The notes beneath the pieces were generated by a model. That model searched no databases. It was given only the letters and a program-made list of their open reading frames with translations, and was not told the DNA's origin. Shown piece after piece: positions 1 to 64,000 of a DNA stretch of 64,000 nucleotides; the stretch's first letter is position 1; each line of letters begins with the position of its first letter. Position numbers and translations under genes: made by a program. The DNA comes from Puniceibacterium sp. IMCC21224 (lineage in GTDB: Bacteria; Pseudomonadota; Alphaproteobacteria; Rhodobacterales; Rhodobacteraceae). The stretch is taken from the NCBI RefSeq assembly GCF_001038505.1, contig NZ_LDPY01000001.1, positions 1,302,001-1,366,000 on the forward strand. The letters are read 5' to 3'.

Positions 1-1
1 G

Positions 2-439
2 GTCAGCGCGCCGGTGATCGCGGCTGAGCGGGGGGTCAACATCTCGACCACCAATCAGGCCAAGTCGGGCGCCTTCGACGGGTATATCAAGGTCACAGTG
101 GTCACTGACAAACGCGAACGGTCGATTGCCGGCACAGTGTTCAGCGATGGCAAGCCGCGGTTCATCCAGATCAAGGGCATCAACATCGACGCCGAGGTGG
201 GGGCGCATATGCTCTATACCACGAACGAGGATGTCCCCGGCATCATCGGTACGCTGGGAATGACCATGGGTGAGAACGGCGTGAACATCGCCAACTTTAC
301 CCTTGGCCGGTCGGCGGCCAAAGGAGAGGCGATTGCCCTGCTTTATGTCGACGACGTGGTGCCGAATGATGTGATCGGCAAGCTGCATGCGACAGGCATG
401 TTCCGCCAGATCAAACCGCTGGTGTTTGACGTCGCCTGA
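2..439 (+). CDS. serA: D-3-phosphoglycerate dehydrogenase, C-terminal part (5' end outside window)
   Basis: SerA oxidises 3-phosphoglycerate to 3-phosphohydroxypyruvate, the first step of serine synthesis, in the cytosol. Only about the last 145 residues are present, and the reading frame is open from base 2. The visible part holds the end of the intervening (ASB) domain, with KPRFIQIKGINIDAE, and then a complete ACT domain with TTNEDVPGIIGTLG and NGVNIANFTLGR. The GxxGxxG-type turn and the NIANF strand are typical of the serine-binding ACT domain of long PGDHs. It ends in VFDVA, as is usual for alphaproteobacterial SerA. The stop codon lies inside the first copy of a 14-bp tandem repeat. The catalytic and NAD-binding domains lie upstream and cannot be judged. 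Confidence 0.93.
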   Translation, partial: VSAPVIAAERGVNISTTNQAKSGAFDGYIKVTVVTDKRERSIAGTVFSDGKPRFIQIKGINIDAEVGAHMLYTTNEDVPGIIGTLGMTMGENGVNIANFTLGRSAAKGEAIALLYVDDVVPNDVIGKLHATGMFRQIKPLVFDVA

Positions 440-475
440 TTGACGGGGCCTGATTGACGGGGCCTGATTGACGGG
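434..475. repeat. Three perfect tandem copies of a 14-bp unit at the serA stop
   Basis: The unit GCCTGATTGACGGG occurs three times head to tail at 434-447, 448-461 and 462-475. The serA stop codon TGA (437-439) is inside the first copy, and each later copy repeats the same TGA. The array sits between the serA stop and the hairpin at 492-522. It looks like slippage-generated duplication of the serA 3' end. Copy number could differ between strains. Confidence 0.9.
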
Positions 476-491
476 GCTGTGAATGAGAATG

Positions 492-522
492 GGCGCCGCG
501 CTGATTGCGAGGCGCCTTTTTT
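492..522 (+). terminator. Rho-independent terminator between convergent serA and cydB
   Basis: GGCGCC (492-497) and GGCGCC (511-516) form a six-base-pair stem around a 13-base loop, followed by six T residues (517-522). It lies 50 bases after the serA stop and would end serA transcription. The lack of a U-run on the other strand argues against efficient use for cydB. Confidence 0.7.
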
Positions 523-538
523 CACGGGCGCCGCCGCC

Positions 539-1548
539 CTATTGGTAGCTGAGGGCCGTCGCCTTGCCGCGAAACACCGTATAGGCCAGTGCGGTATAGA
601 TCAGGATCATTGGCAACACGACGCAGGTGCCGGCCAGAATGATGATCAGACTTTCCGGCGCGCTCGCGGCCTCGTAGATGGTCAGCCGATCCGGCACCAC
701 GTAGGGGTAGAACGAATATGCCATCCCGGCAAAGCCAAGCACAAAGATCAGGATCGTCAGGACAAAGGGGACCCATGCGCCACGGTCGCCCTCGGCTGGC
801 AATCTGCGCAAGGACCACCAGAGCGCCGCGATCAGCAGCAGCGTCACGACTGGCATAGGGGCCAGCAGCGCCACGTCCGGCCACGTGAACCATTTGTCAA
901 AGATCCGCGCGCTCACAAGCGGCGAGGCCAGCGATACCGCGCCCATGCCCAGCACCACCCCCAGACGCCGCCGCGTGCCCAGTTGGCGGCCTTGCGCTGC
1001 AGCGCGCCTTCGGTCTTGAGGATCAGCCATGTTGCCCCGATGAACGAATACGCAACTGTCAGAAACACCGCTGTCAGCGTAGCAAAGCCGACGTGGAACA
1101 GCGTCCAGTCCAGCCCCATGATATACATGCCCAGCATCAGCCCCTGACACAGCGCGGTGATCAGGCTGCCTGTGAAAAACGCGTGGTTCCATAGCGGCTT
1201 CCAGCGTTCGGGAGCCTTGGCCCTGAATTCAAACGCCACGCCACGCAGAATCAACCCCATCAGCATCAGTGCCACCGGCAGATAAAGCGCGGTCAGAATG
1301 TCACCATGCGCAGCGGGAAATGCGACCAGAAGCAGGCCAATCGCCAGCACCAACCAGGTCTCGTTCGCGTCCCAGAACGGACCGATTGACGCGATCATCC
1401 GGTCCTTTTCCGCGTCATCCGCCAGGGGAAGCAGCACCCCCACGCCAAGGTCAAATCCATCCAGAACCACATAGATCAGGATGCTCAGCCCCATCAACGC
1501 GCCAAACACAAAAGGAAGCCAGACGTTCGGATCACCAAAGAGATACAT
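539..1548 (-). CDS. cydB: Cytochrome bd ubiquinol oxidase subunit II, interrupted by a frameshift
   Basis: CydB is the second membrane subunit of the bd-type quinol oxidase and pairs with CydA, encoded four bases upstream. The N-terminal part reads MYLFGDPNVWLPFVFGALMG and continues with typical helices (VVLDGFDLGVG, FWDANETWLVL). The homologous C-terminal part (GAVSLASPLVSARIFDKWF through the end, ALSYQ) is in another frame. The two frames meet around a run of five C (958-962; G on the coding strand). The span is 1010 bases; one extra base would give 1011 and an intact protein of 336 residues with WGVVLGMGAVS at the junction. It is either a real recent mutation or a sequencing error in a homopolymer. 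The start ATG is at 1546-1548. If the frameshift is real, the oxidase would be non-functional. Confidence 0.88.
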
Positions 1549-1552
1549 CGCG

Positions 1553-2941
1553 CTACTCCGCCACAGCCGAAGCTGCATTCGCCGTCGCCTGACCCGAGGC
1601 CGGGCGCTGCCCGACCTTTTCGCCGCGTGCGGCCTTTCGTGCCAGATAGAACAGCACACTGATATACGTGCCCAAGAGCAGGGCATAGATCGCAAGATAG
1701 GCGATCAGCGTGGTCAGCACCATGCTAGCCTCGACCGGGCCCACAGCCTGTTCGGTGGTCAGAACGCCACTGACCAGCCAGGGTTGCCGACCGATTTCGG
1801 TCGTGTACCAACCCGCCAGCGTGGCGACCCAGCCCGAACCGGCCATTGGCACCAGCGCCCAGAGCAATGGGCGGGGCAGTCCCTCGATCCCGCGCCCGCG
1901 CAGTGTCAGCGCAACCGCGACCCAGCTGATGAACAGCATCGCAAAGCCGGTGCCGACCATCACGCGAAAGCTAAAGAACAGCGGCGCGACGGGGGGATGC
2001 ATCACGGTGCCATCCGCGCTCACATAATCGTTTAACCCCGGCACGACGCCATCGGCGTGGTGGGTGAGGATCAGCGAGGCACCGTTCGGTACAGAAATCT
2101 CAAACCGGTTTTCGCGCGCGGCTTCGTCGGGAATGGCGAACAGCACCAGCGGCACGTTTGGCCCGGTGTCCCAGTTGGCCTCCATCGCGGCGATCTTTTG
2201 CGGCTGGTATTCCAGCGTGTTCAGACCGTGCATGTCGCCCGCCACGATCTGAATCGGGATCAGCGCGGCGGCCAGCCACAGCGCCGTCGTCAGCGCGGCC
2301 CGAACCGAGCGGCCATGATCCCCCAACAGCCAGCGAAAGGCGGAAAGCCCGGCAATCAGAAAGGCCACAGTCAAACCCGAGGCCAGCAGCATATGCGCCA
2401 GCCGGTAGGGCATCGACGGGTTGAACAGGATCGCCAGCCAGTCGATTGCGTGGGCCACGCCGTCGCGCATCTCGAACCCCACCGGGGTATGCATCCAGGA
2501 ATTCAGCACGATGATCCAGAACGCAGACATTGTCGTGCCAAAGGCGACCAGGAATGTGGCCAGCGTATGCAGCCAGCCCGGCACTCGGGAAAACCCGAAC
2601 AGCATGATGCCCAGGAACACCGCCTCAAGGAAAAAGGCGGTCAGCACCTCGTATGCCAGCAGCGGCCCCGCGATATTGCCGACGGTTTCCATGAAACCGG
2701 GCCAGTTGGTTCCGAACTGGAACGACATGGTAATGCCTGACACGACCCCCATGGCAAAGGTCAGGGCGAATACCTTGACCCAGAACCGATAGGCTTCCAT
2801 CCACTTGATGTCGTCGCTGGCGGCGTAGCGCAGCTTGAAAAACAGCAGCACCCATCCCAGCGCAATGGTGATGGTCGGGAACAGGATATGGAACGAAATA
2901 TTCGCGCCAAACTGGATTCGGGACAGGATAAGTGTGTCCAT
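1553..2941 (-). CDS. cydA: Cytochrome bd ubiquinol oxidase subunit I
   Basis: CydA carries the quinol site and haems b558, b595 and d, and reduces oxygen to water at the cytoplasmic membrane. The chosen start gives MDTLILSRIQFGANISFHI (462 residues), preceded by a GGAGG ribosome site on the coding strand; His18 matches the conserved N-terminal haem ligand. Family signatures visible are WMHTPVGFE, MHGLNTLEYQPQKIAA with the quinol-loop residues, and GWYTTEIGRQPWLVSG. The length fits the short-Q-loop (CioA/CydA) class. It is the first gene of a cydAB operon. No cydDC assembly genes or cydX-like small subunit were seen nearby. No FNR-type palindrome is obvious in the 256 bases before it. Confidence 0.95.
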   Translation of the reverse strand: MDTLILSRIQFGANISFHILFPTITIALGWVLLFFKLRYAASDDIKWMEAYRFWVKVFALTFAMGVVSGITMSFQFGTNWPGFMETVGNIAGPLLAYEVLTAFFLEAVFLGIMLFGFSRVPGWLHTLATFLVAFGTTMSAFWIIVLNSWMHTPVGFEMRDGVAHAIDWLAILFNPSMPYRLAHMLLASGLTVAFLIAGLSAFRWLLGDHGRSVRAALTTALWLAAALIPIQIVAGDMHGLNTLEYQPQKIAAMEANWDTGPNVPLVLFAIPDEAARENRFEISVPNGASLILTHHADGVVPGLNDYVSADGTVMHPPVAPLFFSFRVMVGTGFAMLFISWVAVALTLRGRGIEGLPRPLLWALVPMAGSGWVATLAGWYTTEIGRQPWLVSGVLTTEQAVGPVEASMVLTTLIAYLAIYALLLGTYISVLFYLARKAARGEKVGQRPASGQATANAASAVAE

Positions 2942-3197
2942 GAAGTCTGCCCTCCGGGCTTGTGGTACTGGTCTGCACTGCAAAGATAGGGAGTCGCAAG
3001 CCGTAGGCGACCCCCTGCGACAACAGGCGCAGGTTGCGCCTGTGCCGAGAACTTGACCGTTTGGTGACAATCCTAGCGCGAACATCGGTTCTGCGGTGTA
3101 AAAATGCGCATATGCATATTTTTTACCCGCAGGCGCAATAATTGGCGTTAGGCTTCCTGAACGTCACCAGAGACGTGGACACTAAGGGAGTTTTCAT

Positions 3198-3632
3198 ATG
3201 TCGGGTAAATTCGTCGTCGGATACGACGGCAGTGCAGCGGGCCGACGCGCGCTCGACTTTGCGCTGGACCGCGCAGAGACGCAGGGTGGCAGCGTTGTGC
3301 TGGCGCATGTGCTGGAATGGTCGCCCTATTCGTTCCTGACCCCGATGGAGCTGGAAGAGCGACACAAGCGCCGCGGAGAAGAGCTCGAGCGGGCCGAGAC
3401 CGCGATCATGGCACCCATTCGCGACAAGGTGGCCGAACGTGGCGTGCCGGTCGAGACGGTGATCAAATACGGTCACATCGCGGAAAAGCTGTGCGAGATC
3501 ACCAAAAGCGTGGGTGGAACGCAGATGGTCGTCGGCCGGGACGGCACCGGGGCGCTGGCGAGTCGTGTGTTCGGATCGGTCGCGGGCACATTGGTGCAGA
3601 TTGCGCCGGTGCCCTGCACCATCGTCCCATGA
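3198..3632 (+). CDS. Universal stress protein (UspA family, ATP-binding type)
   Basis: This is a single-domain cytosolic Usp of 144 residues. The first strand is FVVGYDGSAAGRRALDFAL. Near the end the sequence GRDGTGALASRVFGSVAG matches the G-2X-G-9X-G(S/T) nucleotide motif, which marks the ATP-binding (MJ0577-like) subclass rather than the non-binding UspA type. The gene has a purine-rich ribosome site (AGGGAG) and is followed 40 bases later by an AgcS symporter gene in the same direction, so they may be co-transcribed. The upstream region is shared with divergent cydA, whose energy-metabolism role fits redox or starvation control of Usp. That link is inference. Confidence 0.88.
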   Translation: MSGKFVVGYDGSAAGRRALDFALDRAETQGGSVVLAHVLEWSPYSFLTPMELEERHKRRGEELERAETAIMAPIRDKVAERGVPVETVIKYGHIAEKLCEITKSVGGTQMVVGRDGTGALASRVFGSVAGTLVQIAPVPCTIVP

Positions 3633-3672
3633 CCGCATAGGGCAACAAAAAACAACAGACAGGGATAGACAC

Positions 3673-5238
3673 ATGCAAACGATACCTCGCGCAGCGGTTG
3701 CTGCGACACAACGCGCGGCACTGGCTGCGGCAGCATTGGCGCTGGCCGCCGGGCAGGCCGGGGCGCAGTCGATTGACGATCAGGTGAATGCCATGTTCGC
3801 CTCGTCGACCGGCTGGTTCGTGAATTTCATCTTTAGCCCGTTCCCCGGAACATCGTTCCCGTGGATCGTTGGCTGGCTGGTCGTCGCGGCGACGGTTTTT
3901 ACACTCTACTTTGGTTTTGTGCAGTTTCGCTACTTCGGACATGCTATTTCGCTGGTCAAAGGCGACTATTCTGATCCCGATGACGCGGGCGAGGTCAGCC
4001 ATTTTCAGGCGCTGGCCACGGCGCTGTCGGGGACGGTGGGTCTGGGAAACATTGCGGGCGTCGCGGTGGCCATCGGCATTGGCGGACCCGGCGCAACCTT
4101 TTGGATGATCCTTTGTGGTCTGTTGGGCATGGCGTCCAAATTCACCGAATGTACGCTGGGCGTGAAATACCGCAACGAATATGCAGATGGCACCGTTTCG
4201 GGTGGCCCGATGTACTACCTGACCAAGGGGTTTGCCGAGCGCGGCACGCCGGGTGGCAAATTCCTTGCCGTGCTGTTTTCGATCTTCTGTATCCTTGGCG
4301 CGCTGGGCGGCGGCAACATGTTTCAGGCCAATCAGGCGCATGCGCAGCTGACCAACGTTCTGGGTGACTATCCGGGCTGGATCACTGGCGTGATCTTTGC
4401 TGGTATTGTGTTTGCCGTGATCATCGGCGGGCTCAAGTCCATCGCGCAGGTCACCGAAAAGGTGGTGCCGATCATGGGCGTGCTCTATGTCGGGACGGCG
4501 TTGATCATCATCCTGTTGAACTACGATCAGATCGGCTGGGCCTTTGGCCAGATCTTTGCCGGGGCCTTTACCGGACTGGGTGTTGCCGGCGGCTTTGTCG
4601 GGGCGCTGATCCAGGGCTTTAAACGGGCGGCGTTCTCGAACGAGGCGGGCGTTGGCTCTGCCGCGATTGCCCACTCGGCCGTGCGGACCAAGGAACCGAT
4701 CACCGAAGGCTTCGTGTCACTGCTGGAACCGCTGATCGACACGGTGGTGATCTGCACGATGACCGCGCTGGTCATCATCATCACCGGTCAGCTTGTGTCT
4801 GATCCCGAAACCGGCCTGTATCTGCTGAACGACGCCGGCACGGCGATCAAGACGGTGGGTGATACGTCCGGTGTGGCGCTGACCTCGGCGGCGTTCTCGG
4901 CCTCCTTCGGCGGGTTCAAGTACATCCTTGCGATTGCGGTCATCATGTTCGCCTTTTCCACGATGATCTCGTGGTCCTACTACGGGCTCAAGGCGTGGAC
5001 CTATCTGTTCGGTGAAGGCAAGACGACCGAACTGGTGTTCAAGGTGATCTTTTGCATCTTTGTCGTCATCGGCGCGGCGGCAAGTCTGGGACCGGTCATC
5101 GACTTTTCGGATGCGGCGATCTTTGCCATGGCGATCGTCAACATCACGGGCCTGTATTTCCTGATGCCCATCGTGATGAAAGAGCTGAAGAGCTATACGA
5201 CACGGTTGAAGGCGGGCGAGATCAAGAAGTTCGTCTGA
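3673..5238 (+). CDS. Sodium:alanine/glycine symporter (AgcS family)
   Basis: This inner-membrane symporter imports alanine or glycine with sodium. The 521-residue product has about 10-11 hydrophobic helices and AgcS hallmarks: ALSGTVGLGNIAGVAVAIGI in the first conserved loop, ECTLGVKYR, GGPMYYL, and FKRAAFSNEAGVGSAAIAH. Before the first helix there is an alanine-rich, signal-like stretch (about residues 12-32, ending GAQ). It could be a cleavable leader or an extra helix, which is seen in some alphaproteobacterial members. The ATG at 3673 was chosen because it follows the usp stop and begins this leader. A strong terminator follows at 5263-5293. The exact substrate cannot be read from sequence. 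Confidence 0.9.
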   Translation: MQTIPRAAVAATQRAALAAAALALAAGQAGAQSIDDQVNAMFASSTGWFVNFIFSPFPGTSFPWIVGWLVVAATVFTLYFGFVQFRYFGHAISLVKGDYSDPDDAGEVSHFQALATALSGTVGLGNIAGVAVAIGIGGPGATFWMILCGLLGMASKFTECTLGVKYRNEYADGTVSGGPMYYLTKGFAERGTPGGKFLAVLFSIFCILGALGGGNMFQANQAHAQLTNVLGDYPGWITGVIFAGIVFAVIIGGLKSIAQVTEKVVPIMGVLYVGTALIIILLNYDQIGWAFGQIFAGAFTGLGVAGGFVGALIQGFKRAAFSNEAGVGSAAIAHSAVRTKEPITEGFVSLLEPLIDTVVICTMTALVIIITGQLVSDPETGLYLLNDAGTAIKTVGDTSGVALTSAAFSASFGGFKYILAIAVIMFAFSTMISWSYYGLKAWTYLFGEGKTTELVFKVIFCIFVVIGAAASLGPVIDFSDAAIFAMAIVNITGLYFLMPIVMKELKSYTTRLKAGEIKKFV

Positions 5239-5262
5239 TCCGTCGCGATTCTGTTACACGTG

Positions 5263-5293
5263 AAAAGAGCCGGGAAATCCCGGCTCTTTTTTT
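5263..5293 (+). terminator. Strong rho-independent terminator after the AgcS symporter
   Basis: AAAAGAGCCGGG (5263-5274) pairs perfectly with CCCGGCTCTTTT (5279-5290) around a four-base loop, followed by more T. The symmetrical A and T flanks mean it can work in both directions, for the symporter from the left and the NCS2 permease from the right. Confidence 0.9.
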
Positions 5294-5337
5294 GTGCTTG
5301 CCCCGAGGGGTGTGACTGCGCATTTCCCGGTCGGGTG

Positions 5338-6693
5338 TTAGTCTAGATCTTCGGGCAGCAGCAGGTTCAGCACAATTGACAGAAACGCCGCTGGCAGCAG
5401 GCCACTGGTCAGCAGGATCTGCGCGGTCTTCGGCATGTGCTGCAGGGCGCCCGGCTCAAGCTGAAGACCAAGGCCGACCGATAGCGACACGGCAAAGATC
5501 ACCATGTTGCGGCGGTTCCAGTTCACGTCAGACAGCATCGACACGCCGGCGGCGCAGACCATACCGAACATCACGATCACACCACCGCCCAGCACGTTGA
5601 TCGGTACGGTCGACACGGCTGCGCCGACCTTGGGCACCAACCCGCAGAGGATCAGGAAAATGGCGCCGATGGTGACGACGTGGCGGCTCATCACGCCTGT
5701 CATCGAGATCAGTCCGACATTTTGCGAGAATGAGGTGTTGGGCAGACCGCCGCAGGTGCCGGCAATCGCGCTGCCCAGACCATCGGCAAAGGTCGCGCCG
5801 GTGATTTCCTCATCCGTCGCCTCGCGGCCTGCGCCGCCTTTGGTGATACCGGACACGTCACCGACCGTCTCGATCGCCGAGATAATCGCCATAAAGCACA
5901 TGCCAATGATGATGGCGGTGTTGAACTCGATCCCCCAGCGGAACGGATCGGGCAGGGCAAAAGACGACGCCCGGCCGATATTGGCAAAGCTGACCTGCCC
6001 AAAGGCCATAGAGACCAGATACCCCGCGACCAGACCCACAAGGATGGCCGCGACCGACAGCAGCCCCCTGCCAAAGAACTTGATCGCCAGCGTCACAACG
6101 ACAACGGTCAGCGCCGGGACCCAGAAGGCGAGCGTGCCGTATTCTGGGGTGCCGATCTTGGGGACACCACCGGCGGAATACTGGATGCCGACGCGGACCA
6201 GCGCCAGACCGATCATCAGCACGATCAGGCCGGTGACAAGCGGCGGCAGGGCAAACCGGATGCGCCCGATGAATGTTCCGATGACGGCGTGGAACAATCC
6301 GCCGATCATCACGCCAGTCATCAACCCGGCTAGACCGGCAGTGCCCTGTCCCGCCACGGCGGGGATCATGACCGGCAGAAAGGCAAAGCTGGTACCCTGA
6401 ACAATCGGCAGACGCGCGCCAACCGGTCCAAAGCCGATGCACTGAAACAGCGTCGCGATACCGGCAAAAAACATCGACATCTGGATCATGTAGGTCATAT
6501 CCGGAAAGCCGAGCGCCCCCTGATCCGAGCCAAAGCCAATTCCGGCTGCACCGCAGACGATGATCGCAGGGGTGACGTTGCTGGCGAACATCGCCAGAAC
6601 GTGCTGAATGCCGAGGGGTACGGCTTTGGCCAGTGGAGGCGTATAATTCGGATCGGCGAGCTGCGCCGGAGTCCCGAGGCTTGCGTCAGTCAT
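5338..6693 (-). CDS. NCS2-family purine (xanthine/urate) permease
   Basis: This nucleobase:cation symporter-2 family inner-membrane protein has 451 residues and about 12-14 helices. The N-terminus (QHVLAMFASNVTPAIIVCGA) is typical of the family. The NAT signature reads QNVGLISMTGV, matching [QEP]NxGxxxxT[RKG], and a preceding conserved acidic site is in IISAIETVGDVSGI. The neighbourhood (allA, allE, puuE-uraD, uraH) points to urate, xanthine or a related purine as substrate. It lies 65 bases downstream of allA in the same direction and probably ends the operon. The start ATG is preceded by AAAGGGA. Uracil transport is possible from the family alone but less likely here. Confidence 0.9.
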   Translation of the reverse strand: MTDASLGTPAQLADPNYTPPLAKAVPLGIQHVLAMFASNVTPAIIVCGAAGIGFGSDQGALGFPDMTYMIQMSMFFAGIATLFQCIGFGPVGARLPIVQGTSFAFLPVMIPAVAGQGTAGLAGLMTGVMIGGLFHAVIGTFIGRIRFALPPLVTGLIVLMIGLALVRVGIQYSAGGVPKIGTPEYGTLAFWVPALTVVVVTLAIKFFGRGLLSVAAILVGLVAGYLVSMAFGQVSFANIGRASSFALPDPFRWGIEFNTAIIIGMCFMAIISAIETVGDVSGITKGGAGREATDEEITGATFADGLGSAIAGTCGGLPNTSFSQNVGLISMTGVMSRHVVTIGAIFLILCGLVPKVGAAVSTVPINVLGGGVIVMFGMVCAAGVSMLSDVNWNRRNMVIFAVSLSVGLGLQLEPGALQHMPKTAQILLTSGLLPAAFLSIVLNLLLPEDLD

Positions 6694-6758
6694 TGGATAC
6701 TATCCCTTTCGTTGGTGTACGCCGCCTTCTTGCCGGGCGGTCGGATCTGGTTAAGGCG

Positions 6759-7256
6759 CTAGGCTCGCGCGTCTGTGTCGGTGATGGTGACTGGCTCTGT
6801 CAGCCGAAATTCTTCGAGGTTTGCGGTATCGCCGATGCGATCCACGACAGCAAAGAGGCCGGGTGCCGCAAGGGGCGTCAAGACGCCGTGCCATGTGCCG
6901 CGATGAAAATTTACGCCCTGGCCCGGATTCGCCAAAAATGCATGCAGCGGACCGGGTTTCGGGCCGGGCTCGGCCACAATCACCAGCCATGGATTGCAAT
7001 GCATCGGCACAAACGCTTGCGAGCCGTCTGGATGCCGCTCGACCAGATCACAGACATAGGGCAGGCTGCGCGGGGTGGCGTCAAACATTGACAGGCCTGC
7101 GCGCCCGTCAGGCCCGAAATCCAGCGTTGCGCGGTCATGATAGCGACCGCAGAAGCCAGCATTGATGATCTTGTCCGGCGCGCCGCGCACCTCAAGCACA
7201 TCGCCATATGGCGCAAATTCTTCGGTGGTGAGCGGGCGTACGGTGACTGCCTTCAT
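6759..7256 (-). CDS. allA: Ureidoglycolate lyase
   Basis: AllA splits ureidoglycolate to glyoxylate and urea, the last step of allantoin breakdown. The 165-residue cupin-fold protein begins MKAVTVRPLTTEEFAPYGDV and contains the conserved segments RHPDGSQAFVPM and VNFHRGTWHGVL, the family's active-site region. It follows allE after 37 bases. Its product urea implies a urease or urea export elsewhere. Length and motifs fit the family throughout. Confidence 0.93.
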   Translation of the reverse strand: MKAVTVRPLTTEEFAPYGDVLEVRGAPDKIINAGFCGRYHDRATLDFGPDGRAGLSMFDATPRSLPYVCDLVERHPDGSQAFVPMHCNPWLVIVAEPGPKPGPLHAFLANPGQGVNFHRGTWHGVLTPLAAPGLFAVVDRIGDTANLEEFRLTEPVTITDTDARA

Positions 7257-7293
7257 GCGGACACTGCCATCAGCGCGGCGGACAAGTGCAGGT

Positions 7294-8130
7294 TCACAGG
7301 CTTAGCCCCGGGTGGCGGTTGACGTCCTTGTACAGCAGATAGCGGAACGGCTCGTCCCCGGTGGCGATGCAGGCCTGCGGGCAGAACGCGCGCAGCCACA
7401 TGAAATCGCCGGGACCGACATCGACCCAATCGGTATTGAGCAGATAGCGCGCCGTGCCCTGCAACACGTAAAGCCCGTGCTCCATCACATGGGTTTCGGC
7501 AAAGGGAATGCGCCCGCCGGGCTGGAAGGTCACGATATTGGCGTGCATATCATGGCGCAGATCCAGCGGATCAATAAAGCGTTGTGTCGCCCATTTGCCA
7601 TCGCAATCGGGCATCGCGGCCATGGGCACATCGCTTTCATGCACCACGCGCGCTTCGGGCGTCTGGATGCCACGCACCGCCGCATAGCGTTTGCGAATCC
7701 AGTGGATGCCGCAGGGTTCATCCGACACATTCCAGATCGTCCAGACCGCGCTGGGCGGTAGATAGACATACGATCCGGCAATCAGATCGTGGGAATCCCG
7801 CCCCAGCGTCAGCCGCGCCGCGCCAGAGGCGACAAACAGCACGGTCTGTGCCTCCATATCCGGCTCGGGCTGATTGCTGCCGCCGCCGGGGGCCAGTTCG
7901 ATGGCATATTGCGCAAAGGTTTCGGCAAAGCCCGACAGGGGCCGCGCCAGGATCCAGGCCCGTGTCGACACCCATCCCGGCAGAAAACTGGTGACGATGT
8001 CACGCATGGTCCGGGCGGGGATCACCGCATAGGCGGTGGTAAAGATCGCCGCGCCCTCGGGGCTTTCGGATTGATCCGGTAACCCGCCGGGGGGAAAGGC
8101 ATAGCGGATTCGGGGGGCTTCGTGTTTCAC
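7294..8130 (-). CDS. allE: (S)-ureidoglycine aminohydrolase, bicupin
   Basis: AllE converts (S)-ureidoglycine to (S)-ureidoglycolate with release of ammonia and binds Mn2+ in its C-terminal cupin. The product of 278 residues has two cupin halves (about residues 60-120 and 185-265). The second carries ETHVMEHGLYVLQG, with the expected Glu/His/His/Gln metal set. The start is GTG at 8128-8130 and overlaps the puuE-uraD stop (GTGA), so translation is probably coupled. No allantoate amidohydrolase gene is present in the window, although its product is the substrate of this enzyme. Confidence 0.92.
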   Translation of the reverse strand: MKHEAPRIRYAFPPGGLPDQSESPEGAAIFTTAYAVIPARTMRDIVTSFLPGWVSTRAWILARPLSGFAETFAQYAIELAPGGGSNQPEPDMEAQTVLFVASGAARLTLGRDSHDLIAGSYVYLPPSAVWTIWNVSDEPCGIHWIRKRYAAVRGIQTPEARVVHESDVPMAAMPDCDGKWATQRFIDPLDLRHDMHANIVTFQPGGRIPFAETHVMEHGLYVLQGTARYLLNTDWVDVGPGDFMWLRAFCPQACIATGDEPFRYLLYKDVNRHPGLSL

Positions 8131-9542
8131 AGCATCTCCTCCAGCCGAAGTCGGGCGATGCGTTCGACCTGCGCGCAGGCTTCGGCAAACTCGGTCTCGG
8201 TGTCATTGTTTACGCGACGCTCAAAGGCGGCAAGGATCGTCGCGCGGGTGTTGTCGCGCACGGCAATGATAAAGGGAAAGCCGTGTTTGGTGGTATAGGC
8301 GTCGTTGAGCGCGGTAAAGGCGCTGCGTTCGGCATCCGTCAGCGCATCCAGTCCTGCGCTGGATTGCTCAGCGCTCGATTCGGCGGTCAGCCGTTTCGCC
8401 GCCGCCAGTTTGCCGGCAAGGTCAGGATGCGCCGTCAGCACACCAAGCCGCGCCTCACGCGGGGCAGACCGGAACATTCGCGCCAGCGCGTTGTGTAGCC
8501 CGGCGGGGCGGTCATGGGCCGCTCCCAGCTCGAGCTCCCAGGCCTGTTCGGCGATCCATGGGCTGTGTTCGAACACGCCGCCAAAGGCCGCGACAAAGGC
8601 GTCGCGGTCCATCTGGCTGGGGATCATCGCGGGTGTCACGGGCGGGTTTGTCGCGGTCCAGTGCTGTGCGATGTCGATGCGCCGCGGGCACCAGACGCCG
8701 GAATGCGCCTGAATATGGTCGATGAACCGCTTTAGTCCGGCAATCTTGCCCGGACGCCCAATCAGGCGGCAATGCAGACCGATACTCATCATCGCGGGGC
8801 GGCCTGCCTGACCTTCTGCATAGAGCGTGTCAAAGGCATCGCGCAGGTAGGTAAAGAACTGCTCGCCCGTGGTGTACCCCGGCGCGGTGGCAAACCGCAT
8901 GTCGTTCGCCTCAAGCGTATAGGGAATAATCAGCTGATCGCGGGTGCCCACCTTTAGCCAATACGGCAGGTCATCGTCATAGGTGTCCGAGATGTAGTCA
9001 AAGCCGCCCTCTTCGGCGACCAGTCGCACGGTGTTTTCCGAACAGCGCCCAGTGTACCAGCCGCGCGGGCGGGTGCCGACCACTTCTGTGTGCAGGCGAA
9101 TCGCCTCGGCGATGGCGGCGCGTTCCTCGTCTTCGGGCATATCGCGGTGTTCGACCCACTTCAGGCCGTGGCTGGCGATTTCCCAACCGGCGTCCTGCAT
9201 CGCCTCAAGCTGCTCTGGGCTGCGGGCCAGCGCCGATGCGACGCCGTAGATGGTCAGCGGGATATCCGCGCCCGTAAACAGCCGGTGCACGCGCCAGAAC
9301 CCGGCGCGTGCACCGTATTCATAGATCGAATCCATGTTCCAGTGACGTTGACCCGGCCAGGACGCGGCACCGGCGATGTCTGACAGGAACGCCTCGGATC
9401 CGGCATCACCGTGCAGGACGTGATTTTCGCCGCCTTCTTCGTAATTCAGGACAAACTGGACGGCGACGCGCGCGTCGTTCGGCCATTGGGGATGCGGCGG
9501 CTGTGCGCCATAGCCGATCAGGTCGCGCGGATATCTGTGCAT
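8127..9542 (-). CDS. puuE: Fusion of cofactor-free allantoinase (PuuE) and OHCU decarboxylase (UraD)
   Basis: Two steps of urate breakdown are on one 471-residue chain. Residues about 1-300 are a polysaccharide-deacetylase-like PuuE allantoinase (MHRYPRDLIGYG start; SHGLKWVEHRDM; RPRGWYTGRCSENT; FDYISDTYDDDLPYWL). Residues about 310-471 are 2-oxo-4-hydroxy-4-carboxy-5-ureidoimidazoline decarboxylase, with ARLGVLTAHPDLAGKLA, the SAEQ/SAGLD region and GFPFIIAVR. UraD yields S-allantoin, and PuuE then opens it to allantoate. The start ATG at 9540-9542 follows AAGGA at good spacing; upstream in-frame codons are less likely. The first gene of the leftward operon, it faces uraH across a palindromic promoter region. 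No uricase gene is nearby. Confidence 0.93.
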   Translation of the reverse strand: MHRYPRDLIGYGAQPPHPQWPNDARVAVQFVLNYEEGGENHVLHGDAGSEAFLSDIAGAASWPGQRHWNMDSIYEYGARAGFWRVHRLFTGADIPLTIYGVASALARSPEQLEAMQDAGWEIASHGLKWVEHRDMPEDEERAAIAEAIRLHTEVVGTRPRGWYTGRCSENTVRLVAEEGGFDYISDTYDDDLPYWLKVGTRDQLIIPYTLEANDMRFATAPGYTTGEQFFTYLRDAFDTLYAEGQAGRPAMMSIGLHCRLIGRPGKIAGLKRFIDHIQAHSGVWCPRRIDIAQHWTATNPPVTPAMIPSQMDRDAFVAAFGGVFEHSPWIAEQAWELELGAAHDRPAGLHNALARMFRSAPREARLGVLTAHPDLAGKLAAAKRLTAESSAEQSSAGLDALTDAERSAFTALNDAYTTKHGFPFIIAVRDNTRATILAAFERRVNNDTETEFAEACAQVERIARLRLEEML

Positions 9543-9589
9543 TGAAGGGTCCTTTTGACGTGTTCCGCTTGTAATCCACAAAATCATCG

Positions 9590-9609
9590 CGGATTTTCAA
9601 GAAAATTCG
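9590..9609. promoter_or_regulatory. 20-bp inverted repeat in the puuE/uraH divergent promoter region
   Basis: CGGATTTTCAAGAAAATTCG is an inverted repeat with nine-base arms around AA and a single mismatched pair. It lies 48 bases before puuE-uraD and 88 bases before uraH. Its position between two divergent urate-degradation genes suggests an operator for a purine-responsive regulator. No regulator gene is adjacent, so the binding protein is unknown. Confidence 0.5.
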
Positions 9610-9696
9610 CAAAGACCTTCGGTGATGGCAATGGGCGCGAGTCGCGCCTGCAATTGCGACACAAGGTCCCAAGACCGCCCGACAAAGGAGCATCGC

Positions 9697-10056
9697 ATGT
9701 CCGAAGGCTATCTGACCACCCATGTTCTGGACACCGCACGCGGTTGCCCGGCAGCAGGGATTTCCATAGCGCTGTATCGCATCAGCGGCAACAGCCACAC
9801 GAAGATCGCCGAGATGGTGACCAACAACGATGGCCGCACCGACAGCCCGATTCTGCCCAAAGGCAAAATGAGTGCGGGCGAGTACGAGCTGATCTTTGTC
9901 TGTGGACCCTATCTGGATGCGCACAAAATGACGGGCGGCGCGGTCAAGTTTCTTGACACGATTCCGATCCGGTTTGGCGTCGATGATGAGGCCGCGCATT
10001 ACCACGTGCCGCTGCTGCTGTCGCCCTATGGATACAGCACCTATCGCGGCAGTTAG
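9697..10056 (+). CDS. uraH: 5-hydroxyisourate hydrolase (transthyretin-like)
   Basis: UraH hydrolyses 5-hydroxyisourate, the product of uricase or FAD-dependent urate oxidase, to OHCU, the substrate of the UraD domain encoded divergently. The 119-residue product has the N-terminal signature [16 protein letters not shown], with the active-site histidine, and ends in the diagnostic YRGS tetrapeptide after [15 protein letters not shown]. The start at 9697 is preceded by AAAGGAG. No periplasmic leader is present, so it acts in the cytosol. Confidence 0.95.
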
Positions 10057-10151
10057 AGGCACCGACTAGAGACACCGACCGCGCCACCTTGTGAAGTCGG
10101 GTAAGATCCATACATGGACAGCATCGCAATCGCAGTGTAGCACGTCCCGTC

Positions 10152-10625
10152 ATGGCCCAGACAAAGACAGACCCCAATTACAAAGTCCTCTCCGAGAACC
10201 GGCGGGCGCGGTACGATTATGCCATCGAGGATGACCTCGAATGTGGCATCATCCTGCAAGGCTCCGAGGTCAAGTCGCTGCGCGAGAATTCCGCCAATAT
10301 CGCCGAAAGCTATGCCGCCGTGGATCAGGGAGAGCTGTGGCTGGTGAATTCCTACATCGCCCCCTACGAACGGGCGATGTTCAAGCACGAGGAACGCCGC
10401 CGTCGCAAACTGCTGGTCAGCCGCAAGGAACTGGCGAAGTTGTGGAACGAAACCCAACGCAAGGGCATGACGCTGGTGCCGCTGGTGCTGTATTTCAATC
10501 ACAAGGGCATCTGCAAGATCAAGATCGGCATCGCCAAGGGCAAGAAGAACCACGACAAACGCGAATCTGACGCGAAACGCGACTGGGGCCGCCAAAAGGC
10601 GCGGCTGCTGCGTCAGAACAGCTGA
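10152..10625 (+). CDS. smpB: SsrA-binding protein, trans-translation factor
   Basis: SmpB carries tmRNA to stalled ribosomes. The 157-residue protein shows the full family pattern: [50 protein letters not shown], and a basic C-terminal tail ([16 protein letters not shown]) that folds into the mRNA channel. It appears to be a single-gene unit between uraH and the sulfurtransferase gene. The tmRNA gene itself was not seen in the window. Confidence 0.97.
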
Positions 10626-10734
10626 ACGCGGCCGCGCGAGACCGTTTGAATGTGCTCGGTCAGCTATGCGGCCCCGCACCCTTGCCAGCCCCCCCCGGCT
10701 AAATTATGCAGGTCGCAAAGCGAGGGGGCTGCCC

Positions 10735-11607
10735 ATGCAACGCGACGATCCAAAAACGCTGGTCTCGACCGACTGGCTGTCCCGGCATCTGCGGGACCCT
10801 GACCTGCGCATTCTGGATGCGAGCTGGTATTTGCCGGATATGGGCCGCGACGCCCGTTCCGAATACGACGCGGCGCACATTCCCGGCGCTCGGTATTTTG
10901 ACATTGATGACGTCAGCGACAGCCGTTCGGATCTGCCGCACATGGCCCCTCCGATTGAAAAATTCATGTCGCGGATGCGTGCCATGGGCGTGGGTGACGG
11001 TCATCAGGTGGTGGTCTATGACGGCGCCGGGCTGTTTTCCGCCGCGCGGGTCTGGTGGCTGTTCCGGCTGATGGGGCAGGTGGACGTGGCTGTGCTGGAC
11101 GGCGGATTTGTCAAATGGCAGGCCGAGGGCCGCGATGTCGAGGACATGCCCCCCATCGTGCGTGACCGACACATGACGGTGCGGCGCCAGAATCAGATGG
11201 TCAAGGATGTGACGCAGGTCGCCTCTGCCTCCAAGCTGGGGGATTACCAGATTGTCGATGCGCGCTCGGCCCCGCGGTTTCGCGGCGATGCCCCCGAGCC
11301 ACGCCCCGGTTTGCGTGCCGGTCATATCCCTGGATCCAGGAATGTGCCTTATGGCACGTTGTTGAACGCTGACAGCACGATGAAAGATCCAGCCGCTCTG
11401 AAGGCTGTGTTCGAGGCTGCGGGCGTAGATCTGTCAAAACCCGCGATCACCACCTGCGGATCGGGTGTGACCGCTGCGGTCCTGTCGCTTGCCCTAGAGA
11501 TCATCGGCAAGACGGACCATTCCCTTTATGACGGGTCCTGGTCGGAATGGGGCATGTTCCCCACCGTTCCCGTCGAAACCGGCCCTGCCGCCACCGGAGA
11601 CAACTGA
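10735..11607 (+). CDS. sseA: 3-mercaptopyruvate sulfurtransferase (two rhodanese domains)
   Basis: This 290-residue enzyme transfers sulfur from 3-mercaptopyruvate to a thiol or cyanide acceptor. It has tandem rhodanese domains (about 10-135 and 165-280). The catalytic loop in the second domain reads TTCGSGVTAA; CG[ST]GVT is typical of mercaptopyruvate enzymes, in contrast to the CRKGVT of thiosulfate sulfurtransferases. The first domain has the usual inactive loop (VYDGAGLFSAARVWW). ATG 10735 is chosen because the conserved N-terminus begins just after it; an ATG 69 bases earlier would add an unconserved leader. The stop shares one base with the next start (TGATG), so it is coupled to the aminotransferase. 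Confidence 0.93.
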   Translation: MQRDDPKTLVSTDWLSRHLRDPDLRILDASWYLPDMGRDARSEYDAAHIPGARYFDIDDVSDSRSDLPHMAPPIEKFMSRMRAMGVGDGHQVVVYDGAGLFSAARVWWLFRLMGQVDVAVLDGGFVKWQAEGRDVEDMPPIVRDRHMTVRRQNQMVKDVTQVASASKLGDYQIVDARSAPRFRGDAPEPRPGLRAGHIPGSRNVPYGTLLNADSTMKDPAALKAVFEAAGVDLSKPAITTCGSGVTAAVLSLALEIIGKTDHSLYDGSWSEWGMFPTVPVETGPAATGDN

Positions 11608-12791
11608 TGTTCGAGACGCTCAAAGAGCAACCCGCCGACAAGATCCTGATGCTGATCCAAGCCTTTAAGGAAGATCCGCGCGACACCAAGATTGACCTTG
11701 GTGTTGGTGTTTACAAGGACGCCAGCGGCAATACCCCGATCATGCGCGCGGTCAAGGCCGCCGAACAGCAATTGTGGGACGCCGAGCAGACCAAGGCCTA
11801 TACCGGGCTTGCCGGTGATCCGGCCTTTGCTGATGCTATGGTATCACTGGTTCTGGGAGACGCGGTGCCGCGTGCCAATGTGGCTGCGGCCGCGACGCCG
11901 GGTGGCACTGGCGCGGTGCGTCAGGGCTTTGACATGGTGCGTCAGGCAAAAAAAGACGTGCGGGTCTTTGTTTCGAACCCGACATGGCCGAACCATTTGT
12001 CGATCCTGAAACATATGGGGATCACCATGGTTCCCTATCGCTATTTCGACGACGAAACCCGCGGCGTTGCCTTTGATGCGATGATGGAAGATCTGGATCA
12101 AGCCGGACCCGGTGACGTGGTGCTGCTGCACGGCTGCTGTCACAACCCGACTGGCGCGAACCTGAACATGGCCCAGTGGAAAGATGTCGTGGCGTTGCTG
12201 CTGAAAACCGGCGCGACCCCGATGATCGACATCGCCTATCAGGGCTTTGGCGACGGTCTGGATGCGGATGCCGAGGCAACCCGGCTGGTCGCCTCCTCGG
12301 TGCCGGAGTGCCTGATCGCGGCCAGCTGCTCCAAGAATTTTGGCATCTACCGCGAACGTACCGGCCTGCTTATGGCGGTGTCGCAGGATGCTGGCGCGAA
12401 AACGCTCAATCAGGGCACGCTGAACTATCTCAACCGCCAGAACTTTAGCTTTCCGCCCGATCACGGTGCGCGGCTGGTGACGATGGTGCTGAATGACGAT
12501 GCATTGCGGGCAGATTGGATGGCCGAGCTTGAGGCCGTGCGCCTGTCGATGCTGGGCCTGCGTGAACAGCTGGCGTCTGAATTGCAGCGTCTGTCAGGCT
12601 CCGACCGCTTTGCCTTTATTGCGCAGCACCGCGGCATGTTCTCGCGCCTCGGGACCACGCCTGAGATGGTGGAAAAGCTGCGGGCAGACCATGGTATCTA
12701 CATGGTTGGCGATTCGCGCCTGAACATCGCGGGTCTGAACAAGACGACAGTGCCGATCCTTGCAAAGGCAATCATCGACGTCGGGATCTGA
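11607..12791 (+). CDS. Aromatic amino acid / aspartate aminotransferase (class I, PLP)
   Basis: This 394-residue fold-type I aminotransferase belongs to the AspC/TyrB group. Visible landmarks are DLGVGVYKDASGNTPIMRAV near the N-terminus, HGCCHNPTGANL, DIAYQGFGDGL, and the PLP lysine in SCSKNFGIYRERTG. C-terminal QHRGMFSRLG and the substrate arginine region DSRLNIAGL are also present. Pairing with a mercaptopyruvate sulfurtransferase fits cysteine breakdown, because aminotransferases of this group make 3-mercaptopyruvate from cysteine. Aspartate or tyrosine/phenylalanine transamination is equally possible. It overlaps sseA by one base. Confidence 0.9.
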   Translation: MFETLKEQPADKILMLIQAFKEDPRDTKIDLGVGVYKDASGNTPIMRAVKAAEQQLWDAEQTKAYTGLAGDPAFADAMVSLVLGDAVPRANVAAAATPGGTGAVRQGFDMVRQAKKDVRVFVSNPTWPNHLSILKHMGITMVPYRYFDDETRGVAFDAMMEDLDQAGPGDVVLLHGCCHNPTGANLNMAQWKDVVALLLKTGATPMIDIAYQGFGDGLDADAEATRLVASSVPECLIAASCSKNFGIYRERTGLLMAVSQDAGAKTLNQGTLNYLNRQNFSFPPDHGARLVTMVLNDDALRADWMAELEAVRLSMLGLREQLASELQRLSGSDRFAFIAQHRGMFSRLGTTPEMVEKLRADHGIYMVGDSRLNIAGLNKTTVPILAKAIIDVGI

Positions 12792-12955
12792 CGGCGCGGG
12801 GACGTACATCGCTCTGATCTTACTGAGGCGCGCGGTGGACTGACTTGGTAGGGCGCGCAGTTCTCTGACGCCTTGGCGCGATCTATTCGCGTTTACCCTA
12901 CGTGACTCCCGCGTTGCCACCGATCAGGGTCGGCGGGGCGGTCTGATCCCAACCG

Positions 12956-13864
12956 TCAGTTGGTGCGGTGCGGGCCGATCACTGCTGTGATAGTCAGGAT
13001 CAGGCCGGATACGGTGGCAATCATGCCTGCCGCCGAAACCGAATTGGTGCTGCCCAGCCACAACGGGCCGTATCCCGCCAGTACATACCCAAGCGTCGCC
13101 GAGAGAATGGCGAAGGCCAGGCTCCAGCCGATCTGGCGGCTCAGGCGATTGGTCATCATCCGTGCGGCGGCGGGTGGGCAGATGAACATGGCGATGACGA
13201 TGATTGACCCCACGGCGTCAAAAGCGGCCACAGCCGCGATCGCCGCTGTCACCACAAGGCCAAGGCCCAGCGCAGGCACCGGGATGCCGAGGGTGCGGGC
13301 AAACCCCTCATCGAAGGTTGATAATTTCAGCGGTCGCCAGAAGAGCCAGATAAAGGTGATCACCCCCAGCAGGGTCAGTGCGATGCGGGTCAATTCAGGT
13401 GGCAGGCTTCGCAGCGCCTCGGGATCGGTCAGTGAGGACCAGCCAGAGGCTTCGATCCAGATCAGGCTTTCCAGGTTGCCATAAAGCGCGTGTTCGACAT
13501 CCAAGTGCACCGACGATGTGTCGGTCTGTTCCAGCAGCAGGACACCCGCCGCGAACATTGCGGTAAACACGACGCCCATGGCGGCGCCGGCGTCGACGCG
13601 ACCGAGGCGGCGGATCACTTCGATCAGCACCACGGCGACCAGCGCGGCGCCCGCTGCACCCAGCATCATCGGCCAGGCGGATATCTGTCCGGTGACGAGA
13701 AAGGCGACCACGATCCCCGGCAGGACGACATGGCTGATGGCGTCGCCGATCAGCGATTGTCGGCGCAGCAGCAGAAAGTTCCCCGGCAAGGCGCAGGCCA
13801 CGGCGGCAAGGATGCCGATCAGCAGCGGCGTCAGGGACAGGGCGACAAATTCAGCACCCATCAC
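12956..13864 (-). CDS. troD: Mn/Zn/Fe ABC importer, second membrane permease (ABC-3 family)
   Basis: This 302-residue ABC-3 family permease has about eight or nine membrane helices. The family signature is visible in RRQSLIGDAISHVVLPGIV (residues about 33-51) and in FDEGFARTLGIPVPALGLGL, the coupling region that contacts the ATPase. It is the last gene of the four-gene importer and overlaps troC by ATGA. Two distinct ABC-3 permeases in one operon is the TroCD/MntCD-type arrangement, so the transporter core is probably a heterodimer. The metal cannot be fixed from sequence. Confidence 0.9.
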   Translation of the reverse strand: MMGAEFVALSLTPLLIGILAAVACALPGNFLLLRRQSLIGDAISHVVLPGIVVAFLVTGQISAWPMMLGAAGAALVAVVLIEVIRRLGRVDAGAAMGVVFTAMFAAGVLLLEQTDTSSVHLDVEHALYGNLESLIWIEASGWSSLTDPEALRSLPPELTRIALTLLGVITFIWLFWRPLKLSTFDEGFARTLGIPVPALGLGLVVTAAIAAVAAFDAVGSIIVIAMFICPPAAARMMTNRLSRQIGWSLAFAILSATLGYVLAGYGPLWLGSTNSVSAAGMIATVSGLILTITAVIGPHRTN

Positions 13865-15066
13865 GCGACTCCTGCGGGGTCTGCGGCCATGCGGCGGTCA
13901 AGTTCGGCGATTTGGTCAGGGGTCAGGACATCGGCAATCCCGGTGAGACCGTCATCGCGGGCGGCGAGTTCGGACAGATGCGCGCTGCCGCGCAGGGTCT
14001 GCCAGCGGCGTTCATCGTGCAGGGTCTCGACCGCGCGGGTGTGGCCCAAATCTGTGGCGACACCATCCGCGCGCGTCAGCCCGGCGCGGCACAGCAGTCG
14101 GTGGGTGAGACGCTCGTAGATCGGCTGCCCTTGCGCTAAGGCAAGCAGACCCTGGCGCAGATGCACCTCGCGCTGGAAACGCTGGTGGCGCAGGGCACCC
14201 GCCAGAACACCGCGACCGGGGGCCAGCAACAGCGACAGTACAAAAAGACCAAAGGCCACCAGCACGATGATCGGTCCGGTTGGCAGGGCGGGCGCGATCG
14301 CCGACACTGCCGCGCCCGCATAGCCTGACAGTCCACCAAAAAGCCCCGCCAGCAGCACCACGCGGTCCGCTCGATTGGTCCAGAATCGCGCCGTCACGGC
14401 GGGGATGATCAACAAGGCGACAATCAGAATCAGGCCCACGACCTTGAGTCCGACCACAGTCACGGCCATCACCAGCCCCATGATGGCAAGGTCCATCAGT
14501 GTGACGCGCACACCCTGAGTTTCCGCATATCCGGCATCAAAGGCGACCATCAGCAGCGGGCGGCGCAGGGCCAGAACACAGGCCAATACAGCAAGGCCAC
14601 CGCCCGCGATCAGCAGCGCATCCTGATACAGCATTCCGGCGGTCGAGCCGAGCAGAAAACTCTCTAACCCGGCCTGACGCCCCGAAGACAATGTCTGGAT
14701 GATCGTCAGCAACACGATGCCAAAGCCGAAGAACACCGACAGGACTGCACCAATGGCGGCATCTTCGTCCAGGCGGGTCTTGTTTGTCAGCCAGGTCACG
14801 GCCAGCAGGCCCAGCGTCGCCGATAAGGCAGACCCAGCCATCAGGCCAATCAGCGATCGGCCATCGCCGCCAAAAGACACCATGACAATAAAGGCCAGCG
14901 CCAGCCCCGGCAGCGTTGAATGGCTGACCGCATCCGACACCAGTGACCGTTTGCGCAGATAGAGGAAGGCCCCCGTCGCTCCGGCGGCGAGGCCAAGTGC
15001 CGCAGAGCCAAGCGCCACAAGGGTGGCGTTGTAACCCAGTTGCAAAAGTAGTGCGTCTGTCAGCAT
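13861..15066 (-). CDS. troC: Mn/Zn/Fe ABC importer, first membrane permease with C-terminal cytosolic extension
   Basis: The first ~290 of 401 residues are an ABC-3 permease with the signature RKRSLVSDAVSHSTLPG and the coupling segment FDAGYAETQGVRVTLMDL. The last ~110 residues are polar and helical (RQGLLALAQGQPIYERLTH onward, ending LTPDQIAELDRRMAADP). In related TroC-type permeases this tail resembles the winged-helix/dimerisation part of DtxR/MntR metal repressors. Here the match is by layout only and I could not confirm it. It might sense metal or gate transport. It starts six bases after the ATPase stop. Confidence 0.88.
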   Translation of the reverse strand: MLTDALLLQLGYNATLVALGSAALGLAAGATGAFLYLRKRSLVSDAVSHSTLPGLALAFIVMVSFGGDGRSLIGLMAGSALSATLGLLAVTWLTNKTRLDEDAAIGAVLSVFFGFGIVLLTIIQTLSSGRQAGLESFLLGSTAGMLYQDALLIAGGGLAVLACVLALRRPLLMVAFDAGYAETQGVRVTLMDLAIMGLVMAVTVVGLKVVGLILIVALLIIPAVTARFWTNRADRVVLLAGLFGGLSGYAGAAVSAIAPALPTGPIIVLVAFGLFVLSLLLAPGRGVLAGALRHQRFQREVHLRQGLLALAQGQPIYERLTHRLLCRAGLTRADGVATDLGHTRAVETLHDERRWQTLRGSAHLSELAARDDGLTGIADVLTPDQIAELDRRMAADPAGVA

Positions 15067-15072
15067 GTGACT

Positions 15073-15906
15073 TTAGGCATCCAGCGCCAGTTGCGTGATT
15101 TGTCCGTCGGCCAGCCGTCCGCCATAGGTCGCCTGTAATGCGGCGGCGCTAAAGGCCGTGGCGATCGGTCCTTCACCCATCTTGCGGCGGTTGATCAGGA
15201 AAATATTGTTGAAATAGGCCTGTACGGTCGACAGGTCATGATGCACGGCGACAACGGTCTTGCCCTCAGCGCGCAATGCCTTGAGCACGTCGATGATCGC
15301 GCGCTCGGTCGCGGCATCTACCCCGGCAAAGGGTTCGTCCAGCAAATAGAGGTCGGCCCCCTGGGCCAGCGCACGAGCCAGAAACACGCGCTGCTGCTGG
15401 CCACCGGACAACTGGCCGATCTGGCGCTCTGCAAACGCCTCCATCCCGACGCGGGACAGGCAGTCCATGGCGCGGGCGAGGTGGTGCGGGCGCACCCGGC
15501 GCAGCAGCCCCAATTCGCGGTAGAGACCCATCAGCACCACATCAAGGACCTCGGTCGGGAAATCCCAGTCGACGCTGGCGCGCTGCGGCACATAGGCGAT
15601 GCGCTGGGCCTGTTCGCGCAGCGGCTTGCCAAACACCGTAACCTGACCCGAGAGCGGTTTGACGATCCCCAGTGCGGCCTTGAGCAGGGTCGATTTGCCG
15701 GCGCCGTTGGGGCCGATGATCGCGGTCATCTGGCCCTCTTGCACGGTCATGTCGACGGAAAAGACCACCGGGTTTTCACCGTACGATACGGTCATGCCAC
15801 GCAAGGCGAGCGGGCTGTTGTCCAGTGCTGCGTCGGGGTCCGGCTGCATCAACGGGTCAGCGATGGCGCGTCCGTCACGTGCGGCGAGTTCCAGCGGAGC
15901 GGTCAT
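15073..15906 (-). CDS. troB: Mn/Zn/Fe ABC importer ATPase
   Basis: This 277-residue ABC ATPase powers the importer. Walker A is GPNGAGKSTLLKA, the signature motif is LSGGQQQRV, Walker B is LYLLDEPFAG and the H-loop is VVAVHHDL. An N-terminal ~30-residue extension precedes the usual start of the fold. The C-terminus (LQATYGGRL) resembles ATPases of the Zn/Mn (ZnuC/TroB/MntB) group. Three bases separate it from troA, and all four genes read leftward as one operon. Confidence 0.93.
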   Translation of the reverse strand: MTAPLELAARDGRAIADPLMQPDPDAALDNSPLALRGMTVSYGENPVVFSVDMTVQEGQMTAIIGPNGAGKSTLLKAALGIVKPLSGQVTVFGKPLREQAQRIAYVPQRASVDWDFPTEVLDVVLMGLYRELGLLRRVRPHHLARAMDCLSRVGMEAFAERQIGQLSGGQQQRVFLARALAQGADLYLLDEPFAGVDAATERAIIDVLKALRAEGKTVVAVHHDLSTVQAYFNNIFLINRRKMGEGPIATAFSAAALQATYGGRLADGQITQLALDA

Positions 15907-15909
15907 GAG

Positions 15910-16869
15910 TTACGCCCCCGAGGCCAGTTTTCCGGACATGCCGGCTGGCGGGATATCCGCCCCCAGCGCGCGCGCGATCACGGTCACGTTGTGGTCAATC
16001 ATGCCCTCGTAGGTGCCCTCATATGTGCCCGGCTCGCCCATGGCGTCGGAATATAGCTCTCCGCCGATTTCGACCTTGTGGCCGCGCGCCTCGGCGCCTT
16101 CGATCAGGGCGCGGATGTTGCGGTCGGAAACGGAGGTTTCGACAAACACAGCGCGGATGTCACGTTCGACCAGGATGTTGACCAGCTGGCCGATGCGCTG
16201 CAGGCCGGCCTCGCTCTGGGTGGAAATGCCCTGAATGCCCAGCACCTCAAAACCGTATTCGCGACCAAAATAGCTGAAGGCGTCATGGGCGGTGACCAGA
16301 ACGCGCGTCTGCGCGGGAACCTGCGCCAGCGCCCGGGTCGCGTAGGCGCCAAGCGCGTCGACAGTTGCAAGGTACGTCGCGCCGTTGGCATCAAATTCGG
16401 CGGCGCGGTCGGGCAGGGCGGTTTTCAGCGCGTCGCGGGTGGCGATCACGGCATTGCGCCAGATCTGCGGCACCATCCAGATATGGGGGTCGACGCGCCC
16501 CTGATACTGCGCGTGGCGTAGCAGGGTATCGGTGGGGACGGCTTCGCCAACCGCCACAACCGATTTTTGCCCGGCAAGGCGCAGCAGGAATTCCTCCATC
16601 TGCGCTTCGAGGTAGAGACCGTTCCAAAGCGCCAGATCGCTGCGGGTGAGGGCGACAATATCGCTGCGGGTCTGACGATAGCTGTGGGGATCGACGCCGG
16701 CCCCCATAAGCGCGGTCACATCCGCAGCTGCGCCGCCGATGTTGCGGGCGGCATCGGCAATCATGCCGGTGGTTGCAACGACGTTTAACCGCTGCTGGGC
16801 CAGCGCGCTGCGCGGCAAAAGCGCGGTGGCGGTAAGGCTGGCAAGAGCAGAGCGGCGGGTTAGGCGCAT
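15910..16869 (-). CDS. troA: Mn/Zn/Fe-binding periplasmic protein (cluster A-I SBP)
   Basis: This 319-residue solute-binding protein delivers metal to the TroBCD importer. The N-terminus (RRSALASLTATALLPRSALA) is an export signal with a twin arginine near its start. The four expected metal ligands can be placed at His62 (GVDPHSY), His129 (RVDPHIW), His195 (TAHDAF) and Asp275 (ELYSDAMG). There is no His-rich loop between the lobes, as ZnuA proteins usually have, which leans towards Mn or Fe/Mn. First gene of the operon; two palindromes lie 36 and 66 bases upstream of the start. Confidence 0.92.
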   Translation of the reverse strand: MRLTRRSALASLTATALLPRSALAQQRLNVVATTGMIADAARNIGGAAADVTALMGAGVDPHSYRQTRSDIVALTRSDLALWNGLYLEAQMEEFLLRLAGQKSVVAVGEAVPTDTLLRHAQYQGRVDPHIWMVPQIWRNAVIATRDALKTALPDRAAEFDANGATYLATVDALGAYATRALAQVPAQTRVLVTAHDAFSYFGREYGFEVLGIQGISTQSEAGLQRIGQLVNILVERDIRAVFVETSVSDRNIRALIEGAEARGHKVEIGGELYSDAMGEPGTYEGTYEGMIDHNVTVIARALGADIPPAGMSGKLASGA

Positions 16870-16904
16870 ATGGGTGGTCCCTCTATGATGTCTCGAGAAT
16901 GAAT

Positions 16905-16921
16905 ATGCGAGTCATTCGCAA
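16905..16921. promoter_or_regulatory. Proximal Fur-family-like operator of the tro operon
   Basis: ATGCGAGTCATTCGCAA is an imperfect 17-base palindrome: arms ATGCGA and TCGCAA (five of six pairs complementary) around a five-base spacer. It is 36 bases before the troA start and closely resembles the second site at 16935. Layout and sequence are like Mur/Fur boxes of alphaproteobacterial manganese transporters. The binding protein is inferred. Confidence 0.6.
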
Positions 16922-16934
16922 AAGGTCAAGCTTG

Positions 16935-16951
16935 TTGCGAGTGGTTCGCAA
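16935..16951. promoter_or_regulatory. Distal Fur-family-like operator of the tro operon
   Basis: TTGCGAGTGGTTCGCAA is a perfect 6-5-6 palindrome. Its centre is 30 bases from that of the site at 16905, about three helical turns, so two dimers would sit on the same DNA face. It lies between troA and divergent deoC but is much closer to troA. Confidence 0.62.
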
Positions 16952-17071
16952 TATCATTGTCATATTTGCCGCAATTTCTGGCATATCGGGTGCAAACGGT
17001 CTTTGCGGCGCCCTTGCGTCAACGTCAGTTGCGTGCGACTCTGGGGCAAACGCAGACACGCAGGGCGGATC

Positions 17072-18076
17072 ATGCAGGTTACTAACTCCCTAAAATCGCT
17101 ACCGGTTCCGCAGTCGGCGGAGCCGCGCAATCCGGGAATGGATCTGGATCTGGACTGGGTGGCGCGCGCCACCGCCAACCGGTCGGCGATTGAGCGCCGC
17201 GCAGCGAGTCTGCCGGGGCGGCGATCAGTCAAGAAGGATCATCAGGCGGCGTGGCTGGCGCGGGCGGTGTCCTGCATCGACCTGACCACGCTTGCTGGCG
17301 ATGACACTGCGGGGCGGGTGCTGCGGCTTTGTGCCAAGGCACGTCAGCCTGTGCGCGCGGATCTGCTCGATCAGCTTGGCCTGCCGGGACTGACGGTTGG
17401 TGCCGTCTGTGTCTATCACGACATGATCGGCCCGGCGGTGGCCGCTCTGAACGGAGCGGGCCAAAGCAGATCAAGCCTGCCGGTGGCAGCGGTGTCGACA
17501 GGGTTCCCTGCAGGTCTGTCACCTTTTGCCCTGCGGGTGGCCGAAATTCGCGAAAGTGTGGCGGCAGGCGCGTCCGAGATCGACATCGTGATTTCACGAC
17601 GCCTGGTTTTGAACGGGGACTGGCAAGGGCTGTACGAAGAGATGCGGGCCTTTCGCATGGCGTGCGGCGACGCCCACGTAAAGGCGATTCTTGCCACCGG
17701 AGAGCTGGGAACGCTACGCGACGTGGCGCGGGCGTCGCTGGTCTGCATGATGGCGGGCGCGGATTTTATCAAGACCTCGACCGGCAAGGAGCCAGTCAAT
17801 GCCACCCTGCCAGTGACGCTGGTGATGCTGCGCGCGATCCGCGACTATCACGAGGCGACTGGATTTCGCGTCGGCTACAAGCCTGCTGGCGGGATCTCAA
17901 AGGCCAAAGATGCACTGATCTATCTGGCGCTGATCAAGGATGAGCTGGGGGATCGCTGGCTGCGACCGGACCTGTTCCGCTTTGGCGCGTCGTCGCTGCT
18001 GGGTGATATCGAACGCCAGCTGGAGCATCACGTGACCGGCGCCTATTCGGCAGGATGGCGCCATGCAATGGGCTAA
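17072..18076 (+). CDS. deoC: Deoxyribose-phosphate aldolase
   Basis: DeoC cleaves 2-deoxyribose-5-phosphate to glyceraldehyde-3-phosphate and acetaldehyde. The 334-residue protein is the long DeoC form, with an N-terminal extension of ~80 residues before the barrel. The Schiff-base lysine is in DFIKTSTGKEPVNAT, and the second active-site lysine is in GYKPAGGISKAKDA; the strand IDIVISRRLVLNGDW is also typical. ATG 17072 gives the product described; ATG 17138 (MDLDLDW) is a plausible shorter start. The neighbour encodes an aldehyde dehydrogenase able to remove the acetaldehyde. No thymidine phosphorylase or deoxyribomutase gene is present here. Confidence 0.93.
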   Translation: MQVTNSLKSLPVPQSAEPRNPGMDLDLDWVARATANRSAIERRAASLPGRRSVKKDHQAAWLARAVSCIDLTTLAGDDTAGRVLRLCAKARQPVRADLLDQLGLPGLTVGAVCVYHDMIGPAVAALNGAGQSRSSLPVAAVSTGFPAGLSPFALRVAEIRESVAAGASEIDIVISRRLVLNGDWQGLYEEMRAFRMACGDAHVKAILATGELGTLRDVARASLVCMMAGADFIKTSTGKEPVNATLPVTLVMLRAIRDYHEATGFRVGYKPAGGISKAKDALIYLALIKDELGDRWLRPDLFRFGASSLLGDIERQLEHHVTGAYSAGWRHAMG

Positions 18077-18124
18077 GCGCCTGTGGAGCGGTTGCATTTT
18101 GCGTATTTGGGAAGAGAAGAAGAC

Positions 18125-20467
18125 ATGTCCGTGAGCGAGATATTCGAAACGATGGACTATGGCCCTGCCCCCGAAAGCGCAGGTGACGCGCTGGCCTGGC
18201 TGGTCGATCAAGGCAGCCGGTTCGGGCACTTTATTGACGGGGTTATGACCGAACCAGGCGATGGATTCGAGAGCCGCAATCCCGCGACCGGCGAGGTGCT
18301 GGCGTTGCTGAGTCAGGCGACGCAGGGCGATGTTGACTGTGCGGTCGCGGCGGCGCGTCGGGCGCAGGGCAAATGGGCGGCACTCGGCGGGCCTGGGCGG
18401 GCGCGATATCTTTATGCGCTGGCGCGGTTGTTGCAGAAGCACGCGCGGCTGTTCGCTGTGCTTGAGACGCTCGACAACGGCAAGCCAATCCGTGAGAGCC
18501 GGGATATTGACGTGCCACTGGCGCAGCGGCATTTCTACTACCACGCCGGGATGGCGCAGCTGATGGAGGCCGAGTTGCCGGGGCGCGAGGCGCTGGGCGT
18601 CTGTGGCCAGATCATCCCGTGGAACTTTCCCCTGTTGATGCTGGCTTGGAAGGTGGCGCCAGCGCTGGCGATGGGCAATACCGTGGTGCTGAAACCGGCG
18701 GAATACACGTCGCTGACTGCATTGCTATTCGCCGATATTTGCCGTCAGGCCGGACTGCCCAAAGGGGTTGTCAACATCGTCACAGGCGATGGTGCCGTCG
18801 GCGAGATGATTGTGGCGGCCGAGGTGGACAAGATCGCCTTTACCGGGTCGACAGCTGTGGGGCGGCGTATCCGCGAGGTCACTGCGGGAACGGGTAAGGC
18901 GCTGACCTTGGAGCTGGGCGGAAAGAGCCCCTACATCGTCTTTGAAGATGCCGATATCGACTCGGCGGTTGAGGGACTGGTGGATGCGATCTGGTTCAAT
19001 CAGGGGCAGGTGTGCTGCGCCGGGTCACGTCTGATCGTGCAAGAGGGTATTGCCTCGCGATTTTATACCAAGCTGCGGGCGCGGATGGACAAGCTGCGCA
19101 TCGGTGATCCGCTGGACAAGTGCATTGACGTTGGGGCCATCGTCGATCCGGTGCAATTGGCACGGATCCGGAACCTTGTGGATGGCAATACCGAGGGTGA
19201 GACCTATTTCGCCGACACGCCCTGTCCTGATGGGTGCTTTTATCCGCCGACCTTGATCACCGGATTGTCGCCGGCGTCATCCCTCATGCAGCAAGAGATC
19301 TTTGGCCCAGTGCTGGTGGCGACCACGTTCCGCACCCCGGCCGAAGCGGTCGAGATTGCAAACAACACCCGCTACGGGCTTGCTGCGACTCTGTGGTCCG
19401 AAAATATCAATGTCGCGCTTGATATCGCGCCAAAGCTGGTCGCGGGCGTGGTCTGGATCAACGGCACCAATATGTTCGACGCAGCGGCACCGTTTGGCGG
19501 GGTGCGCGAGAGCGGCTTTGGTCGTGAGGGCGGCTGGGACGGGCTGATGGCCTATACCCGCGAGGCTGGGCGCAAACCGGCGGTACTAAAACCTGTGATG
19601 GGGTATGGCGGCGGCGAGGCTGAGCCGCAGATGGTGGACCGTACGGCCAAGTTGTATATCGGCGGCAAGCAAGCGCGGCCCGACAGCGGCTATGCGCGCA
19701 ATGTCTACGGCAAGGGCGGCAAGCTGATCGGACAAGCACCGCTGGCCAGTCGCAAAGACGTGCGCAATGCGGTTGAGGCGGCGCGCGGCGCAAAGGGCTG
19801 GGCCGGAACAACGGCGCATCTGAGGGCGCAGATCCTGTATTATATCGCCGAGAATTTGGCGGCACGCGAAGCCGAGTTCGCGACGCGGATCGACGCCCTG
19901 ACCGGTGGGCGCAACGGAGCAAAGGAGGTTGCGGCCAGTGTCAGTCGACTCTTTACCTACGCGGCATGGGCGGACAAATTCGAAGGGCGTGTGACGCAGG
20001 TGCCGATGCGCGGCGTGGCGATGGCGATGCGCGAACCCTGCGGTGTGATCGCGGCGCTTTGCCCTGACGACGTGCCCCTGCTGGGGCTGGTGTCGCTGAT
20101 GGCGCCGGCCATTGCGATGGGGAACCGTGTGGTGCTGATTGCATCCGAGCCATATCCGTTGGCCGCGACAGATTTCTATCAGGTCTTGGACACCTCGGAC
20201 GTGCCGGGTGGTGTGGTCAATATCCTGACCGGCAGTCATGCAGACCTAGCCCCGACGCTGGCGCGCCATATGGATATTGAGGCGGTCTGGAGCTTTTCCA
20301 GCACGGACCTGTCGGCGGTGATCGAGCGCGGCGCGGCGGGTACGCTTAAACGAAGCTGGGTCAACAATGGCCGAGACCGCGCATGGATCGGCCCGCAAGG
20401 CGAGGGCCGGACCTTTTTGGATGCCGCAACCGAAGTCAAAACTATCTGGGTGCCTTACGGCGCGTGA
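18125..20467 (+). CDS. Bidomain aldehyde dehydrogenase, ALDH16 type
   Basis: This 780-residue protein holds one complete and one partial aldehyde dehydrogenase unit. Residues ~40-490 are a full NAD-dependent domain with LELGGKSPYIVF (general-base Glu), the catalytic Cys in GQVCCAGSRL and PFGGVRESGFGREGG. Residues ~510-780 repeat an ALDH fold (LYIGGKQARPDSG; MREPCGVIAALCPDD; VNILTGSH) but lack the catalytic Cys segment. That combination is the hallmark of ALDH16, whose bacterial members are active enzymes. It starts 48 bases after deoC, so oxidation of the acetaldehyde made by DeoC to acetate is the likely job. A purine-rich GAAGAGAAGAAG precedes the start. Confidence 0.9.
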   Translation: MSVSEIFETMDYGPAPESAGDALAWLVDQGSRFGHFIDGVMTEPGDGFESRNPATGEVLALLSQATQGDVDCAVAAARRAQGKWAALGGPGRARYLYALARLLQKHARLFAVLETLDNGKPIRESRDIDVPLAQRHFYYHAGMAQLMEAELPGREALGVCGQIIPWNFPLLMLAWKVAPALAMGNTVVLKPAEYTSLTALLFADICRQAGLPKGVVNIVTGDGAVGEMIVAAEVDKIAFTGSTAVGRRIREVTAGTGKALTLELGGKSPYIVFEDADIDSAVEGLVDAIWFNQGQVCCAGSRLIVQEGIASRFYTKLRARMDKLRIGDPLDKCIDVGAIVDPVQLARIRNLVDGNTEGETYFADTPCPDGCFYPPTLITGLSPASSLMQQEIFGPVLVATTFRTPAEAVEIANNTRYGLAATLWSENINVALDIAPKLVAGVVWINGTNMFDAAAPFGGVRESGFGREGGWDGLMAYTREAGRKPAVLKPVMGYGGGEAEPQMVDRTAKLYIGGKQARPDSGYARNVYGKGGKLIGQAPLASRKDVRNAVEAARGAKGWAGTTAHLRAQILYYIAENLAAREAEFATRIDALTGGRNGAKEVAASVSRLFTYAAWADKFEGRVTQVPMRGVAMAMREPCGVIAALCPDDVPLLGLVSLMAPAIAMGNRVVLIASEPYPLAATDFYQVLDTSDVPGGVVNILTGSHADLAPTLARHMDIEAVWSFSSTDLSAVIERGAAGTLKRSWVNNGRDRAWIGPQGEGRTFLDAATEVKTIWVPYGA

Positions 20468-20693
20468 ATCTAACTGGCTGACACGGTGGTCCAACCCCGG
20501 CGGATCGGCGCCGGGCGTTGGTATGCGTCGGCGACAGAACCTTGCGTCTGCCCGGTAACAGGTTTATGGCGCGCGTCTTACTGCGCGCTGCGACCCCTTT
20601 GGATGCAGTGACATTGAATTGAGACCATTGTGATGTTATGTTTGACTACGCCCAGCGTCGGGGCTCTGACGGCGCGCGCGACGAAGGAGGACG

Positions 20694-20750
20694 ATGTCCT
20701 GTCAGCAACTGCCGATGCGGCTATGGCCGCAGTGCGGGGAATGCCCATGA
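20694..20750 (+). other. Possible 18-codon leader ORF overlapping the rsfS start
   Basis: AAGGAGG (20684-20690) stands three bases before an ATG at 20694 that opens MSCQQLPMRLWPQCGECP and stops at TGA 20748-20750. That stop overlaps the proposed rsfS ATG (20747) as ATGA. It could be a translated leader coupled to rsfS, or it may show that the rsfS N-terminus is mis-framed. The spacing of the ribosome site is short. Low certainty. Confidence 0.3.
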
Positions 20751-21121
20751 CGGGTGTGACCCATATGGATGTGACGAGCGACATGATCCTCGCCTCCGTC
20801 CTTGAATCCCTCGACGACAACAAGGCCGAAGAGGTCGTGCAGATTGATCTGCGCGGTAAGACTGCGATTGGCGACCACATGGTGGTCTGCTCGGGCCGAT
20901 CGTCGCGCCAGGTTGCGGCGATTGCGGACAAGGTGGCCGAGGATCTGAAGCAGCGTCACGGCATTCTGTCCAAGACCGAGGGCAAAGAAACCGGTGACTG
21001 GGTGCTGATCGACACGGGTGATGTCATCGTCCACGTGTTCCGGCCCGAGGTGCGTGAATTCTACCAGCTAGAAAAGATGTGGTTGCCCAGCGGTATGGCC
21101 CCGCAGTCCAAGCCGCAGTAA
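20747..21121 (+). CDS. rsfS: Ribosomal silencing factor RsfS
   Basis: RsfS binds ribosomal protein uL14 and blocks subunit joining when nutrients are low. The conserved core is complete: LDDNKAEEVVQIDLRGKTAI, MVVCSGRSSRQVAAIADKV, DTGDVIVHVFRPEVREFY and LEKMW. The reading frame stays open upstream to 20630, but the usual family length (about 105-130 residues) and an ATGA overlap with a small upstream ORF favour ATG 20747 (124 residues). GGGGA lies before it. The start is uncertain and ATG 20765 is also possible. It abuts rlmH without a gap, a common arrangement. Confidence 0.9.
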   Translation: MTGVTHMDVTSDMILASVLESLDDNKAEEVVQIDLRGKTAIGDHMVVCSGRSSRQVAAIADKVAEDLKQRHGILSKTEGKETGDWVLIDTGDVIVHVFRPEVREFYQLEKMWLPSGMAPQSKPQ

Positions 21122-21592
21122 ATGCGGGTCCATTTGTGCGTTGTGGGTCGGCTGAGGTCTGGCCCTGAGCGCGAGTTGATCGACGACTACCTGATGCGGT
21201 TTGATCGGGGCGGCCGGGCTCTTGGCCTTGGCCCTGCGGTGCTGAGCGAAGTCGAGGATCGAAAAGGTGGCGGCATGGCGGCCGAAGCGGCCCTGCTGCG
21301 CAAGGCGGTGCCGACCGGGGCGCTAATCTGTGCTTTGGATGAACGCGGCACGGTGATGTCCTCGCCCGATTTTGCGGATTCGCTGGCGGGATGGCGTGAT
21401 CGTGGGGTAAATGATCTGGCCTTTGTCATTGGTGGCGCTGACGGCATTGCGCCGGATTTGCGGGACGAGGCGCAGGCGCGCCTTTCCTTTGGCCAGATGG
21501 TCTGGCCGCACATGCTGGCGCGGGTCATGCTGGCGGAACAGTTATACCGCGCGGCGTCGATCCTGGCGGGTAGCCCCTATCACCGGGTCTGA
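21122..21592 (+). CDS. rlmH: 23S rRNA pseudouridine-1915 N3-methyltransferase
   Basis: RlmH is a SPOUT-class methyltransferase acting on pseudouridine 1915 in helix 69 of 23S rRNA. The 156-residue protein has LICALDERGTVMSSPDFA, the knot segment DLAFVIGGADGIAPDL, and the C-terminal QLYRAASILAGSPYHRV, ending in the family's YHR motif. Its ATG follows the rsfS stop directly, so the two are co-transcribed. It converges with uppP eight bases downstream. Confidence 0.96.
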   Translation: MRVHLCVVGRLRSGPERELIDDYLMRFDRGGRALGLGPAVLSEVEDRKGGGMAAEAALLRKAVPTGALICALDERGTVMSSPDFADSLAGWRDRGVNDLAFVIGGADGIAPDLRDEAQARLSFGQMVWPHMLARVMLAEQLYRAASILAGSPYHRV

Positions 21593-21600
21593 TCTCGACC

Positions 21601-22404
21601 TTAGCTATAGGCGTAGACCAGCAGCGCGATTCCCAGAATCACCCGGTAGATCACGTAGGGTGTAAAGCTCACTGATCGCAGCAGCCGCATCATCAGCACC
21701 AGCGCAAGCAGCGCCGCGAAAAATGCAAAGATCGCAGCAATAGCGCCGTCGCGGGCGGCCTGGGCGTCAGCGGTCTGAAGCACCTCGACGCCCAACAACA
21801 ACCCAGACGCGGCAATCGTCGGGATCGACATCAGCATCGACAGCTTGGCTGCATCGGTCCGATCGTACCCCAAGTGGCGTGCGCCGGTGATTGTGATGCC
21901 AGACCGCGACGTGCCGGGGATCAGCGCGATGACCTGCCACAACCCCATGACAAACGCATCCCGCAAGGTCCAGTCACTGGCGGTCTTGTCGACCGGGTCC
22001 TTCTGGTCGGCCCAGTACAGCACGATGCCAAAGATCAGCATCGTCCAGCCGATCACTGCAACCGAGCGCAACATCTCATCCAGGCCGGTCAATTTCAGTG
22101 CCAGACCGGCCAGAACCACCGGGATCGTCGCGACAGCAAGGCAGAGCGCGAGAAAAGCGCCGGGGGTGTCGACCTTGCCAATCAACAGTCGCAGCGTGCC
22201 GGCGGCAGCGATACGGACATCAGACCAAAAGTAGATGATGACAGCCAGCAGAGTGCCCACATGCACCGCCACGTCGATGGCCTGACCCTGATCGGGGATG
22301 CCCACCAGCTTTGGCAAAAGAATCAAGTGACCCGATGAGGAAATGGGCAGAAACTCGGTTATGCCCTGAATCAGGGCAAGGATCAGGAGATGCGTGAAGG
22401 GCAC
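21601..22404 (-). CDS. uppP: Undecaprenyl-diphosphate phosphatase
   Basis: This inner-membrane enzyme recycles the lipid carrier of peptidoglycan synthesis and can give bacitracin tolerance. The 267-residue product with about eight helices shows both active-site motifs: QGITEFLPISSSGHL (residues ~14-28) and LIPGTSRSGITITGARHLG. The start is GTG (22402-22404). It is transcribed opposite to gltD from a 221-base AT-rich spacer. Confidence 0.96.
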   Translation of the reverse strand: MPFTHLLILALIQGITEFLPISSSGHLILLPKLVGIPDQGQAIDVAVHVGTLLAVIIYFWSDVRIAAAGTLRLLIGKVDTPGAFLALCLAVATIPVVLAGLALKLTGLDEMLRSVAVIGWTMLIFGIVLYWADQKDPVDKTASDWTLRDAFVMGLWQVIALIPGTSRSGITITGARHLGYDRTDAAKLSMLMSIPTIAASGLLLGVEVLQTADAQAARDGAIAAIFAFFAALLALVLMMRLLRSVSFTPYVIYRVILGIALLVYAYS

Positions 22405-22625
22405 GTTGCGGCTCCGGTCAGAAAACTTGACATCCGTATAGGTCCATAGAAATAATTGAAAAGCGGTATATTGGGTCCGGATTGATACCTAATTTCGCAC
22501 TTGCAACGTAATAAATTTCGAAAGTGAACGATTTATTGCGCATATAGGTCAGTATTTCTTACTTTTATTTCCTTTCGACCTTCGATAAAGAAGCGTCAGC
22601 TACGGGATTCAGGAGTTTTGCCCTA

Positions 22626-24059
22626 ATGGCACATCAGCCAATGTTGAAATTCGTGAAAGTTGAACGGGCGATGCCCGAAAAGCGTGACGCAAACGTACGC
22701 AACGCCGACTTTAACGAGATTTACGCCGAATATGCCGGGGCCATGGCCAAGGAGCAGTCAAGCCGGTGCAGCCAGTGCGGCGTACCCTATTGTCAGAGCC
22801 ACTGCCCGCTGCACAACAATATTCCCGATTGGCTGCGTCTGACGGCTGAGGGGCGTCTGCAAGAGGCTTATGATCTTAGCCAGGCCACCAACACCTTTCC
22901 CGAGATTTGTGGCCGCATCTGCCCGCAGGACCGTCTGTGCGAAGGCAATTGCGTGATCGAACAGTCGGGCCATGGCACCGTCACCATCGGTTCGGTCGAG
23001 AAATATATCACCGACACCGCATGGGAACAGGGCTGGGTCCAGCCGATCAAACCGCATGCAGAGCGCAAGGAAAGCGTCGGTATCATCGGCGCCGGCCCCG
23101 GAGGATTGGCGGCGGCGGATGTGCTGCGGCGGCAGGGTGTGCAGGTCACTGTCTATGATCGCTATGATCGTTCGGGCGGACTGATGACCTATGGAATTCC
23201 GGGTTTCAAGCTTGAGAAAGATGTGGTGATGCGCCGCAACCAGCAGCTTGAGGATGGTGGCGTCACCTTCAAACTGAACTGCGCGGTGGGCGAGGATATT
23301 TCGTTCGCCGACATCCGTGATGCGCATGACGCGGTGGTGATTGCGACGGGCGTTTACAAAACCCGCGATCTGGCTGGCCCGGGCAGCGGTGCCGACGGGA
23401 TCGAGCGGGCGATTGACTATCTGACGGCGAGCAATCGCAAAAGCTTTGGTGATGCAGTGCCGGAATTCGACAGCGGCGCGCTGGATGCCAAGGGCAAGCG
23501 TGTCGTGGTGATAGGTGGCGGTGACACGGCCATGGACTGTGTGCGGACCGCGATCCGGCAGGGCGCGACCAGCGTCAAATGCCTGTATCGTCGGGATCGC
23601 GCCAACATGCCGGGATCGCAGCGCGAAGTGCAGAACGCCGAAGAAGAGGGCGTCGTGTTTGAATGGCTGACCGCGCCCAAGGGATTTACCGGTACGCCGG
23701 TGTCGGGTGTCATCGTGGAACGGATGCGTTTGGGGCTGCCCGACGCTACAGGACGTCAAAGCCCCGAGGTGATCGACGGGTCGGAATATGTCGAGTCCGC
23801 CGATCTGGTGATCAAGGCGCTGGGATTCGAGCCCGAGGATCTACCGACGCTCTGGGACCAGCCCGATCTGGCTGTGACCCGCTGGGGCACGATCAAGGCC
23901 GAGTTTACCTCTGGCGCGACGGCGATGCCGGGCGTCTATGCGGTGGGTGACATCGTGCGGGGCGCGTCTCTGGTGGTTTGGGCCATCCGCGACGGTCGTG
24001 ATTGTGCGGCGGCGGTGCTGGAACAGTTGAATGGCGTCGCAGCCGTGGCGGCAGAATAA
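22626..24059 (+). CDS. gltD: Glutamate synthase (NADPH) small subunit
   Basis: GltD oxidises NADPH with FAD and passes electrons to GltB for glutamate formation from glutamine and 2-oxoglutarate. The 477-residue protein has the cysteine-rich N-terminus (CSQCGVPYCQSHCPLHNNIP, then ICGRICPQDRLCEGNC) that ligates 4Fe-4S clusters. FAD binding is at GIIGAGPGGLAAADVLRRQG, NADPH binding at VVVIGGGDTAMDC, and the C-terminal GDIVRGASLVVWAI completes the FAD site. AGGAG precedes the ATG at longer than usual spacing. Unusually, two GFA-family genes separate it from gltB. Confidence 0.96.
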   Translation: MAHQPMLKFVKVERAMPEKRDANVRNADFNEIYAEYAGAMAKEQSSRCSQCGVPYCQSHCPLHNNIPDWLRLTAEGRLQEAYDLSQATNTFPEICGRICPQDRLCEGNCVIEQSGHGTVTIGSVEKYITDTAWEQGWVQPIKPHAERKESVGIIGAGPGGLAAADVLRRQGVQVTVYDRYDRSGGLMTYGIPGFKLEKDVVMRRNQQLEDGGVTFKLNCAVGEDISFADIRDAHDAVVIATGVYKTRDLAGPGSGADGIERAIDYLTASNRKSFGDAVPEFDSGALDAKGKRVVVIGGGDTAMDCVRTAIRQGATSVKCLYRRDRANMPGSQREVQNAEEEGVVFEWLTAPKGFTGTPVSGVIVERMRLGLPDATGRQSPEVIDGSEYVESADLVIKALGFEPEDLPTLWDQPDLAVTRWGTIKAEFTSGATAMPGVYAVGDIVRGASLVVWAIRDGRDCAAAVLEQLNGVAAVAAE

Positions 24060-24155
24060 CGACGGCCCGCGATATGGATTGCACAGATCTTTGGCGGGGC
24101 GGTCAAAGGGCGGATCAGGGCATTTGGCATTTGTGCCTGACGGGGGAGTGAGGGC

Positions 24156-24596
24156 ATGTCGGATCGGAACGGGCAATGTCTGTGTGGCGCGGTGACATTT
24201 TCCGCCCGCGATGTCGTATCCGGATTGGGCGTTTGCCATTGCAAGATGTGCCAGCGCTGGGGCGGGGTGTTCTTTGCCGGTGTGTCGGTCGGTGCCGATC
24301 GCATCACCTGGTCGGGGAATGCGCATATCCGGGTGGGCCAATCCTCGGACTGGGCGGAACGGGCGTGGTGCGATGGCTGCGGATCGCCACTCTGGTATCG
24401 CGTGACTGCTGAGGGGCCGAACCACGGCGACTATGAGGTGCCGCTGGGCCTGTTTGACGATGCCAGCGGCCTTAAGTTGGACCGCGAGATTTTTGCCGAC
24501 CGCGCCGTACCGGCGCTGAACCTGTCGGGGACACATGAACGGATCAGCGAGGCCGAGACGCTGGCCCGCTATGGTCATACAGTGCAAGGAGCATGA
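24156..24596 (+). CDS. GFA family zinc protein, first of a tandem pair
   Basis: This 146-residue protein of the glutathione-dependent formaldehyde-activating (GFA/CENP-V) fold has paired zinc ligands in GQCLCGAVTF, CHCKMCQRWGG and WCDGCGSPLWY. Members bind zinc through seven or so cysteines; most are uncharacterised and only a few handle formaldehyde-glutathione adducts. It lies 97 bases after gltD and overlaps the next gene by ATGA. No formaldehyde genes are nearby, so a formaldehyde role is not supported. Confidence 0.88.
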   Translation: MSDRNGQCLCGAVTFSARDVVSGLGVCHCKMCQRWGGVFFAGVSVGADRITWSGNAHIRVGQSSDWAERAWCDGCGSPLWYRVTAEGPNHGDYEVPLGLFDDASGLKLDREIFADRAVPALNLSGTHERISEAETLARYGHTVQGA

Positions 24597-25024
24597 CAAT
24601 GCAAGGACAGTGCCTGTGTGGTGACGTCAAAGTCAGTTTTGAACCAGTCGAGGACAAGCTGGGCGCGTGTCATTGCGCCATGTGCCGCCGTTGGACCGGC
24701 TCTGCGTTTCTTGAGATTGATGCAAAGCCGGGAACCCTGGAATATGACGGTCCGGTCAAGGTCTATGCCTCGTCCGAATGGGCCGAACGCGCGTGGTGCG
24801 ACAGCTGCGGCACAACCCTGTGGTATCATCTGACGCTGCCGGGACATGATTATTACAGTATGTCAGCCGGGCTTGTCGATGACGCCGGCGGGCTAGAGCT
24901 AAAGACCGAAATCTACATTGACGTGAAGCCGGGCGGCTATGCCTTTGCCGGTAATCACGAGAGAAAAACCAAGGCCGAAGTCGAAGCAGGCTTTGCGGCG
25001 TTTGTTGAAGGAGCGCAGATATGA
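24593..25024 (+). CDS. GFA family zinc protein, second of a tandem pair
   Basis: This 143-residue paralogue of the preceding gene keeps the same cysteine layout: GQCLCGDVKVSF, CHCAMCRRWTGSAFL and WCDSCGTTLWYHL. Both share the stretch SSxWAERAWCD, indicating a tandem duplication. It overlaps its upstream neighbour by ATGA, and its stop overlaps the gltB start (ATGA), so translation of the three genes is probably coupled. An internal ATG at 24599 is an alternative start. Function unknown. Confidence 0.88.
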   Translation: MTMQGQCLCGDVKVSFEPVEDKLGACHCAMCRRWTGSAFLEIDAKPGTLEYDGPVKVYASSEWAERAWCDSCGTTLWYHLTLPGHDYYSMSAGLVDDAGGLELKTEIYIDVKPGGYAFAGNHERKTKAEVEAGFAAFVEGAQI

Positions 25025-28000
25025 CCACGTATGATGCAGACTGGGTACGGGCCGAAGAGGCCAAGCGCACATGGATGGCCGAAAATGGGCTGTATTCCGA
25101 GGCCGAAGAGCATTCGTCCTGCGGCGTGGGGCTGGTTGTGTCGCTGGACGGCAAACCCAGCCGCCGGGTTGTCGGTGCGGGTATTTCCGCGCTCAAGGCG
25201 ATCTGGCATCGCGGTGCTGTCGATGCTGACGGCAAGACCGGCGATGGCGCGGGCATCCATGTACAGATCCCGGTGGCGTTCTTTTACGACCAGATCGACC
25301 GCACTGGCCACACGCCGCGCAAAGACGAACTGATGGCCGTGGGGCAGGTGTTCCTGCCGCGCACGGATTTTGGCGCGCAGGAAACCTGCCGGACCATTGT
25401 GGAATCCGAAGTTCTGCGCATGGGTTACTACATCTACGGCTGGCGCCACGTGCCGGTGAACGTCGAGTGTCTGGGTGACAAGGCCAATGCGACCCGCCCC
25501 GAGATCGAACAAATCCTGATCTCGAACGCCAAAGGCGTCGACGAAGAGACGTTTGAGCGCGAACTTTACGTGATCCGGCGGAGGATCGAAAAGGCGGCAA
25601 TGGCAGCCGGTGTCAGCCAGCTTTACATTGCGTCGCTGTCCTGCCGATCGATCATCTACAAGGGCATGATGCTGGCGCAGGATGTGGCCGAATTCTATCC
25701 CGACCTGATGGATGACCGTTTTGAGTCGGCCTTTGCTATCTATCACCAGCGCTATTCCACCAACACATTCCCGCAGTGGTGGTTGGCTCAGCCGTTCAGG
25801 ATGCTCGCCCACAACGGCGAGATCAACACGCTCAAGGGCAACGTCAACTGGATGAAGTCGCACGAGATCCGCATGGCCTCGTCGACGTTTGGCGATATGG
25901 CCGAGGATATCAAGCCGATCATCGCCAATGGTGCCAGCGATTCCGCGGCGCTGGATGCTGTGTTCGAGGTGCTGGTACGCGCGGGTCGATCCGCGCCGAT
26001 GGCCAAGACGATGCTGGTGCCGGAATCCTGGTCCAAGCAGGCGATTGAACTGCCCGAGGCGTGGCGCGATATGTATTCATACTGCAACTCGGTGATGGAA
26101 CCGTGGGATGGCCCTGCCGCACTTGCCATGACTGATGGTCGCTGGGTCTGCGGCGGGCTGGACCGCAACGGTCTGCGTCCGATGCGCTATGTCGTCACCG
26201 GCGACGGGCTGCTGATCGCTGGGTCCGAGGCCGGGATGGTGCCGGTCGACGAGGGGTCGGTGCGCGAAAAAGGCGCGCTTGGGCCGGGACAGATGATTGC
26301 CGTCGATATGAAAGAGGGCAAGCTGTACCACGACGTTGAGATCAAGAACCGGCTGGCCGCCGGTCAGCCGTTTGGCGAATGGGTCGGCAAGATCAACGAG
26401 CTGGACGAACCGCTGGCCAAAGTCACTGAAAAAGCGATCTTCAGCGGTGCGGAACTGCGGCGGCGTCAGATCGCGGCGGGCTATACCATCGAAGAGCTGG
26501 AACAGATCCTCGCCCCGATGGCCGAGGATGGTAAAGAAACGCTGGCCTCGATGGGGGATGACACGCCGTCGGCTGTGCTGTCGAAAAAGTACCGCCCACT
26601 CAGCCATTTCTTCCGCCAGAACTTTAGCCAGGTGACCAACCCGCCGATTGACTCGCTGCGCGAATTCCGGGTGATGAGCCTGAAAACGCGGTTCGGCAAC
26701 CTCAAGAACGTGCTTGATGAAAGCTCGGCCCAGACCGAAATCCTCGTGCTCGACAGCCCGTTTGTCGGCAACGCGCAGTTCGACGAACTCAAGACGCATT
26801 TCAACGCCAGCCTGGTCGAGATTGACTGCACCTTCCCAGTGGGAGGCAGCAAGGATGCGCTGCGTAAAGGGTTGGAGCGTATCCGCGCTGAGGCCGAGGA
26901 TGCCGTGCGTTCCGGCGCCGGTCATCTGACGCTGACCGATCAGGCGGCAGGCCCCGACAAAGTGGCGATGCCGATGATTCTGGCGACCAGCGCGGTTCAC
27001 AGTCATCTGACGCGCAAAGGTCTGCGGACTTTCTGTTCGATCAACGTGCGGTCGGCGGAATGTATCGACCCGCATTATTTTGCAGTGCTGATCGGCGCCG
27101 GTGCCACAGTGGTGAACCCCTATCTGGCCGAGGACAGTCTGGCAGACCGGATTGAACGCGGCCTGTTGGATCTGACGCTGACCGAGGCGGTGCATAAATA
27201 TCGCGAAGCCATTGATCAGGGTATGCTCAAGATCATGTCCAAGATGGGGATCTCGGTGATTTCGTCCTATCGCGGTGGTCTGAACTTTGAGGCGGTCGGC
27301 CTGTCCCGTGCCATGTGCGCCGAATATTTCCCCGGTATGATGAGCCGGATCAGCGGCATCGGCGTCAGCGGCATCCAGACCAAGGCCGAACAGGTCCACG
27401 CGCTGGGTCTGCGCGGCGGTCAGGACGTGCTGCCCATCGGCGGGTTTTACAAGGCGCGCAAATCCGGCGAAACCCACGCCTGGGGCGCGCAGACCATGCA
27501 TCTGTTGCAGGCCGCCTGCAACAAGGCGTCCTACGAGATGTGGAAGACCTACTCAAAGGCGATGCAGGCCAACCCGCCGATTCATCTGCGCGACCTGTTG
27601 GCGATCAAACCCATCGGCCCCGCGATCCCATTGGAGCAGGTCGAAAGCATCACCTCAATCCGCAAGCGATTCGTGACGCCGGGCATGTCGCTGGGTGCCC
27701 TGTCACCCGAGGCGCACAAGACCCTGAACGTGGCGATGAACCGAATCGGCGCCAAGTCCGATTCCGGTGAGGGGGGCGAAGATCCGGCGCATTTTGTGCC
27801 CGAAGCCAATGGCGATAACCCGTCGGCCAAGATCAAGCAGGTCGCCTCTGGTCGGTTTGGCGTCACCGCCGAATACCTGAACCAGTGCGAAGAGCTGGAA
27901 ATCAAGGTCGCGCAGGGTGCCAAGCCCGGTGAGGGTGGACAGTTGCCGGGAATGAAGGTCACTGACCTGATCGCTCGTCTGCGCCATTCGACCAAAGGCG

Positions 28001-29559
28001 TGACGCTGATCAGCCCGCCGCCGCACCACGATATCTACTCGATCGAGGATCTGGCGCAGCTGATCTACGACCTCAAGCAGATCAACCCGCGCTGCAAGGT
28101 GACGGTGAAACTGGTCGCCTCGTCCGGCGTCGGCACGATTGCAGCTGGCGTGGCCAAGGCCAAGGCGGACATCATCCTGATCTCGGGCCACAACGGCGGC
28201 ACTGGGGCATCGCCCGCGACCTCGATCAAATACGCCGGGCTGCCGTGGGAAATGGGTCTGACCGAAGCGCATCAGGTTCTGTCGATGAACAACCTTCGGG
28301 CGCGCGTGACGCTGCGCACCGACGGCGGTCTGCGCACCGGGCGTGATATCGTCATGGCGGCAATGCTCGGGGCCGAGGAATACGGCATCGGCACCGCGGC
28401 GCTGATCGCGATGGGCTGCATCATGGTACGCCAGTGTCAATCGAACACCTGCCCGGTCGGGGTCTGCACCCAGGACGACGACCTGCGCGCCAAGTTCACG
28501 GGTAACGCCGACAAGGTGGTGAATCTGATCACCTTCTACGCCACCGAAGTGCGTGAACTTCTGGCCAGCATCGGCGCGCGGTCGCTGGACGACGTGATCG
28601 GGCGTGCCGATCTGCTGCGTCAGGTCAGCCGCGGGTCGGATCATCTGGACGATCTCGACCTCAACCCGTTGCTGATCCGTGTCGATGGGTCCGACGACAT
28701 CGTCTACGACCGCGACAAGCCGCGCAACCCAGTGCCGGACACGCTGGACGCCGAAATTGTGCGCGACGCCGCGCGGTTCCTTGAAGATGGCGAAAAGATG
28801 CAGCTGTCCTACGCCGTGCAGAACACGCACCGCACCGTGGGCACCCGCACCAGCAGCCATATCGTGCGCAAGTTCGGGATGCGCAACGCGCTGCAATCGA
28901 ACCATCTGACCGTCAAACTGACCGGATCGGCGGGGCAGTCGCTGGGGGCGTTTGCCGCACCGGGGCTGAAACTCGAAGTGTCGGGTGATGCCAACGACTA
29001 TGTCGGTAAGGGACTGTCGGGCGGCACGATTGTGGTGCGTCCGCCGATGCATTCGCCGCTCACGGCGTCGCAGAATACGATCATCGGCAACACCGTGCTC
29101 TATGGTGCGACCGATGGGTTCCTGTTTGCTGCGGGCCGCGCAGGTGAACGCTTTGCGGTGCGCAACTCGGGTGCCACGGTGGTGGTTGAGGGATGCGGAT
29201 CGAACGGTTGCGAATACATGACCGGCGGCGTTGCTGTGATCCTTGGGCCGGTGGGTGCCAACTTTGGTGCAGGCATGACCGGCGGCATGGCGTATCTGTA
29301 TGATCCTGATGGTCGGGCAACCGATCTGATGAACATGGAGAGCATTGTGACCTGCCCGGTGACGGTAGATCACTGGTCGACCCAGCTCGAAGAGCTGATC
29401 GAGCGGCACGCGGCGGAAACCGGTAGCCGCAAGGCGCAGGATATCCTCCAGCATTGGGGCGAGGAAAAAGCGAACTTCCTCCAGATTTGCCCGAAAGAGA
29501 TGCTGGACAAGATCACGCATCCGCTGAGCATTGAGCCGAAGGCGATGCCTGCAGAATGA
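25021..29559 (+). CDS. gltB: Glutamate synthase (NADPH) large subunit
   Basis: GltB hydrolyses glutamine and transfers ammonia through an internal tunnel to 2-oxoglutarate. The 1512-residue chain begins with a 33-residue propeptide before the nucleophile Cys34 in HSSCGVGLVVSLDG, which must be exposed by cleavage. The central and FMN-synthase domains show SDSGEGGEDPAHF, KPGEGGQLPG and ISGHNGGTGASP. The 3Fe-4S cysteines are in CIMVRQCQSNTCPVGVC (spacing 5 and 4). The C-terminal beta-helix repeats (GATDGFLFAAGRAGERFAVR; GGVAVILGPVGANFGAGMTG) are complete. A terminator follows 45 bases on. Confidence 0.98.
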   Translation: MTTYDADWVRAEEAKRTWMAENGLYSEAEEHSSCGVGLVVSLDGKPSRRVVGAGISALKAIWHRGAVDADGKTGDGAGIHVQIPVAFFYDQIDRTGHTPRKDELMAVGQVFLPRTDFGAQETCRTIVESEVLRMGYYIYGWRHVPVNVECLGDKANATRPEIEQILISNAKGVDEETFERELYVIRRRIEKAAMAAGVSQLYIASLSCRSIIYKGMMLAQDVAEFYPDLMDDRFESAFAIYHQRYSTNTFPQWWLAQPFRMLAHNGEINTLKGNVNWMKSHEIRMASSTFGDMAEDIKPIIANGASDSAALDAVFEVLVRAGRSAPMAKTMLVPESWSKQAIELPEAWRDMYSYCNSVMEPWDGPAALAMTDGRWVCGGLDRNGLRPMRYVVTGDGLLIAGSEAGMVPVDEGSVREKGALGPGQMIAVDMKEGKLYHDVEIKNRLAAGQPFGEWVGKINELDEPLAKVTEKAIFSGAELRRRQIAAGYTIEELEQILAPMAEDGKETLASMGDDTPSAVLSKKYRPLSHFFRQNFSQVTNPPIDSLREFRVMSLKTRFGNLKNVLDESSAQTEILVLDSPFVGNAQFDELKTHFNASLVEIDCTFPVGGSKDALRKGLERIRAEAEDAVRSGAGHLTLTDQAAGPDKVAMPMILATSAVHSHLTRKGLRTFCSINVRSAECIDPHYFAVLIGAGATVVNPYLAEDSLADRIERGLLDLTLTEAVHKYREAIDQGMLKIMSKMGISVISSYRGGLNFEAVGLSRAMCAEYFPGMMSRISGIGVSGIQTKAEQVHALGLRGGQDVLPIGGFYKARKSGETHAWGAQTMHLLQAACNKASYEMWKTYSKAMQANPPIHLRDLLAIKPIGPAIPLEQVESITSIRKRFVTPGMSLGALSPEAHKTLNVAMNRIGAKSDSGEGGEDPAHFVPEANGDNPSAKIKQVASGRFGVTAEYLNQCEELEIKVAQGAKPGEGGQLPGMKVTDLIARLRHSTKGVTLISPPPHHDIYSIEDLAQLIYDLKQINPRCKVTVKLVASSGVGTIAAGVAKAKADIILISGHNGGTGASPATSIKYAGLPWEMGLTEAHQVLSMNNLRARVTLRTDGGLRTGRDIVMAAMLGAEEYGIGTAALIAMGCIMVRQCQSNTCPVGVCTQDDDLRAKFTGNADKVVNLITFYATEVRELLASIGARSLDDVIGRADLLRQVSRGSDHLDDLDLNPLLIRVDGSDDIVYDRDKPRNPVPDTLDAEIVRDAARFLEDGEKMQLSYAVQNTHRTVGTRTSSHIVRKFGMRNALQSNHLTVKLTGSAGQSLGAFAAPGLKLEVSGDANDYVGKGLSGGTIVVRPPMHSPLTASQNTIIGNTVLYGATDGFLFAAGRAGERFAVRNSGATVVVEGCGSNGCEYMTGGVAVILGPVGANFGAGMTGGMAYLYDPDGRATDLMNMESIVTCPVTVDHWSTQLEELIERHAAETGSRKAQDILQHWGEEKANFLQICPKEMLDKITHPLSIEPKAMPAE

Positions 29560-29603
29560 ATATGCCGCTGGGAGTCGTCTGCGAAATCGTCTGATCAAGA
29601 ACG

Positions 29604-29635
29604 ATGCCGCCGGTGTGATCCGGCGGCATTATTTT
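29604..29635 (+). terminator. Rho-independent terminator after gltB
   Basis: ATGCCGCCGG (29604-29613) pairs perfectly with CCGGCGGCAT (29620-29629) around the loop TGTGAT, followed by TATTTT. It closes the gltD-GFA-GFA-gltB transcription unit. Confidence 0.88.
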
Positions 29636-29802
29636 ATCGCCGACTATGTGGCGACACGGGGTAGGCCAGATCGTGGTCGCGGTCCCGCAAACCGCAAACT
29701 TACACCTGCCGCCGTCAATGCCGGGTGCATTCGTACCCCCAAAGCTTGTTTTACAAGCCTATCTGTGGCGTGGTGTGGAAAAGTGCGAAGGCGGTAATCT
29801 CT

Positions 29803-30183
29803 ATGCGATTTGGTGGTGTCAGTGTCGTTATCCTCTGTTCAGCCGTGGTGCTGTGGCCGGTTTCCGTTCAGTCCGCGAACGGCTCTTGTGGATATGAGCG
29901 TTGTTTTGGCGCTATCGCAGTTGCGCCGTCAGGCAAAACCGGTTGGTCCGCAGGGCAGCGAACCGCGCCTGGCGCAACCCGCTTGGCGCAGGACAATTGC
30001 GGCGAGGAATGCGCCGAGGTCGAACTATTCTGGAATTCCTGCGGAGTCATCGCCATAAACCAGACTGGTGATTGGGCGTTTGGCTGGGACGAGGATCAGG
30101 CGGTGGCGACAAACAAGGCGTTGGACGCCTGTTCGGCAGATGGCGCGCAATGTTACGTTCGCGACTGGGCCTGCTCGAAATAG
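29803..30183 (+). CDS. Secreted DUF4189-type protein
   Basis: This 126-residue protein starts MRFGGVSVVILCSAVVLWP, a signal peptide probably cut after VQSA. The mature part has the DUF4189 look: CFGAIAVAPSGKTGWSAG, then NCGEECAEVELFWNSCGVIA, and ANKAL-type repeats ending in CYVRDWACSK. Its six or more cysteines suggest periplasmic disulfides. Family function is unknown. ATG 29803 was chosen because it starts the signal peptide and follows GAAGGCGG. It stands alone between gltB and mtgA. Confidence 0.78.
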   Translation: MRFGGVSVVILCSAVVLWPVSVQSANGSCGYERCFGAIAVAPSGKTGWSAGQRTAPGATRLAQDNCGEECAEVELFWNSCGVIAINQTGDWAFGWDEDQAVATNKALDACSADGAQCYVRDWACSK

Positions 30184-30303
30184 GGCGCACCTGACCGGGC
30201 GGGCGCGCGGCTGTTTCTTCATCGCACCAGCGGGGATATTCCGTGATCTGGCGCGGCCTGTGTGGCTTTTCCCCGGGCGTTTGTCGGCGTAAGGATAGCG
30301 GCC

Positions 30304-31047
30304 ATGGCGACACGTTCGAAATCCGCAAAACCGCGCAAAACGGCCAAGGCCGCTCTGGCACCGCGTTTCCAGCCCTTGCGCTGGCTGATGCGGTGGCTCT
30401 GGCGGGTGGTCTTTGTGGCGGCGGCATTGGTTCTGCTGATGGCGCTGCTCTACAAGGTGGTGAACCCGCCGACGACCCTATACATGCTGAGCGAGGGTCG
30501 CAGGCTGGGCGCTGACGTCGATCAGAAATGGGTTCCGGCGGACCGTGTCGCCCCGGTAATGTTGCGGTCGGTCGTGGCGGCCGAGGATGCCAATTTCTGC
30601 ACCCACTGGGGTTTTGATATGAACGCGATCCGCGATGCCATCGAAGGTGGCGGCGCACGCGGCGCATCGACTCTGACCCAACAGGTGGTCAAAAATGCCT
30701 ATCTCTGGCAGGGGCGCACCTATACCCGCAAGGCGCTCGAGGCGCTGATCACCCCGGTGGTTGAAGGGGTCTGGAGCAAGCGTCGTATCCTTGAAGTCTA
30801 TCTGAACATTGCCGAATTCGACGAAGGTGTGTTCGGCGTCGAGGCGGCAGCCTATCACTATTTTGGCGTCGGCCCGGATGCGCTGAGTCCGACTCAGGCG
30901 GCGCGTCTGGCGGCAATTCTGCCCAATCCCAAGGGGCGTTCAGCGGCAAATCCGTCGAATTTTGTCCGTCGTCGCGCGGCATCAATCCGCGACGGAGCTG
31001 CGACGATCGCACGCGATGGGCGCGCTGCCTGCTTTGAGCCGGGCTGA
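30304..31047 (+). CDS. mtgA: Monofunctional peptidoglycan glycosyltransferase
   Basis: MtgA polymerises lipid II glycan strands without a transpeptidase domain. This 247-residue protein has a basic cytosolic start, one membrane helix (about residues 33-53) and a GT51 domain. Catalytic motifs are AAEDANFCTHWGFD (first Glu), GASTLTQQVVKNAYLW, and KRRILEVYLNIAEF with the second Glu. ATG 30304 follows AAGGA at good spacing; the open frame extends 42 bases upstream to a GTG that looks less likely. Confidence 0.94.
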   Translation: MATRSKSAKPRKTAKAALAPRFQPLRWLMRWLWRVVFVAAALVLLMALLYKVVNPPTTLYMLSEGRRLGADVDQKWVPADRVAPVMLRSVVAAEDANFCTHWGFDMNAIRDAIEGGGARGASTLTQQVVKNAYLWQGRTYTRKALEALITPVVEGVWSKRRILEVYLNIAEFDEGVFGVEAAAYHYFGVGPDALSPTQAARLAAILPNPKGRSAANPSNFVRRRAASIRDGAATIARDGRAACFEPG

Positions 31048-31187
31048 GGTCCGAGCACAAGGCGCCGCACTTAGGGGAATTCATCTCGCGACTCCGGTAT
31101 GATAGGGGATGGCCAGCGCGTATCTGATGCCCCCGTTGGCGGGCCTCTTAAATTTGCCATCAGACCGGAAACCGTAGGAAACCCGAC

Positions 31188-33143
31188 ATGAACGTATCCT
31201 TTGATCGACGCGGCGGCATTGCAATCTTGACCATTGACCGTCCGCCGGTAAATGCGCTGTCACAGGATCTGCGCGCGTTGATTGACGCCCGTCTGCAAGA
31301 GGTCGAGGCGGATGAGACAATCACTGGTCTGGTTCTGGCCTGCGCGGGACGTACCTTTGTCGCCGGGGCCGAGATTACCGAGGTGGGCAAACTGATGCCG
31401 CCAATGCTACGCGATGTAATCGACCGGATCGAACGGCTGAACAGGCCCAGCATCGCGGCGCTGCACGGTACCACGCTTGGCGGTGGTCTTGAGCTGTCGC
31501 TGGGCTGCACCTTTCGCATCGCGGCGCCTGACACCAGATTGGGTCTGCCCGAGGTCAAGCTGGGCTTTCTGCCGGGAGCGGGTGGCACGGTGCGTGGCAG
31601 CTACCTTGCTGGCGCAGAGGCGATACTGCGCCTTGCTGGCAGCGGCGATATGATCAGCGCTGACCAAGCTATGTCGCAGGGGCTGATCGACGCCATCGCG
31701 CAGGGCGATCTGATCGAAGATGCTATCGGGTTCCTGATGGCAAAGATCGCGGCGGGCGACAGTCCGCTTCCGGTCAGTCAGCGCCGTGACACGATGCCCC
31801 CGGCCACCCCAGAGCAACTGACCAAGATCGAAGCGGCGCTGTGCCGCAAGGCGCGCTCTTCAGCGCCGTCGTTGGTGGCGATTGCGGCGGGCAATGCGCT
31901 GGCGATGCCATTCGCCGACGCCATGCGCGAAGAGCGGGCGTTGTTTGATACAGCGGTGGACAGTCTGCGCTCTGCGGCGCTGCGTCATTTGTTCTTTGCC
32001 GAACGGCTGGCGGCGAAACCGACAGGCCCGGCAGCGACGGTCACGCCGCGCGACGTTCAGTCCGTGGGAGTGATCGGTGCCGGGACAATGGGGGGCGGCA
32101 TCGCGATGACCTTTGCCAATGCCGGGTTCGACGTGATGATCCGCGAAACCAATCAGCAGGCCCTGGACGTGGGTCTGGCGCGGATCAGGGCAAACTATGT
32201 CGGCTCAGTGCAGCGCGGGTCGATCCCACAGAGCGAGGCTGACAGGCGCATCGGTCGTATCACCGGCACAATTCTGGTGTCCGACCTTGCCCAGTCCGAT
32301 CTGATTGTCGAAGCCGCGTTCGAGGATATCGAGGTCAAGCGCAGCATCTTTGCCGAACTGGACGCCATCGCCCGGCCAGGCGCGATTCTGGCCACCAACA
32401 CCTCGTATTTGGATGTGAATGCCATCGCGGGATTTACCAATCGTTCGGGGGATGTGTTGGGGCTGCACTTTTTCTCGCCCGCCAATGTGATGAAGTTGCT
32501 GGAGGTCGTGCAAGGTGCGGACACCGCGCCTGACGTAGTTGCCACCGCGCTAAAAGTTGCGCGGCGGCTTGGCAAACAATCGGTTGTTGTTGGGGTTTGC
32601 CACGGCTTTGTTGGCAACCGGATGCTGGCCGCCCGCAACGCGCAGTTGTCGCACCTGATGCTCGAAGGGGCTTTGCCCGCGCAGATTGATGCGGCCTTCC
32701 GGGCGCTTGGCTGGCCGATGGGCCCGTGCGAGATGCAGGATTTGGCCGGACTGGACATCAGCTGGCGCAATCGCAAGGCATTGGGACGGGTGGACGCATT
32801 GCCCGATCATCTGTGCGGCCTTGGGCGATTTGGGCAAAAGACCGGCAGCGGCTGGTACAGCTATCACGCCGGGGATCGTACACCGCATCCCGATCCGGCG
32901 GTCGAACTGATTGTCACCAAGCTGGCTGCAGATGCCGGTATCACGCGACGAAATCTGAGCGACGCCGAGATCATTGACCGCACACACGGCCCGATGATTG
33001 CCGAGGGACGCTCCATTCTGAGGGACGGGATCGCCGCGCGTGCGTCGGATATCGACGTGATCTGGGTTCAGGGATACGGGTTTCCGCGCGATCTGGGCGG
33101 TCCGATGTTCTGGGATGATCACGGACGCCCCCCAGCGCCCTAA
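31188..33143 (+). CDS. Bifunctional enoyl-CoA hydratase / 3-hydroxyacyl-CoA dehydrogenase
   Basis: This 651-residue two-domain enzyme carries two steps of beta-oxidation. Residues ~1-190 are a crotonase (GRTFVAGAEITEVG oxyanion region; GLPEVKLGFLPGAGG with catalytic Glu). A linker leads to the NAD-binding domain from ~295 (GVIGAGTMGGGIAMTFANAG), with LGLHFFSPANVMKLLEVV and the dimer domains that follow. It resembles the FadJ-like/peroxisomal multifunctional type rather than long FadB. No partner thiolase gene is adjacent, so the chain-length class and pathway are open. AGGAAA precedes the ATG. It converges with uxaA 53 bases downstream. Confidence 0.92.
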   Translation: MNVSFDRRGGIAILTIDRPPVNALSQDLRALIDARLQEVEADETITGLVLACAGRTFVAGAEITEVGKLMPPMLRDVIDRIERLNRPSIAALHGTTLGGGLELSLGCTFRIAAPDTRLGLPEVKLGFLPGAGGTVRGSYLAGAEAILRLAGSGDMISADQAMSQGLIDAIAQGDLIEDAIGFLMAKIAAGDSPLPVSQRRDTMPPATPEQLTKIEAALCRKARSSAPSLVAIAAGNALAMPFADAMREERALFDTAVDSLRSAALRHLFFAERLAAKPTGPAATVTPRDVQSVGVIGAGTMGGGIAMTFANAGFDVMIRETNQQALDVGLARIRANYVGSVQRGSIPQSEADRRIGRITGTILVSDLAQSDLIVEAAFEDIEVKRSIFAELDAIARPGAILATNTSYLDVNAIAGFTNRSGDVLGLHFFSPANVMKLLEVVQGADTAPDVVATALKVARRLGKQSVVVGVCHGFVGNRMLAARNAQLSHLMLEGALPAQIDAAFRALGWPMGPCEMQDLAGLDISWRNRKALGRVDALPDHLCGLGRFGQKTGSGWYSYHAGDRTPHPDPAVELIVTKLAADAGITRRNLSDAEIIDRTHGPMIAEGRSILRDGIAARASDIDVIWVQGYGFPRDLGGPMFWDDHGRPPAP

Positions 33144-33196
33144 GGCATCAGCGCGCCCCGAATATGGAGGCCGGACGGCGTTCAGATTTGGCGCGT

Positions 33197-34702
33197 CTAC
33201 ATCACCGCGCCGATCTGCCAGGGAACAAATTCGTTGTCGCCCAGACCCAAGGCTTCGGATTTGGTCTGTTGACCCGACGCCGTGGCCAGAATCATTTCGA
33301 CGATTTGATCTGCTTTGGCATCCAGCGTGACTCCACCCGACAGCATGTCGCCGCAGTTGATGTCCATGTCTTCGGGCATCGCCGCGAACAGCGTGTCGTT
33401 GGTCGCCAGCTTGATCGTCGGCGCCGGTTTCGACCCAAAGGCCGAGCCGCGTCCGGTTGTGAAACACAGCACCTGCGCACCACCCGCGATCTGGCCAGTG
33501 GCGGACACCGGGTCATAGCCGGGGGTGTCCATGAACGTGAAACCAGTGCCGGTGATCTGTTCAGCATAGTCATAGACCGCCGTCAGCGGCGTATTGCCGC
33601 CTTTGGCGACAGCACCCAGCGATTTTTCAAGGATCGTGGTCAGTCCGCCCTGTTTGTTGCCGGGGGATGGATTGTTGTCCATCGACCCGCCGTTCATCCG
33701 GGTATACTCCTCCCACCAACTGATGAGGGCGAGCAGCTTGTCAGCCACATCTGCGGATGCCGCGCGGCGCAAAAGCAACTGTTCAGCGCCATAAATTTCG
33801 GGCGTCTCGGACAGGATAACCGTGCCACCCAGCCCGACAATCCGGTCTGAGGCCAGACCCAACGCCGGGTTGGCGGTCAGGCCGGAATAGCCGTCTGAGC
33901 CACCACATTGCAGCGCAACCTTCAGCGCCGAGGCCGGGCAGGGGCTGCGGCTGGCCTTGTTCACCTGTGGCAGCAATTCGGCCACCTTGGCCTTGATCGC
34001 GTCGATGGTGGCACGGGTGCCGCCGGTCGCCTGAATGGTCAAGCCCGAGATACGGTCGCCACCACCTGCCTTGTTCTGCATCCGGGCGATCTGCATCACT
34101 TCGCAGCCGAGTCCGACAAAGATCGCCGCGCCGACGTTGGGGTGTGTGGCATGACCCCAGAGCACACGGTCCAGAATATCAATCCCGCGCCCCGATGACG
34201 CCATGCCGCAGCCAGTGCTGTGGGCAAAGGCTGCAACGCCGTCAACGTTGGGATAGGCGTCCAGCACGCCCGAGGCTTCGATCTCAGACGCGGCGCGGCG
34301 GATGACGGTGGCGGAACAATTGACGGTGGCGCAGAGCGCGATGGTGTTGCGGGTGCCAACCTGCCCATTCTCGCGGACGTAACCCTGAAATGTGCGTGGT
34401 GCCATCACGGGAATGGCAGCACGGGCGACGGCCAAATCGGCACCGATCTCATAGGCGCGGCTGTGGTCGGAAAAGGCGCAGTTGTGGCTGTGGACGTGAT
34501 CGCCGGCCACGATATCCTGGGTGGCATGGCCGATGACTTGCCCGAATTTGTAGATCGGCTGGCCGCTGGAAATCGCCACGCGCGCAATCTTGTGACCGCC
34601 CGATACCGTTTTGGATAGCGGGTTACCCAGACCCAGCGGATCGGCCCCAGCAGGCAAACGCGCGGGCAGGACAACAACCGAGTCTGCGGGGTTCAACAAC
34701 AT
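33197..34702 (-). CDS. uxaA: Altronate dehydratase
   Basis: UxaA dehydrates D-altronate to 2-keto-3-deoxygluconate in galacturonate breakdown. The 501-residue protein has an N-terminal SAF domain (~1-90; HVHSHNCAFSD) followed by the UxaA catalytic domain (GYVRENGQVGTRNTI; FAHSTGCGMA; LQCGGSDGYSGLTANP; PGYDPVSATGQIAGGAQ; TGRGSAFGSKPAPTIK). The start MLLNPADSVVVLPA, four bases after the uxuA stop, aligns best with known UxaA proteins; longer in-frame starts (to 34738) would overlap uxuA. It ends the leftward uronate operon. A D-galactarate/altronate-type dehydratase of slightly different substrate cannot be excluded. Confidence 0.9.
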   Translation of the reverse strand: MLLNPADSVVVLPARLPAGADPLGLGNPLSKTVSGGHKIARVAISSGQPIYKFGQVIGHATQDIVAGDHVHSHNCAFSDHSRAYEIGADLAVARAAIPVMAPRTFQGYVRENGQVGTRNTIALCATVNCSATVIRRAASEIEASGVLDAYPNVDGVAAFAHSTGCGMASSGRGIDILDRVLWGHATHPNVGAAIFVGLGCEVMQIARMQNKAGGGDRISGLTIQATGGTRATIDAIKAKVAELLPQVNKASRSPCPASALKVALQCGGSDGYSGLTANPALGLASDRIVGLGGTVILSETPEIYGAEQLLLRRAASADVADKLLALISWWEEYTRMNGGSMDNNPSPGNKQGGLTTILEKSLGAVAKGGNTPLTAVYDYAEQITGTGFTFMDTPGYDPVSATGQIAGGAQVLCFTTGRGSAFGSKPAPTIKLATNDTLFAAMPEDMDINCGDMLSGGVTLDAKADQIVEMILATASGQQTKSEALGLGDNEFVPWQIGAVM

Positions 34703-34706
34703 CGGA

Positions 34707-35891
34707 TCAGCCACGGGTTGCCGCATATTCCAGGGCACGGAACACGCCGCGCAGCTCTGCCAGACCGCGCAGGCGGCCGATCATTGGATAGCCCGGTACG
34801 CTCTTGGCGCCAATATCCGACAGGATTTCGTGACCATGATCCGGGCGGACCGGGATGGAGGCAAAATCTTCACCTGCTTCGCGGCGGCGTGCCTCTTCGG
34901 TCACAAACACATCGGCCAGCGCCACCATGTCGGTGTCCCCCTCAAGATGTGCGGCCTCTTCGAACGATCCGTCGGGTTCTTTGCGCACATTGCGCAGATG
35001 ACCAAAGCGGATCTTGTTGGCAAACCGTGCGGCAATCGCGGGGACATCATTCGCCGGATTCGCACCGAGCGAACCCGAGCAAAGCGTAAGCCCGTTGGCG
35101 GGGCTGTCCACCGCCGACAGGATCCAGTCGATATCGTCGCCGTCTGACACGATCCGCGGCAGGCCCAGAATATCGCGCGGCGGATCGTCGGGGTGGACAC
35201 AGAACACCATTCCCAGATCCTCGGCCGCCGGGACCACTTCTTGCAGAAAGCGTTTGTAGTTGGCGCGCAGCGTGTCACGGTCGATGCCTTCATAACTTTG
35301 CAGCACGTCGCGCAGACCGGCGATGTCGTAGCGGTCAAAGGCGCCGGGCAGGCCGGACATGATCGCATGCAGCAACGCCTCGCGGTCGCTCTCAGAGGAT
35401 TGCTGAAACCAGATCGCGGCCTTGTTGCGGACGTCCTGGCTATACTCATCCTCGGCGCCTGCGCGCCCCAACATATGGATTTCGAATGCGGCCATGCGGG
35501 ATGCGTCAAAACGCAGGCAACTGCCCCCACGTGCCAGCGGAGCCCGAAGGTCGGTGCGGGTCCAGTCCAGCAGCGGCATGAAGTTGTAGCAGATCGTGCG
35601 AATACCGTTGGCGGCTAGGTTCGCCATGGATTGGCGGTAATTGGCGAACAGCGTGCTCAGATCCCCTTCGCCGCGTTTGACCGCTTCGTGGATCGGCAGG
35701 CTTTCGGCGACATCCCACGTGAATCCGGCGCCGGTAATTTCGGCCTTGCGGGCGGCGATGGCGTCGTTGGTCCAGACCTCGCCATACGGGACTTCGTGCA
35801 GTGCGTGCACAATGCCTGCGGCCCCGGTCTGGGCGACTTCTGGCAGAGTGATGGGGTCAAAGGGTCCGTACCAGCGCCAACTTTCGATCAT
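34707..35891 (-). CDS. uxuA: D-mannonate dehydratase
   Basis: UxuA dehydrates D-mannonate to 2-keto-3-deoxygluconate in the glucuronate branch, in the cytosol. The 394-residue TIM-barrel protein starts MIESWRWYGPFDPITL and has the metal-site segments GMVFCVHPDDPPRDILGLPR and FGHLRNVRKEPDGSFEEAAH, with RPDHGHEI near the end. Its start overlaps the uxuB stop (ATGA), so it is translationally coupled. Together with UxaA, both epimeric aldonates can be converted to the same product. Confidence 0.95.
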   Translation of the reverse strand: MIESWRWYGPFDPITLPEVAQTGAAGIVHALHEVPYGEVWTNDAIAARKAEITGAGFTWDVAESLPIHEAVKRGEGDLSTLFANYRQSMANLAANGIRTICYNFMPLLDWTRTDLRAPLARGGSCLRFDASRMAAFEIHMLGRAGAEDEYSQDVRNKAAIWFQQSSESDREALLHAIMSGLPGAFDRYDIAGLRDVLQSYEGIDRDTLRANYKRFLQEVVPAAEDLGMVFCVHPDDPPRDILGLPRIVSDGDDIDWILSAVDSPANGLTLCSGSLGANPANDVPAIAARFANKIRFGHLRNVRKEPDGSFEEAAHLEGDTDMVALADVFVTEEARRREAGEDFASIPVRPDHGHEILSDIGAKSVPGYPMIGRLRGLAELRGVFRALEYAATRG

Positions 35892-37330
35892 TGTCCCAGG
35901 GCCTCCTGCACGGCGGCGCGGGCGCCTTTGGCTGTCAAAGTTTCAAATGCGACCGTCACCGGCACCTTGATCTGGTCCGCGACCCCAGCCGAGAATACAT
36001 CGCGCAGATTCAACAGGGCTGCAACCTTGTCGGCGGGCGTGGTTGCGCCATCGGACAGGCGTTTGAGCTGCGCCGCCAGCGGGTCGCGCACGTCGATGGG
36101 GGTTCCGGCTTCGTCGACTCCGCCGACGTAGCGCATCCAGCCCGCCACGGCGAGGCAGAGACCGGGACAGGGCGTCGTCGCGTCGTCCAGCGTGCCAAGG
36201 AGGCGCTGCGGCAGTTTCTGGCTGCCGTCCATGGCGATCTGCCATGTCAAATGTCGGATCGCCGGATTCTGGTAGCGCGCCAGCAGTGCCGCGGCATAGT
36301 TGCCCAGATCGGTGCCCTCAGGTGCGCGAAGCGTTGGTATGATCTCACGCGTCCAAAGCATTTGCGCAAATTCGGCAAAGGTCGGATCGGTCGTGGTGTC
36401 GGAAATCGTCTCGTGACCGGCGAGATAGCCAAGATAGGCCAGCGACGAATGGGTGCCGTTCAGCATCCGCAGTTTCATCAGCTCGAACGGGGCGACGTCG
36501 CGCACCAGTTCAACACCGACCGCGCCAAAATCAGGGCGCTGGGCGTCGACAAAATTATCCTCGATCACCCATTGACGAAACGGTTCGTGGATCACCGGGG
36601 CGGCGTCCTGTCTGCCGGTCAGGGCTGCGACGCGGTCAAGGTCAGCGGGTTCGGTGGCCGGCACGATGCGGTCGACCATGGTGCTGGGAAACCGACCTTC
36701 GGTTTCGATCCAGCGGGCCAGCGCTGGGTCGATGGCTTGGGCCAGATCCAGCACGGCCTGGCGCACCACCGCGCCATTGTGGGGCAGGTTGTCACAGGTC
36801 AGCACGGTGAACGGGCGCAGTCCGGCGGCATGACGCGCCTGAAGTGCACGGACAAGAAACCCCGGCGCACTGCGCGGCTGGGGATCGGTCAGATCATGGG
36901 CAATGTCAGGATGGCCCATGTTCAGAGTGCCGGTCGCAGGATTGTGGCAATATCCCTTTTCCGTGACGGTCAGTGTGACGATCCGAACGCTGGGTTGCGC
37001 CATTGCCGCGATCAGGGCTTGGGGATCTTCTGGCGCGACGAGCAGATCCTCGATCACCTCGACCACCTGCGCGGTATCGCCATCGGGACCGGCTTCGAGT
37101 GCGGTATAGGCATAGCCCTGCGGCTTCAGCGCATCGCGTGTGCCCGGGTTTTTCAGACTGGCGGCAAGGATACCCCAGTTACCACCGGATTTGGCCATCG
37201 CTTCGGCGATATAAATCGCACCATGGGATCGGAAAAAGGCACCAAGGCCCAGATGCACGATGCCAACACCGGGGCGCGGCGCGTCCGAGCGGGTTAGTCG
37301 GGGCAGATCAACGGGCAAGCCAGCCTCCAT
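35888..37330 (-). CDS. uxuB: Fructuronate reductase (mannitol dehydrogenase family)
   Basis: UxuB reduces D-fructuronate to D-mannonate with NADH. The 480-residue long-chain polyol dehydrogenase has VGIVHLGLGAFFRSHGAIYI at the N-terminus (nucleotide binding), VTEKGYCHN, and the catalytic region KLRMLNGTHSSLAYLGYLAG. MEAGLPVDLPRL (37330) best fits the family start, although it overlaps kduD by 23 bases; an earlier ATG at 37351 would overlap more. No separate tagaturonate reductase (UxaB) is present, so this enzyme may have to serve both ketouronates, or UxaB lies elsewhere. Confidence 0.88.
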   Translation of the reverse strand: MEAGLPVDLPRLTRSDAPRPGVGIVHLGLGAFFRSHGAIYIAEAMAKSGGNWGILAASLKNPGTRDALKPQGYAYTALEAGPDGDTAQVVEVIEDLLVAPEDPQALIAAMAQPSVRIVTLTVTEKGYCHNPATGTLNMGHPDIAHDLTDPQPRSAPGFLVRALQARHAAGLRPFTVLTCDNLPHNGAVVRQAVLDLAQAIDPALARWIETEGRFPSTMVDRIVPATEPADLDRVAALTGRQDAAPVIHEPFRQWVIEDNFVDAQRPDFGAVGVELVRDVAPFELMKLRMLNGTHSSLAYLGYLAGHETISDTTTDPTFAEFAQMLWTREIIPTLRAPEGTDLGNYAAALLARYQNPAIRHLTWQIAMDGSQKLPQRLLGTLDDATTPCPGLCLAVAGWMRYVGGVDEAGTPIDVRDPLAAQLKRLSDGATTPADKVAALLNLRDVFSAGVADQIKVPVTVAFETLTAKGARAAVQEALGQ

Positions 37331-38033
37331 CAACGTTGAGCACCGCGCCATGGATATAATCCGCAGCGGGTGAGGACAGGAACACGGCGGTGCCGGCGAT
37401 ATCCTTGGCGTCGCCCCAGCGGCCTGCCGGGATACGCTCCAGAATGGCTTTGTTGCGTTCGGGATCGGCGCGCAGGGCGGCTGTGTTGTTCGTCTCTATA
37501 TAGCCGGGCGCAATGGCGTTGACATTGATGCCTTTGGCGGCCCATTCGTTGGTCAGGATCTTGGTCAGCCCGGCAACACCATGTTTCGCCGCTGTGTAGG
37601 ACGGCACGCGGATGCCGCCCTGAAACGACAGCAGCGAGGCGATGTTGACGATCTTGCCGGTGCCCTCGCGTGCCAGAACGGCGCGGGCAAAGGCCTGACA
37701 GGTAAAGAACACCGCCTTGAGGTTGACGTCCATCACGTCATCCCAGTCCGCTTCGGTGAAATCGACGCTGTCGTTGCGGCGGATGATCCCGGCGTTGTTC
37801 ACCAGAATGTCGATGGGTTCGCCTGCAAAGGCATCGCGCGCGGCCATCGGATCGGCAAAGTCCAGCGTCAGTTCACGGGCGTTGTCGATCGTGGCGACGG
37901 TTTCGGCGCAGGACGATCGGCTGACGCAGATCACCTGCGCCCCGGCCTGACCCATCGCCACAGCAATCGCCTGACCGATACCGGTGTTGGCGCCCGTGAC
38001 CAGCGCAGTTTTGCCGTTCAGCGAAAAGCTCAT
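37308..38033 (-). CDS. kduD: 2-dehydro-3-deoxy-D-gluconate 5-dehydrogenase
   Basis: KduD is a short-chain dehydrogenase that reduces 2,5-diketo-3-deoxygluconate to 2-keto-3-deoxygluconate, after KduI. The 241-residue protein has the cofactor motif TGANTGIGQAIA, the NNAGI strand, and catalytic Ser and YxxxK in IASLLSFQGGIRVPSYTAAK; the IRR after NNAG is typical of KduD. Its start overlaps the kduI stop (ATGA). Adjacency to kduI and kdgF separates it from generic SDRs. Confidence 0.93.
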   Translation of the reverse strand: MSFSLNGKTALVTGANTGIGQAIAVAMGQAGAQVICVSRSSCAETVATIDNARELTLDFADPMAARDAFAGEPIDILVNNAGIIRRNDSVDFTEADWDDVMDVNLKAVFFTCQAFARAVLAREGTGKIVNIASLLSFQGGIRVPSYTAAKHGVAGLTKILTNEWAAKGINVNAIAPGYIETNNTAALRADPERNKAILERIPAGRWGDAKDIAGTAVFLSSPAADYIHGAVLNVDGGWLAR

Positions 38034-38854
38034 CGCAAATCCCCCATCGGGATCATGTCCATATCGGTGAAATCGACGTTGTCACCGGCCATTGACCAGC
38101 AGAACGTATAGCTGCCGGTGCCCGCGCCTGCGTGGATCGACCACGGCGGAGAAATCACAACCTCTTCGTTTGCCATGACGATGTGGCGCGTCTCGGACGG
38201 CTGACCCATAAAGTGAAAGACGCGCTGATCGGCGCTCATGTCAAAGTACAGATACGCCTCCATCCGGCGGTCGTGAGTGTGCGCAGGCATAGTGTTCCAG
38301 ACCGATCCTTCAGCGAACTGGGTGTAGCCCATCAGCAACTGGCAGCTGTCGCAGACCTCGGGGTGCAGCAACTGGATGATCACCCGCTCGTTCGCCTGCT
38401 CTTTGGAGCCAAGCTCGACCCTGCGGGCATCAGCCACCTTGATCAGTTTGGTCGGGCAGGTGCGGTGTGCGGGGGCCGACAGAACGTAGAACCGGCCTTT
38501 GCCGGAAAAAGTGACGGCACCAGACCCCATGCCGACATACAGCACCTCACCATGCGCGACGGTGTAGGTTTCATCGCCAACGGCAACTTCGCCGGTGTCC
38601 CCGATGTTGAGCACGCCGAGTTCGCGCCGCTCAAGGAACGTCTTGGTTCCGGTCTCAGCAACATGGTCCAGCGTCAGCGCGCTGCCCGCAGGCACAACCG
38701 ACCCGATCAGCAGGCGGTCATAGTGGGAATAGACCAGCGCGATCTTGCCCTCTTGGAACAGGTCGCCGACATGGAAATGATCGCGCAAGCCCTGCGTGTC
38801 GAGGGTTTTGGCAGTGGCCGGATCAATAGCGTAGCGGGTCTGGGCGGTGGTCAT
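38030..38854 (-). CDS. kduI: 5-keto-4-deoxyuronate isomerase
   Basis: KduI isomerises 5-keto-4-deoxyuronate (DKI), formed from unsaturated uronates, to 2,5-diketo-3-deoxygluconate. The 274-residue zinc cupin keeps the metal set: PAHTHDRRMEAYLYF (His-x-His and Glu) and PPWSIHAG (His). The C-terminus reads DMDMIPMGDLR, a KduI hallmark. ATG 38854 follows GAAAGGA; the frame extends upstream but overlaps kdgF. Confidence 0.95.
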   Translation of the reverse strand: MTTAQTRYAIDPATAKTLDTQGLRDHFHVGDLFQEGKIALVYSHYDRLLIGSVVPAGSALTLDHVAETGTKTFLERRELGVLNIGDTGEVAVGDETYTVAHGEVLYVGMGSGAVTFSGKGRFYVLSAPAHRTCPTKLIKVADARRVELGSKEQANERVIIQLLHPEVCDSCQLLMGYTQFAEGSVWNTMPAHTHDRRMEAYLYFDMSADQRVFHFMGQPSETRHIVMANEEVVISPPWSIHAGAGTGSYTFCWSMAGDNVDFTDMDMIPMGDLR

Positions 38855-38868
38855 GTCAGGGGGTCCTT

Positions 38869-39174
38869 TCAGAGGAAGTCGTCGCGTCGGGGGCTGAATG
38901 TATCGATCAGCGTTCCGGACTCGATGCAGAGGCATCCGTGCTTGGCGTTTGAAGAGATGATCAGGCTATCACCCGGGCCAAGGTCATGGTCTTTGCCGTC
39001 CAGATGGAAGGTAAAGCGCCCGGCCTCGACATAGGTGGCCTGCACATGCGGATGGCTGTGCAGTTTGCCGACTGCGCCGTCCTGAAACCGAAAGGCAACG
39101 GTCATAAGATCGGGCGTTTCAGCCAGCACCTGGCGCGTCACACCCGGATCGGTAGGGACGGTTGGAAATGTCAT
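38869..39174 (-). CDS. kdgF: Cupin, unsaturated uronate ring-opening enzyme KdgF
   Basis: KdgF speeds conversion of unsaturated galacturonate or alginate-derived monouronates to the linear keto acid used by KduI. The 101-residue single cupin has the metal motif HSHPHVQATYVEAG, with histidines and Gln as in KdgF, and a second-motif histidine in NAKHGC. It lies 14 bases before kduI and ten after the TRAP permease gene, so it belongs to the operon. A generic cupin label is the fallback. Confidence 0.85.
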   Translation of the reverse strand: MTFPTVPTDPGVTRQVLAETPDLMTVAFRFQDGAVGKLHSHPHVQATYVEAGRFTFHLDGKDHDLGPGDSLIISSNAKHGCLCIESGTLIDTFSPRRDDFL

Positions 39175-39183
39175 GTCGGAACC

Positions 39184-40464
39184 TCAGTGAAACAGCGATG
39201 GCAGCCAAAGCGACAGTGCCGGAATGTAGGTGACAGCCATCAGCGTGGCAAATGCGGCGCCGTAGAATGGCCAGATCGACCGCATCGCCTCGGATATCGG
39301 AATTCGGCCCACGGCACAGCCGACGAACAGCACAGCGCCCACCGGCGGTGTACACAATCCGATACCAAGGTTCAGGATCAGGATCACGCCGAAATGTACC
39401 GGGTCGACCCCGAACGCCTGCGCCACCGGCAGAAAGATCGGTGTGGTGATCACGATCAGCGGCGACATATCCATAAACGTGCCAAGGATCAGCAGCATTA
39501 CGTTCATTAGCAGCAGGATCACAATCGGGTTGTCCGACAAACCCTGCAACGCTGTCACCATCGACGCTGGCACGCGGGTATAGGCCAGCAGCCAGCCGAA
39601 AGACGCGGCGCAGCCGATCACCATCAGCACCATTGCCGTGGTGCGCACGGCAGCAAAGGTTGCCTCGATGAAATCGTGCCAGCTGAGTGTGCGGTAGACG
39701 AAAAACGTCACCAGCATGGCATAGACCACAGCGATGTTCGACGATTCCGACGCGGTAAAGATGCCCGACCGCACGCCGCCAAAGATGATCGCGACCAGGA
39801 TCAGCCCGGGCGCTGCACTGGCGAACAGCGTGGCAACCATCCGCCAGCCGGGAAAGGCCTGGGTGGGATAGCCGCGCTTTTTCGCGACCAGATAGGCGGC
39901 GATCATCAGCGACAAGGCCAGAACAAAGCCGGGAATGATGCCGGCGGTGAACAGATCGGCGATGGAAATGCGCCCACCGGCCGAGATCGAATAGATGATC
40001 ATGTTGTGGCTGGGCGGCAGCAGCAGCGCGATGATCGAACTGACAACGGTCACGCTGACGGCATAATCCACGTCATAGCCGCGTTCCTTCATTTGCGGCA
40101 CCATCAGTCCACCGACGGCAGAGGCATCCGCCGCAGCAGACCCCGACACGCCGCCGAACATGACGCTTGCCAGCACGTTGACCTGTCCCAGGCCGCCGCG
40201 CAGATGGCCGACAAAGCCACCCGCCAGCGCGACCAGTCGTCGGGCAATATCGCCGCGCACCATCAGGTCGCCGGCAAAGATAAAGAATGGAATGGCCATC
40301 AGCGCAAAGACCGACACGCCGGAATTGAGACGCTGAAACACCACAACCGGGGGCAGTCCCAGATACAGGATCGTCGCGAAGGACGACACGCCCAGGCAAA
40401 AGGCGACCGGCGTGCCGATCAGCAGCAGCACCACAAAGGTGCCAAACAGAACCCAGAGTTCCAT
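39184..40464 (-). CDS. TRAP transporter large permease (DctM type), uronate cluster
   Basis: The large membrane subunit of a tripartite ATP-independent transporter, 426 residues and about 12 helices, drives uptake by the sodium gradient. Typical segments are LLIGTPVAFCLGVSS, VMFGGVSGSAAADASAVGG and MDMSPLIVITTPIFLPVAQA. The ATG at 40464 sits three bases after the small-permease stop; a TTG one codon earlier also exists. The genomic position among uronate enzymes suggests hexuronates or unsaturated uronates as cargo; this is inference. Confidence 0.93.
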   Translation of the reverse strand: MELWVLFGTFVVLLLIGTPVAFCLGVSSFATILYLGLPPVVVFQRLNSGVSVFALMAIPFFIFAGDLMVRGDIARRLVALAGGFVGHLRGGLGQVNVLASVMFGGVSGSAAADASAVGGLMVPQMKERGYDVDYAVSVTVVSSIIALLLPPSHNMIIYSISAGGRISIADLFTAGIIPGFVLALSLMIAAYLVAKKRGYPTQAFPGWRMVATLFASAAPGLILVAIIFGGVRSGIFTASESSNIAVVYAMLVTFFVYRTLSWHDFIEATFAAVRTTAMVLMVIGCAASFGWLLAYTRVPASMVTALQGLSDNPIVILLLMNVMLLILGTFMDMSPLIVITTPIFLPVAQAFGVDPVHFGVILILNLGIGLCTPPVGAVLFVGCAVGRIPISEAMRSIWPFYGAAFATLMAVTYIPALSLWLPSLFH

Positions 40465-40467
40465 CAA

Positions 40468-40980
40468 TCAGTTCTCCCAGTCCGGGTCTTCGCCAAAGCG
40501 GGCGGTTTGCAGTCCGGCGGCGCGGCGCGCCACCCGTTCCAGCGAAAAGAGCACGACCAGAATGCCGCCCCCCACGATGGGTATGAAATCGAAGGCGCCG
40601 GAAATGCCGAGCGAGGGCAATTTGTTCCCGGCTGTCTTGGCTGCCAGTTCCCAGCCGAACCAGATCATGCCGCCGCCAAAGCCTGCGACGACGAGGTCCG
40701 AGATTGAAAACAGGATCAGTTTGACCCGGTCGGGCAGCACATACAGCAGCACGTCAAAGGACAGGTGATATCCTTCGCGGATGCCCACGGCGGCGCCCAA
40801 AAAGATGAACCAGCCCATGATCATGACCGAGGCAGGCTCGCTCCAGATCAGTGAGGAATTGAGAAGATAGCGGAAAACCACCTGCGCCGCGATGATCACT
40901 GTCATCAGGACAAGGCCGATCCCGGCAATCCAAAGGGCGAGCCGTGCCAAAAGGCCGGTCGCCAGCGCGACTTTTTGCAT
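40468..40980 (-). CDS. TRAP transporter small permease (DctQ type)
   Basis: The small membrane subunit, 170 residues with four predicted helices, pairs with the DctM-type subunit encoded next. It has the DctQ-family LIWSEPASVMIMGWFIFLGA region and VGIREGYHLSFDVL. The C-terminal cytosolic tail ends RFGEDPDWEN. It is 74 bases downstream of the binding-protein gene in the same direction. Confidence 0.91.
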   Translation of the reverse strand: MQKVALATGLLARLALWIAGIGLVLMTVIIAAQVVFRYLLNSSLIWSEPASVMIMGWFIFLGAAVGIREGYHLSFDVLLYVLPDRVKLILFSISDLVVAGFGGGMIWFGWELAAKTAGNKLPSLGISGAFDFIPIVGGGILVVLFSLERVARRAAGLQTARFGEDPDWEN

Positions 40981-41054
40981 GGTGTCCGCTCAAACAAAGG
41001 GGGAAAGGATGCGGCCCGCGCAAACGTGGCGCGGGCCGCAGAAAGAGTATGATT

Positions 41055-42038
41055 TTATTCAGTCGCCTGAATACGCTCGACCATGCTCTTGAGCGTCTCG
41101 TCGGTGACGTACTTTTCATAGACCGGGGCCATCGCCTCGATGAATGGGGTCTTGTCGATGTCGGTGATGATCTCGACACCGGCGGCGCGGATCTTGTCCT
41201 CGGACTTCTTCTCCTGGGCGACCCAGAGTTCCCGCATGACGGGGGTCGAGTCCCGCGCCGCCTGACGCACCAGCGCCTGGTCTTCCGGGCTCAGCTTGTC
41301 CCACGATATTTTCGACATCACCAGAACTTCGGGCACGATCAGGTGCTGATCGAGCGTGTAGTACTTGGCAACCTCGAAATGGCCCGAAGTGTCATAGGAC
41401 GGCCAGTTGTTTTCGGCCCCGTCGATGACGCCGGTCTGGATGCTGGAATAGACCTCGCCATACGGCATCGGGGTGGCATTGGCTCCCAGTGCCGACACCA
41501 TGTCGACGAACATGTCCGACTGCATGACGCGGAACTTCATGCCCGTCATGTCGGCCATTGAGGTGATCGGCTTTTCCGAGTTGTAAAAGCTGCGCGACCC
41601 GCCGTCATAGAACGTCAGACCGACCAGATCGGCGGCGGCAAACGCATCCAGGATTTCCTGACCGATGGGGCCATCCATCACCTTGTGCATGTGATCGACC
41701 GACCGGAAGATATAGGGCAGCGACGGCACCTGGGTTTCGGCCACGATGTTGTTGAACGGCCCGAGAGAGACGCGGTTCAGGTCGATCACGCCGAACTGGG
41801 TCTGTTCGATCGTGTCTTTTTCTTCGCCCAGCTGTGCCGAGGCAAAAATCTCGATGCAGATACGGCCGTCGGTTTCCGCTTTCAGGGCTTCGCCCATCGA
41901 CCGGACCGCTTCGACGGTGGGATAGGTGTCGGGATGTGTGTCGGACGATTTCAGCGTCACTTCACATTCGGCCCAGGCGGCGCTGGTCAGGGCAGCGCTG
42001 GCCAGCAGCGCGCCGATGAGTGTTTTTTTCAGTTTCAT
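41055..42038 (-). CDS. TRAP transporter substrate-binding protein (DctP type)
   Basis: This 327-residue periplasmic protein begins with a clear signal peptide ([20 protein letters not shown], cut before EC). The mature part has DctP-family marks: [15 protein letters not shown], the ligand-arginine region [19 protein letters not shown], and [20 protein letters not shown]. It delivers substrate to the small and large permeases encoded downstream. The conserved Arg in GMKFRVMQ is expected to salt-bridge the substrate carboxylate, consistent with a uronic acid. Confidence 0.93.
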
Positions 42039-42065
42039 TGTTGTTTCCTCCCAGAATTGGCCCGT

Positions 42066-43475
42066 TCAGAGCCGGTAGGCCTGTTTAACAAGCCGATATG
42101 TGAGATCATGAGCGACCTCATATGCCTCATCCTCGTTCAGCCGCCCTGTGGCGACCAGCGTGGCGAGGTATGCACAATCCACCCGCCGCGCGACGTCGTG
42201 CCGGGCGGGGATGGAACAAAAGGCGCGGGTGTCATCGTTGAACCCGGCGGTGTTGTAAAAGCCCGCCGTCTCGGTCACGTTTTCGCGAAAGCGTTTCATG
42301 CCTTCGGCACTGTCAAAGAACCACCAAGGCGGCCCCAGTTTCAGCGCCGGGTAGACGCCGGCCAGCGGAGCGAGTTCGCGGCCCTGCGTGGTTTCGTCCA
42401 GCATGAACACGATCACCGACAGACGCGGATCGGTGCCAAAGGCGTTCAGCAGCGGTTTCAGATCACCAACAAAATCCGTGCGTCCGGGGATGTCGAACCC
42501 TTTGTCGCGGCCAAATTTGTTCAGGATGCCGGGGTTGTGGTTGCGTCGCGATCCGGCATGTATTTGCAGGACAAGGCCGTCGTCGATGCTCATCCGGGCC
42601 ATTTCTGTCAGCATCTGACCACGGAAGGCATCCGCATCTTCGGCATTGCCTGTGCCCAGCTTGACCCGATCGAACAGGGCGCTGGCGTCGGACATGGACA
42701 GGTTTTCGGTGCGTGCCGACGGGTGGCCGTGATCCGACGCGGTTGCGCCATGCCGTTTGAAATAGGCGCGGCGAATGCGGTGCGCCTCAAGATATCCGGC
42801 CCAGGTCTGGGTATCAGTGCCGGTCAGCGCGCCGAATTTGGTAAGGTTGGCGGCAAAGTCTGCGGAGTCGGGATCGACCACGGTGTCAGGGCGATAAGTT
42901 GTCACAACCTTGCCGCCGGTCCAACCAGAGGCGGCGATCATTTTGTGCCATTGCAGATCGTCCAGCGCGCTTTCGGTGGTTGCGATCAGTTCGATATTGA
43001 ACTTCTCGAATAGGGCGCGGGGGCGATAGTCGGGGTGTTGCAGGCAGTCGCTAATGTGATCATAAATTGCGTCTGCGGTTTGCGGGGTGAATTCCTCTTC
43101 GATGCCGAACACCTCGGCAAAGGCGTGATCGACCCACATTCGCGACGGGGTGCCACGCAGCAGGTAATAGTTGTCGGCAAACAGCTTCCAGATTTTGCGG
43201 CCGTCGGTTTCGACAGGTCCGCCATCCGCCCGCGGTACCCCAAGGGATTCGAGCGGCACGCCCTGCGAAAACAGCATCCGAAAGACGTAGTGATCAGGCG
43301 TCACGAACAGTTGGGCAGGATCGGGGAACGCTGCATTCTCGGCGTACCAGCGCGGGTCGGTGTGGCCATGCGGGCTGATGATTGGCAGGCCTTTGATGGT
43401 GTCGTACAGGGCGCGGGCCAGACTGCGGGCACCGTCTTCGATGGGGAACAATCGGTCCGGGTTCAGGTATGGCAC
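42066..43475 (-). CDS. uxaC: Glucuronate/galacturonate isomerase
   Basis: UxaC converts D-glucuronate to fructuronate and D-galacturonate to tagaturonate, the entry step for UxuB/UxuA/UxaA. The 469-residue amidohydrolase-fold protein shows PIISPHGHTDPRWYAEN (metal histidines), KFNIELIATTESALDDL, LQIHAGSRRNHNPG and GPPWWFFDS. It is probably first in the leftward operon; the TRAP genes follow 27 bases later. The GntR operator region is on its upstream side. Confidence 0.96.
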   Translation of the reverse strand: MPYLNPDRLFPIEDGARSLARALYDTIKGLPIISPHGHTDPRWYAENAAFPDPAQLFVTPDHYVFRMLFSQGVPLESLGVPRADGGPVETDGRKIWKLFADNYYLLRGTPSRMWVDHAFAEVFGIEEEFTPQTADAIYDHISDCLQHPDYRPRALFEKFNIELIATTESALDDLQWHKMIAASGWTGGKVVTTYRPDTVVDPDSADFAANLTKFGALTGTDTQTWAGYLEAHRIRRAYFKRHGATASDHGHPSARTENLSMSDASALFDRVKLGTGNAEDADAFRGQMLTEMARMSIDDGLVLQIHAGSRRNHNPGILNKFGRDKGFDIPGRTDFVGDLKPLLNAFGTDPRLSVIVFMLDETTQGRELAPLAGVYPALKLGPPWWFFDSAEGMKRFRENVTETAGFYNTAGFNDDTRAFCSIPARHDVARRVDCAYLATLVATGRLNEDEAYEVAHDLTYRLVKQAYRL

Positions 43476-43523
43476 AGTTTCTCGCTTTCCGTTCTGCGAC
43501 TGGTAGACTGGCGCAGGTTGTTC

Positions 43524-43541
43524 TAGTATGCTGGAATACTA
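43524..43541. promoter_or_regulatory. Palindromic operator between uxaC and the GntR regulator
   Basis: TAGTATGCTGGAATACTA is a perfect palindrome with six-base arms and a six-base spacer. An overlapping palindrome, ACTAATATGCTAGT, lies at 43538-43551. The pair sits 49 bases before uxaC and 45 before the gntR gene, so one site could control both directions. FadR-subfamily GntR proteins bind short palindromes of this size. Confidence 0.62.
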
Positions 43542-43585
43542 ATATGCTAGTTTGTATTTGACGTCAATCGCCGGAGAAGATCGCC

Positions 43586-44299
43586 ATGACAGAATCCGCC
43601 ATTTTAGGCCCGCTTGAACCGGTGGCCCGTGCGTCCGTTACGGATCAGGTGTTTGAGGCGCTGCATGCACAGGTTCTGTCTCTGGCTCTTCCGCCGGGGA
43701 CGAAATTGTCAGAATCGGATGTGGCCAAACAATTGGGCGTGTCGCGCCAGCCGGTGCGGGACGCGTTTTATCGTCTGTCCAAGCTGGGTTTCCTGCTGAT
43801 TCAGCCACAAAAGGCGACACTGGTCAGCAAGATTCACACCCAGGACGTGCGCCGTGCGCGTTTCATCCGTACCGCGATCGAGGTGGATGTGATGCGTCTG
43901 GCTGCGGATCGCTTTGGTCCCGAGGATTTTGAGCGGCTGGAACCCAACCTCGCGGCGCAGGCAGACGCGGTTGAAAACGGCGACCGGACCGAATTTCATC
44001 GCCTGGATGATCTGTTTCACCAAATGCTCTGCGAGAGCGCCGGGGTTGGTTATGTCTGGGACGTGATTCGCGAGAATAAGGCCCACACCGACCGCGTTCG
44101 CTATCTGTCGCTGGCGGGGGGGGGCGGATCCCAACTAGCCTATAACGACCATTGCGCGGTGATCCATGCTCTGAAACAAGGGGATGCAGGGGGGGCGGTG
44201 ATGGCGATGCGCAAGCATCTGGGCACCATTGAAGGTATTATTCAGCAGTTGCGGGAAGACAACCACAGCTGGTTTTCGGAAGAGGAGTTGGGCGCATGA
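43586..44299 (+). CDS. GntR/FCD family regulator of the uronate cluster
   Basis: This 237-residue regulator has an N-terminal winged helix-turn-helix (residues ~20-85; LSESDVAKQLGVSRQPVRDA) and a C-terminal FCD ligand domain. The FCD metal-site residues are visible in FHRLDDLFHQML and DHCAVIHALKQGD. It is divergent from uxaC and coupled to kdgK by ATGA. Uronates or 2-keto-3-deoxygluconate are likely inducers, by analogy with UxuR/ExuR-type regulators of this family. The exact orthologue name is not certain. Confidence 0.9.
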   Translation: MTESAILGPLEPVARASVTDQVFEALHAQVLSLALPPGTKLSESDVAKQLGVSRQPVRDAFYRLSKLGFLLIQPQKATLVSKIHTQDVRRARFIRTAIEVDVMRLAADRFGPEDFERLEPNLAAQADAVENGDRTEFHRLDDLFHQMLCESAGVGYVWDVIRENKAHTDRVRYLSLAGGGGSQLAYNDHCAVIHALKQGDAGGAVMAMRKHLGTIEGIIQQLREDNHSWFSEEELGA

Positions 44300-45210
44300 A
44301 ACTGGTCTTTGCTGGCGAATGTATGGTCGAACTGGCGCCAGACGGGGCGTGCTACACCAAGGGCTTTGCTGGTGATACGTTCAACATGGCCTGGTACGCG
44401 CGCAAGATCTGCCCGGCGGCGTGGTCGGTCGGATATGTATCTGCCATCGGCTCGGACGCGGTGTCAGACGAACTGGCCGCGTTCATGTCGGATGCGGGTG
44501 TTGATATCAGCCATGTTCAACGTCACGCGGACCGGACTGTCGGCCTCTATATGATCAGCCTCAAGGATGGCGAACGTAGCTTTTCCTACTGGCGCAGTCA
44601 CAGCGCCGCGCGCCAGATGGCCGCCGACGGAGCCACGCTGGACAGTGCCTTTGCCGGGGCGGATGTGGTCTGCATCTCAGGGATCACCATAGCAGTTCTG
44701 GATGGCGACGGGCGTGCAACGCTGGCTGCGGCTTTGACCCGCTATCGCGCTGATGGTGGTCAGGTGGCCTTTGATCCCAACATCCGTCCGAGACTGTGGG
44801 CCGATGCCCCCAGCATGTGCGCATCGGTGATGACCTTCGCCGCGCTCAGCGACATCGTCTTGGCCTCGTTCGAGGATGAGGCAACCCATTTTGGCGATGC
44901 CGATCCCGCTGCAACGCTGCAACGCTATCAGGATGCCGGGGTGGGGTGCGTCGTGGTCAAGGATGGTGGCAACCCGATCCTTGGCGCGCGGGGCGACGAA
45001 CAGGTTTGCGTCGCACCCGAACCCGTTGCCATGGTGGTCGATTCAACGGCCGCGGGCGACAGCTTTAACGCCGGTTTTCTGGTGAGCATGCTGTCAGGTG
45101 CTGATCTGGCCACCGCCCTGATCGGCGGCGCGTCCTTGTCACGTCAAGTCATTCAACAGCGCGGTGCCTTGTCGCAGGACGCCGTGCGATTTTGTGGTGG
45201 GGCCACTTAG
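44296..45210 (+). CDS. kdgK: 2-keto-3-deoxygluconate kinase
   Basis: KdgK phosphorylates 2-keto-3-deoxygluconate to KDPG, the common exit of both uronate branches. The 304-residue PfkB-family sugar kinase has FAGECMVELAPDG at the start, the KDG-kinase-like YFS/SYWR region (ERSFSYWRSHSAAR), and PfkB signature 2 in DSTAAGDSFNAGFLVSM, with the catalytic Asp. Its start overlaps the regulator stop. KDPG aldolase, the next enzyme, is not in the window. Confidence 0.95.
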   Translation: MKLVFAGECMVELAPDGACYTKGFAGDTFNMAWYARKICPAAWSVGYVSAIGSDAVSDELAAFMSDAGVDISHVQRHADRTVGLYMISLKDGERSFSYWRSHSAARQMAADGATLDSAFAGADVVCISGITIAVLDGDGRATLAAALTRYRADGGQVAFDPNIRPRLWADAPSMCASVMTFAALSDIVLASFEDEATHFGDADPAATLQRYQDAGVGCVVVKDGGNPILGARGDEQVCVAPEPVAMVVDSTAAGDSFNAGFLVSMLSGADLATALIGGASLSRQVIQQRGALSQDAVRFCGGAT

Positions 45211-45257
45211 GCGGCTCAGTGTTTCGTTGATGTGTTCTGCCGCCTGATATGGCGGTG

Positions 45258-46427
45258 TCAGAACGGCAGGCCAACGTAATTCTCGGCCAGATCCCTGCGC
45301 GCGGTTTCAGACTGCGCCAAGTGACTTAGCGTGGCGCGGCGCATCTGCGCGGCAAAGGCATCTTCGCCATCAAACCGGTGCAGCATTGTGGTCATCTGCC
45401 AGGAAAACCGCATCGCCTTCCAGATCCGTGACAGGGCATGATCCGAGTACCCATCAAGACCAGCCAAATCCCCCGATCTGAGGGCGGGGATCAACGCCTG
45501 ATACAGATAGTGCACATCTGACACAGCAAGGTTGAGCCCCTTTGCCCCCGTGGGTGGCACGATATGGGCCGCATCCCCCACAAGGAACAGATTGCCCCAT
45601 CGCAGCGGTTCCGAGACAAAGCTGCGCAGCGGCGCAATGGATTTCTCGATCGATGGCCCTGTAATCAGGCGCGCGGCGGCCTGAACCGGGATACGTTTGC
45701 GGAACGTGCTCCAGAAACGCTCATCAGACCAGTCGGCAACTGTGTCTGTCAGCGGCACTTGCACGTAATACCGCACCAAATTTGCATTCCGCATTGAGGC
45801 CAGCGCAAATCCGTCATCGGAATTGGCATAGATCAGTTCATCATTGACCGGCGGGGTTTCGGACAGGATGCCCAGCCAGCCAAATGGGTAGACCCGCTCG
45901 AACGACTTGCGCTTGTTGGCGGGAATCGCCTCGCGGGATACGCCGTGAAATCCATCACATCCGGCAACATAGGCGCAGGTGATCCGCTGAGGTTTACCGT
46001 CTTTGGTGAACTCAACAGCCGACATGGCCTGATCCAGATCATGGATCGTCACGTCCGATACTTGATGGTGGATCGTTGTCCCCAGGGCATCCTGTGCGTC
46101 GTACAGATCGCGGGTGACGTCGGTCTGGCCGTAGACCATGACCTGCTTGCCGGTCAGATCCTTGAAATCCACATGCACCATCAAATCGGAGTCGGTGAAA
46201 TAGGCGCCGTCATGCGGCAGTCCTTTGCGATCCATCCGGGCACCGACGCCTGCATCGCGCAAGAGCTGCACAGTGCCCCATTCCAAGATACCCGCCCGAA
46301 TCCGTGCCAGCACGTGGGCGCGGGTTGATCGTTCGAGCACCACCGTATCCACCCCGGCGCGGTTGAGCAGCTGCGACAGCAAGAGGCCGGATGGCCCGCC
46401 ACCGATGATCACAACCTGGGTATCCAT
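45258..46427 (-). CDS. pobA: 4-hydroxybenzoate 3-monooxygenase
   Basis: PobA hydroxylates 4-hydroxybenzoate to protocatechuate with FAD and NADPH. The 389-residue flavoprotein has the dinucleotide motif VVIIGGGPSGLLLSQLLNRAG, the DG motif AGCDGFHGVSR, the second FAD motif GDAAHIVPPTGAKGLNLA, and YPFGWLGI of this monooxygenase group. It is divergent from its AraC regulator gene. Its product feeds the PcaHG enzyme encoded 3 kb away. Confidence 0.96.
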   Translation of the reverse strand: MDTQVVIIGGGPSGLLLSQLLNRAGVDTVVLERSTRAHVLARIRAGILEWGTVQLLRDAGVGARMDRKGLPHDGAYFTDSDLMVHVDFKDLTGKQVMVYGQTDVTRDLYDAQDALGTTIHHQVSDVTIHDLDQAMSAVEFTKDGKPQRITCAYVAGCDGFHGVSREAIPANKRKSFERVYPFGWLGILSETPPVNDELIYANSDDGFALASMRNANLVRYYVQVPLTDTVADWSDERFWSTFRKRIPVQAAARLITGPSIEKSIAPLRSFVSEPLRWGNLFLVGDAAHIVPPTGAKGLNLAVSDVHYLYQALIPALRSGDLAGLDGYSDHALSRIWKAMRFSWQMTTMLHRFDGEDAFAAQMRRATLSHLAQSETARRDLAENYVGLPF

Positions 46428-46513
46428 TGAGGCGCTCCTTTTGGGCGTTAGGATAGGCGCGCCGGGATGCCATAGGAATGGACGCGTTCTGCAAAGGCTT
46501 GTACTATTCGTGC

Positions 46514-47386
46514 ATGAGCCCTCGTGATATCATCCCCGCATTTAATCTGTTTGGCGAAACCGGAGAGTTTCCGGACATCGTTCACTGCGAACGGATCGTA
46601 GATCGCGCGGGTTTGCATGATTGGGAGATCTCACCGCATCGCCATGGGCGGATGGCGCAGATCTTTGTGATGGAGCGAGGCCACGCACAGATGCGGTTGG
46701 ATGGCGAGACGTGCGAAATCGCCGACAATCAAACGGTTTATATTCCGCCCAATGTCGTACATGGCTTCCGTTTTGCCAAAGGCAGCCATGGCTGGGTTCT
46801 GTCGTTTCCGGTGCAAGTGGTCCATGGAATGCGACCGGTGACACAGGAACTGAAACGCAGTCAGGGCCGCTGGGCCAAAGTTTCGTACACGCCCATGCAG
46901 AGAAATCTGATCGAAGCGTTGGTGCAGGCTTTCGCCGCGTCTGGTCCTTATCGCGCGCAACGCCTGATCGCGATGTCACAGGCGGCTCTGGCCACGGTGT
47001 TCGAAGATGCCGCCCATCAGATCAAAAGCCGTCAGACGGCAGGGCCACAGATGCAGCGACTGGACGATCTGCTGGCCCGTCACGCCACGGATGGCTGGAG
47101 GGCGGGTGAGTATGCCGGTGCGCTGGGCATCACCTCTGGGCATCTGAACCGGTTATGTCGGGCTGAAACCGGACAATCGGCATCCCGCGTTATCGAAAAT
47201 GCGGTGATGACCGAGGCCTGCCGCCTGCTGGCATTTACCCAATTGCCGGTGGCTGAGGTCGGCTTTGGTTTGAAATTTCACGACCCGGCACATTTCTCGC
47301 GCCGGTTCCGTATCGTTCAGGGCGAAACGCCATCATCTTATCGGGCGCGGTTTTTGCATCGGTTTGCCGGACCCGCATCATCGTAA
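46514..47386 (+). CDS. pobR: AraC-family regulator of pobA (PobR type)
   Basis: This 290-residue AraC-type activator has an N-terminal cupin-like sensor (HDWEISPHRHGRMAQIFVM) and two C-terminal helix-turn-helix units (residues ~190-285; YAGALGITSGHLNRLCRA and VAEVGFGLKFHDPAHFSRRF). Divergence from pobA and similarity of layout to PobR regulators support 4-hydroxybenzoate-responsive control of pobA. ATG 46514 (MSPRDIIPAF) is chosen; an ATG at 46478 has AGGA directly against it. The end overlaps convergent pcaQ by nine bases. Confidence 0.86.
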   Translation: MSPRDIIPAFNLFGETGEFPDIVHCERIVDRAGLHDWEISPHRHGRMAQIFVMERGHAQMRLDGETCEIADNQTVYIPPNVVHGFRFAKGSHGWVLSFPVQVVHGMRPVTQELKRSQGRWAKVSYTPMQRNLIEALVQAFAASGPYRAQRLIAMSQAALATVFEDAAHQIKSRQTAGPQMQRLDDLLARHATDGWRAGEYAGALGITSGHLNRLCRAETGQSASRVIENAVMTEACRLLAFTQLPVAEVGFGLKFHDPAHFSRRFRIVQGETPSSYRARFLHRFAGPASS

Positions 47387-48322
47387 AGGTGCGTGCGGGT
47401 GGCGTGTTTCTCTCTGCGCCTCAAGAAGAGCCTGACGAAACAGCCGCACTGGCGGTGTCGGGTCCTCTTCTGACCGGGCGAGGATGCCGACGGGGCCTGC
47501 CATTTCGGCGGTGTCGATTGGCAGGGTGCGCATTCGTCCGGCGGCCACATCGCGTGCTACGACGCCCTGGCTGATGGTCCAGACCGCCTGCGCTGGCCCC
47601 AATGTCAGGGCGCGGCCAAAGGCTTCGGATACTGTTTCGATTCGTTTCGGCCAGTCGGTAATCCCGCGGGCCACCAAAAAGCGGTCGACCAGCGGGCGGA
47701 TCGCGGCGCCTTTGGGCGGATAGAGCACGCGCCAATCTGACAGCGCTGCGATGTCGGTACTGCCCTGCAACGGGTGATCCGCCGCGACCGCAAACACGAC
47801 CTGTTCGGTGTATAGCTGAGTAAAAGACAGACCGTTCATCGTTTCCGGCGGCCCCATTCGCCCGATGACAAGATCCAGATCACCCGACCGCAACCGGTCC
47901 ACCAGCGCGCCGATGCGACCATCCTCGACCGTGACGGGGGTCGCGGGTGACAATTCGGCAAAGCCCAGGATCACGTCCGGTAGCAGATCCGCTGCCACGC
48001 TGGGCAGGGCGCCGATGCGCAGTGGGATCGCGGCACCGGCACCCAGTGCGTCCAGGCTGGCCAAGCCGTGGTTCAGCGCGGCCAGGCTTTGTTCCGCGAA
48101 TTGCTGAAACACCGCGCCTTCGCGGGTCAACTCGATCCCGCCCCGGTCGCGTCGCAGCAAAGACACCGCCAGAATCTGTTCAAGATCCTTGAGCGTCTTG
48201 GAAATCGCGGGTTGGGTCAGAAAGGTACGCCCGGCTGCCGCCTTGAGACTGCCGGAATGCACAGTCTCAACAAAGGCCGACAGGTGTCGCATTTTGATCC
48301 GGCGGGTACGGTTACTTTCCAT
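47378..48322 (-). CDS. pcaQ: LysR-family regulator of protocatechuate genes
   Basis: This 314-residue LysR-type regulator has an N-terminal winged helix-turn-helix (residues ~10-70; SLKAAAGRTFLTQPAISKTL) and a two-lobed ligand domain (PLRIGALPSVAADLLP; LDLVIGRMGPPETMNGLSF; VLYPPKGAAIRP). The latter segments are characteristic of PcaQ, which activates pca genes in response to beta-carboxymuconate. It is divergent from pcaC across a 105-base AT-rich region. The canonical ATAACC-type PcaQ box was not recognised there. Confidence 0.92.
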   Translation of the reverse strand: MESNRTRRIKMRHLSAFVETVHSGSLKAAAGRTFLTQPAISKTLKDLEQILAVSLLRRDRGGIELTREGAVFQQFAEQSLAALNHGLASLDALGAGAAIPLRIGALPSVAADLLPDVILGFAELSPATPVTVEDGRIGALVDRLRSGDLDLVIGRMGPPETMNGLSFTQLYTEQVVFAVAADHPLQGSTDIAALSDWRVLYPPKGAAIRPLVDRFLVARGITDWPKRIETVSEAFGRALTLGPAQAVWTISQGVVARDVAAGRMRTLPIDTAEMAGPVGILARSEEDPTPPVRLFRQALLEAQRETRHPHAPLR

Positions 48323-48427
48323 TTTGGCAATTAAATAAGTGAATTCGTCATTTTATTTGCCTTTATCAGCGTATTATAGGTCGGGCAACTGAATTTTGGG
48401 TGGACCGCGTGTCCGAGGGGGAATTTG

Positions 48428-48808
48428 ATGTCAAGCCGGTTAGATGCGGGAATGAAGGTCCGACGCGAGGTGTTGGGCGATGTACATGTCGACCGGGCCG
48501 AGGCGGCAAAGACATCTTTTGACCAACCGTTCCAACAGATGATTACCGAAGGCGCCTGGGGTACACTCTGGGCGGATGACACGATTTCACGGCGCGACCG
48601 GTCGCTGCTAACGCTGGCGTTGCTGGCCGCGACCGGCAATTTCGGGGAAATTCCGATGCATATCCGCGCAAGCCGCAACACTGGTGCTACCCCGGAAGAG
48701 ATCTTGCAAGCCTTTATGCACGTGGCAGTCTATGCTGGTGTGCCAAAGGCAAACCATGCGATCAAGCTGGCAAAGGCGACATTTGCCGAATTGGGGGTTG
48801 AGATATGA
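48428..48808 (+). CDS. pcaC: 4-carboxymuconolactone decarboxylase
   Basis: PcaC decarboxylates gamma-carboxymuconolactone to beta-ketoadipate enol-lactone. The 126-residue AhpD-fold protein shows [20 protein letters not shown] and [19 protein letters not shown], as in stand-alone PcaC, and is not fused to PcaD. ATG 48428 follows AGGGGG; a TTG codon just before was not used. It overlaps pcaH by ATGA. The usual partner pcaD is missing from this operon. Confidence 0.93.
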
Positions 48809-49542
48809 CCAAAGCGCCGACGCTGGGCGGGTTTGTGCCGCGTGATCGCAACTGGCAACCACCTGCACTGACACCGACCTACAAAACCAGCGTCAAACGC
48901 AGCCCGGGTGCGGCATTGTTGTCGTTTCCGACAACTCTGTCAGAAGAGACGGGGCCGGTGTTCGGTCACGGGATGCTGGGCAAGCTGGACAACGATCTGA
49001 TCCACAATTTCGCTCAGTCGGGAGAGAGCGCGATTGGTCCGCGGATCATCGTCTATGGCCGGGTGCTGGATGAAATGGGCCGTCCCGTGCCGGGCGCGCT
49101 GCTGGAATTCTGGCAGGCCAATGCCGGTGGACGGTATCGCCACAAAAAAGAAAGCTACCTCGCGCCGCTGGATCCGAATTTCGGCGGTTGCGGGCGGACC
49201 ATCACGGCTGAGGATGGTAGCTATGAATTCCGCACGATTCAGCCCGGCCCCTATCCCTGGCCCAACGGCATGAATGACTGGCGCCCCGCCCACATCCATT
49301 TCAGCGTGTTCGGGCACGGTTTTGCGCAGCGTCTGATCACGCAGATGTATTTTGAGGGCGATCCGCATATCCAGTTGTGTCCGATCGTCGGTGCGATCAC
49401 CTCACCCGAGGCGGTCGCGTCGCTGATTGCTGCGCTGGACATGCACCGCACGGTGCCGATGGACAGCCGCGCTTACAAGTTCGACATCGTGCTGCGTGGA
49501 CGGCGGCAGACGACCTTTGAAAACCGGGCAGAGGGGCTCTGA
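48805..49542 (+). CDS. pcaH: Protocatechuate 3,4-dioxygenase beta subunit
   Basis: PcaH carries the catalytic non-haem Fe(III) site of the dioxygenase that opens protocatechuate to 3-carboxymuconate. The 245-residue protein has the intradiol signature [20 protein letters not shown] (approx. 90-109). The iron-ligand region is [17 protein letters not shown] (Tyr) followed by [21 protein letters not shown], with the second Tyr and His-x-His. Both overlap with pcaC and the one-base gap to pcaG indicate a tightly coupled operon. Confidence 0.96.
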
Positions 49543-49543
49543 C

Positions 49544-50158
49544 ATGGTGCAGAAACTGGACTACCTCAAGGAATCGCCGTCACAGACTGCGGGCCCCTAT
49601 GTACATATCGGCTGTACGCCGAATTTTTCGGGTATCGACATCTACGGCGGCGACCTAGGCACGGCGATGAAGACAGGCCCGGTCAAGGGACAAGAGATCA
49701 CCATTCGGGGCACGGTGTTTGACGGCACCGGAACCGCGCTTCGCGACGCGATGATCGAAATTTGGCAGGCCGATGCGGATGGGTTGCACAACGCGGTGTC
49801 GGAAACACGCGGACAGGCGGACCCGAACTTTACCGGATGGGGCCGTTCGCCTGGCGATATGGCCACTGGTGAATTTGTCTTTGAAACCGTCAAACCCGGT
49901 CAGGTGCCATGCCCCGACGGGCGGATGCAGGCACCACATGTGACGTTTTGGATCGTCGCGCGGGGGATCAATATCGGGCTGCACACCCGGATGTATTTTG
50001 CAGATGAAATGGCCGCCAATGCGCAGGATCCGATCCTGACCCGGATCGAGCATCAGAACCGTGTGCCGACCCTGCTCGCTCAGCCCGAGGGCAATGGCGT
50101 CTACCGGTTCGACATCCGCCTTCAGGGTGAGGGCGAGACGATTTTTTTCGATATTTGA
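49544..50158 (+). CDS. pcaG: Protocatechuate 3,4-dioxygenase alpha subunit
   Basis: PcaG is the structural alpha subunit that completes the active-site cleft with PcaH. The 204-residue protein has SPSQTAGPYVHIGCTPNF at the N-terminus, ALRDAMIEIWQADADG, and APHVTFWIVARGINIGLHTR. The His-x-His iron motif of the beta subunit is replaced by HVTFW, as expected for alpha. ATG 49544 stands one base after the pcaH stop. A long hairpin follows. Confidence 0.95.
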   Translation: MVQKLDYLKESPSQTAGPYVHIGCTPNFSGIDIYGGDLGTAMKTGPVKGQEITIRGTVFDGTGTALRDAMIEIWQADADGLHNAVSETRGQADPNFTGWGRSPGDMATGEFVFETVKPGQVPCPDGRMQAPHVTFWIVARGINIGLHTRMYFADEMAANAQDPILTRIEHQNRVPTLLAQPEGNGVYRFDIRLQGEGETIFFDI

Positions 50159-50162
50159 AACT

Positions 50163-50196
50163 TACCCTCTTCCCCCTTCGACGGGGGGAGAGGGTA
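50163..50196. terminator. Long hairpin between convergent pcaG and DUF475 gene
   Basis: Arms 50163-50176 and 50183-50196 form a 14-pair stem with one G-T pair and a six-base TTCGAC loop. There is no clear T-run, so classical intrinsic termination is uncertain. It may act as a bidirectional end structure for both genes. Confidence 0.55.
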
Positions 50197-50203
50197 TTGT
50201 GGG

Positions 50204-51298
50204 TCAGATCACCGGATCAGCCTTGGCGCTTTTGCGGTTCCAGCGGATCGACGACCACAGTGCCAGACCGATCAGCGCCGCCCCGGCCAGCCCAGTGATC
50301 ACTTCGGGAACGTGGATCAGCGCCTGCGCGTACATGATCAGCGACAGGATCAGGATTGCATAAAACGCGCCATGTTCGAGATAGCGGTATTCTGTCAGCG
50401 TCTCCTTTTCCACCAGCATGATGGTCATCGACCGGACATACATCGCGCCGATCCCCAGCCCGATGGCAATCACAAACAGGTTCTGGCTCAGGGCAAAGGC
50501 GCCGATCACGCCGTCAAAGGAAAACGACGCGTCGAGGACTTCGAGGTAGAGGAACGCGCCAAGCCCGCCCTGTGCCGCAGACTTGACGCTGCTGCCGCTG
50601 TCCAGAAAACTGCCCAGAACGTCAACCGAGAGGAATGTCGCCAGCCCCCAGATCGCCGAGCGAAAGAACACCTGCGCGTCTTCGCCCTCAAGCAACCGCG
50701 AGAAGCCGAGGATCAGCAACAGGACCAGCACCACTTCGGCCCCGCGCACCCCGGCATAGCGCGCCAGCCGATGTTCGAGCCAGCCGACCCAGTGCACATC
50801 CTTGTCGACGTCACAAAAGAACGCGAGGCTGACCATCAGCAGAAAGGTTCCGCCAAAAGCTGCAATCGGCAGATGGGCGTCATGCATGATTTCTGCATAG
50901 CGTGCGGGTTCGGCTGCGGCGAGGGTCAGTGCCTCCCACGGGCCGATACGGGCCGAGATGACCACGATCAGCAGCGGAAACAGGATCCGCATGCCGAACA
51001 CGGCGATCAGAATGCCCCAGGTCAGAAACCGCTGCCGCCAAATTGGCTGCATGTCCTTGAGTTTGTTGGCATTGACGATGGCATTGTCGAACGAGAGAGA
51101 AATTTCCAGAACGGCCAGCACGGTACATACGAAAAAGATTGTCAGCATCCCGCTGATCGTCCCTGTCATATGCCAGCCAAGGGCCGCGCCAAGGGCTAGC
51201 CCGATGACTGTCAGTACAAAAGCCCAGCGAAAATAAGATAGCATAGAGGCATGCGAAGGCACGGGGCCCGCAGTCACGTTTGAAGATGTGGGAGACAT
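50204..51298 (-). CDS. TerC-superfamily membrane protein (DUF475)
   Basis: This 364-residue inner-membrane protein has about nine or ten helices. The TerC-like acidic motif is seen twice in inverted-repeat fashion: LEISLSFDNAIVNANKL (residues ~64-80) and LEVLDASFSFDGVIGAFAL (~245-263), each with an SFDxxI core. It also has WGILIAVFGMRILFP and the DUF475-specific long loops. Related TerC proteins are linked to metal (Mn) export or tellurite resistance, but the DUF475 branch has no settled function. A shorter start at 51244 (MLSYFRWAF) is possible. It stands alone. Confidence 0.85.
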   Translation of the reverse strand: MSPTSSNVTAGPVPSHASMLSYFRWAFVLTVIGLALGAALGWHMTGTISGMLTIFFVCTVLAVLEISLSFDNAIVNANKLKDMQPIWRQRFLTWGILIAVFGMRILFPLLIVVISARIGPWEALTLAAAEPARYAEIMHDAHLPIAAFGGTFLLMVSLAFFCDVDKDVHWVGWLEHRLARYAGVRGAEVVLVLLLILGFSRLLEGEDAQVFFRSAIWGLATFLSVDVLGSFLDSGSSVKSAAQGGLGAFLYLEVLDASFSFDGVIGAFALSQNLFVIAIGLGIGAMYVRSMTIMLVEKETLTEYRYLEHGAFYAILILSLIMYAQALIHVPEVITGLAGAALIGLALWSSIRWNRKSAKADPVI

Positions 51299-51692
51299 GA
51301 GAGGTCAAAGTCCAGGCGGCTGGAACGTTTCAGTGCCGACATCACGAAAGCGCCGCCACTTTCGCCAGAGGGGCCCGGTCACCCAACGACGCCCTGATCC
51401 GGGCGTTACCGCGTTCTGAATACACCCTGTCCGGCATCCGTCGCCAGCTAAATTTTTGGCACCTGACTTTGGTGTGCCGGGGATTGGGGACGCATACAGG
51501 GCCTGGAAAATCTGCTAGACAATCCAATGTTTTGCCCCGATTGACCACCAATACGGTGACGGCAGCGGGGCGATTGAGGCAACCCAGTCGCGGTGCAAAA
51601 CCACAGCGCGACGCCTGCAAAATATCTCAGACCCCTTAAGATCGATTCGCCTTTAAGGTATCGGCAATCCGGCCGCGATCACCGCCCGCCGG
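51299..51692. other. Gene-free spacer between DUF475 gene and AraC gene
   Basis: About 394 bases upstream of the leftward DUF475 gene and downstream of the leftward AraC gene. Short open frames here lack recognisable protein features and ribosome sites. It must hold the DUF475 promoter; I could not place it. Confidence 0.5.
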
Positions 51693-52688
51693 TCAGCTTA
51701 GCTGCATCTCACGCGCCTGCGATGGTGTCATGCCTGTCCATTCGTGAAAGGCGCGGTAAAACGAATTCGGATCCTGATAGGCCAAAAGGTAACTGGTCTC
51801 TTCGGCGCTTAGTTTCTGGTCACGCAGATAGGTCATCGCCAGCGTCGCGCGGGTTTCGTCCAGTATGTTCTGGAACGAACTGCCTTCGACTTTGAGCTTG
51901 CGTTGCAGTGTGCGCTTGCTGATCCCAAGCCGGGCACTGACTTGATCCGCCGAAACAGCCCCTGATGGCAACAGGTCGGTCAGCGTGCGCGCGACCCGTT
52001 TGGCAAGGCCGATGCCATCCGCCACGGATTCAAGTTTGCTCAGCAGATCGCGCTCGATCAGTCGGTAGAAATCCGTATCGGCCGAGATCAGAGACCTGCG
52101 CGCGTCCTGCATGGAAAAGGTGATCGCGGGGATCTGGCTTTGGACAATTGGCGCGCCGACATAGGTTTGGTAGTCCGGTGTGACATGGCCAAGATGCGGA
52201 AGCTGCACAGTTTTCGGTACAATGTGATGTGCGGTAAAGGTCCGGGCGAAATCGAGAAAAAAGATGACTTCGGTTGCGGACATGACATTCGGTACAGGCT
52301 GCCCGCATTCCGACTCGAATCCGACAGTGAAGGCGTCCTCGTCTTCTGTCAGATGAAGCCGGATCGGTGCAACGAGCGGTTTGAAGATGGCAAGCCGGTT
52401 GAATCCGGTGTGAATGTCGGGACTGGCCGCAAACGCCAGCAATGCCGGCTGAAGCGGCCCCCGCGATGCGGCGCGCCCCAGTGTCAGTGGCAATTCGGGA
52501 TCTTTGCTTTCTTCGGCATAGGCTGACCAGGCCGAGAAATATGTAGTGGCATCAACGCCTTTGTCCTCGTTCTCCAGAAAATCCGCCGTCAACCCGCAGC
52601 GTTCCAGCACCCGCGCCGGTGACAAGTTCAGGATACTGCAACACTGACGCAAATATGGCGTGATTTTGTACAGGCGTGATGCGGACAT
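51693..52688 (-). CDS. AraC-family regulator with large N-terminal sensor domain
   Basis: This 331-residue regulator has a ~200-residue N-terminal ligand domain of the arabinose-binding-like/OruR type (LSPARVLERCGL; GPLQPALLAFAASPDIHTGF) and a C-terminal AraC DNA-binding domain (VSARLGISKRTLQRKLKVEG and SAEETSYLLAYQDPNSFYRAF). It is divergent from iorAB with a 206-base spacer, so it likely controls those genes. The inducer is unknown. Confidence 0.88.
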   Translation of the reverse strand: MSASRLYKITPYLRQCCSILNLSPARVLERCGLTADFLENEDKGVDATTYFSAWSAYAEESKDPELPLTLGRAASRGPLQPALLAFAASPDIHTGFNRLAIFKPLVAPIRLHLTEDEDAFTVGFESECGQPVPNVMSATEVIFFLDFARTFTAHHIVPKTVQLPHLGHVTPDYQTYVGAPIVQSQIPAITFSMQDARRSLISADTDFYRLIERDLLSKLESVADGIGLAKRVARTLTDLLPSGAVSADQVSARLGISKRTLQRKLKVEGSSFQNILDETRATLAMTYLRDQKLSAEETSYLLAYQDPNSFYRAFHEWTGMTPSQAREMQLS

Positions 52689-52894
52689 TCCGGCTCTCTT
52701 CGTTCTGTGCTAAGCTGGGGGTTGTATCGGGCAATCCACACCCCCGGCGATGTGGGTGTCGTCTTGTGTTAGAATTTTGGCGTCATCCGCGAGTGTTTAT
52801 CACGCGCGCGGCAACGCACAATAGAGCACATTGAATATCTCTCCGATCCGGGGGCTACCCCGAGTCACTCCCACCGAACAAGGAAGGATCAAAC

Positions 52895-53359
52895 GTGACG
52901 CGCGAACTCAGACTCAATGGCCAGACCGTCACGGTCGATGCCGAGGACGGAACGCCCCTGCTGTGGGTGATCCGCGATGAACTCAAGATGACTGGAACCA
53001 AGTTCGGCTGCGGCGTCGCTGCCTGTGGGGCCTGCACTGTGCATGTGGATGGTGCGCCGACGCGGTCGTGCCAGACCTATATCGAAGATGTCGAAGGGGC
53101 TGAGATCACAACGATCGAAGCGATGAGCGCCGACCGCATTGGCGCCGCAGTCCAGCAGGCCTGGACCGAACTGGACGTGGTTCAGTGCGGCTACTGCCAG
53201 TCGGGCCAGATCATGTCGGCGGTCGGGCTGTTGTCCGAAAACGGCAAGCCGTCAGCGGCTGAGATTGACGATTACATGTGGGGCAACGCCTGCCGCTGCG
53301 CCACCTATCAACGTATCCGTGCCGGCGTTCAGCGCGCGGCCGAAATTCTGGAGGGTTGA
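52895..53359 (+). CDS. iorA: Molybdenum hydroxylase 2Fe-2S subunit, IorA type
   Basis: This 154-residue electron-transfer subunit of a xanthine-oxidase-family molybdoenzyme binds two 2Fe-2S clusters. The plant-ferredoxin-type cluster is at KFGCGVAACGACTVHVDG with a fourth Cys in RSCQTY; the second is at VQCGYCQSGQI and NACRCATYQRI. The start is GTG (52895), preceded by AAGGAAGGA. One base separates it from iorB. There is no separate FAD subunit, the mark of the isoquinoline 1-oxidoreductase/periplasmic aldehyde oxidase subtype. Confidence 0.91.
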   Translation: MTRELRLNGQTVTVDAEDGTPLLWVIRDELKMTGTKFGCGVAACGACTVHVDGAPTRSCQTYIEDVEGAEITTIEAMSADRIGAAVQQAWTELDVVQCGYCQSGQIMSAVGLLSENGKPSAAEIDDYMWGNACRCATYQRIRAGVQRAAEILEG

Positions 53360-53360
53360 G

Positions 53361-55541
53361 ATGACTGTGAACACATCCCGCCGCGGCTTTCTCAAAGGGG
53401 CTGCCGCTGCCACAGCTGTTCTGCTGATCGGCGCCCGGCCCAACGGTGCGCTTGCCGCCGGTTCTGACGCCACCAATCTTAACCCGTTTGTGCGCATTAG
53501 CGCCGATGGTCGTGTGACCGCCATCGTTAAGCATTTTGAGATGGGGCAGGGGCCGACCACGGGCCTGACCACGCTGATCGCCGAAGAGCTGGGCGTGACG
53601 ATGGACCAGATCGACTATGATTTTGCCCCGTCGAATCCAGCGGTCTATAACAACCTGCTGTTTGGCCAGTTTCAGGGCACCGGCGGATCGACCGCCATGG
53701 CCAACAGCTATGACCAGTACCGCAACGCGGGCGCTGCTGCGCGCGAGATGCTGATTGCGGCGGCGGCGGCGGAATGGGGTACGGATGCCTCGGGCCTTGA
53801 TATTGTCGACGGGCAGATCACCGGCAATGGCCATGCCGCGCCGTTGGCAGAATTTGTCGCGGCCGCCCTGACCCAGGGTGTGCCCGCCGAACCGCGCTTG
53901 CGCACGCCGGATGAATGGCGCCTGATCGGCAAGGAATCCGCCGTCAAGCGCAAGGATACCCCGGTCAAGATCAATGGGTCCGGCATTTTTGCCATGGACC
54001 TACATCTGGACAATCAGATGGTCGTCGTGATCGCCCACGCCCCCCGAATGGGTGCCAAGGTTGCATCGTTCGACGCCAGCGGCGCCGAAGGGATGACGGG
54101 CTTTGTCATGGCAAAGACCCTGCCGGACAACTCTGGCGTCGCGGTCTATGCCGAAGGCACTTGGCAGGCATTGCAGGCCCGCGAAGCGATCACTGTCGAG
54201 TGGGACAATTCCGAGGCTGAGATGCGGTCGTCTGACGTTATCCGCGACGAACTTATCGCCGCCGTTCAGGGTGACAGCACCTATCAGACCAAAGGCGTTC
54301 AAACGGACACGACGGCGTTGGTTGACGGCGCTGCCACAATCATCGACCGGACTTTCTACTTTCCGCTGCTGGCTCACGCCCCGATGGAGCCGCTGACCTG
54401 CACAATCGAAGCCACCGCTGACGGTGGCGCGATCCTGCATGACGGCGCGCAGTTCCCGACATTTGGCCATATGACGCTGAGCCACGTTCTGGACCTTCCA
54501 ATGGAGAAAGTTCAGGTCAAAACCGTACTGGCCGGGGGATCTTTTGGTCGCCGCGCCAATCCGACGTCTGACTACAACCTCGAATGTGCCATGGCCTTTG
54601 CTCTGACGGATCGCAGCCGCCCGGTGAAACTGGTCTGGTCGCGCGAGGATGACATTCGTGGCGGATACTACCGCCCGGCCTTTGCCCATCGTGTGCGGGT
54701 GGGGCTGGACGCCGACGGGCAGATTGTTGGCTGGGATCACCGCATCGCGGGCCAGTCGATCATGAAGGGCACCGTCATGGAGCCTATGACCGTGAAAGAC
54801 GGCGTCGATGGTACGTCGGTCGAAGGGGTGGCGGACACGCCCTATGCCGTGCCGGGGATGTCGGTTGGCCTGACCGACCACGCCAGGGCAACCAGCGTTT
54901 TGTGGTTCCGCTCGGTCGGGCATACCCACACAGCTTATGTGATGGAAAGCATGATGGATATGGTGGCCGAGGAAACCGGCGCCGACCCATTGGAGTTGCG
55001 CCTGTCGATGCTGCCGGGCGACACGCCGGCGCAGACCCGCATGGCTGGTGTGCTGCGCGAGGTGGCCAAACTGGCAGACTGGCAGGCCGGTGCGCCCGAG
55101 GGGCGCGCGCGTGGGCTGGCGGTACACCACTCATTCGGGTCATTCGTGGCCGAGATTGCCGAAGTTTCCGGCGGCGGCGCGGATGCAATCAAGATCGAAA
55201 AGGTCTTTTGCGCTGTCGATTGCGGTGTGGCGGTAAACCCTGATGTGATCCGCGCCCAGATGGAGGGCGGAATCGGTTACGGCATCGGCCATGTCATGCG
55301 CAACCAGATCACGCTCACGGATGGTGAGGTGGATCAGTTCAACTTTCCTGACTACGAACCGTTGCGGATTTCGGATATCGGAGCGATCGAGGTCGCGGTG
55401 GTCAGCTCGACCGACGCGCCAACAGGTGTCGGCGAACCGGGGGTCCCACCGGCTGGACCGGCGCTGGCGAACGCGATTGCCCGCGCAGGCAGCGAGCGTG
55501 TGACCGAACTGCCGATGATGGGTCAGGTCGACTTTGCCTGA
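53361..55541 (+). CDS. iorB: Molybdenum hydroxylase large subunit, IorB type (Tat-exported)
   Basis: This 726-residue molybdopterin-binding subunit pairs with IorA. The N-terminus NTSRRGFLKGAAAATAVLL is a twin-arginine signal, so the complex is exported folded to the periplasm, with IorA carried along. Cofactor and active-site regions include FEMGQGPTTGLTTLIAEELG, TVLAGGSFGRRANPTSDYNL, FRSVGHTHTAYVMES and the catalytic-Glu motif GVGEPGVPPAGPALANAI. The substrate could be a nitrogen heterocycle or an aldehyde; isoquinoline is only the family name. The adjacent AraC gene probably regulates it. Confidence 0.9.
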   Translation: MTVNTSRRGFLKGAAAATAVLLIGARPNGALAAGSDATNLNPFVRISADGRVTAIVKHFEMGQGPTTGLTTLIAEELGVTMDQIDYDFAPSNPAVYNNLLFGQFQGTGGSTAMANSYDQYRNAGAAAREMLIAAAAAEWGTDASGLDIVDGQITGNGHAAPLAEFVAAALTQGVPAEPRLRTPDEWRLIGKESAVKRKDTPVKINGSGIFAMDLHLDNQMVVVIAHAPRMGAKVASFDASGAEGMTGFVMAKTLPDNSGVAVYAEGTWQALQAREAITVEWDNSEAEMRSSDVIRDELIAAVQGDSTYQTKGVQTDTTALVDGAATIIDRTFYFPLLAHAPMEPLTCTIEATADGGAILHDGAQFPTFGHMTLSHVLDLPMEKVQVKTVLAGGSFGRRANPTSDYNLECAMAFALTDRSRPVKLVWSREDDIRGGYYRPAFAHRVRVGLDADGQIVGWDHRIAGQSIMKGTVMEPMTVKDGVDGTSVEGVADTPYAVPGMSVGLTDHARATSVLWFRSVGHTHTAYVMESMMDMVAEETGADPLELRLSMLPGDTPAQTRMAGVLREVAKLADWQAGAPEGRARGLAVHHSFGSFVAEIAEVSGGGADAIKIEKVFCAVDCGVAVNPDVIRAQMEGGIGYGIGHVMRNQITLTDGEVDQFNFPDYEPLRISDIGAIEVAVVSSTDAPTGVGEPGVPPAGPALANAIARAGSERVTELPMMGQVDFA

Positions 55542-55622
55542 ACGAAACGCGCGCGGTCCCTCTAACGGGGGGCCGCTGGTCAGCGCTTTAAGTCGCGCTG
55601 GACAGAGGCAAATACCAGACGC

Positions 55623-56006
55623 TTAAACCGCTTTGACAGGAGACAGAAAGCGATAGCTTTCGTTTGCTGCCACCAGGAAGCCTTCGATGATCAGGTCGGA
55701 AATCGACAGGTCATAGTCAGCGGTCCAGTCGCCAGTGGCCTCAATGTCGACAAAGGTCAGAAACGCGTCCATCGTGTCGCAGGACAAATACTCTTCTGAC
55801 GGGGTGACCTCGTAAAACAGCCGCGCATCTGATTCGTCATTGGCAAGCTTGCTGATCAGAGACCGGTCTTTTACCCGCGATTTCCAATGATCAAACCATT
55901 GCTTGCCCTGCCTGCGACGGAACTCTGGCGGAAATGATGTACGCACCTCCGCGAGCAGATCCCAAAGGCCTTGGGCCTCTTTTGATACCAACTCTAACTG
56001 TCCCAT
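55623..56006 (-). CDS. Unknown small acidic protein ending the dynamin/Roadblock locus
   Basis: This 127-residue soluble protein is not recognised. It is rich in acidic and aromatic residues, with a helical N-half (KEAQGLWDLLAEVR; RRRQGKQWFDHWKSRVKDR) and a hydrophobic C-half (DTMDAFLTFVDIEA; ISDLIIEGFLVAANESY). No signal, membrane helix or GTPase motif is seen. ATG 56006 follows a GAGAGA site; upstream in-frame codons would run towards the GTPase-Roadblock gene. It lies 83 bases after that gene in the same direction, so it is probably part of the locus and perhaps an adaptor. Confidence 0.65.
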   Translation of the reverse strand: MGQLELVSKEAQGLWDLLAEVRTSFPPEFRRRQGKQWFDHWKSRVKDRSLISKLANDESDARLFYEVTPSEEYLSCDTMDAFLTFVDIEATGDWTADYDLSISDLIIEGFLVAANESYRFLSPVKAV

Positions 56007-56089
56007 AAACTCTCTCGATTCTGCGCTCTGCTGTTCGTAGTATTTAGCCGTGGGCCATCTGCGTGGCTGACAAGGCGGTGATAAGTATT

Positions 56090-57415
56090 CTAATTGATGG
56101 CTATCGGGGTTTCCTGGCCCATGGCCCCAGCGCAATGGTTGTCCCAGAGATTGCCCATGCGCCTAAGCGCATTTCGTGCGATGCCTGAGTTGATCTTGGC
56201 GGTCTTGCACAGCGCATAGATGACGGTCTTGCCGTCGCCAGATGGCTGATACAGAAAGAAGTGATCCGACAGCGTGATCAGGGTTTGCTCCATCCCGACG
56301 TCGGCACCAGCATAGCGATAGAACTGGCTTTGGTGTTTCAGGCAATCATGACTGGCCCGGCCGGTTGCATGGGCAACGGTTTCGTCACCCGCCAAGACGG
56401 TGCACCGGGAACTGTCTTTTACGTCGATCAGGCCGGATGCGACAATGCTGTTGAGCCCGGACACGAATTCACGCAATTCGGCGGTAACCGCCTCGGTTTC
56501 CAAAGTTCTGGTTTCGTCAACCGGCGGCGCGCTGGCGACCTCTGCCATTGGCGCATCCACTTTGGCAGTGTCTTCCGGGGCTTTGGCCGCTATGGCAGGC
56601 TCTTCGATGACCTCTGCCGCTGATTGTTCGGTGTATTCGTCCATTTCTGGCTCGGGGGTAGCTACTTGGGCGATATCGGGTTCGATCTCGGGGCGCTTGC
56701 GGGATTTTTTGGCATAGTCCGCCACCAGGCCAGACAACATATCACCCTTGGCTATGCTCCAGCTTTCGTCCGAACCGGCGGATGCGTCGATCATGCGTTT
56801 GGAGGCATGCATGAACAGGATGTCCCCGAAAAAATCGGCGGCCTCGGACTCGAGCCGGGATTGGATCTTTTCAATTTCGCGCGCGGATTTCAGTTTATCC
56901 CCACGAGACACCACCAGAATCGAATGTTCGCGCTGAGCCTTGGGAAGGCGGGCAAGGATCGTGCGTTCCGTCAGGCGCCAAGCCTGCGACCCGATGGTCA
57001 CCCAGATCAACAGATCCGCCGCCGCCATCAAGGTAAACGTGTCGTCGCCAAGTTCGCCGTCATGGCTAAAGGGCGCTTCGATCAGTTCGATCCCCGCCAT
57101 ATGCGGCGCATCGGTAAAGATTTCACACAGGTCCGCATCTGCCAGATCTTCGCAATCCTCTACCGCATCAAAGGTCCGGGACGCGCCGGACATATCATGG
57201 ACGATGGCACAGGGTTGCGCGCCGTGACGCACCACAATCATCGGACGTTTGCGTTCACCAAAAAAGCTGGGAACGATGTTCTTGCGAACCAACAAATTGA
57301 TGACGCTGGACTTTCCGGAATTCACTTCGCCGCCAACGACGAGGCTGATCACCGGACTGTCGCCACCTGTGATGGCCTTGACGCCTCGCGGCTTTTGAAG
57401 GAGTGGCGCGTTCAT
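56090..57415 (-). CDS. Small GTPase fused to a Roadblock/LC7 domain
   Basis: This 441-residue two-domain protein has a P-loop at residues 29-37 (GEVNSGKSS), a degenerate G3 (EAPF at 113-116 in place of DxPG), and a G4-like SRGDK at 170-174. A Pro/Ala/Glu-rich linker (~255-325) leads to a C-terminal Roadblock domain (~330-435). That domain aligns by eye with the free Roadblock protein of the same locus: TLITLSDHFFLYQPSGDGKT versus ILITLGQQYHLIRPLSTNSA, then INSGIARNALRRM versus ANLGMARLNVKQC. The GTPase half shares the ADLxIW...QAWR...E stretch with the other small GTPase (59644-60822). It starts ten bases after the second dynamin gene, after AAGGAAAG. Confidence 0.85.
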   Translation of the reverse strand: MNAPLLQKPRGVKAITGGDSPVISLVVGGEVNSGKSSVINLLVRKNIVPSFFGERKRPMIVVRHGAQPCAIVHDMSGASRTFDAVEDCEDLADADLCEIFTDAPHMAGIELIEAPFSHDGELGDDTFTLMAAADLLIWVTIGSQAWRLTERTILARLPKAQREHSILVVSRGDKLKSAREIEKIQSRLESEAADFFGDILFMHASKRMIDASAGSDESWSIAKGDMLSGLVADYAKKSRKRPEIEPDIAQVATPEPEMDEYTEQSAAEVIEEPAIAAKAPEDTAKVDAPMAEVASAPPVDETRTLETEAVTAELREFVSGLNSIVASGLIDVKDSSRCTVLAGDETVAHATGRASHDCLKHQSQFYRYAGADVGMEQTLITLSDHFFLYQPSGDGKTVIYALCKTAKINSGIARNALRRMGNLWDNHCAGAMGQETPIAIN

Positions 57416-57425
57416 TTTCTTTCCT

Positions 57426-59546
57426 TCATGCCGCCTGAGCGAGGGTGTTTTTGGCCAGATGACTGTCGCAAACCGAAACGTGCTGAATGCGACGATCCAG
57501 AATCTCAAGCTGGCTTTGCAGACGGTGCGCCAGGCGGTTCAGGGCATCAGGGTCGGCAGCGAGGCGTTGCACCTGTGCGCGATCGGTTCTGAGACGCTGC
57601 TTGCAATCCTCGACGGTGCTGTCGACCATACGGGGGATGACCTGAAGCCGGGTTTGACCCGCGACGGCCCGTTCGACACATGCCTCACTGAACGCCGCGA
57701 GGATTTTCTGAATCGCCGGACGCAGTTCCGCCGCAGCGATGATGCGCAGCGCATCGAGCGATTTTTCAACATCGATGTTCTTGCGCCGCCAGAATGCCCA
57801 GGATTTGTTGGCGATCAGAACCAGATCCAGCTTTTTCTTGGACAGGGTCAGGGTCGAGACAAATGTATCATTGGGCAGGTTCTGCAAAGTGATGCCATCT
57901 GTGTCGATTTCGAACTTGTCACTGACCGCATTCAGCGAGACGCTCATGAAATTGGACAGCACGACGTCGATCCCGGCCCGCGCCTTGTCAAAGTTCTTTT
58001 TGATGTCCGCTTCGAGGTGCTCACGCAGGGGCAGCAGGTCGATGTTGAGCGTGTTGCTGGCAGCCGAGGCCACAGAGTTGCGGAACACCCGCTCTTTGAT
58101 CCGGTCGCGTTGTTCGTCGATGAACACGCCGATCGATTCATTCAGAGATGCTTCGAGTGAAGCCCAGGATTTGGACACAATCTTGTCGATCTGGGCGTTA
58201 GACGATTCATAGTTTTCGTCGATCCCAACCTGGATACCGCTGAGCGTACCAAGTTCGGCTTCGATGACTTTCAGGGAATCCTCCCAGCGGTCGATATTCA
58301 GTTTCTCGACTTGCATCTGGATCGAGTCGCGCTCGCGCTTTGAGACGAACAGTAAACCACCAATTTCCGAGCGAACGTCTTCGACGATCTGACCAATTTG
58401 CTGGCTGCCGACGCCATGGTCGATCAGGTTGGACATCGTGCGGCGGACGTCTTCCAGACCGGCGGCCGCAAAGAACCGCTCGCGCTGGTCGGTGGGAAGA
58501 CTGCCGGTGATGCTTCTGACATAGTTTGCCAGCCGATCGTCATCCAGTTCGTTGCGAATTTCAGCAGCCTCTTCGTCATCGCGCAGAGCCAGATCGGCAA
58601 GATAGGCGCTGCCGGCATGGATGGTGAATTCGACGTTCGGGATCGCCTCTTTCAGCCGGCTGGCAACGTCTTTTGTGACGCGCTGGATGTCCAGATCATA
58701 GTCGTCCAGCTCATCAATCCGGTTGATGAAAATGACGACATCCTTGGTTTCCTGCTGGGCCAGAATGCGCATCAGCGCGATATCCACCTCGGTCAGGGCC
58801 TGATGCGCGGATAGAACAACGATGAATACGTCGGATTTATCAAGGCTGCGGCAAGTAAATTCGTCGCGCACAAGGAACGGATCATTCACGCCGGGGGTGT
58901 CGGTGATGATCGTCGGCACGGCAAATTCAGGACGGCGGAAATACAGGTTGGCCACCTTGGTGATCGCCGCATAGCGACCCAGCGCGTCGCGCTCGCCCTC
59001 CTGTTCAGAGCTGGGGCCGGCACACACATAGCGTTGCAGCAGATCCGGTGTCAGAAAGTCGTAGTCATGCGACGTGCCGAGCAGGGTGTGGTAATATTTA
59101 CCCAACCGTTTTTGCGCGCGTTCCTTCATTTCTTCGGTTTGCTTGCGCAGCAGATCTGCGTCAAAGCCGGGCAACAGCTGCTCTGTCAGCTTGCGCACTT
59201 CGCTGCCGCCATTGATGATCTCATCCCACGAGTTTTCGTCAAAAAACTCAAAACTCGCGCCGGTTTTGGGATCGTTGGTCAGGTTGATGCGAATGTTGGT
59301 GACCACCGAAGTCCAGGGGTTCACATCAGACGGCAGGAAATTATGCTGACCAAGAAAGGCGTTCAGAAAGGTGGATTTCCCCGCCTTGACCTGACCGATC
59401 ACAGCGACACGCGCGGCCCAGTTGTCCAGCCGTTCGCTGAGGACGGTAAACGGTTCCCGTGCCGCGCGGCCCGCGACACCTTCGAGATCTCCAAGAGTCT
59501 CGCGCAGAAAGTCGATCTCTTTTCTTTGAAGCGTGGCGATTTGCAT
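57426..59546 (-). CDS. Bacterial dynamin-like GTPase, second of the locus
   Basis: This 706-residue large GTPase of the dynamin superfamily has G1 GQVKAGKST (51-59), G2 threonine in DVNPWTSVVT (~74-83), G3 DTPGVND (216-222) and G4 NRID (275-278). A long helical C-half (~370-690) corresponds to the stalk, with a cluster SWAFWRRKN at ~582-590 that may contact membrane. There is no transmembrane helix. AGGAG precedes the ATG. A 97-base gap follows the first small GTPase gene, and ten bases separate it from the GTPase-Roadblock gene. It is a paralogue of the dynamin at 60819-62798, suggesting a hetero-oligomeric pair as in other bacterial dynamin pairs. Confidence 0.87.
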   Translation of the reverse strand: MQIATLQRKEIDFLRETLGDLEGVAGRAAREPFTVLSERLDNWAARVAVIGQVKAGKSTFLNAFLGQHNFLPSDVNPWTSVVTNIRINLTNDPKTGASFEFFDENSWDEIINGGSEVRKLTEQLLPGFDADLLRKQTEEMKERAQKRLGKYYHTLLGTSHDYDFLTPDLLQRYVCAGPSSEQEGERDALGRYAAITKVANLYFRRPEFAVPTIITDTPGVNDPFLVRDEFTCRSLDKSDVFIVVLSAHQALTEVDIALMRILAQQETKDVVIFINRIDELDDYDLDIQRVTKDVASRLKEAIPNVEFTIHAGSAYLADLALRDDEEAAEIRNELDDDRLANYVRSITGSLPTDQRERFFAAAGLEDVRRTMSNLIDHGVGSQQIGQIVEDVRSEIGGLLFVSKRERDSIQMQVEKLNIDRWEDSLKVIEAELGTLSGIQVGIDENYESSNAQIDKIVSKSWASLEASLNESIGVFIDEQRDRIKERVFRNSVASAASNTLNIDLLPLREHLEADIKKNFDKARAGIDVVLSNFMSVSLNAVSDKFEIDTDGITLQNLPNDTFVSTLTLSKKKLDLVLIANKSWAFWRRKNIDVEKSLDALRIIAAAELRPAIQKILAAFSEACVERAVAGQTRLQVIPRMVDSTVEDCKQRLRTDRAQVQRLAADPDALNRLAHRLQSQLEILDRRIQHVSVCDSHLAKNTLAQAA

Positions 59547-59643
59547 TTTTTGCGGCTCCTGAAGTTTTGCTGGCGCTGGCGGGTCGTCGTCTTGTTGGGT
59601 GTGCTTCAGCGGAATAGTTACGGCGGATACGGGTTAAAGTGGT

Positions 59644-60822
59644 TCAGGCCTTGATTTGTCGCGGCACGTTTGCCGCACTGTCGTATTGGTGACCAAAGCC
59701 GTCCTGGTCGTCGATTTCGTGGATCAGAGCATCAACGCTGGCCAGGATCGCGACGGGGTCGGTCATGTCTGTGTCTTGGCTGATGCGGTTCCAGGCAAGC
59801 CGGGCAGGCCCAGCCAGAATGACAGGGGATGCCGACGCAGGTGCCGTAGTCAGCGCCAGAATGGCGGTGTCCGACTTGATCGGCATCGCGATCAGTTTGT
59901 TTTCGTCCAACGGCCCCGAAATCGCCGAGGCGACCTTGCTCTCCAGGTCAAGAAGAGTGCCCGGACGATTGGTTGCAGGACGGTCGCAGAAACTGGCGTG
60001 CTTGGAGGTCTGTGACTTTGGCACAATCCGGCGTGGCTGGATTTGTCCGTCAGACGGTGTTTTTACGTCGGTAGCGGCAATGTCCGTGGGGGCGGTCACC
60101 GCGTTGGGGATGAGGTTCGGCAGGTCATCCTGTTCCGGCGCCAAAGCGCCGGTAAGATCGGCAATTCCGGTCACGTTGCTGATCAGGCGGTCGGCAAATC
60201 CGGCGATGTCATTTGCATCCAGCGCCGACAGCAAATCGAACGAATGGAAGAAATCCTTGGCGTCACGTTCCACACGGCGCAAAACCTTGCCCCTGGAGCG
60301 TTCGTCGGGGATCTGATCGGCATGGGTCAGTACGATGGCGCTGTGTCGTTTCAGCCGATCAGGCATGTCATTCCAGACGGACTTTTCGCTCTGGCGCCAT
60401 GCCTGATTGGCATTGGAACACCAGATCACCAGATCGGCATAGGCGATCATCCGTTCCCAGGATTCGGGTGGAATGTTCGGATCCGAATTGCCGGGGGTGT
60501 CGATAAGGTCAAAATGTTCGAGGATCGGCGCGTCTGAAGGCAACAGGCAATATTTGGTCGTGCTAACCTCGACCTCGGAAATATCGTCGACTGCGTGCCA
60601 CTCTCCGTCCAGATCGAGGCGCATCGGCGATCCGCCGCGCTGCAACAACCACATCGGCGGCAGCGAGGTAGAGGTGACATTGGACGGCAGGACATTCTGC
60701 CCCATCAGCGCATTCAGCAACCGGGTTTTCCCGGCACTAAATTCACCCGCAATCACGATCCGAGGGCGGCGCGTCCGAATGGCATTTTCGATCAAAGTCT
60801 CAGATTTTGTTGTATCCGTCAT
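59644..60822 (-). CDS. Small GTPase, partner of the first dynamin-like protein
   Basis: This 392-residue protein has G1 GEFSAGKTR (26-34), possible G2 residues in NVTSTSLPP, G3 DTPGNSD (108-114) and a G4-like THADQ (166-170). After ~215 residues of GTPase the chain becomes Pro/Ala/Ser-rich and low in conservation, with no clear Roadblock domain. Its segment ADLVIWCSNANQAWRQSEKS matches ADLLIWVTIGSQAWRLTERT of the GTPase-Roadblock protein, so the two are paralogues. Its start overlaps the first dynamin stop (ATGA), implying equimolar production. I infer a regulatory or loading GTPase for the dynamin; the family has no name I recognise. Confidence 0.82.
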   Translation of the reverse strand: MTDTTKSETLIENAIRTRRPRIVIAGEFSAGKTRLLNALMGQNVLPSNVTSTSLPPMWLLQRGGSPMRLDLDGEWHAVDDISEVEVSTTKYCLLPSDAPILEHFDLIDTPGNSDPNIPPESWERMIAYADLVIWCSNANQAWRQSEKSVWNDMPDRLKRHSAIVLTHADQIPDERSRGKVLRRVERDAKDFFHSFDLLSALDANDIAGFADRLISNVTGIADLTGALAPEQDDLPNLIPNAVTAPTDIAATDVKTPSDGQIQPRRIVPKSQTSKHASFCDRPATNRPGTLLDLESKVASAISGPLDENKLIAMPIKSDTAILALTTAPASASPVILAGPARLAWNRISQDTDMTDPVAILASVDALIHEIDDQDGFGHQYDSAANVPRQIKA

Positions 60823-62798
60823 GCGACCTTCTCCTGCTGGGGTCCGGTGTCAAAGAGCAAGTTTGAAGGATCTTGCCTGCCCAAACATTCGAGAATGGTC
60901 TCGACAAATTGGTCTTCGTTCGAGAGGAATTTTTTGATCAGAGCCCGATTGGTTTGGACGTAAACATCGAAATGTTCCTCCAACAACTCGGCAATCAGCG
61001 GGGTGGTTTCGGCGCGGATGACGTCCTCATACCGTTTGGCATGGAGCTTGCGCTTGCCAAACCGCCAGAACCGGCGCCACCAGGTCGGTTGCAAATCTAG
61101 CGAAAGGGTCTGGGCAAGCGTGGTCGGCGGATTGGCGCCGGCAATGACAGGAGCTTCCATATCGGTGCCATGATCTTCGATGCCGAAGTTGTCTTCGAGC
61201 AAGAGATCGTATTCTTCCAGCGCGCGGCTGTGGGCAGATTTGGTATGCTTTCTGACGGTGCCACAGGTCGAAAGAAACGCTGTCCGCATCATCATCCGCA
61301 GGCTGACGGATTCGTAGGACCAGGTGTCAAATTCGCCATACGTCGCGAGATGAGATTCCAGCGCCTCGATCGCCGAAGCAACAAAGGTCTCGCGCGAGCG
61401 CAGCAGCCGTTCCTCGATGACCTTGCGCAAATCGCTGATCTGCTGGTCATAGCGTTCCAGCGTTTCGGTGGCGATATCATCCAGGCGTTTTCTGAGCGCG
61501 GGCAGGTTCAGATTGTCGATACGCTCCTGATCGATCTGCTGGTCGGCAATATTCGACACTGTGCTGATCATTTGCGAGATATTGTCGATTTCCGCCGACA
61601 CGTCTTCGATCAGCAGATGGCCGGGGCCTTCGACGATGCGGGTGGCAATGGCACGGTGCAATTCGCCAACACCGGACGCATCAAAGGCAATCTGGCGAAA
61701 ATCCTGAGGATCTTGGAGATCGCTGTCGGATTTTTCGGCCCAATGCAAAAGAGCGGCGCGGCTGGCGGGCATCATCTTGTCGCACGTGTTGCCAAGGGCG
61801 CAGTTGGCCCAATAGCCTGAGCCGAAAATGATCTTTACGCCCTCGGCGACGCCGTTCTTGGCCAGCGTATTCTTGATGCTTTCGTAAATCTTGATTGAAT
61901 CGCCGCGCGGGTCCACCAGGGTGTCGATCCGGTTGACAAAAATCAGGACTTCGCGGGCCTGCACGTTGCAGATGATGCGCATCAGCGCCATGTCCATCGT
62001 CGACAGCGCCTGATGGGCTGACAGCACAACAACGCAGACGCGGCTGTCGCTGATCGCATTCAGCGTGATCTGTTCGCGCATCATGAAGGTGTCGTTCACG
62101 CCGGGTGTATCGCGGAAACACAGGCCCGTCGGATAGGTCGGAATGTCGATATAAAGGTCTGCCAGTTTGGTGATGTCGGCATAGACACCTTCGTCTGGCG
62201 TGTCCGAATCGTCGGGATCACCATAGCAGATATAGCGGTCGATGACGTCCTTTTCTATGGTTTCGAACGCGTGGCTCGCCCCAAGAAGGTCGTGAAATTT
62301 GTCACCAAGACGCTGTTCCGTGGTCTGGCGCATCTCCATGACCTGGTTCTTGACGGCGACCGCTTCGGTTTCAAATCCGGCGCGGTTGGCCATTTCACCA
62401 AGTCGACCGCCGGTGGTCACCAAGCGATCCCATTCCATTTCATCGAAGAAACGGAACAATGCGCTGGTCTTTGGCGGGCGGCGACGGGAATTCAGGTGGA
62501 TCGCGGTGATGACCGAGGTCCAGGGATTGACGTCCGAGGGCAGCAACTCGGTCTGACCGATCAAAGCATTCAACAATGTGCTCTTGCCAGCCTTGACCTG
62601 GCCGATCACGCTGACCGCCGGTTCAAAGGAAACGATCTTTTCGGAAATGTTTTCAACCGCTTCCTGTACAAACGGAAGCGAACTTTCGGCCAGTGCCTCG
62701 GTCGCTCTTTCGACACGCTGAAGGCGTTGCCAAAATTCTTCCAATTGGGCAAAGCCGCCCTTCCCAAACAACGCAAAAGATTCGTCTTCAGAGAACAT
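60819..62798 (-). CDS. Bacterial dynamin-like GTPase, first of the locus
   Basis: This 659-residue dynamin-superfamily GTPase has G1 GQVKAGKST (66-74), G2 in DVNPWTSVIT (~89-98), G3 DTPGVND (230-236) and G4 NRID (289-292), with a conserved VVLSAHQAL after G3 shared with its paralogue. The C-half (~390-650) is largely helical. An aromatic-basic patch WWRRFWRFGKRK lies at 573-584, almost the same distance along the chain as SWAFWRRKN in the other dynamin, and could be the membrane-binding tip. It lies 136 bases after the free Roadblock gene and is coupled by ATGA to the small GTPase gene. The ribosome site before the ATG is weak. Confidence 0.88.
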   Translation of the reverse strand: MFSEDESFALFGKGGFAQLEEFWQRLQRVERATEALAESSLPFVQEAVENISEKIVSFEPAVSVIGQVKAGKSTLLNALIGQTELLPSDVNPWTSVITAIHLNSRRRPPKTSALFRFFDEMEWDRLVTTGGRLGEMANRAGFETEAVAVKNQVMEMRQTTEQRLGDKFHDLLGASHAFETIEKDVIDRYICYGDPDDSDTPDEGVYADITKLADLYIDIPTYPTGLCFRDTPGVNDTFMMREQITLNAISDSRVCVVVLSAHQALSTMDMALMRIICNVQAREVLIFVNRIDTLVDPRGDSIKIYESIKNTLAKNGVAEGVKIIFGSGYWANCALGNTCDKMMPASRAALLHWAEKSDSDLQDPQDFRQIAFDASGVGELHRAIATRIVEGPGHLLIEDVSAEIDNISQMISTVSNIADQQIDQERIDNLNLPALRKRLDDIATETLERYDQQISDLRKVIEERLLRSRETFVASAIEALESHLATYGEFDTWSYESVSLRMMMRTAFLSTCGTVRKHTKSAHSRALEEYDLLLEDNFGIEDHGTDMEAPVIAGANPPTTLAQTLSLDLQPTWWRRFWRFGKRKLHAKRYEDVIRAETTPLIAELLEEHFDVYVQTNRALIKKFLSNEDQFVETILECLGRQDPSNLLFDTGPQQEKVA

Positions 62799-62838
62799 AT
62801 TGTTACTCGCAAACTAGTTTGGTTCGAGTGCGCGGGGT

Positions 62839-62877
62839 GTTGCGAGGCGGCGGCAATTTTTGGCGCCGCTTCGCAAC
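62839..62877. promoter_or_regulatory. GC-rich hairpin between the Roadblock gene and the first dynamin gene
   Basis: Arms 62839-62852 and 62864-62877 can pair over 14 positions with one mismatch or wobble, around an 11-base loop. There is no T-run on the transcribed strand. It may act as an attenuator or protect a short Roadblock mRNA, giving more Roadblock than dynamin. Confidence 0.5.
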
Positions 62878-62934
62878 CTCCGGCAGTTTCAGATCACACC
62901 TCATCGGTCCGAAGGTTGATCAGTCTCAGCAGGC

Positions 62935-63291
62935 TCAGACTTCGAGGGTCGCTTCGCACTGCTTCACGTTCAAACGCGCCATACCAAGGTTCGCCTGCTT
63001 CTTGTCCAGAGCAACATAGAGGAAGATGGCACTGTTGGTCGAAAGCGGGCGGATCAGGTGATACTGCTGGCCGAGGGTGATCAGGATGTCTTCGATCGAG
63101 TCTTTCAGGCCCAGGGCCTTCATCGCGGCGTTCTTGGCACGTACCACTTCGGTGTTTGCTGCACCGGCGGCTTCGAGATCCAGTTTGCCAGTGCCCGCTT
63201 CGGACGCCAGCATCAGGCCGGATTCGCTGTCTACGAGGCAAGCGCCAATAAAGCCGGGGATGTTGTTCAGGTTCGAGATATCAGTTGTCAT
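62935..63291 (-). CDS. Free-standing Roadblock/LC7 domain protein
   Basis: This 118-residue cytosolic protein is a single Roadblock fold: NNIPGFIGACLVDSESGLML (first strands), EVVRAKNAAMKALGLKD (long helix) and DILITLGQQYHLIRPL followed by IFLYVALDKKQANLGMARL. Roadblock dimers of the MglB type act on small Ras-like GTPases, and here the locus encodes four GTPases. ATG 63291 was chosen because it starts the fold and follows GGAG at fair spacing; the upstream in-frame extension has no ribosome site. It is the first gene of the leftward locus. Confidence 0.88.
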   Translation of the reverse strand: MTTDISNLNNIPGFIGACLVDSESGLMLASEAGTGKLDLEAAGAANTEVVRAKNAAMKALGLKDSIEDILITLGQQYHLIRPLSTNSAIFLYVALDKKQANLGMARLNVKQCEATLEV

Positions 63292-64000
63292 TTCATTTGC
63301 TCCAATAGGTTTCAACGATGCCGATATGCCCAGTAGATCAGGGCTGAACTGAGGCAGTTTGGAGAAAAATTTTATCCAGTTTTGACACAACTCTAACGGA
63401 ACGTAACTTTTTATCTTATTGATAAAATTGTATTTTTTAATGAGGCAGGCTCGATTTGTGGCGATAACGTCATATTTTGACAGAATACCCGCAAGAATAG
63501 ATCATTGTTTCTAGATTCTTTTTTTCGCGCCAGAATCTCCAAAAAAAGATGAATGCAACCTTAGGGGTGACGTTAAATGTATGCTCTCATCCTCTGGGCG
63601 TTTTATCTCGATCCCAATTATTGGAGGCGATTCGATATTATAGGGTAGATTCGCAGGCGTATTGGGTAATTTAATTTCAACTTATTGGCGAAATACGTAA
63701 TTCCGTCGGGTCAACCCAAATTCGGTGCCCAATGTAAGATCGGACTGCAACGCCGCTGTTTCAGGCCATAACTGTGCAGAATCAGGTGATTTCGATGCAT
63801 GGCGGGTGAATCTGCGTTGTCCGGGCTGACGGCAAGGGATTGCTTATGCCCTACCTCCCACGGCCTATGCTGCGGAATGTTACCGCTGCCTTGCGGGTCA
63901 ATTCGGTTGCATGTTGCGAATCCGGTGCCGGGTTGATCGGTTTGCCTGCGATGCCAGCAAGCGGTCATATGAGCGATACGGCATAGCCTGAACACGAGAA
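63292..64000. other. AT-rich gene-free end region upstream of the Roadblock gene
   Basis: About 700 bases with no gene I can support. From 63350 to 63720 it is clearly more AT-rich than the rest of the window and must hold the promoter of the Roadblock/dynamin locus. From 63720 on, GC rises again and a leftward frame of 94 codons (63711-63995) is open, but it has no ribosome site and no recognisable protein pattern. A gene fragment or insertion remnant is possible there. Confidence 0.5.
63409..63427. promoter_or_regulatory. AT-rich palindrome upstream of the Roadblock/dynamin locus
   Basis: TTTTATCTTATTGATAAAA is a perfect 7-5-7 palindrome centred about 127 bases before the Roadblock start. 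A further TTTTATC half-site occurs about 40 bases nearer the gene (63370-63376). It is a candidate operator; no regulator gene is adjacent. Confidence 0.42.

Follow-up and report, generated by a model that had tools for sequence, protein, structure and literature searches.

Organization of the locus

The window, a stretch of 64,000 nucleotides from Puniceibacterium sp. IMCC21224, carried six genes on the minus strand at 55623-63291, and our home-made gene caller placed all six at the coordinates at which a preliminary description had reported a six-gene leftward run. Gene A (62935-63291) encoded a free Roadblock/LC7-type protein of 118 aa, gene B (60819-62798) dynamin-like protein 1, which is of the BDLP type and 659 aa long, and gene C (59644-60822) a short dynamin-family GTPase of 392 aa with G1, G3 and G4 present. 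Gene D (57426-59546) encoded dynamin-like protein 2 of 706 aa, gene E (56090-57415) a short GTPase of 441 aa with its G3 lost and a C-terminal Roadblock domain fused to it, and gene F (55623-56006) a small protein of 127 aa. The start of C lay within B, with an overlap of 4 bp, and the other genes were separated by 136 bp (A-B), 97 bp (C-D), 10 bp (D-E) and 83 bp (E-F). The Pfam family Dynamin_N matched B, C, D and E above the curated cut-off (E-values of 4e-15, 1e-11, 1e-16 and 2e-7, respectively), and the Pfam scan gave no match for A and F.

The conservation of gene order that the preliminary description had proposed to check was found for A-B-C-D-E, which stood in the same order and on the same strand at 12 of the 77 best related loci (tblastn), while B-C-D-E without A detected just before it stood at 14 more, all of them in Rhodobacterales. 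The 77 loci came from the best 80 of at least 550 relatives and were picked by dynamin similarity, so that shares among them are not frequencies. Each dynamin gene was often joined tightly to the neighboring short GTPase gene, with a 4-bp overlap in 25 of 78 B-C pairs and 34 of 66 D-GTPase pairs, counted without the twice-fetched loci L034, L045, L050, L051 and L052.

The six-gene unit of the preliminary description was thereby retained for A to E, whereas in the loci that we examined F was no part of the conserved unit and is probably an accessory neighbor of the core. Membership of F in the core was rejected on comparison of the fetched loci, since its relatives occurred just at two loci, L078 and L083, and on the opposite strand. 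A different nearby protein, x110, was carried by 12 loci and was usually of about 77-121 aa. Just beyond the end of the window, a gene on the plus strand (64151-65290) resembled an XRE-ImmA/IrrE regulator, a label that we presume from its HEYAH motif and N-terminus, and genes visibly like it were also present near L078 and L083.

Dynamin-like proteins B and D

Both large proteins carried the dynamin G domain with its motifs, and the G3 sequence DTPG was present in 84 of 84 B relatives and 72 of 72 D relatives. B was modeled as a BDLP-type dynamin of full length, stalk included, with near full-length fold matches in support, and D matched BDLP (2j68) by sequence in the PDB with an E-value of 2e-9. 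The Trp/Arg-rich motif of B, DLQPTWWRRFWRF (residues 568-580; 61059-61097, minus strand), was located between the long helices 498-538 and 583-640; among 35 aligned B proteins W574 was invariant, and W573 and W578 were conserved in at least 90%; conservation of the motif was also read from its commonest forms in 84 B relatives. We take this motif to correspond in position to the membrane paddle of BDLP, and the model suggests that B may insert into the membrane via this Trp-rich stalk tip. Neither B nor D of the window contained a strong hydrophobic segment (Kyte-Doolittle maximum of 1.44 and 1.59), which counts against the reading of the locus as a membrane machine.

B shared 48-61% identity with its relatives in the kinase-free loci of the Rhodobacteraceae type. 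In the tree, built by a quick method with long branches, after exclusion of 17 near-duplicate loci and with 11 of the 38 loci L032-L069 included, B and D formed two old clades of similar branching, in each of which the window grouped with L078 and L083; four rows labelled B (L032, L033, L041 and L122) fell outside the main B clade. With B as the query, B and D alone were found in the window genome, where Dynamin_N also matched C, E and two further places that we take to be housekeeping GTPases.

Two resemblances of these proteins raised the question of an aid to vesicle release or secretion like LeoABC of enterotoxigenic E. coli. PADLOC gave weak, partial LeoA/LeoBC matches of 19-40 bits to B, C and D, none to A and E, and 11.5 bits to a restriction-enzyme model for F, and LeoA (4aur) was among the fold matches of the B model with an E-value of 4e-6. 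As reported in the main text of PMC4159319, a second, split dynamin is encoded alongside LeoA, and vesicle cargo fell to about half upon deletion; the word "roadblock" is absent from that text. However, LeoC is a split-off dynamin part, while the window has two whole dynamins to which C and E are added as further GTPases, and a LeoABC-like role of the locus seems quite improbable to us.

Short GTPases C, E and g0

All four GTPases of the locus are members of the dynamin superfamily. The preliminary description had regarded C and E as Ras-type small GTPases, and an assignment to the Ras/MglA type was rejected, since Pfam found Dynamin_N in both proteins and the fold of E was closest to BDLP; they are short dynamin-family GTPases. 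The small_GTP model scored 21 bits on C against a cut-off of 42.5, Dynamin_N was the best fit in 28 of 28 E-type members, and C and E had in common a signature following G3, mostly W[RK]..E with Ser or Thr preceding the Glu.

The two short GTPases differed at G3. In C relatives D..G was kept in 89 of 92, and two of the three exceptions sat upstream of B, where the g0-type GTPase stands elsewhere. Among 39 E proteins D..G was found in one, and Glu replaced Asp in 37, with G1 and G4 still recognizable. The dynamin-type G domain of E in the window (residues 17-245; 56681-57367, minus strand) kept G1 (GEVNSGKS) and G4 (SRGD) and had EAPF in place of G3, so the directly visible motifs claimed for all four GTPases held for B, C and D and were incomplete in E. 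Judged from these motifs, E probably still binds nucleotide, and its hydrolysis is expected to be poor or nil because G3 is lost. The identity of E to its relatives was 22-39%.

The g0-type GTPases (n = 52) were diverse. Twenty of them had DLPG and a P-loop and formed the partner of D in the Ruegeria/Aliiroseovarius layout; in the remainder, 20 had a P-loop without D.PG, 11 lacked a standard P-loop, and the one at L126 had another D..G-like spot. In the kinase-linked layout with a single dynamin, g0 was without D.PG and often had Glu at that place, resembling the window type.

Roadblock proteins

Two Roadblock domains had been reported for the locus, and both assignments stood. In the alignment of A and 15 relatives, 3 of the 16 members matched Robl_LC7 (Pfam) with a best E-value of 5e-4, the window's own A being without a match, and the tails of E proteins aligned with A in hhalign with a probability of 95 and an E-value of 1.7e-8. 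In the model of E (pLDDT 83.7, pTM 0.61), the predicted Roadblock domain (residues 301-431; 56123-56515, minus strand) showed the order H-E-E-H-E-E-E-H, with a pLDDT mostly above 90 in this block. Searches of PDB sequences with A or with the A alignment found no Roadblock structure. A was 68-81% identical to 14 of the 15 aligned relatives and 48% to the remaining one, and was better conserved than B and E, with which it was compared over differing sets of relatives; such strong conservation would suit a scaffold that touches many partners.

Similarity between the window's A and the free Roadblock proteins of kinase-linked layouts was weak (hhalign probability 13, E-value 0.002). They were linked through the tails of the E proteins (probability 94-95) and through an iterated, domain-trimmed profile of A, which may have absorbed its own members. 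None of ten such proteins matched Robl_LC7, and one of them gave an insignificant match (E-value 0.11) to MAPKK1_Int, a Ragulator Roadblock family. The Roadblock label of these proteins therefore carries less certainty than A's. The conserved protein x262, which follows the Roadblock gene in other layouts, was considered as a second Roadblock protein and rejected, as a profile match was absent. In two regions inspected, the gene at the Roadblock position was annotated as "hypothetical".

Kinase-linked layouts

A kinase-like gene was present in 30 of the 77 best loci, mostly alongside FHA and PP2C genes. Among the 38 family loci L032-L069, 16 had the order Kinase-FHA-PP2C-g0-B-C, and PP2C-GTPase-B-C stood at 6 of the 77, usually with a Roadblock gene after it. 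The order D-GTPase-kinase occurred at 21 of the 77, always after x137-B-C-Roadblock-x262; its holders were Ruegeria, Aliiroseovarius and one Alphaproteobacteria MAG, and FHA and PP2C came next in most. At L105 an A-type Roadblock, FHA, PP2C, kinase, D and E stood in a single stretch, and in Neomegalonema the order was a g0- or C-like GTPase-B-C-Roadblock-x-D-E-x164. Pfam matched Pkinase (8e-34) and PP2C_2 (5e-10) in one cluster, with the FHA-like Yop-YscD_cpl below the cut-off, and NCBI annotation named kinase, FHA and PP2C on Ruegeria and Leisingera plasmids. Judged by hydropathy, 28 of 47 kinases, mainly the long Ruegeria-type forms, are likely to have a transmembrane helix. The window-type loci were without this cassette, and the window genome contained one distant kinase relative of 28% identity, about 14 kb from the sheath gene VipB and about 1.3 Mb from the locus.

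The phosphorylation pathway of type VI secretion systems also uses a kinase, an FHA protein and a PP2C, the same three signaling domain types as in the relatives, and VipB was present in 8 of 20 genomes including the window's. On this resemblance the locus could be an accessory of type VI secretion. VipB was, however, missing from the other 12 genomes, all of which had the cluster PP2C gene and 11 the kinase gene in the fetched stretch, and in the window genome VipB was about 1.29 Mb from the locus. With VipB in just 8 of 20 genomes, this explanation is so improbable that it was set aside.

The kinase, FHA and PP2C genes of the relatives would also fit a GTP-sensing signaling module, in which the dynamins would be GTP-dependent oligomeric switches on a membrane signaling protein. 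The precedent is E. coli RdcA-RdcB (YjdA/CrfC-YjcZ), which likewise consists of a dynamin-like GTPase and an operon partner; according to PMC6510439, the diguanylate cyclase DgcE is activated by RdcB together with RdcA, a soluble dynamin-like GTPase. B gave a weak match to the RdcA/CrfC model (PRK09866) of 30.0 bits, far below its cut-off of 1146, and D one of 20.6 bits; RdcA-RdcB differs from the locus in having one dynamin and one partner. On the other side, B was modeled as a complete BDLP-type dynamin with its stalk and Trp-rich tip, and the two dynamins stay together like known dynamin pairs; we regard the signaling module as unlikely.

Distribution and flanking genes

At an E-value of 1e-3, B relatives were found in 38 of 149 genomes of the family, the own genome included, and 35 of these reached 1e-60 or better. 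D relatives were found in 60 of 149 genomes of the order at 1e-20, six of them, again with the own genome, below 1e-200. Beyond the family they were rare: in a class-wide scan that scored at most three candidates per genome, and by which relatives could be missed, they occurred in 2 of 385 genomes, the window's own and one of the same family. C relatives occurred phylum-wide, with at most four candidates scored per genome and the same possibility of missed relatives, in 9 of 398 genomes, 8 of which were the own or of the same family. The 77 loci came mostly from Roseobacteraceae, Paracoccaceae and Neomegalonema, all Rhodobacterales, with a few further loci in Hyphomicrobiaceae, Hyphomonadaceae and Rhizobiales MAGs. 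One locus record bore the name Oceanobacillus, which may be an error of naming or a sign of contamination. B relatives were located on 18 plasmids (Leisingera 12, Ruegeria 5, Rhodobacter 1), where they were annotated as "dynamin family protein".

Among 219 flanking genes of 24 loci, the window included, ABC-transporter ATPases and x110 made up the biggest groups in common, and the other groups (of the 15 largest listed) were mostly common to near relatives alone. The core order was kept while the flanks varied, save for near relatives and x110 or F.

The patchy distribution of B, these variable flanks and the likely XRE-ImmA/IrrE-type regulator near the locus in the window genome, L078 and L083 would be compatible with a conflict system, whether for anti-phage defence or of another kind, such as one that delays lysis by supporting the membrane. 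Published precedents are B. subtilis DynA, which delays phage lysis (PMC8844932), some actinobacterial GTPase-centered conflict systems that adjoin a kinase and a PP2C (PMC7159879), and a kinase-kinase-phosphatase prophage module that confers phage defence (PMC11341870). Against this, a scan of 100 flanking genes from 14 relatives at an E-value of 1e-8 gave 18 PADLOC family matches (mad3 7, mad8 5, AriA 2 and 1, and three singles), which we read mainly as ABC/AAA ATPase look-alikes because Pfam found ABC_tran 7 times and AAA_21 3 times in the same set, the matches of both scans being counted per gene set and not tied to individual genes. With the flank scan dominated by such matches, a defence island was rejected. 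The commonest Pfam families of the flanks were those of transport and metabolism, which suits a portable unit over a defence island; a clear PADLOC system was absent among the six proteins; and phage records searched with D gave zero matches, so a phage origin was rejected as well. The phage-defence option raised in the preliminary description thus found little support in the flanks, and we consider it very unlikely.

Proposed mechanism

We propose, with somewhat less than even confidence, that the product of the locus is a GTP-driven membrane machine acting on the inner membrane from its cytoplasmic side, with two dynamins under the control of a short-GTPase/Roadblock switch. The proposal is built on the gene content and order, the domain types, the motif loss in E and the predicted folds of B and E. 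The interactions, membrane binding and direction of control that we infer would be as follows. The BDLP-type dynamins B and D would work together with their stalk tips inserted in the bilayer, while C and E would constitute a switch that docks on A via the Roadblock tail of E and sets when and where B and D assemble. Roadblock proteins act with Rag or MglA GTPases, and this served as the model for the C/E/A switch. In relatives, the Ser/Thr kinase, the FHA protein and the PP2C phosphatase would supply the input, and in the window type the input would come from elsewhere. The purpose of such a machine would most likely be membrane repair, an envelope-stress response or vesicle release.

The domain types count for this proposal, as do a G3 intact in B, D and C yet lost in E, the kept order with varying flanks, the similar branching of B and D in the tree, the adjacency of dynamin and short-GTPase genes, and the kinase, FHA and PP2C genes in the same clusters. 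Apart from the hydropathy of B and D, three observations count against it. A was undetected in the 14 B-C-D-E loci, which included L078 and L083; the Seohaeicola genome of L078 had an A relative at another dynamin locus. The short E proteins of Neomegalonema (about 245 aa) were without a Roadblock tail. Finally, the pairing of a competent with a degenerate GTPase is not universal, as the Ruegeria-type relatives hold, by their sequences, two intact short GTPases, and this lowered our confidence in the proposal and in its more specific form below and slightly raised that in three of the rivals. A machine joining switch and remodeling, as the preliminary description had pictured it, is still the best reading of the locus, but with a kinase-like gene in 30 of the 77 loci it is not always self-contained.

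In a more specific form of the proposal, the short-GTPase pair on its Roadblock scaffold would be a dynamin-built, Rag/Ragulator-like layer, evolved in Alphaproteobacteria, that licenses the two-dynamin machine and is gated by kinase, FHA and PP2C in many relatives; in the window type, the pair would consist of a competent GTPase and a degenerate one with the Roadblock tail. We consider this form rather unlikely; if true, it would represent a phosphorylation- and GTPase-controlled pathway of bacterial membrane remodeling with a eukaryote-like logic.

Relation to known systems

The locus had been put forward as a possibly undescribed system, and a description of the gene set was indeed not found in open-licence PMC full texts, subscription papers being outside this scope. 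The portions of text covered contained neither "dynamin" nor "roadblock" in PMC7159879 and no "dynamin" in PMC4316618. The locus resembles the tandem BDLPs (BDLP, the 5owv/5oxf pair, DynA, IniA and LeoABC) in that two dynamin-type proteins are encoded together, B having a BDLP-like fold and stalk in the model and D being assigned by its sequence match. Here, however, a short dynamin-family GTPase comes after each dynamin, and the locus also has Roadblock proteins, a set not seen in those parts of the tandem-BDLP literature and those structure titles that were examined.

With MglA-MglB and the actinobacterial conservons, in which a Ras-like GTPase goes with a Roadblock protein, the locus has in common that a Roadblock protein is encoded with a short GTPase. 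It differs in that the GTPases are of the dynamin family, two large dynamins are beside them and one Roadblock is fused; the Roadblock/LC7 protein of MglA-MglB is present, while its Ras-like small GTPase partner is absent, as judged by Pfam for C and E and by the fold of E.

The control of bacterial dynamins is, to our knowledge, largely open. The locus pairs dynamins with candidate regulators in a conserved order, namely short GTPases and Roadblock proteins, with a kinase and a phosphatase in relatives, and this opens dynamin regulation directly to deletion and reconstitution experiments. Culturable relatives that would serve include Thioclava and Tropicibacter for the window-type order and Ruegeria and Leisingera for the kinase-linked one.

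The model of E also resembled the eukaryotic Rag/Gtr proteins of the Rag/Ragulator system, with a G domain and then a C-terminal Roadblock predicted in one chain. Foldseek matched the E model to BDLP with an E-value of 8e-11 and to two-domain Rag/Gtr structures with 9.5e-8 to 1.2e-6; the VIA rows covered residues 16-246 alone. The Rag/Gtr alignments spanned 418-437 columns, gaps included, with low TM-scores of 0.22-0.26 by query length and an rmsd of about 22, which implied that the domain order agrees and the placement of the domains does not. Unlike in Rag/Gtr, the G domain of E is of the dynamin type with G3 lost and does not belong to the Ras superfamily, and on the model convergence is likelier than common descent. 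With its Roadblock tail joined to a dynamin G domain, E suggests that an architecture like that of Rag can arise from another family of GTPases.

Proteins adjoining the dynamin/Roadblock genes

The position after gene E, which encodes the short dynamin-family GTPase fused to a C-terminal Roadblock domain, was occupied in the window by the small protein F (55623-56006, minus strand), whereas in the window-type loci L079, L080, L081, L082, L085, L089, L099 and L117 E was followed by x110, which is small (about 77-121 aa), conserved and marked by the motifs HDGKGCP, SSW.W and RYR.K.P.GL. In the kinase-linked layouts, the Roadblock gene was followed by x262, a protein that is conserved, has a length of about 244-319 aa and was found at L036:11072-11866, L128:9082-9930 and in other loci. 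No x262 was seen in the window-type loci. The Pfam scan of x262 from L036 gave zero matches, and comparison of x262 with the Roadblock profile gave no match.

In L114 (genome G004), the D-E pair was adjoined by two free Roadblock genes, with a third Roadblock domain within its E. The record is titled Oceanobacillus sp. HTM 045, but the locus is Rhodobacteraceae-like despite the Bacillaceae name, and this genome is probably contaminated or misnamed.

Genomic surroundings

The window genome contained a T6SS sheath gene (VipB, C1:71550-72455 on the contig scale) and, about 14 kb from it, a Ser/Thr-kinase-like stretch (C1:86212-86880) with one TAG inside the aligned reading. Convergent with the locus were two plus-strand genes (window 52895-55541); we take one to encode a small iron-sulphur subunit and the other a large subunit that resembles molybdenum hydroxylases and carries a Tat signal. 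Just past the window end, a divergent plus-strand gene (C1 1366151-1367290, window scale 64151-65290) was regulator-like in appearance, presumably of the XRE-ImmA/IrrE type. Seohaeicola (L078) and Pseudooceanicola (L083) carried visibly similar genes close to their copies of the dynamin/Roadblock module.
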